DNA from: an uncultured Pseudomonas sp.
GTDB taxonomy: Bacteria > Pseudomonadota > Gammaproteobacteria > Pseudomonadales > Pseudomonadaceae
Reading direction: 5' to 3'
Length of the DNA stretch: 20,821 nucleotides
Assembly (NCBI RefSeq): GCF_946885955.1
Contig: NZ_CAMPHI010000064.1
Location: forward strand, 1-20,821
The notes below the pieces were generated by a model that ran no database searches, was not told where the DNA came from, and saw only the letters and a program-made list of their open reading frames with translations. How positions within the stretch are numbered: the stretch's first letter is position 1; every line of letters begins with the position of its first letter. The translations under genes and the position numbers were made by a program. Positions 1-20,821 of this stretch are shown one piece after another.

Positions 1-1524
1 TGGCTGTGGCTGGCCAGCATCGCCTCGAACATCGGCACCTGGATGCACGAGGTCGGTGCCGGTTGGCTGATGACCTCGTTGTCCGCCAGCCCGATGCACG
101 TGGCGCTGGTGCAGGTTGCCGGTTCCGCGCCGATGTTCTTTCTCGCCCTGCCGGCCGGGGCCATGGCTGACATCATCGACCGCCGGCGTTACCTGCTGGC
201 GGTTCAGGTATGGATGGCCGCTGTGGCCATGGCCTTGGCCTTGCTGACCCTCAGCGGTCAGATGACGGTCAGCCTGTTATTGCTGCTGACCCTGGCCATG
301 GGCGTTGGCACCGCGCTGATGATGCCCGCCTGGTCAGCCCTGACCCCGGAACTGGTGGGCAAGGCGGATCTGCCGGCGGCCATCGCCTTGTCCAGTGTCG
401 GGGTGAACGTGGCCCGTGCGCTCGGCCCGGCCATCGCCGGGGTACTGGTCAGCATGAGTGGCCCCTGGGCGACCTTCGCCCTCAATTCGCTGTCGTTCTT
501 CGCGGTCATCGCCGTGTTGTTGCTATGGCGGCGCGAGGTCGCCCCGACAGTGTTGCCGGCTGAGCGACTGTGGGGGGCGATTCGCGCTGGCTGGCGTTAC
601 AGCCGTGCATCCAGGCCGCTGCAAGCGGTGATGGTGCGCGCGGTGGCGTTCTTTCTCGGCGCCAGTGGCGGCATGTCGCTGCTGCCCTTGATCGTGCGTC
701 AGGAACTGCACGGCAGTGCTACCGATTTCGGCTTGCTGCTCGGCAGTGTCGGCGTCGGCGCGGTGACCGGTGCGATGCTGCTACCGCGGATTCGCGACAG
801 GCTCCGCGGCGATTGGTTGGTCGCCCTGGCCAGCGTGCTTTACGCGTTGGTGATCTTCGCCTTGGCCTTTATTCGCGATCTGCGTCTGCTGATTCCGGTG
901 ATGCTGCTCAGCGGCGCGGCCTGGATCGCCGTGCTGTCGAGCCTGCAGGTGGCGGCGCAAACCGCCGTACCCAGCTGGGTGCGCGCTCGGGCCTTGTCGG
1001 TCTACATCCTGGTGTTCTTCGGCAGCATGGCCGGCGGCGGCATGTTGTGGGGCTTCGTCGCCAGTCAAAGCTCGATCACCTATGCGCTCTGCTTAGCCGG
1101 AGTGACGTTGCTGCTGGGCATCGCCATGACGGCCTACTTCAAATTGCCGGTTACCGATGCCGAGGACCTGGCGCCCTCCCTGCACTGGCCGGTACCGGTG
1201 CTCGACGCGGGGCAGGACCCCGACCGGGGACCGGTGATGGTCACCCTCGAATACCAGGTCGCGGCGGAGCATTGGCCGGACTTCCAGCACTCCATGCAGG
1301 CGGTACGGCGCATGCGCCAGCGCAATGGCGCGTTTTCCTGGGGGCTGGTGCAGGACACGGAAAACCCGCAGCGCTGGTTGGAGTTCTTCTTCGACGAGTC
1401 ATGGCTCGAGCATCTGCGTCATCACAACCGGGTGACCCGCGCGGAACAACAGATCGAAGCCCAAGCCCGACGCTTCCAGACCGAGGGCGTGGCGATTCAG
1501 GTTCGCCACCTGTTGAACGGCTAA
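1..1524 (+). CDS. MFS exporter (MFS_3/EntS-like) with C-terminal ABM-like domain, 5' truncated
   Basis: The reading frame is already open at base 1, with the motif SNIGTWMHEVGAGWLM, so the first methionine at 43 is internal and the true start lies before the window. The protein is a multi-pass inner-membrane transporter. Many hydrophobic helices run to about residue 385 of the visible part, and the loop motif AMADIIDRRRY (MFS motif A region) is present. About 95 residues follow the last helix, from roughly base 1236, and form a soluble tail (MVTLEYQVAAEHWPDFQ to the end) that looks like a small ferredoxin-like/ABM domain. This tail is common in the MFS_3 (DUF894) branch. That branch includes the enterobactin exporter EntS, but the substrate here cannot be told. 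No terminator is seen before the next gene. Confidence 0.85.
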   Translation, partial: WLWLASIASNIGTWMHEVGAGWLMTSLSASPMHVALVQVAGSAPMFFLALPAGAMADIIDRRRYLLAVQVWMAAVAMALALLTLSGQMTVSLLLLLTLAMGVGTALMMPAWSALTPELVGKADLPAAIALSSVGVNVARALGPAIAGVLVSMSGPWATFALNSLSFFAVIAVLLLWRREVAPTVLPAERLWGAIRAGWRYSRASRPLQAVMVRAVAFFLGASGGMSLLPLIVRQELHGSATDFGLLLGSVGVGAVTGAMLLPRIRDRLRGDWLVALASVLYALVIFALAFIRDLRLLIPVMLLSGAAWIAVLSSLQVAAQTAVPSWVRARALSVYILVFFGSMAGGGMLWGFVASQSSITYALCLAGVTLLLGIAMTAYFKLPVTDAEDLAPSLHWPVPVLDAGQDPDRGPVMVTLEYQVAAEHWPDFQHSMQAVRRMRQRNGAFSWGLVQDTENPQRWLEFFFDESWLEHLRHHNRVTRAEQQIEAQARRFQTEGVAIQVRHLLNG

Positions 1525-1533
1525 ACACACCGA

Positions 1534-1557
1534 TTTCGCTTGGTACTGGCGGCGAAA
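1534..1557. promoter_or_regulatory. Inverted repeat upstream of ycaC, possible LysR operator
   Basis: TTTCGC (1534-1539) and GCGAAA (1552-1557) form a perfect 6-base dyad with a 12-base spacer in the 95-base gap before the hydrolase gene. A LysR gene lies just downstream of that hydrolase. The size and symmetry suit a LysR-type site, but no footprint or second copy supports it. Confidence 0.25.
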
Positions 1558-1619
1558 CAATCATGCTGGATGAAGCGCCAGTAGCTTTATCTGAGTCCAG
1601 CATTCAAAGGAGTCACCCC

Positions 1620-2246
1620 ATGAGCAACGCAACTTCCTACGCGCGCCTCAATAAAGACGACGCTGTGGTTCTGCTGGTCGACCATCAGACCGGTCTGATC
1701 TCCCTGGTTCAGGATTTCTCGCCGAACGAGTTCAAGAATAACGTGCTGGCCCTGGCTGACCTGGCCAAGTTCTTCGAGCTGCCGACCATCCTCACCACCA
1801 GCTTCGAGCAAGGCCCGAACGGCCCGATCGTGCCGGAACTCAAGGCGATGTTCCCGGACGCGCCCTATATCGCCCGCCCTGGGCAGATCAATGCCTGGGA
1901 CAACGAAGATTTCGTCAAGGCGATCAAGGCCACTGGGCGTAAGCAGTTGATCATCGCCGGTGTGGTTACCGACGTCTGTGTGGCGTTCCCAACCCTGTCG
2001 GCGCTGGCCGAAGGCTTCGAGGTGTTCGTGGTCACCGATGCGTCCGGCACCTTCAACGAAACCGTGCAGCAAGCCGCCTGGAACCGCATGACAGCCGCTG
2101 GCGCGCAGATGATGAACTGGTTCTCCGTGGCTTGCGAGTTGCATCGCGACTGGCGCAACGATATCGAGGGCCTGGGCAACCTGCTCTCCGAGCGCATCCC
2201 CAACTACCGCAACCTGATGAACAGCTACGCGGCATTGGCCAAGTAA
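1620..2246 (+). CDS. ycaC: YcaC-family isochorismatase-like cysteine hydrolase
   Basis: A 208-residue cytoplasmic hydrolase of the isochorismatase-fold superfamily, YcaC branch. The nucleophile region VVTDVCVAFPT places the catalytic cysteine at C120, with the general acid/base D21 in LLVDHQT. R86 in YIARPG sits where many relatives carry the catalytic lysine; as I recall YcaC itself has arginine here. The C-terminal region (NWFSVACELHRDWRND) closely resembles E. coli YcaC. The physiological substrate of YcaC proteins is not established. The ATG at 1620 is chosen because AAAGGAGT (1606-1613) is ideally spaced and the product matches YcaC in length. A longer frame reaching upstream through the MFS gene is an artefact. 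A LysR gene follows 118 bases downstream on the same strand. Confidence 0.9.
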   Translation: MSNATSYARLNKDDAVVLLVDHQTGLISLVQDFSPNEFKNNVLALADLAKFFELPTILTTSFEQGPNGPIVPELKAMFPDAPYIARPGQINAWDNEDFVKAIKATGRKQLIIAGVVTDVCVAFPTLSALAEGFEVFVVTDASGTFNETVQQAAWNRMTAAGAQMMNWFSVACELHRDWRNDIEGLGNLLSERIPNYRNLMNSYAALAK

Positions 2247-2252
2247 GCTCCT

Positions 2253-2276
2253 GGCGCCCGCCTGCGGGTGGGCGCC
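2253..2276 (+). terminator. Hairpin after ycaC, possible weak terminator
   Basis: GGCGCCCGCC (2253-2262) pairs with GGTGGGCGCC (2267-2276) around a TGCG loop, giving 10 pairs with one G-U. No T-run follows, so it may only stabilise the mRNA end or act as a weak terminator six bases after the stop codon. Confidence 0.45.
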
Positions 2277-2364
2277 TCGCGCTGTCTGTAATCGAAATCC
2301 TCAACTATTCGGGCAGCGCGCTTCGCGTGGCCCGCCGCGGTAATGGCGGCTTCAGGAGCTAGGC

Positions 2365-3276
2365 ATGAACCGCAATGACATGCGCAAAGTGGATCTGCAA
2401 CTGCTGATCGTCTTCGAGGTGCTGATGCACGAGCGCAATCTTACCCGAGCCTCGGAAAAGCTGTTTCTCGGCCAGCCGGCGATCAGTCATGCACTGGCGC
2501 GGCTCAGGGACTTCTTCAACGACCCCTTGCTGATTCGTACCGGCCGCAAGATGGAGCCCACCAAGCGTGCGCTGGAGATTTTCGAGCAACTGCGGCCCGC
2601 TCTGGACGCTATGTCCAATGCGCTCAGCTATGCACAAACGTTCGATCCCGCAACCACCAGGCAGACCTTCCGTATCGGCGTGTCCGACGATGTCGAATGC
2701 GGCCTGCTGCCGCTGCTGTTGAATAACTTGCGCCAGGAAGCGCCGAACCTGGTGATCGTCATTCGCCGCACCAACTTTCTGCTGCTGCCCAGCCAATTGG
2801 AGTCTGGCGAAATCTCCGTGGGCGTCAGCTATGTGATGGAGTTGCCGGCCAACGCCAAGTGCCGAACCCTGAGGTCGATCGATACCCGGGTACTGCGCGC
2901 GGATGACCGGCCGGGTCCGCTCAGCCTGGACGAATACTGTTGCCGGCCGCATGCGCTGGTGTCTTTTTCGGGTGACCTGAATGGCAATATCGACCGCGAC
3001 TTCGCGCGCATCGGTCGTTCGCGCAATGTGGTACTGGCCGTACCGCAGTTCAACAGCCTGCGGGCGTTGCTGGCCAACTCGGAGATTCTCGCCACGGTGC
3101 CGGATTACGCGGCTGCCGAACTGATCGCCGGTGGCGGCTTGCGGGCCGAACCGCCGCCCTTTGACATCCAGCCGTCGAAACTGTCGATGGTCTGGAGCGG
3201 CGCCCAGGACAACGACTGCGCCGAGCGTTGGCTGCGCTCGAAGATCGTTGAGTTCATGGCCGGCGACAATCGCTGA
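2365..3276 (+). CDS. LysR-family transcriptional regulator (downstream of ycaC)
   Basis: A 303-residue LysR-type regulator. The N-terminal winged helix-turn-helix covers about residues 8-67 (DLQLLIVFEVLMHERNLTRA, then GQPAISHALARLRDFFNDPLL). The substrate-binding domain runs from about residue 95 to the end. The start ATG follows AGGAG (2354-2358) by six bases. The helix-turn-helix sequence (GQPAISHALARLRDFFNDPLLIRTGR) is of the NodD/SyrM-like type rather than the CrgA type seen in the other regulator of this window. It probably controls the neighbouring ycaC gene or itself; that is inference from position. The effector is unknown. The C-terminal part keeps a normal length and no domain is missing. 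Confidence 0.88.
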   Translation: MNRNDMRKVDLQLLIVFEVLMHERNLTRASEKLFLGQPAISHALARLRDFFNDPLLIRTGRKMEPTKRALEIFEQLRPALDAMSNALSYAQTFDPATTRQTFRIGVSDDVECGLLPLLLNNLRQEAPNLVIVIRRTNFLLLPSQLESGEISVGVSYVMELPANAKCRTLRSIDTRVLRADDRPGPLSLDEYCCRPHALVSFSGDLNGNIDRDFARIGRSRNVVLAVPQFNSLRALLANSEILATVPDYAAAELIAGGGLRAEPPPFDIQPSKLSMVWSGAQDNDCAERWLRSKIVEFMAGDNR

Positions 3277-3302
3277 CGAGTTGCCGAGCGGCCACGGCAT
3301 CA

Positions 3303-4205
3303 TCAGCCAATAAGCGCTTGCGGGCTCTTTGCGAGCGACTCCGTCAGATAGTCGATCAGCAGGCGGACCAGCACGGACGCCTGGCGGTGCTGCGGATACA
3401 CCGCGAATACCTTGGCCAATGGCAGCTGGTACGCCTCCAGCACCCGGACCAAGCTGCCCGCCTCGAGCGCGGCGCCGACGATAAAGGTCGGCAGCATGGC
3501 CAGCCCGAGTCCTGCGATGGCGGCATCGCGCACCAGCTCGCCATTGTTCACCCGCAAACGCCCGCGCACCGCGATCCGCTCGACGCGGCCATCTATCCAG
3601 TAGCTCCAGTCGACCGCCTTGCTGTGCCCGTAGAGCAGGCACTCATGGCCGCGCACGTCGGCCGGCCGCTCTGGTGCTCCACGCCGGCGTAGATAGTCCG
3701 GGCTGCAGCAGGTCACCGTCTGCAGCGGCGCTATCTGCCGGGCTACCAGGGTCGAGTCCTCCAGCACGCCGATGCGCACGGCCATGTCATAACCCTCGCC
3801 GAGCAGGTCGATCAGGCGATCGCTGAGGTCCAGCTCGATACTCACATCGGGATAGCGCTGCAGGAACCCCGGCAGCAGGGGGCTAAGGTGCAGGGTACCG
3901 AACGACATTGGCGCGGACAGACGCAGTAGCCCGCGCGGCGATGCACTTTGCAGGGAAACCAGCTGCTCGGCTTCGGCCACGTCGTCGAGTATCCGCCGTG
4001 CCCGCTCGTAATAGGCCAGCCCCAGCGGGGTTGCGTTCAGTTTGCGCGTCGAACGATTGATCAACCGCACCCCCAGGCGCGCTTCCAGCCCGGTCATTCG
4101 GCGGCTGACGAACTGCTTGGACAGGCCCAGGGCTTCAGCCGCCGCGGTGAAGCTTTTGCACTCCAGCACACTGATAAACAGGCGCATGTCCTCGAACTGG
4201 CTCAT
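3303..4205 (-). CDS. LysR-family transcriptional regulator divergent from pirin
   Basis: A 300-residue LysR-type regulator read leftward. The helix-turn-helix is at about residues 3-60 (RLFISVLECKSFTAAAEALG, then SKQFVSRRMTGLEARLG). The effector-binding domain starts near residue 90 with the RLSAPMSFGTLHL motif, typical of the CrgA/DmlR-like branch. I chose the ATG at 4205 (MSQFEDMRLF) over one ten codons earlier because AGGAAGAG lies just upstream of it and LysR proteins normally begin here. The gene is divergent from the pirin gene, with 117 bases between the two starts. LysR regulators usually control the divergent gene, so regulation of pirin is likely. The inducer is unknown. Confidence 0.88.
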   Translation of the reverse strand: MSQFEDMRLFISVLECKSFTAAAEALGLSKQFVSRRMTGLEARLGVRLINRSTRKLNATPLGLAYYERARRILDDVAEAEQLVSLQSASPRGLLRLSAPMSFGTLHLSPLLPGFLQRYPDVSIELDLSDRLIDLLGEGYDMAVRIGVLEDSTLVARQIAPLQTVTCCSPDYLRRRGAPERPADVRGHECLLYGHSKAVDWSYWIDGRVERIAVRGRLRVNNGELVRDAAIAGLGLAMLPTFIVGAALEAGSLVRVLEAYQLPLAKVFAVYPQHRQASVLVRLLIDYLTESLAKSPQALIG

Positions 4206-4243
4206 TGTCTCTTCCTGGTGGACGATTAAACGCATTTCAGGTC

Positions 4244-4271
4244 ATTACTCAATCTGCCGGTGGACAGTAAT
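4244..4271. promoter_or_regulatory. Candidate LysR operator between divergent lysR and pirin
   Basis: ATTACT (4244-4249) and AGTAAT (4266-4271) make a perfect 6-base dyad with 16 bases between the arms. The dyad lies midway in the 117-base divergent spacer. Dyads in such spacers are the usual place for LysR recognition and activation sites. No second copy or clear -35/-10 pair was identified. Confidence 0.35.
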
Positions 4272-4322
4272 CTGTTTTCACGGTGCTGAATACAGCCCCC
4301 TCAGCCAACCAGGAGAATCCCC

Positions 4323-5084
4323 ATGACCCGCATTGCTCACCCCACCGCCAACCTTGGCGGCCCCGCGACCGAACTCCGCAAAGCCTCCGAGCGCGGCTTG
4401 GCCGATCATGGCTGGTTGAAATCGCGCCACAGCTTTTCCTTCGCCTCCTATTACGATCCGGAGCAGGTGGGCTTTTCCGATCTGCTGGTGATCAACGATG
4501 ATCGGGTGACTGCCGGCGGTGGCTTCGGCAAACATCCGCACCGCGACATGGAAATCTTTTCCTACGTGCTGGAAGGGGCCTTGGAGCACAAGGACACTTT
4601 GGGCACCGGATCGGTGATCCGCCCCGGCGATGTGCAACTGATGAGCGCGGGCACCGGTGTCGCCCACAGCGAATACAACGCCAGCACTACAGCGCCTGTG
4701 CACTTTTTGCAGATATGGATAGTGCCGGCGCAGAAAGGCATCGCGCCGCGTTATCAGCAGCAGCATTTTTCGGCAGAGGAGAAGCGCGGCCAGCTGCGAC
4801 TGGTGCTTTCGCCGGATGGCCAGGACGGTTCGCTGACCATCAATCAGGACGCCCGTGTGTATGCCGGCCTGTTCGATGGTGCCGAGCGGGCAGAGCTGAC
4901 CTTACCCTCCGGCCGGCACGCTTATGTCCACGTCGCCACAGGATCGCTGAGGGTGAACGGGCAGCGTCTGCAGGAGGGCGATGGGCTGAGAATTCGTCAG
5001 GCCGAAAAGCTCGAATTCGCCCATGGCGAGAATGCCGAAGTACTGGTATTCGACCTGCGCCCCGGCGAGCAGCCGGTAATGTAA
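4323..5084 (+). CDS. Pirin family protein (bicupin, quercetin 2,3-dioxygenase-like)
   Basis: A 253-residue bicupin of the pirin family, YhhW-like. The metal site expected for this family is intact: H71 and H73 in GKHPHRDME, H115 and E117 in VAHSEYN. These match the three-histidine, one-glutamate set seen in YhhW and human pirin. Family members can cleave quercetin in vitro, but the in vivo substrate is uncertain. The N-terminal cupin covers about residues 35-135. The C-terminal cupin (about 160-250) lacks such ligands, as is normal. ATG 4323 follows AGGAG (4311-4315). The gene is divergent from a LysR gene, which probably regulates it, and is followed by a strong stem-loop. Confidence 0.9.
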   Translation: MTRIAHPTANLGGPATELRKASERGLADHGWLKSRHSFSFASYYDPEQVGFSDLLVINDDRVTAGGGFGKHPHRDMEIFSYVLEGALEHKDTLGTGSVIRPGDVQLMSAGTGVAHSEYNASTTAPVHFLQIWIVPAQKGIAPRYQQQHFSAEEKRGQLRLVLSPDGQDGSLTINQDARVYAGLFDGAERAELTLPSGRHAYVHVATGSLRVNGQRLQEGDGLRIRQAEKLEFAHGENAEVLVFDLRPGEQPVM

Positions 5085-5145
5085 GCAGCTTGTCCCAGTG
5101 CTTGCTGGGATAAACCGCCGGTGCGCAAGCACCTCGCAATACCTG

Positions 5146-5175
5146 AGCCCCTGACTTCTGCTGAAGTCAGGGGCT
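5146..5175 (+). terminator. Stem-loop after pirin
   Basis: AGCCCCTGACTTC (5146-5158) pairs perfectly with GAAGTCAGGGGCT (5163-5175) around TGCT, a 13-pair GC-rich stem followed by TTGGCGTTT. The T-tract is short and interrupted. It lies between the converging pirin and lipase-like genes, so it may serve both strands. Confidence 0.65.
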
Positions 5176-5285
5176 TTGGCGTTTCCAGCAAGTAGTTTTT
5201 CCATGGCCTGCCAAGGCTCGGTATCACCGAAAAAGTGCGCCGGCCGGCGATATCGGTCCGCGATATGTCCGCGTTCGGGCGATGC

Positions 5286-6359
5286 TCAGCGCGCCGCTTC
5301 TTTGAAATTGTCGTCCGAGGGCTCTTTGGTATAGGCGCCCTGGTCATGTACCAGTTTCTTGCTGCCGTTCATCAGGGTAGTGATGCGGCTGTCGGAGGTC
5401 TTGGCCGAGGCGGCCTGGTTGCTGGTGCCGGTGATCAGCGGTGGGTTGGAGCTGAACGACCAGAGGTAGTGCCAGACCGCGGCGTTGTGCTTCTCGGTCT
5501 GCTGCAAGGAGTTGAAGTACCAGGGTTTGAGTTCGGTAAATGCGGTCATGTTCATCAATCCGCTGTTGGCATCGCCGACAAACACTGTGCTGGTAACCGA
5601 TGAGGTGCGGTAGGCCTCGAAGGTCACGCCCTTGGTTTTCAGCTCGCTGACATAGCTGCGGCAGACTTCGCCGACCCACTTGTTACCCAGGTAGCTCTTG
5701 GCGTAGTTGGAGTAGAAGGGGTCGAGCAGCGCGACCCGCTTGGGCATCAGCTTGCTGTTGACGGTGCCGGCGCTGACCGCGTCGCTGATCTTCTTGGTCA
5801 GGACAATCGCCATCTGATTACCCAGGGAGTGGCCGAGAATGCGGATATTGCTGCCGGTATAACCGGCCATATTGGCCTTGTAGCTATTGAACAACAGATC
5901 GCCGACCGACTGGCTGGGGCCGCTGCTGTAGGCGCCGCTGCTGTTGCGCCAGCGCATGGCACGCGGGCCGCTGGCGGTCCAGATCTTGGCTTCGGCGTCC
6001 TTCACCTCGCCTTCGTCGGCGAACTGGTTCCAGTACAGGATGCCGACGTTATAGCCCGCGGCGAGCCAGGCGTGCGCCAGGTCGAGGTCCGGGCCGCCAG
6101 CATCCTGGCGGTTGAAGGTTTCGCGGTTCTTGTTCTGGCTGGAGCCGTTTTGCCAGCCGTGGATGTAGATCACGGTAGGTTTGCTGGCGCCGTAATAGGC
6201 GTTGCTGTTACCAGGCACGGCTTTTTGCCAGCTGTCGCCGTAGCCGAACCAATACAGCCCGTAGTCGAGGTTGTTGAAGGTGCTGTCGGGGAAGACGCCT
6301 GTGGCCGCTTCGGCCAGGGATGCGATGCTAAGCAGGAAAATCATAACGAGCTTGCGCAT
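5286..6359 (-). CDS. Secreted lipase-like alpha/beta hydrolase
   Basis: A 357-residue exported alpha/beta-hydrolase. Residues 1-18 or so are a Sec signal peptide (MRKLVMIFLLSIASLAEA) with probable cleavage before ATG. The oxyanion region HGW is at 67-69. The nucleophile elbow GHSLGN places the catalytic serine at S178. The acid is probably D213 in ALLDPF. The histidine is H291 or H297 in the HNAAVWHYLW stretch. The order and spacing resemble pancreatic-lipase-like (class 3) folds, so a lipase or esterase is likely, but the substrate is not known. ATG 6359 fits the signal peptide, with an AAAGGG stretch upstream. The gene stands alone, converging on pirin, with a long non-coding gap behind its start. 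Confidence 0.75.
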   Translation of the reverse strand: MRKLVMIFLLSIASLAEAATGVFPDSTFNNLDYGLYWFGYGDSWQKAVPGNSNAYYGASKPTVIYIHGWQNGSSQNKNRETFNRQDAGGPDLDLAHAWLAAGYNVGILYWNQFADEGEVKDAEAKIWTASGPRAMRWRNSSGAYSSGPSQSVGDLLFNSYKANMAGYTGSNIRILGHSLGNQMAIVLTKKISDAVSAGTVNSKLMPKRVALLDPFYSNYAKSYLGNKWVGEVCRSYVSELKTKGVTFEAYRTSSVTSTVFVGDANSGLMNMTAFTELKPWYFNSLQQTEKHNAAVWHYLWSFSSNPPLITGTSNQAASAKTSDSRITTLMNGSKKLVHDQGAYTKEPSDDNFKEAAR

Positions 6360-6434
6360 GGAACGGCCCTTTTTATCTTGGGATTATTGTTGTTTGGGGT
6401 CGCCGCAGCTTAGTACTCGGTAGTTTCCTCACCA

Positions 6435-6450
6435 TCCCCCAGATGGGGGA
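6435..6450. promoter_or_regulatory. Inverted repeat TCCCCC-N4-GGGGGA
   Basis: TCCCCC (6435-6440) and GGGGGA (6445-6450) flank AGAT, a perfect 6-base dyad about 75 bases upstream of the lipase-like start and over 300 upstream of the KAS III start. It could be a regulator site for the lipase-like gene or a small hairpin. The binding protein is unknown. Confidence 0.3.
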
Positions 6451-6715
6451 AGTACTGTGCGGGAAATCGGAAAACCTCGGCGTGCTGGGCCGGCCCGCGC
6501 TCAACTGGCGCAAGGATCGTTCTGCGGAGGTTGGTGCTATGGCATTTCCAGGCGGCTTGGCTGTCGAAACGACCGGCATCACAACCTGTGTTATCTCGAC
6601 TTGGGCGCCGTCATAGCTGAGGACGCCGACTGTCTGGCTGTGGCAAACTCTGCGACTTGAGGCGAGAGTTGACGTTATTTGGCGAGTAGATTCCGCTTTT
6701 TATGCACTTATATAC

Positions 6716-6755
6716 CCGTGGCTGGTTAGCCGCGGTACACCACTTCAGAGAGTGG
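6716..6755 (+). promoter_or_regulatory. Two tandem leader hairpins before KAS III gene
   Basis: CCGTGGCT (6716-6723) pairs with AGCCGCGG (6728-6735) around GGTT with one G-U. CCACT (6740-6744) pairs with AGTGG (6751-6755). Both lie between an AT-rich promoter-like stretch and the start codon at 6790. A role in leader stability or translation is possible but unproven. Confidence 0.25.
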
Positions 6756-6789
6756 CCGGCGTATGCGGCCCGAACAAGAGGAGCCTCCC

Positions 6790-7911
6790 GTGCACAACGT
6801 CGTGATTAGTGGCACAGGTCTTTTTACCCCGGCTAACAGCATTTCCAACGAGGAACTGGTGGAGGCATTCAATGCCTACGTTCAGCTGTTCAATAGCGAG
6901 AATGCCGAGGCGATCGCCCGGGGTGAAGTCGAAGCCCTGACCGAGTCCAGCAGCGCCTTTATCGAGCGCGCATCGGGGATCAAAAGCCGTTTCGTCATCG
7001 ATAAAGCCGGCATCCTCGATCCCACGCGCATGACCCCACGCATTCCCGAGCGCTCCAACGAGGAGTGGGGGATTCTCTGTGAGATGGCGGTTGCCGCCGC
7101 CCAGCAAGCCTTGAGCCGCGCCGGCAAGACCGCGGCCGATATCGACGGGGTGATCGTCGCCTGCTCCAACCTGCAGCGCGCTTATCCGGCGGTGGCCATC
7201 GAAGTGCAGGCGGCGTTGGGCATCCAGGGCTTCGGTTATGACATGAACGTGGCCTGTTCTTCGGCGACCTTCGGCCTCCAGGCGGCGGCCAACAGCGTGC
7301 AGCTCGGCCAGGCGCGGGCGATTCTGATGGTCAACCCGGAGATCTGCACCGGCCACCTGAACTTCCGCGACCGCGACAGCCACTTCATCTTCGGCGATGC
7401 CTGCACCGCGGTGATCGTCGAACGCGCGGACCTGGCGACCTCGCCGTATCAGTTCGAGATCGTCGGCACCAAATTGCTGACCCAGTTCAGTAACAACATC
7501 CGCAATAACTTCGGCTTTCTCAACCGCGCGGCGGAAGAGGGCATAGGCGCGCGCGACAAGCTGTTCGTCCAGGAAGGCCGCAAGGTGTTCCGCGATGTTT
7601 GCCCGATGGTCGCCGAGCTGATCGCCACGCACCTGGCCGAGAATCAGCTGAATGTCAGCGATGTGAAGCGTTTCTGGCTGCACCAGGCCAACCTCAATAT
7701 GAACCTGCTGATCGCTCGCAAGCTGCTCGGTCGCGATGCAGAGCCCCATGAGGCGCCGGTAATTCTCGATACCTATGCCAACACCAGTTCGGCCGGCTCG
7801 GTGATCGCCCTGCACAAGAATCAGGACGACCTGCCGAGCGGCAGCCTGGGCGTGCTCAGCTCGTTCGGCGCCGGTTATTCCATCGGCAGCGTGATACTGC
7901 GTAAGCGCTGA
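6790..7911 (+). CDS. 3-oxoacyl-ACP synthase III family protein (KAS III-like, PA3286-type)
   Basis: A 373-residue condensing enzyme of the FabH/KAS III fold. The catalytic triad is visible: C156 in [10 protein letters not shown]298 in [10 protein letters not shown] and N331 in TYANTSSAG. The N-terminal half carries a long insertion around residues 25-60 relative to short FabH proteins. From memory, the P. aeruginosa homologue condenses medium-chain acyl-CoA from beta-oxidation with malonyl-ACP, feeding fatty-acid synthesis; that activity is an extrapolation here. GTG 6790 is preferred over ATG 6763 because AAGAGGAG (6776-6783) is placed six bases before it and the KAS fold begins immediately (HNVVISGTG). 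The stop codon overlaps the sigma factor ATG by one base (TGATG), so the two are translationally coupled. Confidence 0.85.
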
Positions 7912-8522
7912 TGAATTATCCCGCTGACAGCGCCTTGCTCGCTCGCCTGCTGGCCGGCGAGCAAAAAGCCTTTCGCGAGTTGGTCGCCACCTACCAGAGC
8001 GCGATGCGTGCGGTGGCGTACGCCATCGTTGGCAGCCGCAATGCCGACGAAGTGGTGCAGGACGCCTGGCTGGCGGTGGTGCGCAATCTGGAAGGTTTTC
8101 AGGGTCGTTCGAGCTTGAAAACCTGGTTGCTGACCATCACCGCCAACACGGCCAAGACCCGCCTCAAGCACAACCGCCGCGAAGTGTTGCTGGACGATAT
8201 CCCCTCGCCCCACGGCAGCATTGGCGACGAACGTTTCGCCGACGATGGCCACTGGCTGCTGGCGCCCCACGCCTGGCATCAGGACACGCCTGAAGCGCTG
8301 CTGACCGAGGCCGAACTGCTCGAATGCCTGGAGAAAACCCTGGCCTGTCTCTCCGAGCAACAAGGCAGCGTGCTGCACCTGCGCGAGCGTGAAGGCCTGG
8401 AACTGGAGGAGATCTGTAATCTATTGCAGGTCTCGCTCTCCAATGTTCGGGTGCTGTTGCACCGCGCGCGCCTCAAGGTGTTCGCCACGCTGGAGCATTT
8501 CGAGGAGACCGGGGCATGTTGA
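7911..8522 (+). CDS. ECF sigma-70 factor
   Basis: A 203-residue extracytoplasmic-function sigma factor. Region 2 covers about residues 18-88, with the typical DEVVQDAWLAVVRNLEGFQG and SSLKTWLLTITANTA segments. Region 4 covers about 136-190 (CLEKTLACLSEQQGSVLHLRE, then LSNVRVLLHRARLKV). The linker between them is rich in charged residues, and there is no C-terminal extension. The start overlaps the preceding stop by one base, and the stop overlaps the anti-sigma gene by seven bases. It lies just before an RiPP metallophore operon whose precursor gene has an ECF-type promoter, which suggests that promoter is its target. It has no obvious autoregulatory promoter within this operon. Confidence 0.92.
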   Translation: MNYPADSALLARLLAGEQKAFRELVATYQSAMRAVAYAIVGSRNADEVVQDAWLAVVRNLEGFQGRSSLKTWLLTITANTAKTRLKHNRREVLLDDIPSPHGSIGDERFADDGHWLLAPHAWHQDTPEALLTEAELLECLEKTLACLSEQQGSVLHLREREGLELEEICNLLQVSLSNVRVLLHRARLKVFATLEHFEETGAC

Positions 8523-8749
8523 GTTGCAAGGAACTGGTTGCCCAATCCAGCGATTTTCTCGACGGTCATATGAGCCTGCGCAAGCGCCTGGCCGTGCGCC
8601 TGCATCTTGCCATGTGCCAGAACTGCCAGCGCTTTATCAGGCAGATGCGTTTGAGCCAGGCGGTATTGCGCCGACTGCCACAGGGAAAAAGTCCCGAACT
8701 CGATGCCCTTGCGGCGAAACTGGCCGAGCTGCGGCGCAACCGTTCGTAA
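8516..8749 (+). CDS. Short zinc-finger (ZAS-type) anti-sigma factor
   Basis: A 77-residue soluble protein whose start codon lies inside the sigma factor gene (overlap 8516-8522). The signature HLAMCQNC gives H30-x3-C34-x2-C37. With C4 in MLSCKEL these can complete the four zinc ligands of the anti-sigma ZAS domain. There is no transmembrane segment, unlike many anti-sigma factors, so it should sense a cytoplasmic signal. ZAS proteins such as RsrA and ChrR release their sigma factor on thiol oxidation or loss of metal. Whether this one senses copper, zinc or redox state is not shown. The C-terminal tail (residues 42-77) is basic and helical in character. Confidence 0.82.
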   Translation: MLSCKELVAQSSDFLDGHMSLRKRLAVRLHLAMCQNCQRFIRQMRLSQAVLRRLPQGKSPELDALAAKLAELRRNRS

Positions 8750-8771
8750 ACCCGCCAACCTTCCGATTGTC

Positions 8772-8788
8772 CCGGCCTTTGCGGCCGG
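8772..8788 (+). terminator. Small GC hairpin after anti-sigma gene
   Basis: CCGGCC (8772-8777) pairs with GGCCGG (8783-8788) around TTTGC, 23 bases after the anti-sigma stop. There is no T-tract, so at most it is a weak end for the KAS III-sigma-anti-sigma transcript. Confidence 0.3.
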
Positions 8789-8866
8789 TGCCGATCTGTG
8801 CCTGTGATTCGCGTCTTTCGCCTTCTGCCAAGCACCTTAGCCTGGGAGGAGAAATTTACCGTCTCC

Positions 8867-8892
8867 TGTAACGCCCGCCCGCTTGCTACGTC
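8867..8892 (+). promoter_or_regulatory. ECF-type promoter of the RiPP metallophore operon
   Basis: A -35 element TGTAAC (8867-8872) and a -10 element CGTC (8889-8892) are separated by 16 bases, the classic ECF spacing. The pair lies 55 bases upstream of the precursor start codon, leaving a normal leader with GGAG at 8937-8940. A small dyad, AGGAGA (8847-8852) and TCTCCT (8862-8867), abuts the -35. The adjacent ECF sigma factor is the obvious candidate to use it. Confidence 0.7.
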
Positions 8893-8947
8893 CATTACGC
8901 CGAGGGAGCCACTACGGCCCCATTATCAAGCGTATTGGAGAGTTGCC

Positions 8948-9250
8948 ATGAAACACCTGAATACCCTAGTTGCCACCCTGGGCGCCGCTTTCTTGAGCAG
9001 TGCCGCGTTCAGCGTACAGGCCGCCGGCAACCCCTTCGCCGCGCAGGAACTGAGCAGCGGCTACAGCATGGCCGCAGCCGAGAAGTCCGCCGAAGGTTCC
9101 TGCGGCGAGGGCAAGTGTGGTGCCGAGATGAAGGCCGAGAACGAGGGCAAGTGCGGCGAAGGCAAGTGCGGTGGCGCAGCCAAGAGCGAGGCCAAGAGCG
9201 ACGCTGAGGGCAAGTGTGGCGAAGGCAAATGCGGTGCCGAGAAGGCTTGA
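8948..9250 (+). CDS. hvfA: HvfA/bufferin-type RiPP metallophore precursor with EGKCG repeats
   Basis: A 100-residue Cys-rich precursor. Residues 1-25 or so are a Sec signal peptide (MKHLNTLVATLGAAFLSSAA, then FSVQA). The mature part is low-complexity and rich in Glu, Lys, Ala and Gly, with six cysteines (C52, C57, C69, C74, C90, C95). Every cysteine sits in an EGxCG unit, and the units form three tandem pairs. In the Haemophilus HvfA and Caulobacter bufferin systems, MNIO enzymes convert cysteines of EGKCG motifs into copper-binding oxazolone/thioamide or thiooxazole groups. The same chemistry is expected here but not shown. The ATG at 8948 follows GGAG by seven bases. An upstream in-frame GTG extension is rejected because it would bury the signal peptide. 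The maturase gene follows directly. Confidence 0.9.
   Translation: MKHLNTLVATLGAAFLSSAAFSVQAAGNPFAAQELSSGYSMAAAEKSAEGSCGEGKCGAEMKAENEGKCGEGKCGGAAKSEAKSDAEGKCGEGKCGAEKA
9092..9235 (+). repeat. Three EG(K/S)CGEGKCG-coding repeats in the precursor gene
   Basis: Ten-codon units at 9092-9121, 9143-9172 and 9206-9235 encode EGSCGEGKCG, EGKCGEGKCG and EGKCGEGKCG. The spacer peptides between them differ in length (7 and 11 residues). The first half-unit carries serine in place of lysine. Synonymous third-base differences (TGT/TGC, GAG/GAA, AAG/AAA) show the copies are not very recent duplications. Confidence 0.9.
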
Positions 9251-9271
9251 GTGAGAGCGGGAGCGCAGGGC

Positions 9272-10111
9272 ATGCAGACGACATTCGTCAGTGGCGCCGG
9301 GCTTGGCCTGCGCCGCGGCCTGCTCGGCGCGTTGCAGGACTGCAGCGCGGCCGAGCTGGATTTCCTCGAAGTGGCGCCGGAAAACTGGATCGGTGTCGGC
9401 GGTCGGCTGGGCAAGCAGTTGCGCGCGCTGACCGAGCGCCTGCCGTTTCTCTGCCATGGCCTGTCGCTCAACCTGGGCGGTTTCGCCCCGCTGGACATGC
9501 AACTGCTCAAGGCCATCAAGGGCTTTCTCGATGAGCACGGTATCCGTGGCTACAGCGAACACCTGTCGGCCTGCGCCGACGACGGCCAGCTGTATGACCT
9601 GATGCCGCTGCCGTTCTGCGAGGAGTCGGTGGAACGCATCGCCGCGCGTATAGGCGTTGTGCAAGACGTGCTCGAACGACCATTGATCATCGAGAACGTC
9701 TCGGCCTATGCGCAGCTGCCAGGCGAGCTGGACGAGGCGGACTTCGTCCGTGCGGTGCTGGAACGGGCCGACTGCCAACTGCTGCTCGATGTGAACAACC
9801 TGTTCGTCAACAGCATCAATTTCGGTTTCGACCCCCAGGCCTATATCGCCGCCATGCCCGGGGAGCGTATCGCCTATATGCATGTCGCCGGGCATTACGA
9901 CGAAGCCGCGGATCTGAAGATCGACACCCATGGCGCGCCGGTGATCGACCCGGTGTGGGCGTTGCTCGAACATGCCTATGCGATGCATGGCGTGCGCCCG
10001 ACGCTGCTGGAGCGCGACTTCAACTTCCCGTCGATTGCCGAGCTGTACGACGAAGTCGCGCAGATTCGCCGGTTGCAAGCGTCCGGCCAGCAGCGGAGTT
10101 ACGGCACATGA
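9272..10111 (+). CDS. hvfB: MNIO (DUF692) RiPP maturase, HvfB/BufB-type
   Basis: A 279-residue multinuclear non-heme iron-dependent oxidase with a TIM-barrel fold. The likely iron ligands of the family are spread along the barrel: H62 (CHGLSLNLGG), H97 (YSEHLSACADDG), E141 (IIENVSAY), D173 and N176 (LLDVNNLFVN), H204 and H208 (MHVAGHYD), D218 and H220 (KIDTHGAP) and E247 (LLERDFNFP). Relatives oxidise cysteines in precursor peptides using oxygen. ATG 9272 is preferred over GTG 9251, which abuts the precursor stop, because GGGAG (9259-9263) is well placed and the conserved segment begins soon after. The stop overlaps the partner gene by four bases (ATGA), indicating coupled translation. Cytoplasmic action before export of the precursor is expected. 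Confidence 0.92.
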   Translation: MQTTFVSGAGLGLRRGLLGALQDCSAAELDFLEVAPENWIGVGGRLGKQLRALTERLPFLCHGLSLNLGGFAPLDMQLLKAIKGFLDEHGIRGYSEHLSACADDGQLYDLMPLPFCEESVERIAARIGVVQDVLERPLIIENVSAYAQLPGELDEADFVRAVLERADCQLLLDVNNLFVNSINFGFDPQAYIAAMPGERIAYMHVAGHYDEAADLKIDTHGAPVIDPVWALLEHAYAMHGVRPTLLERDFNFPSIAELYDEVAQIRRLQASGQQRSYGT

Positions 10112-10818
10112 GCGGCGTAGAACTGCAACGCGCCTTCGCCGCACGCATCCGTCGGCCTGACGAGCAGCCGCTGCTCGAAGGGATCGATGCCGCACGCATG
10201 GCGGTGTACGAAAGCCTGTTCTTCAACAATATCGAAAGCTTTATCAGCGGCGCCTTCCCGGTATTGCGCACGCTATTCGACGCGCAGCGCTGGAATTGCT
10301 TGGTGCGTGGCTTTATCGCCGAGCACCGCGCCGCGACCCCGTATTTTCTGGAGATCAGCCAGGAGTTTCTCGGCTGGCTGCAACAGGGCTATGTCGCAGA
10401 ACCTGGTGACCCGGCGTTTATCGCCGAGCTGGCGCACTACGAGTGGGTCGAGTTGGCCCTGGATGTCAGCGATGCGCCGCTTGCTCCGCATGGTTGGTCG
10501 GCCCTGGCCTGGCCGCTGGCCTACCGCTGGCCGGTGCAGCGGCTTGGCGTCGACTACCAGCCCGCCACGCCGCCGGAGCAGACCACCTGTTTGCTGGCCT
10601 GGCGCGACCCGCACGACCAGGTGCGCTTTATGCAGCTGAGCCCCTTCGCCTACCAACTGGCCCTCGGCCTGCAAGCCGGCGCGAGCGCCGAGGCCGCCTT
10701 GCGGCAGCTGGCCGACGAGCATGGTCTGGCGGCCGATGCGGACTATTTCAACAACGCCCAACAACTGCTCGATGACTGGCAGCGCCAGGGCATCTGGCGC
10801 GCCCCCTTGACCGCCTGA
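10108..10818 (+). CDS. hvfC: DUF2063 MNIO partner protein, HvfC/BufC-type
   Basis: A 236-residue protein whose N-terminal part (about residues 4-95) is a DUF2063 domain, with the segments LQRAFAARIRRPDE, ESLFFNNIESFISGAFPVLR and ATPYFLEISQEFLGWL. The C-terminal half (about 120-230) is the recognition-domain-like region found in MNIO partner proteins. In HvfB/HvfC and BufB/BufC systems this protein binds the precursor and is needed for modification. Pfam labels the N-terminal region putative DNA-binding, but in this context a substrate-delivery role is far more likely. The ATG at 10108 overlaps the maturase stop by four bases. A longer in-frame extension upstream inside the maturase gene is rejected. 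Confidence 0.9.
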   Translation: MSGVELQRAFAARIRRPDEQPLLEGIDAARMAVYESLFFNNIESFISGAFPVLRTLFDAQRWNCLVRGFIAEHRAATPYFLEISQEFLGWLQQGYVAEPGDPAFIAELAHYEWVELALDVSDAPLAPHGWSALAWPLAYRWPVQRLGVDYQPATPPEQTTCLLAWRDPHDQVRFMQLSPFAYQLALGLQAGASAEAALRQLADEHGLAADADYFNNAQQLLDDWQRQGIWRAPLTA

Positions 10819-10845
10819 CGTTGCGGTGACTTTGGAGATATCCCC

Positions 10846-11445
10846 ATGCTGACTTTCCTCAACCGACTCCAGGACGCCCTGGACGCCACCCGCCGCCTGG
10901 ATTTCCTCGGGCCCTTGCTGCTGCGCCTGTACCTGGTGCCGATTTTCTGGATGGCCGGTACCCATAAACTCTCCGACATCGAGGCCATCGCCGCCTGGTT
11001 CGGCAATCCCGACTGGGGGCTGGGTTTGCCGTTTCCCGAGGTGCTGGCCTGGGCCGCGGCGCTGACCGAAGCCGGCGGCGCAATCCTGTTGCTGTTTGGC
11101 CTGGCGGTGCGTTGGATCAGCATCCCGCTGATCGTCACCATGCTGGTGGCGATCTTCACCGTGCATCTGCCCTTCGGCTGGCAAGCGATTGCCGATGCAT
11201 CGGCGCCGTTCGGTAACGACCGGGTGCTGGCGTCGGTGGAGAAAATCGCGCGGGCGCGGGAAATTCTCAAGGAGCACGGCAACTACGACTGGTTGACCAG
11301 CAGTGGCAAATTCGTGGTGCTGAATAACGGCATCGAATTCGCCGCCACCTATCTGATCATGCTGGTGGTGCTGTTCTTCAGCGGTGCCGGACGTTGGTTG
11401 AGCCTGGATTATTGGCTGGCCAAAGTGCTGCGTCGGCCGGTTTAA
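10846..11445 (+). CDS. DoxX-family membrane protein, last gene of RiPP operon
   Basis: A 199-residue inner-membrane protein of the DoxX family with four hydrophobic helices (about residues 20-37, 64-86, 91-108 and 163-179). The family-typical ALTEAGGAILLLFGLAVRW stretch lies in the second helix and the loop after it. A hydrophilic loop at about 110-158 faces one side of the membrane. DoxX genes close many HvfABC/bufferin clusters, so a role in electron transfer, membrane redox balance or handling of the modified peptide is plausible, but none is proven. It begins 27 bases after the partner gene, with GGAG at 10834-10837. No clear terminator follows, so some read-through into the porin gene is possible. 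Confidence 0.85.
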   Translation: MLTFLNRLQDALDATRRLDFLGPLLLRLYLVPIFWMAGTHKLSDIEAIAAWFGNPDWGLGLPFPEVLAWAAALTEAGGAILLLFGLAVRWISIPLIVTMLVAIFTVHLPFGWQAIADASAPFGNDRVLASVEKIARAREILKEHGNYDWLTSSGKFVVLNNGIEFAATYLIMLVVLFFSGAGRWLSLDYWLAKVLRRPV

Positions 11446-11472
11446 CGCGCCAATGACTGTTCGCGTCGCCTG

Positions 11473-11502
11473 TTGGTAAAGAGTGCGGCGCGCCCTTATA
11501 GT
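11473..11502 (+). promoter_or_regulatory. Candidate sigma-70 promoter for the porin
   Basis: TTGGTA (11473-11478) and TATAGT (11497-11502) are separated by 18 bases in the 203-base gap upstream of the porin gene. The leader that follows is AT-rich and carries a small CGAGC/GCTCG hairpin at 11595-11609. No convincing Pho box was found, although related porins are PhoB-controlled. Confidence 0.4.
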
Positions 11503-11648
11503 CGAAAGGAGTAAAAGTTCAGTCAGTCATTAAAATTTTATATATCGGCCACGGCGCTGAAATATCCCCTCGCCAAGATTCCCCTCAGCACGAACGAGCC
11601 CCCCGCTCGGGTGTTTTCAACACTAAAAGTCTATTAGAGGAATCCTTG

Positions 11649-12965
11649 ATGATCCGTAAGCACAGCTTTCGTGGAGTAGCGGCCGGTTTCGCTACCAGCG
11701 CCCTGGCTCTGGCCGTTTCCGCCCAGGCTTTCGCCGGTACCGTGAGCACCGACGGTGCCGATCTCGTGATCAAGACCAAGGGCGGCCTGGAAGTCGCCAC
11801 TACCGACAAGGAATTCAGCTTCAAGCTGGGCGGTAAGTTGCAGTGGGATGCCACCAACTTCGACGGCCTGATGGCCGGCCGTCAGAACAACCCGTTCGAT
11901 GACACCTTCAACACCTTTATTCGTCGCGGCGAAGTCGGTTTTGAAGGCGTGGCCTACAAGGACTGGGGTTATGGCCTGCGTGTCAGCTATGACGAAGATG
12001 ATGGCACCGACTTCGATCGTGCCTTTATCACCTACAGCGGTCTGGGTTTTGCCGACGTGACCGTGGGCCAGTTCGGTGTCGACTACGGCCTGGAAGGCAC
12101 CACCAGCTCGTCGTGGATTACCGCCATCGAGCGTCCGTTCATGTACGACTTCCTCAATGGCGACGAAGATGCCAAATTCGGTATCAACGTGATGCATACC
12201 GGCGACAACTACGGCCTGATGGCCCAGGTCGCCCATTACGACAAGTATGAGTCTGACGATAACGACGAGCTGTTCGGCTACACCTTGCGCGCCAACTGGG
12301 CGCCTTATCTGAATGGCACCGACGTGATCCACCTGGGCGCCAACTTCCACAGCAACAGCCCGGATGACAACAGCTCCAGCGTACGCACGCGCATGGGCAT
12401 CCGCAGCGACGACGACGCGCGCATCGCCTTCGGCAGCACCGCCGTTACCGACAAGGACGTTGAATGGGTACTGGAAACCGGTGCTCAGTTCGGTTCCTTC
12501 CGTGCGGCTGCCGAATACTTCCAGCGCCAGGTTTCCGGTGAAACGGCCGGTGGCTTGGACGCCGACGTGGATGCGAGCGGCTACTACGGCCAGCTTTCCT
12601 ACATGTTCGGCGGCGCTCGCAACTACAAGGCCGGTGCCGGCAAGTGGGACAAGCCGACCAATATGAACGGAACCTTCGAAGTATTCGCGCGCTATGAAAG
12701 CAGCACCGTCGACGCCGACGCGGGCGCCATCCCGGCGCAGATGATGAGCGGTGTGGTGGGCGTGGTCGCGGACGACCTGAGCGATGAGTTCAAAGCCAAT
12801 GCGATGGTGGTGGGGGTCAACTACTTCGCCACCCCGGCGGTGCGCATGAGCCTGAACTACGTCGACTATGAAGTCGACAACCTCGACACCAACTCGCAAG
12901 TCGGTGGTGAAGATGTGCAGGACGATGGCAAAGCCATTATCGGCCGCCTGCAGTACGTGTTCTAA
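11649..12965 (+). CDS. Phosphate-selective porin, OprP/OprO family
   Basis: A 438-residue outer-membrane beta-barrel porin. A signal peptide of about 30 residues ends near VSAQAFA, with GTVSTDG as the probable mature start. The barrel is marked by alternating aromatic and polar strands, motifs such as KLGGKLQWDATNFDG and FIRRGEVGFEG, and a C-terminal strand ending in phenylalanine (IGRLQYVF), the signal for BAM insertion. OprP and OprO form anion-selective trimers for phosphate or polyphosphate. The pore residues that separate the two cannot be judged here. ATG 11649 is used rather than the adjacent TTG at 11646, with AGAGGA at 11636-11641. The position just after the RiPP operon matches my memory of oprO in P. 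aeruginosa, which may be an accident of synteny. Confidence 0.88.
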   Translation: MIRKHSFRGVAAGFATSALALAVSAQAFAGTVSTDGADLVIKTKGGLEVATTDKEFSFKLGGKLQWDATNFDGLMAGRQNNPFDDTFNTFIRRGEVGFEGVAYKDWGYGLRVSYDEDDGTDFDRAFITYSGLGFADVTVGQFGVDYGLEGTTSSSWITAIERPFMYDFLNGDEDAKFGINVMHTGDNYGLMAQVAHYDKYESDDNDELFGYTLRANWAPYLNGTDVIHLGANFHSNSPDDNSSSVRTRMGIRSDDDARIAFGSTAVTDKDVEWVLETGAQFGSFRAAAEYFQRQVSGETAGGLDADVDASGYYGQLSYMFGGARNYKAGAGKWDKPTNMNGTFEVFARYESSTVDADAGAIPAQMMSGVVGVVADDLSDEFKANAMVVGVNYFATPAVRMSLNYVDYEVDNLDTNSQVGGEDVQDDGKAIIGRLQYVF

Positions 12966-13002
12966 GACACCCGCTACTCCTTCTTAAGCTCGCTGCATGT
13001 GC

Positions 13003-13040
13003 AATGCCGCTCACTTGGTGCTAAGTGAGCGGCATTTTTT
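13003..13040 (+). terminator. Strong rho-independent terminator after porin
   Basis: AATGCCGCTCACTT (13003-13016) pairs perfectly with AAGTGAGCGGCATT (13023-13036) around GGTGCT and runs into a six-base T-tract. It lies 37 bases after the porin stop and isolates it from the next gene. Confidence 0.92.
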
Positions 13041-13147
13041 ATCTGTCGGCTGGCTGCTGTTCCAGGCGGTTCAACACCTCAGCGGCCCTCTGTTTCGGCG
13101 CGGCATGACGCTATAGTGCGGTTTTGCACGTACCAGCCGAGTTGCCG

Positions 13148-14275
13148 ATGCCTCTTTCCTGCCTGACCGCCCTGCAGCAACTCACGCCCGCCAGTTGGGA
13201 TGCACTGCATGGGGGAGACCAACCATTTTTGCGCCACGCCTTTCTCTCCGCCCTGGAGGACAGCGGCAGCGTCGGCGGGCGAACCGGTTGGCAGGCGGCC
13301 CACCAGCTGTTGCTCGATAGCCACGGCCAACCCCTGGCGGCGCTGCCGGCCTACGTGAAAAACCACTCCTACGGCGAATATGTGTTCGACCACGGCTGGG
13401 CCGACGCCTGCCTACGCGCCGGCATCGCCTACTATCCCAAGCTGCTCGGCGCCATTCCGTTTTCCCCGGTGAGCGGTCGGCGCCTGCTCGGCGACCCGCT
13501 GGCGGCTGCGCAACTGCTCGATGAGCTGGCGTCGGATCTCGAGCGACAAGGGCTCTCCAGCCTGCACATCAATTTCACCGATGCGGCCGACGAGGCCTTG
13601 CTGCAAGGCCGCGAGGGCTGGCTGCAGCGACTGGGGTGCCAGTTCCACTGGCGCAATCACGGTTATCGCGATTTTCAGGATTTTCTCGACGGGCTCAGCT
13701 CGCGCAAGCGCAAGCAGATGCGCAAGGAGCGCGAGCAGGTGGCAGGGCAGGGCATCGAGTTCGAATGGCGGGAAGGGCGGCAGATGAGCGAGGCGGACTG
13801 GGACTTCGTCTACCTGTGCTATGCCAATACCTATCACGTGCGCGGCCAGTCGCCTTATCTGACCCGGTTGTTCTTCAGTCTGCTGGCCGAACGCATGCCG
13901 GAAATGCTTCGGGTGGTGCTGGCCCGCCAGGGATCGCGGCCGGTGGCGATGGCCTTCAGTCTGGTCGGCGGCGACAGCCTCTACGGGCGTTACTGGGGCT
14001 GCCTGGCCGAGTTCGACCGACTGCATTTCGAAGCCTGCCTGTACCAGGGCATGGACTACGCCATCGCCCATGGCTTGCAGCGTTTTGACGCCGGTGCCCA
14101 GGGCGAACACAAGCTGATCCGCGGCTTCGAACCGGTGATCAGCCATTCCTGGCACTACCTCTGCCACCCGGGATTACGCGCCGCTGTAGCGGATTTTCTC
14201 GACCGCGAGCGGGACGGCATTCGGGCCTACGCCGAGGAGGCGCGAGGCCTGCTGCCCTATCGTCAGGAGCCTTAA
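13148..14275 (+). CDS. GNAT/FemAB-like peptidogalycan biosynthesis protein (DUF482)
   Basis: A 375-residue protein of the DUF482 group, distantly related to FemAB and GNAT acyltransferases. Recognisable segments are FLRHAFLSALEDSGS (residues 27-41), the RKRKQMRKEREQV region near residue 185 and the C-terminal RFDAGAQGEHKLIRGFEPV stretch. Members are annotated as peptidogalycan biosynthesis proteins or acyltransferases, without a confirmed reaction. ATG 13148 is chosen, though its ribosome site is weak. A TTG at 13124 is possible, and a TATAGT at 13112-13117 would place the transcript start close to it. The gene ends tail to tail with the EAL-GGDEF gene, the two stop codons sharing TTAA. Confidence 0.78.
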   Translation: MPLSCLTALQQLTPASWDALHGGDQPFLRHAFLSALEDSGSVGGRTGWQAAHQLLLDSHGQPLAALPAYVKNHSYGEYVFDHGWADACLRAGIAYYPKLLGAIPFSPVSGRRLLGDPLAAAQLLDELASDLERQGLSSLHINFTDAADEALLQGREGWLQRLGCQFHWRNHGYRDFQDFLDGLSSRKRKQMRKEREQVAGQGIEFEWREGRQMSEADWDFVYLCYANTYHVRGQSPYLTRLFFSLLAERMPEMLRVVLARQGSRPVAMAFSLVGGDSLYGRYWGCLAEFDRLHFEACLYQGMDYAIAHGLQRFDAGAQGEHKLIRGFEPVISHSWHYLCHPGLRAAVADFLDRERDGIRAYAEEARGLLPYRQEP

Positions 14276-16032
14276 GCCGATTGCCTGTGCGTATCGAGAA
14301 TATGCAGGCTGTAACCCGGTACCTCCTTGGCGCAGCGCTTGGCCTCCGAAGCGAGGCCAGCCAACTGGCTGGCATCCAGGTGGGCGCACTGTTCGGGGCG
14401 CAGGTGCACCACGCCCAGCGATAGCGACAGCAGGGCGTATTCCTTGCGCTGGCCCTGGCGGTTGGCGGCGAAGAAACAGCCGGCCTGCAGGTGCTCGTCG
14501 CGGTAGAAGCGCCGGCACTGGTTCTGGAAGTCGTCGAACAGACGGTTGAGCCGGGCGCGCCAGTCTTCCGAGCCGAACACCAGGAGGAAGTCGTCGCCGC
14601 CGATATGGCCGACGAAATCCCGGCTGGTATCGACCTGCTGGGTCAGGCAATGGGCCAGGCTCAGCAATACTTCGTCGCCCTTGGCGTAGCCATAGAGGTC
14701 GTTGTACGGCTTGAAGTTGTCGATATCCACGTAGCAGATCACCGCTTCGCGATTCTGCTGCAGCAGGCGACTCAGGCACTGCTGGATCGGCACATTGCCG
14801 GGTAGCAGGGTCAGCGGGTTGGCGTAGCGCGCCTGCTGGATCTTCATCTCGGTGATCAGTTTGAGTACGTCTATCACCCGACCCATGCCCAGGTAGCGTC
14901 CATCGTCGGTAACGATGAAGTCTTCCTCGATGCGCTGGCGTGCGCGGCTGGTCAGCAGGCGGCTGACCTTCTGCAGCGACTGGTGCTTTTCCACGGCGAG
15001 GAAGTCGTCGTTCATCAACCGGCTGATCGGTTTACGCGCGAACAGGTCGGCCGCGAAGGGCTTGAGCAGCGTGTCGGAAAGCGAATGACGGTGCACGATA
15101 CCCACCGGCTGCTGGTTTGCGTCGAGCACGGCCAGGGAGTTCAGGTTGGCCTGGGCGCGGAACGCTTCCAGCACCTCGGCGATCGGGGTGTGGCAGCCGA
15201 CCGCCGGCTGGCTGTTGAGCAGTGCGTTCAGGTCGCCGCTGTTGTCTTGCAGCGGAGCCGGGCCATTGCGGTGTTTGGGCAGCAACTGATAGGCGTCACG
15301 TGGCGGTTGTTCCTGCGGGCGGCTGAGCAAGTAGCCTTGCAGCAGGTCGACGCCCATCTCGGCGAGAACGACAAGCTCCTCTTCCAATTCGATGCCTTCG
15401 GCGATGACCTGGGCGCGGGAGGCCTTGGCCATCTTCAGAATGGAGTCGACGAACTCGCGCTTGACCACGTCCTGGTGGATGCCGTCGATGAAATGGTGGT
15501 CGATCTTCACGTAGTCCGGGCGCAGCTCGGACCATAGCCGCAAACTCGAATAGCCGGCGCCGAGGTCGTCCAGGGCGATCGAAAAACCCATCGCGCGGTA
15601 GTGGTGCAGGGCGGTGTCGAGCAGGGCGAAGTCGTGGGTCGGCGATTGCTCGGTCAGCTCGATTACCACCTGGCTCGGCGGAATACTGAAGGTCTGCAGC
15701 ATCTGCAGGGTGCGCCCGGGCTGGTGTCCGGGCTCGAGCAGCAGGTCGGGCGAGACGTTGAGGAACAACTTGCCTTGCAGTTGCAGTTCGCTGAAACGTC
15801 GGCAGGCGTTCCTGCGGCAGGCCATGTCCAGCTCGGCCAGGCGCCCGGCGCGGCGAGCCACGGCGAAGAGTGTCAGGGGGGAATGCAAGGGGCTGTTGGA
15901 CGGGCCGCGGGTCAGCGCTTCATAACCGAGAATGCGTCTTTCGGAGAGGCAGACGATCGGTTGAAACAGGCTGTGCAGGTCGCCGTGAGCAAGAATCTGA
16001 TCCAGTGCGCTCAACTGCTCGGTGACGGTCAT
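14272..16032 (-). CDS. Cyclic-di-GMP protein with EAL, CBS pair and degenerate GGDEF domains
   Basis: A 586-residue cytoplasmic protein with three parts: EAL phosphodiesterase (about 15-245), a CBS-domain pair (about 270-395) and GGDEF (about 405-580). The EAL catalytic set looks intact: E38 in YEALTRG, N92, E125, D155-D156 in ALDDLGAGYSS, K176, E212 and Q232. Active hydrolysis of c-di-GMP is therefore plausible, although the loop reads DDLGAG rather than the usual DDFGTG. The GGDEF signature is GGDDF (478-482), with NPLTLLPGN at 405-413, and no RxxD inhibitory site precedes it. Cyclase activity is doubtful. CBS pairs bind adenine nucleotides and may tune activity. A long hairpin sits just upstream of the start codon. 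Confidence 0.88.
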   Translation of the reverse strand: MTVTEQLSALDQILAHGDLHSLFQPIVCLSERRILGYEALTRGPSNSPLHSPLTLFAVARRAGRLAELDMACRRNACRRFSELQLQGKLFLNVSPDLLLEPGHQPGRTLQMLQTFSIPPSQVVIELTEQSPTHDFALLDTALHHYRAMGFSIALDDLGAGYSSLRLWSELRPDYVKIDHHFIDGIHQDVVKREFVDSILKMAKASRAQVIAEGIELEEELVVLAEMGVDLLQGYLLSRPQEQPPRDAYQLLPKHRNGPAPLQDNSGDLNALLNSQPAVGCHTPIAEVLEAFRAQANLNSLAVLDANQQPVGIVHRHSLSDTLLKPFAADLFARKPISRLMNDDFLAVEKHQSLQKVSRLLTSRARQRIEEDFIVTDDGRYLGMGRVIDVLKLITEMKIQQARYANPLTLLPGNVPIQQCLSRLLQQNREAVICYVDIDNFKPYNDLYGYAKGDEVLLSLAHCLTQQVDTSRDFVGHIGGDDFLLVFGSEDWRARLNRLFDDFQNQCRRFYRDEHLQAGCFFAANRQGQRKEYALLSLSLGVVHLRPEQCAHLDASQLAGLASEAKRCAKEVPGYSLHILDTHRQSA

Positions 16033-16044
16033 GGCTGTTTATCC

Positions 16045-16088
16045 GTGAAATGCAGGGGCCGATATCGCTATCGGCCCCTGCATTTCAC
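16045..16088. terminator. 20-base-pair perfect hairpin between prc and EAL-GGDEF gene
   Basis: GTGAAATGCAGGGGCCGATA (16045-16064) and its exact reverse complement (16069-16088) flank TCGC. On the minus strand the hairpin lies 31 bases after the prc stop and ends 12 bases before the EAL-GGDEF start codon. No T-run follows on that strand, so it may be an mRNA barrier, a stabiliser or a translational control element rather than a standard terminator. Confidence 0.7.
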
Positions 16089-16119
16089 GACAGTTTGATG
16101 ACTGTTTAATGACGTCCGC

Positions 16120-18201
16120 TTATTGCTTGGCTACCCGACTGCTGAGGCCGAGGTAGTCGATCAGGATATGCCCGGTTTCCGAGAGGTAGGCGTCGTCTTC
16201 CGGCTTGGTTTTCGGCGGTTCGACCGGCGTCTCGTCTTCGTCGTCCTTCTTCAGCTCGCTGAGCAGATCTTCGCCCTTGGCTTTGCGCCGGTTGTTCTCG
16301 ATGACCAGTTGCTGGGCTTCGATAGAGGCCTGCTGCGCACGGCGTTTGGTCTCGTTGAGGCTGACGCTGGTTTCGGCCATCAGCTTCTGTGCCAGGGTCA
16401 GCTGGTCACGGGTGAAGGTGAAGTCCGGGTTCTTCGCCGTGCGGCTCTCGTAGCGCGATTGCAGCTCCGCGAGGAACGGTTTGATCGGGTCCAGCTCCGG
16501 CTTGATCGCCGGCTTGATGCTGTCCCACGGCATGGCTTCAGGCAGCGCGCTTTCGCCGATTTCCTTGTTATCCATGACATCCGGATACTTGATGTCGGGG
16601 ATCACGCCCTGGTGCTGGGTGCTCTGCCCGGAGACCCGGTAGAACTTCGCCAGGGTCAGCTTCAGCTCGCCATGGTTGAGCGGCTGGATGGTCTGCACGG
16701 TGCCTTTGCCGAAGGTCTGGCCGCCGAGAATCAGGGCGCGGTGATAGTCCTGCATGGCGCCGGCGAAAATCTCCGAGGCCGAAGCGGACAGGCGATTGAC
16801 CAGTACGGCCATCGGGCCCTTGTAGAAGGTGCCGGTGTTCTCGTCGGCCAGTACGTCGACCCGGCCGTCGCTGTTGCGCACCAGTACGGTCGGTCCCTGG
16901 TCGATGAACAGACCGGTCAGCTCGGTGGCTTCCTGCAGCGAGCCGCCGCCGTTGTTGCGCAGGTCGATGACCACACCGTCGACCTTTTCCTTCTTCAGTT
17001 CGGTGAGCAGGCGCTTAACGTCGCGGGTGGTGCTGGTGTAGTTGGGGTCGCCGGCACGGAAGGCCTTGAAGTCCAGATAGAACGCCGGTACCTCGATCAC
17101 CCCCAGCTTGTAGTCGCGGCCCTGCTGGTTCAGGTGCAGGATGGACTTCTTCGCCGCCTGCTCTTCCAGCTTGACCGCTTCGCGGGTGATGTTGACTATC
17201 TTGCTGGTCTGGTCGTTCGGCGCATTGCTGGCCGGGATTACTTCCAGACGCACCAGCGAGCCTTTCGGGCCGCGAATCAGCTTGACCACTTCGTCCAGAC
17301 GCCAGCCGATCACGTCGACCATTTCGTCCTGGCCCTGGGCAACGCCGATGATCTTGTCCGCCGGGGCGATCTGCTTGCTCTTTTCTGCAGGGCCGGCGGG
17401 CACCAGACGTACCACCTTGACTTGATCGTTATCGCTTTGCAGCACCGCGCCGATACCTTCCAGCGACAGGCTCATGTTGATGTCGAAGTTTTCCGCGTTG
17501 TCCGGCGACAGGTAGGAGGTGTGCGGGTCGTAGGACATTGCAAAGGCATTGATATACGACTGGAAGATGTCTTCGCCACGGGTCTGTTGCAGGCGCGATA
17601 GTTGATTCTTGTAGCGTTTGATCAGCAGTTCCTGGATCGCCTTGGGCTCTTTGCCGGCAATCTTCAGGCGCAGCACTTCGTCTTTCACGCGCTTGCGCCA
17701 GAGTTCGTCGAGTGCGGCGGTATCGGCCACCCAGGGAGCGTCCTTGCGGTCGATCAGCAGGTTTTCGTCAATGCTGAAGTCGAACTTGTCGATGCCTTGT
17801 TCGAGCAGGTTCAGGGCGAACTGCAGGCGACCTTGCAGGCGCTCGAGGTGGCGCTTGTAGATGTGGAAGCCGGGTTCGAGATCGCCGCTTTTCAGCAGGT
17901 CGTCGAATTTGTCGCGCCACTGGTCGAATTCTGCGATGTCGCTCGCGGTGAAGTAGCTGCGCGAAGGGTCGAGCATCTTCAGATAGCTTTCGTAGATTTT
18001 CTCCGAGCGCTCATCATTCAACGGTGGCTTGTTGTAGTGATGGCGATTGAGCAGTTCGACCACATTGAGGCTGGCAATGACCTGCTCGCGGGTTGGCTGC
18101 AGATACTCCCAGGGGTCTGGCGTGGTGGTCTTCGCATAGAGCGGCACCGCACCCAGACTGAGGCTGAGGGCGAGAAGAGTATTGAGCAGCGGACGTTTCA
18201 T
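16120..18201 (-). CDS. prc: Tail-specific periplasmic protease Prc (Tsp/AlgO), S41 family
   Basis: A 693-residue periplasmic serine protease of peptidase family S41A. It begins with a signal peptide (MKRPLLNTLLALSLSLGAVP, cut near LYA). A helical N-terminal domain follows, then a PDZ domain at about 240-325 that binds C-terminal tails. The protease core carries the Ser-Lys dyad: S474 in NRLSASASEIF and K499 in QTFGKGTVQ, with D485 between them. The C-terminal helical domain is acidic and Lys-rich. In P. aeruginosa, Prc/AlgO degrades mutant MucA and affects alginate production; the same is plausible but not shown here. ATG 18201 is chosen because it gives a standard signal peptide. Starts at 18234 or further upstream would add a cytoplasm-like tail. 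Confidence 0.92.
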   Translation of the reverse strand: MKRPLLNTLLALSLSLGAVPLYAKTTTPDPWEYLQPTREQVIASLNVVELLNRHHYNKPPLNDERSEKIYESYLKMLDPSRSYFTASDIAEFDQWRDKFDDLLKSGDLEPGFHIYKRHLERLQGRLQFALNLLEQGIDKFDFSIDENLLIDRKDAPWVADTAALDELWRKRVKDEVLRLKIAGKEPKAIQELLIKRYKNQLSRLQQTRGEDIFQSYINAFAMSYDPHTSYLSPDNAENFDINMSLSLEGIGAVLQSDNDQVKVVRLVPAGPAEKSKQIAPADKIIGVAQGQDEMVDVIGWRLDEVVKLIRGPKGSLVRLEVIPASNAPNDQTSKIVNITREAVKLEEQAAKKSILHLNQQGRDYKLGVIEVPAFYLDFKAFRAGDPNYTSTTRDVKRLLTELKKEKVDGVVIDLRNNGGGSLQEATELTGLFIDQGPTVLVRNSDGRVDVLADENTGTFYKGPMAVLVNRLSASASEIFAGAMQDYHRALILGGQTFGKGTVQTIQPLNHGELKLTLAKFYRVSGQSTQHQGVIPDIKYPDVMDNKEIGESALPEAMPWDSIKPAIKPELDPIKPFLAELQSRYESRTAKNPDFTFTRDQLTLAQKLMAETSVSLNETKRRAQQASIEAQQLVIENNRRKAKGEDLLSELKKDDEDETPVEPPKTKPEDDAYLSETGHILIDYLGLSSRVAKQ

Positions 18202-18253
18202 ACCGATTCGACGTACAGGCAGTTGATAACGCATATTAGGCCATCTGTAAGGG

Positions 18254-18301
18254 GCGCCATGTTCCATTGGCGCAATGCAAAGCCCGGCGCAATGCGGGGC
18301 T
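18254..18301. repeat. Dyad and direct repeats in the prc/qor divergent spacer
   Basis: GCGCCA (18254-18259) and TGGCGC (18268-18273) form a dyad. The decamer GGCGCAATGC occurs twice, at 18269-18278 and 18286-18295. AGCCC (18281-18285) can pair with GGGCT (18297-18301). These lie in the 126-base spacer between divergent prc and the oxidoreductase gene and could be a shared regulatory site or leader hairpins. Confidence 0.35.
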
Positions 18302-18327
18302 CGGTTCAAATGCACTATGGAGGCAGC

Positions 18328-19290
18328 GTGAAGGCATTGCAAGGCGTTGAAGGGCGGGCGGAATGTGTGGAGCAACCGGTTCCGGCCTGTGATGTGGGCG
18401 AAATTCGCATCCGTGTAGCGGCAGCGGGCCTGAATCGTGCCGATTTGTTACAGCGCGCCGGCTTGTACCCGCCGCCCCCAGGCGCCAGCGAGATACTCGG
18501 CCTGGAATGTGCCGGGGTGGTCAGCCAGGTGGGCGCCGGTTGCGACTGGAAGGTCGGCGACCGGGTCTGTGCCTTGCTCGCTGGCGGCGGCATGGCCGAA
18601 GAGGTGGTGATCGACGCGCGGCACGCCTTGCCGATTCCTGACGGCGTGTCGCTACACGAGGCGGCGGCGCTACCGGAGGTGTACGCAACGGCCTGGCTCA
18701 ATCTGTTCCAGCTGGCGGGTTTGAAGCCTGGCGAGCGGGTCCTGCTGCACGCCGGTGCCAGCGGTGTCGGCTCGGCGGCGATCCAATTGTGCAAGGCGTT
18801 CGGCAACCCGTGCTGGGTCAGCGTCGGTTCGGCCAAACGGCTGGCTTATTGCGAGTCCCTGGGCGCCCAGGGCGGGGTATTGCGCAGTGACGACCTGCAG
18901 GCATTGCGTGATTTTGCGCCGTTCGATGTGATTCTCGACCCGGTCGGTGGCCAATACGCCGCGCTCAATCTTGCGCTGCTGGCGCTCGACGGGCGCTGGG
19001 TGAATATCGGCTTGATGGGCGGGCGCCAGGCTGAGCTGGACATAGGCGTGCTGCTCAGCAAGCGCGTGCAATTGATCGGTTCGACCCTGCGTAACCGCGA
19101 CGACCAGTTCAAGGCCGATTTGCTGCGCGACCTGCAGCAACAGGTGTGGCCGCTGTTTGCCGAGGGTCGACTCAAGCCTCAGTTGCAGCAGCGGTTCGCC
19201 TTCGCCGATGCGCAGGCGGCCTTCGACGCGCTGGCGAGCAATCAGGTCGACGGCAAGCTGGTGCTTGTGATCGACGATAGCCTGAGCTGA
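18328..19290 (+). CDS. NAD(P)H quinone oxidoreductase, PIG3 family (zinc-less MDR)
   Basis: A 320-residue medium-chain dehydrogenase/reductase of the quinone oxidoreductase branch. The N-terminal GroES-like domain has NRADLLQRAGLYPPPPGAS (residues 36-54), diagnostic for the PIG3 group. The Rossmann nucleotide site is HAGASGVGSAAIQL (141-154). The catalytic and structural zinc cysteines of alcohol dehydrogenases are absent. It should reduce quinones with NADPH. GTG 18328 is preferred because it gives VKALQGVEG, the usual PIG3 start, with GGAGG at 18319-18323. ATG 18310 would add six residues and cannot be excluded. The gene is divergent from prc and is followed by a REP-like element. Confidence 0.86.
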   Translation: MKALQGVEGRAECVEQPVPACDVGEIRIRVAAAGLNRADLLQRAGLYPPPPGASEILGLECAGVVSQVGAGCDWKVGDRVCALLAGGGMAEEVVIDARHALPIPDGVSLHEAAALPEVYATAWLNLFQLAGLKPGERVLLHAGASGVGSAAIQLCKAFGNPCWVSVGSAKRLAYCESLGAQGGVLRSDDLQALRDFAPFDVILDPVGGQYAALNLALLALDGRWVNIGLMGGRQAELDIGVLLSKRVQLIGSTLRNRDDQFKADLLRDLQQQVWPLFAEGRLKPQLQQRFAFADAQAAFDALASNQVDGKLVLVIDDSLS

Positions 19291-19305
19291 TACGCCATCC
19301 CTAAA

Positions 19306-19331
19306 TGTGGGCGCCAGCTTGCTGGCGATGC
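19306..19331. repeat. REP-like palindromic element
   Basis: TGTGGG is followed by CGCCAGC (19312-19318) and GCTGGCG (19321-19327), then ATGC. The arrangement (TGTGGG, palindrome with central CTTG, GATGC) resembles the dispersed REP elements of fluorescent pseudomonads. Only one copy is present in the window. The stem may also help end the oxidoreductase transcript. Confidence 0.55.
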
Positions 19332-19584
19332 TTTTGCCCTATTGAAGATCGCCAGGAAGAAGTGGGCGTCTTCGGCCAGGGCACTCCCAACGGGGAGTTC
19401 CTGGCTGGGCGCCTGCAATTTCAAACTAAATTAAGTCTTTGTTTTTTAAATTTTTCTTGTGGGTTCGATTGAGTTAGCCAATCAAACCCATGGCCTCAAT
19501 CAATAAGGTATTTCGAACGTAGGCGGGTAGTCTTCTCCGGGTCGAATTTAATCGCTCAATTAAATCAACCTGAGGAGTCACTCA
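19332..19584. promoter_or_regulatory. AT-rich ahpC upstream region with imperfect dyad
   Basis: This spacer becomes markedly AT-rich from about 19425. An imperfect inverted repeat lies at 19461-19489: GGGTTCGATTG and CAATCAAACCC, with one mismatch and a 7-base loop. OxyR commonly activates ahpC in gammaproteobacteria, but I could not match a full OxyR consensus. GAGGAG (19572-19577) is the ahpC ribosome site. Confidence 0.4.
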
Positions 19585-20142
19585 ATGATCAACAGCACCG
19601 TTCAACCCTTCAAAGCCAACGCCTTCCACAACGGCAAATTCATCGAAGTCACCGAGCAGTCCCTCAAGGGCAAGTGGTCGGTACTGATCTTCATGCCGGC
19701 TGCCTTCACCTTCAACTGCCCGACCGAGATCGAAGACGCCGCCAACAACTACGGTGAATTCCAGAAAGCCGGCGCTGAAGTCTATATCGTCACCACCGAC
19801 ACCCATTTCTCGCACAAGGTCTGGCACGAGACTTCCCCGGCTGTCAGCAAGGCTCAGTTCCCGCTGGTCGGCGACCCGACTCACGCGCTGACCCGCGCGT
19901 TCGGCGTGCACATCGAGGAAGAAGGCCTGGCGCTGCGCGGCACCTTCCTGATCAACCCGGAAGGCGTGATCAAGACCGTGGAAATCCACTCCAACGAAAT
20001 CGCCCGCGACGTATCGGAAACCCTGCGCAAGCTGAAAGCCGCTCAGTACACCGCCGCTCACCCGGGCGAAGTCTGCCCGGCCAAGTGGAAAGAGGGCGAG
20101 GCTACTTTGGCGCCTTCCCTGGATTTGGTCGGCAAAATCTAA
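19585..20142 (+). CDS. ahpC: Alkyl hydroperoxide reductase subunit C (2-Cys peroxiredoxin)
   Basis: A 185-residue typical 2-Cys peroxiredoxin that reduces hydrogen peroxide and organic hydroperoxides in the cytoplasm. The peroxidatic cysteine is C45 in AAFTFNCPTE and the resolving cysteine is C164 in HPGEVCPAKW. The C-terminal segment WKEGEATLAPSLDLVGKI is nearly the same as in E. coli AhpC. The active-site lead-in is PAAFTFNCP, whereas E. coli has PADFTFVCP; from memory the P. aeruginosa protein shares the former. GAGGAG precedes the ATG by seven bases. The gene is followed by ahpF, its flavoprotein reductase, after a 254-base spacer holding strong hairpins, so the two subunits may be made in unequal amounts. 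Confidence 0.96.
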   Translation: MINSTVQPFKANAFHNGKFIEVTEQSLKGKWSVLIFMPAAFTFNCPTEIEDAANNYGEFQKAGAEVYIVTTDTHFSHKVWHETSPAVSKAQFPLVGDPTHALTRAFGVHIEEEGLALRGTFLINPEGVIKTVEIHSNEIARDVSETLRKLKAAQYTAAHPGEVCPAKWKEGEATLAPSLDLVGKI

Positions 20143-20284
20143 AAAAACGGTCGCAAAGCTGCTGCGCTCACGCTGGCGGCGTTGGGATCAGGCTCGGAAT
20201 GCTCATGTACAGTCGTACACTCCGCGTTCTCACCTGATCCCGCCTTGCCAGCGTTTCGCTCGCGACGCTTTCCGCTCCGTTTTT
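20143..20284. repeat. Nested palindromic element between ahpC and ahpF
   Basis: Several arms nest around one centre. AAAAACGG (20143-20150) matches CCGTTTTT (20277-20284). AAAGC (20155-20159) matches GCTTT (20267-20271). ACGCTGGC (20170-20177) matches GCCAGCGT (20247-20254). GGGATCAGG (20184-20192) matches CCTGATCCC (20233-20241). A small TGTAC/GTACA stem is at the middle. The outermost arm ends in T5, so it can act as an ahpC terminator. The pattern resembles dispersed hairpin repeats found after genes in pseudomonads. Confidence 0.7.
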
Positions 20285-20304
20285 CTGCTGATTAACGCGC
20301 TTAA

Positions 20305-20321
20305 GGGCTGTTACCCAGCCC
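20305..20321 (+). other. Small hairpin in ahpC-ahpF spacer
   Basis: GGGCTG (20305-20310) pairs with CAGCCC (20316-20321) around TTACC. It has no T-tract and lies between the nested palindrome and the second terminator. Confidence 0.3.
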
Positions 20322-20332
20322 TCCAGTGCCGG

Positions 20333-20363
20333 ACGCCCGGGCGCGATCCGCTCGGGCGTTTTT
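20333..20363 (+). terminator. Rho-independent terminator upstream of ahpF
   Basis: ACGCCCG (20333-20339) pairs with CGGGCGT (20353-20359), with an inner GCG/CGC stem, and is followed by a T5 tract (20359-20363). It lies only 33 bases before the ahpF start codon, so it can limit read-through from ahpC or act as an attenuator. Confidence 0.75.
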
Positions 20364-20396
20364 GTTTCCGAATTTTGTCAAAGGGATACCTGAATC

Positions 20397-20821
20397 ATGT
20401 TGGACGCCACGCTTAAAGCTCAATTGAAGGCCTACCTCGAGAAGGTCACTCAGCCGTTCGAGATAGTCGCGTCCCTCGATGACAGCGACAAATCCCGCGA
20501 ACTCAGTGCCTTGTTGCACGATATCGTCGGCCTGACCGACAAGATCACTTTGCGTGAAGACGGCGATGACAGTCGCAAGCCGTCCTTCGCGCTCAATCGC
20601 CCCGGGGCGGATATCGGCCTGCGTTTCGCCGGTATCCCCATGGGGCATGAATTCACCTCCCTGGTGCTGGCACTGCTGCAGGTTGGCGGCCATCCGTCCA
20701 AGCTCGAAGCCGATCTGATCGAACAGGTCAAAGGCATCGAAGGCCAGTTCAGCTTCGAGACCTATTTCTCGCTGTCCTGCCAGAACTGCCCGGACGTGGT
20801 CCAGGCGCTGAACCTGATGGC
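20397..20821 (+). CDS. ahpF: Alkyl hydroperoxide reductase subunit F, N-terminal part (3' truncated by window)
   Basis: The first 141 codons of AhpF, the flavin-dependent reductase that passes electrons from NADH to AhpC. The visible part is the N-terminal tandem thioredoxin-fold domain. Its redox CxxC is C128-C131 in [14 protein letters not shown], the pair that reduces the AhpC disulfide. The FAD and NADH domains lie beyond the window. The ATG at 20397 follows AAGGGA at a slightly long distance and starts [17 protein letters not shown], as in other AhpF proteins. Expression may depend partly on read-through of the terminator just upstream. Confidence 0.94.

What the first reader, a model, noticed from the sequence alone, without database searches (positions are those of the whole stretch)
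8948..11445. Complete HvfABC/bufferin-type RiPP metallophore operon with DoxX
A Sec-exported precursor whose six cysteines all lie in EG(K/S)CG units is followed, with overlaps or short gaps, by a DUF692 MNIO with its likely iron ligands present, a DUF2063 partner and a DoxX protein. Relatives in Haemophilus (HvfABC) and Caulobacter (bufferins) make copper-binding modified peptides. RiPP precursors with Sec signals are unusual. The modified product of this Pseudomonas-type version, and the metal it binds, are to my knowledge not described.
Basis: partly seen in the sequence, partly recalled or inferred. Interest (0 to 1): 0.9.

Follow-up and report, generated by a model that had tools for sequence, protein, structure and literature searches.

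The report
Stress-controlled copper-peptide operon in Pseudomonas
These four genes very probably make an exported peptide whose cysteines are turned into copper-binding rings, a recently described kind of system, and comparison of genomes suggests that in Pseudomonas a neighbouring stress-response switch turns it on together with enzymes that repair oxidised proteins.

The parts
8948..9250 (+). hvfA-like RiPP precursor, 100 aa: Sec signal (about 1-25, judged by eye), conserved leader NPFA..EL.SGY (28-39), six EG[KS]CG units in three pairs
   Evidence: (NF050137 53.0 bits, cut-off 19.5)
9251..10111 (+). hvfB-like MNIO maturase (DUF692); GTG 9251 abuts the stop of hvfA, ATG 9272 is the likelier start
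   Evidence: PF05114 324.7 bits; NF003818 412 bits, cut-off 360
10108..10818 (+). hvfC-like DUF2063 partner protein (RiPP recognition element family)
   Evidence: NF050145 272 bits, cut-off 142; 3dee, 62.5 bits
10846..11445 (+). hvfX-like DoxX membrane protein
   Evidence: PF07681 78.1 bits; NF050144 229.8 bits, cut-off 80
8867..8892 (+). predicted ECF-type promoter TGTAAC-N16-CGTC, 81 bp upstream of the hvfA start codon
   Evidence: (1 match in the window, 0.02 expected)
7911..8522 (+). ECF sigma factor, predicted activator of the operon
8516..8749 (+). zinc-finger (ZAS-type, zf-HC2) anti-sigma factor, 77 aa, C4/H30/C34/C37, overlapping the sigma gene
   Evidence: PF13490 32.8 bits, cut-off 22.2; NF052368 53.7 bits, cut-off 50
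6763..7911 (+). FabH-like ketoacyl synthase (PRK07515 family), syntenic with the sigma/anti-sigma pair; part in the system unknown

Best explanation
An HvfABCX (captophorin) operon controlled by its neighbouring ECF sigma / ZAS anti-sigma pair. In the cytoplasm, HvfC binds the conserved NPFA..EL.SGY leader and presents the six EG[KS]CG units to the di-iron MNIO HvfB, which oxidises each Lys/Ser-Cys pair by four electrons to a 5-thiooxazole. The modified peptide leaves through Sec and sequesters Cu(I) in the envelope; HvfX is an accessory membrane protein of unknown role. When the zinc-thiol centre of the anti-sigma factor is oxidised or loses zinc, the sigma factor is freed, recognises TGTAAC-N16-[CGA][GC]TC(T/C)A and transcribes hvfABCX together with msrB or msrBA, so that metal capture and repair of oxidised methionines rise together. 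Shown here: gene content, family membership, ligand-type residues, fold, promoter conservation, and presence of the msr element in most sampled genomes with the sigma factor and its absence from the sampled genomes without it. Inferred from relatives: the chemistry, export, Cu binding and the redox/zinc trigger.
Against: No wet data; no own genome of the window was held, so its msr genes could not be examined. Of 27 operon-bearing, sigma-positive genomes, the 16 with only a short msrB carry the element in 8 (6 with strict TGTAAC); in three of the misses (L199, L204, L210) the site is recognisable but degraded although the sigma factor is present. 3 of 15 sigma-positive genomes of the other set lack it. 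The 15 and 15 genomes were drawn from 44 and 81, not all were examined, and the sigma-negative ones may be one-sided in kinship. The sigma gene is more widespread than the operon and lies far from it in several genomes (L001 about 275 kb; L003 and L004 over 6 kb; G158 about 1.9 Mb). No element was found before fabH, the porin or, save one variant in L134, the sigma gene, so autoregulation is not generally supported; similar strings also occur inside the sigma coding sequence of L082, L091, L092 and L094. Microbulbifer authors hesitate to assign a copper-protective role (PMC12538549). The full-length HvfA equivalog cut-off is missed (59.9 against 95).
Confidence: 0.8

Rival explanations
1. Same operon and chemistry, but the operon is controlled by a copper or other metal regulator or by MexT-type regulators; the sigma/anti-sigma pair is only an old neighbour that serves fabH, the porin or msr.
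For: The sigma gene exists in many genomes without the operon (61 of 148 against 17 of 148), stays with fabH in 43 of 43 loci in hand and is far from hvfA in L001, L003, L004 and G158. In P. aeruginosa genes taken to be of this operon fall in mexT and nrdR mutants (PMC12607905 and PMC4409342 passages).
Against: The element stays at hvfA even where the pair is far away (L001, L003, L004; L155 of G158), and at short msrB it is present in 12 of 15 sigma-positive and 0 of 15 sigma-negative genomes. fabH, the sigma gene and the porin lack the element, one variant in L134 excepted.
Confidence: 0.2
2. The peptide's main job is as a sacrificial thiol/thiooxazole sink for HOCl and other oxidants in the envelope; copper binding is incidental.
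For: Shared promoter element with Msr genes; HOCl-induced RpoE2 control of the Haemophilus operon; doubts about copper protection in Microbulbifer.
Against: Characterised EGKCG products bind Cu, and excess copper or gold, besides oxidative stress, induces related operons according to PMC13097082.
Confidence: 0.2
3. The peptide acquires or delivers copper or another metal (a chalkophore or zinc-starvation metallophore) rather than buffering excess.
For: PA3282-PA3284 rise under zinc depletion in PAO1; methanobactin, made by a distant MNIO relative, is an acquisition peptide (recalled).
Against: No receptor or importer gene in the operon; no methanobactin precursor match; relatives are induced by excess metal or oxidants; a ZAS anti-sigma factor would respond to zinc loss by itself (inference).
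Confidence: 0.1

Closest known systems
HvfABCX / oxazolin of Haemophilus influenzae (PMC13419390: abstract, one section and passages seen)
   Same: Gene set A, B, C, X; Sec signal; six Cys in EGKCG pairs; NCBIfam HvfB, HvfC and HvfX cut-offs passed; RpoE2 and a ZAS anti-sigma factor control the homologous operon and msrAB (PMC7907618 passages)
   Different: One EGSCG unit; full-length HvfA equivalog cut-off not met (59.9 against 95); sigma/anti-sigma genes directly upstream and linked to fabH
Fontiphorin and gonophorin captophorins (PMC13097082: sections on bioinformatics, structures, function and landscape read)
   Same: EGKCG-type precursor with MNIO and DUF2063 partner; expected 5-thiooxazoles, -4 Da per unit, Cu binding
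   Different: Fontiphorin has seven sites and a minimal ABC cluster; the Pseudomonas product is uncharacterised in what I searched
Neisseria sigmaE (NMB2140-NMB2145) operon (PMC2893595 passages)
   Same: Sigma factor, ZAS anti-sigma with C4/H30/C34/C37, DoxX and three neighbouring genes, msrA/msrB co-regulated; -10 motif CGTCTAAH
   Different: There one autoregulated operon; here the hvf operon has its own element and the sigma genes mostly show none. -35 motif and spacing are reported differently there (GTMAGBWTT, 12-13 nt)
Bufferins Buf1/Buf2 (PMC12452194 sections; Caulobacter sigmaF, PMC3511200 passages)
   Same: MNIO, DUF2063, DoxX, Sec signal; ECF control in Buf1; sigmaF element GTAACC-N16-CGAA resembles the one here
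   Different: Precursor is not DUF2282; MNIO below the BufB cut-off; anti-sigma is ZAS/zf-HC2, not NrsF

Membership tests
HvfABCX / Buf_EGKCG-oxazolin branch of captophorins | Sec-exported precursor with repeated EGKCG-type cysteine units | tested here: met
   6 of 6 Cys in EG[KS]CG; NF050137 53.0 against 19.5. The signal peptide was judged by eye, no predictor was run.
HvfABCX / Buf_EGKCG-oxazolin branch of captophorins | Curated full-length HvfA equivalog (Haemophilus-type precursor) | tested here: not met
   NF050188 59.9 bits against 95; I take this model to mark close HvfA orthologues, not the branch
HvfABCX / Buf_EGKCG-oxazolin branch of captophorins | HvfB-type MNIO with iron ligands | tested here: met
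HvfABCX / Buf_EGKCG-oxazolin branch of captophorins | HvfC-type DUF2063 partner and HvfX-type DoxX in the operon | tested here: met
   NF050145 272 against 142; NF050144 229.8 against 80
HvfABCX / Buf_EGKCG-oxazolin branch of captophorins | 5-thiooxazole on the EGKCG cysteines; Cu binding by the product | not testable with these tools
   Needs mass spectrometry/NMR and metal titration
Buf1 bufferins | DUF2282 precursor and BufB-level MNIO | tested here: not met
   No Pfam family in the precursor; NF050167 248.3 against 310
Buf2 bufferins | Buf_6/12Cys precursor pattern | tested here: inconclusive
   No Buf2 model matched, but whether the libraries hold one was not checked; the cysteines lie in EGKCG units
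Methanobactins | MbnB-type MNIO and MbnA precursor | tested here: not met
   TIGR04159 36.6 against 325; no MbnA match to the precursor
ECF sigma with ZAS anti-sigma, Neisseria sigmaE / Haemophilus RpoE2 type | Small anti-sigma gene next to the sigma gene with Cys and His-x3-Cys-x2-Cys | tested here: met
   C4/H30/C34/C37 in the window and in 42 of 43 orthologues; NF052368 53.7 against 50
ECF sigma with ZAS anti-sigma, Neisseria sigmaE / Haemophilus RpoE2 type | Same ECF group (sequence orthology of the sigma factor) | tested here: inconclusive
   General sigma70-ECF model passed; TIGR02943 102.8 against 162.2; no ECF-group models held; RpoE2's group is called 13, PA3285's ECF293, in the papers
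ECF sigma with ZAS anti-sigma, Neisseria sigmaE / Haemophilus RpoE2 type | Controls an hvf-type operon and msr genes | tested here: inconclusive
   Supported by promoter comparison only; no expression data

The most novel reading that the evidence does not exclude
Across Pseudomonadaceae, including the P. aeruginosa group, one ECF sigma factor (PA3285 type, listed in a review among sigma factors without an anti-sigma factor) is in fact held by a small, apparently overlooked zinc-thiol anti-sigma protein. It drives a compact envelope-defence regulon: the captophorin operon plus methionine sulfoxide reductases, through TGTAAC-N16-[CGA][GC]TC. Zinc loss or thiol oxidation of the anti-sigma factor is the trigger, which would explain why the P. 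aeruginosa operon rises in zinc-starved cells without a listed Zur site.
Probability: 0.65. Interest if true: 0.6.

Novelty: new member of a known kind. Interest (0 to 1): 0.45.

Why it matters
The operon adds an uncharacterised member to a young class of copper-binding RiPPs in a well-studied genus. The regulatory link is more useful: it proposes an anti-sigma factor, a promoter and a target set for a Pseudomonas sigma factor for which I found no regulon in the library searched. It makes the question of what captophorins are for (excess copper, oxidant defence, or both) directly testable with reporters and single deletions. It also suggests that coupling of these peptides to methionine sulfoxide repair is shared by Haemophilus, Neisseria and Pseudomonas.

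Tried and rejected
Buf1 bufferin and methanobactin filings: rejected on curated cut-offs. Sigma-70 promoter: the scan shows none on the + strand before hvfA. Autoregulation of the sigma gene, or control of fabH or the porin by the same element: not generally supported; among 43 loci only L134 carries a variant before the sigma gene, and none was seen before the porin where one lies within the locus. Further regulon members: of 45 genome-wide matches of TGTAAC-N16-CGTC, 15 lie at hvfA or msrB; of the other 30, 18 were glanced at as ORF lists without finding a recognised target and 12 were not looked at; two groups of similar sites recur in three genomes each. Short EGKCG precursors in sigma-negative genomes: a first look at the MNIO loci of G041, G135 and G149 found none, but a domain search of all 148 genomes then gave one short precursor with one EGKCG unit in G135 (L285) and another in G041 (L289), both without the element, and in G041 a match interrupted by a stop next to its MNIO (L288) that was not read further. 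P. aeruginosa msrB regulation: the primary paper is not held; a review says msrB is NaOCl-induced, and its passages shown do not name this sigma factor. Paper search for 'bufferin' drowned in 'buffering'. Statements that something was not found in print rest on the ten searches, in the held library only.

Recalled, not from a call: that PA3283 is the UPF0276/MNIO protein, and hence how PA3281-PA3285 map to DoxX, DUF2063, MNIO, precursor and sigma; that PA2827 is msrB; that methanobactin is an acquisition peptide; that a contig length of 6,588,339 fits P. aeruginosa-group strain PA7.
Full report
What is there. The four genes reported are present at 8948-11445 on the + strand. The precursor has 100 residues, a Sec-type N-terminus (judged by eye), and six cysteines that all sit in EG[KS]CG units, arranged in three pairs; none of 200,000 shuffles of the mature part had three or more such units. 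The MNIO ORF begins with a GTG that abuts the precursor's stop codon, but an ATG at 9272 fits the starts of relatives better. The DUF2063 gene overlaps the MNIO gene by 4 bases and the DoxX gene follows after 27 bases.

What it makes. In characterised relatives the EGKCG cysteines become 5-thiooxazoles, and copper binding is reported (PMC13097082, sections read; PMC13419390, abstract, one section and passages; PMC12538549, abstract and passages). About 2,000 EGKCG precursors were already collected in PMC12452194 (section read). The operon is thus a new member of a known kind. I found no description of a Pseudomonas EGKCG product in my searches; MNIO clusters as such are reported in Pseudomonas (PMC13097082; PMC8719888 passages). 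A leader NPFA..EL.SGY lies right after the signal-peptide site; F30 is kept in 65 of 65, L35 and G38 in 64 of 65 and Y39 in 61 of 65 aligned precursors scoring 40 bits or more. It is the likely HvfC binding site (inference).

The promoter. An exact TGTAAC-N16-CGTC lies at 8867-8892, 81 bp before the start codon; 0.02 matches are expected in the window by chance. TGTAAC occurs 73-85 bp before hvfA in the window and in all 14 Pseudomonas and Halopseudomonas loci examined. In a second sample of 148 genomes of the family 17 genomes have the short precursor beside a close MNIO, and 17 of 17 have the element. A domain search of the same 148 genomes found HvfA repeats in 48: besides those 17, 30 genomes have an EF-hand-fused precursor (one locus each read; 0 of 30 with the element), and the two short precursors readable in G135 and G041, both sigma-negative, lack it too. 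The two samples overlap in four genomes, so the 32 rows are 28 distinct loci, with 24 distinct sites: TGTAAC is invariant, the spacer varies, and the -10 side reads [CGA][GC]TC[TCA]A. In 14 genomes the exact pattern with CGTC occurs 45 times, against 210 for the reversed control pattern; by coordinates 10 of the 45 lie before hvfA and 5 before msrB.

The switch. Directly upstream lie an ECF sigma gene and an overlapping 77-aa zf-HC2 gene. In 43 of 43 sigma loci in hand the small gene follows, and fabH lies before. Cys4, His30, Cys34 and Cys37 occupy the positions of the meningococcal anti-sigma factor NMB2145, where Cys34 is essential, Cys4 and Cys37 important and His30 dispensable (PMC2893595 passages); 42 of 43 orthologues keep them, the exception (L091) having a short called ORF. 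The sigma orthologue (280 bits or more) is in 61 of 148 genomes and in all 17 genomes with the short-precursor operon (Fisher p 6e-8, not corrected for kinship). All 14 genomes of the first set have it as well.

The regulon. The same element lies 56-70 bp before a Tat-type msrB in 10 of the 11 genomes that have this msrB, out of 27 operon-bearing genomes searched; the exception is G010. In L117 it is followed by msrA (SelR and PMSR domains). The other 16 genomes have only a short msrB, with the element in 8 (6 with strict TGTAAC); in L199, L204 and L210 a degraded form remains although the sigma factor is present. As a control I compared short msrB upstream regions (300 bp) of 15 of the 44 genomes with the sigma factor but without the operon and of 15 of the 81 without a sigma match: 12 of 15 against 0 of 15. 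In two sigma-negative genomes (L232, L234) flanking letters of the msrB promoter are kept while TGTAAC and GTC are gone. This is the best evidence that the sigma factor reads the element. Kinship is not corrected for and is the main weakness.

Parallel systems. H. influenzae RpoE2 with the ZAS anti-sigma HrsE controls msrAB and the DoxX/UPF0276/DUF2063 operon under HOCl (PMC7907618 passages). Neisseria sigmaE, with the -10 motif CGTCTAAH, controls its DoxX operon and msrA/msrB. Caulobacter sigmaF uses GTAACC-N16-CGAA before bufferin genes (PMC3511200 passages). The window therefore appears to work like these, though sigma orthology could not be tested.

P. aeruginosa. Genome G138 is a close relative: its porins match OprP (2o4v, 890.7 bits) and OprO (4rjw, 923.1 bits) over the full mature chain, with few differences in the printed alignments. 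It has fabH, sigma, anti-sigma, hvfA, B, C, X and two porins in a row, the element before hvfA and before msrB, and its anti-sigma passes NF052368. A review lists PA3285 among ECF sigma factors without an anti-sigma factor (PMC8999054 passages); if PA3285 is this sigma factor (recalled mapping), that entry may need revision. In PAO1 lacking znuA, PA3282-PA3284 rise 4.1- to 5.0-fold with no Zur site listed (PMC4542158 passages), as expected if zinc loss frees the sigma factor (inference); msrB is not named in that paper's main text. P. aeruginosa msrB is NaOCl-inducible (PMC8466533 passages).

Verdict. A real, complete and well-classified operon, ordinary in its chemistry class, with a testable and, as far as I could search, undescribed regulatory setting in Pseudomonas.

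Noticed in passing
window 6763-7911; L015, L016, L022, L028, L062: A FabH-like PRK07515 ketoacyl synthase is syntenic with the sigma/anti-sigma pair in 43 of 43 loci and lies shortly upstream of hvfA without that pair in Alcanivorax and Ketobacter loci; reason unknown.
   Followed up: partly
L171-L183, L251-L287 (EF-hand loci): 30 of 148 family genomes carry EGKCG precursors fused to EF-hands; none of the 30 loci read has the TGTAAC element, so the two precursor types are probably regulated differently.
   Followed up: partly
L202 (G138) about 1384-2974: In the P. aeruginosa-like genome msrB is followed by a glutathione-peroxidase-like and a MarR-like gene (identified by eye); the conserved spacer GACAGACTGG in short-msrB promoters may hold a second regulator's site.
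   Followed up: no
L015, L016, L022, L028, L044: Alcanivorax-group hvfA genes have a related but different upstream element, [TC]GTAACGTTTAC...CATC[TA]CTATA, with no sigma orthologue within the 6 kb held.
   Followed up: no
window 11646-12965; L130, L133-L140: A Porin_O_P gene follows the operon; in several relatives without the operon at this place a weaker-matching porin directly follows the sigma/anti-sigma pair.
   Followed up: partly
L006, L007, L008: Between the sigma/anti-sigma pair and hvfA lie about 2.4 to 4.3 kb of other DNA in these Pseudomonas loci, which looks like insertions; contents not examined.
   Followed up: no
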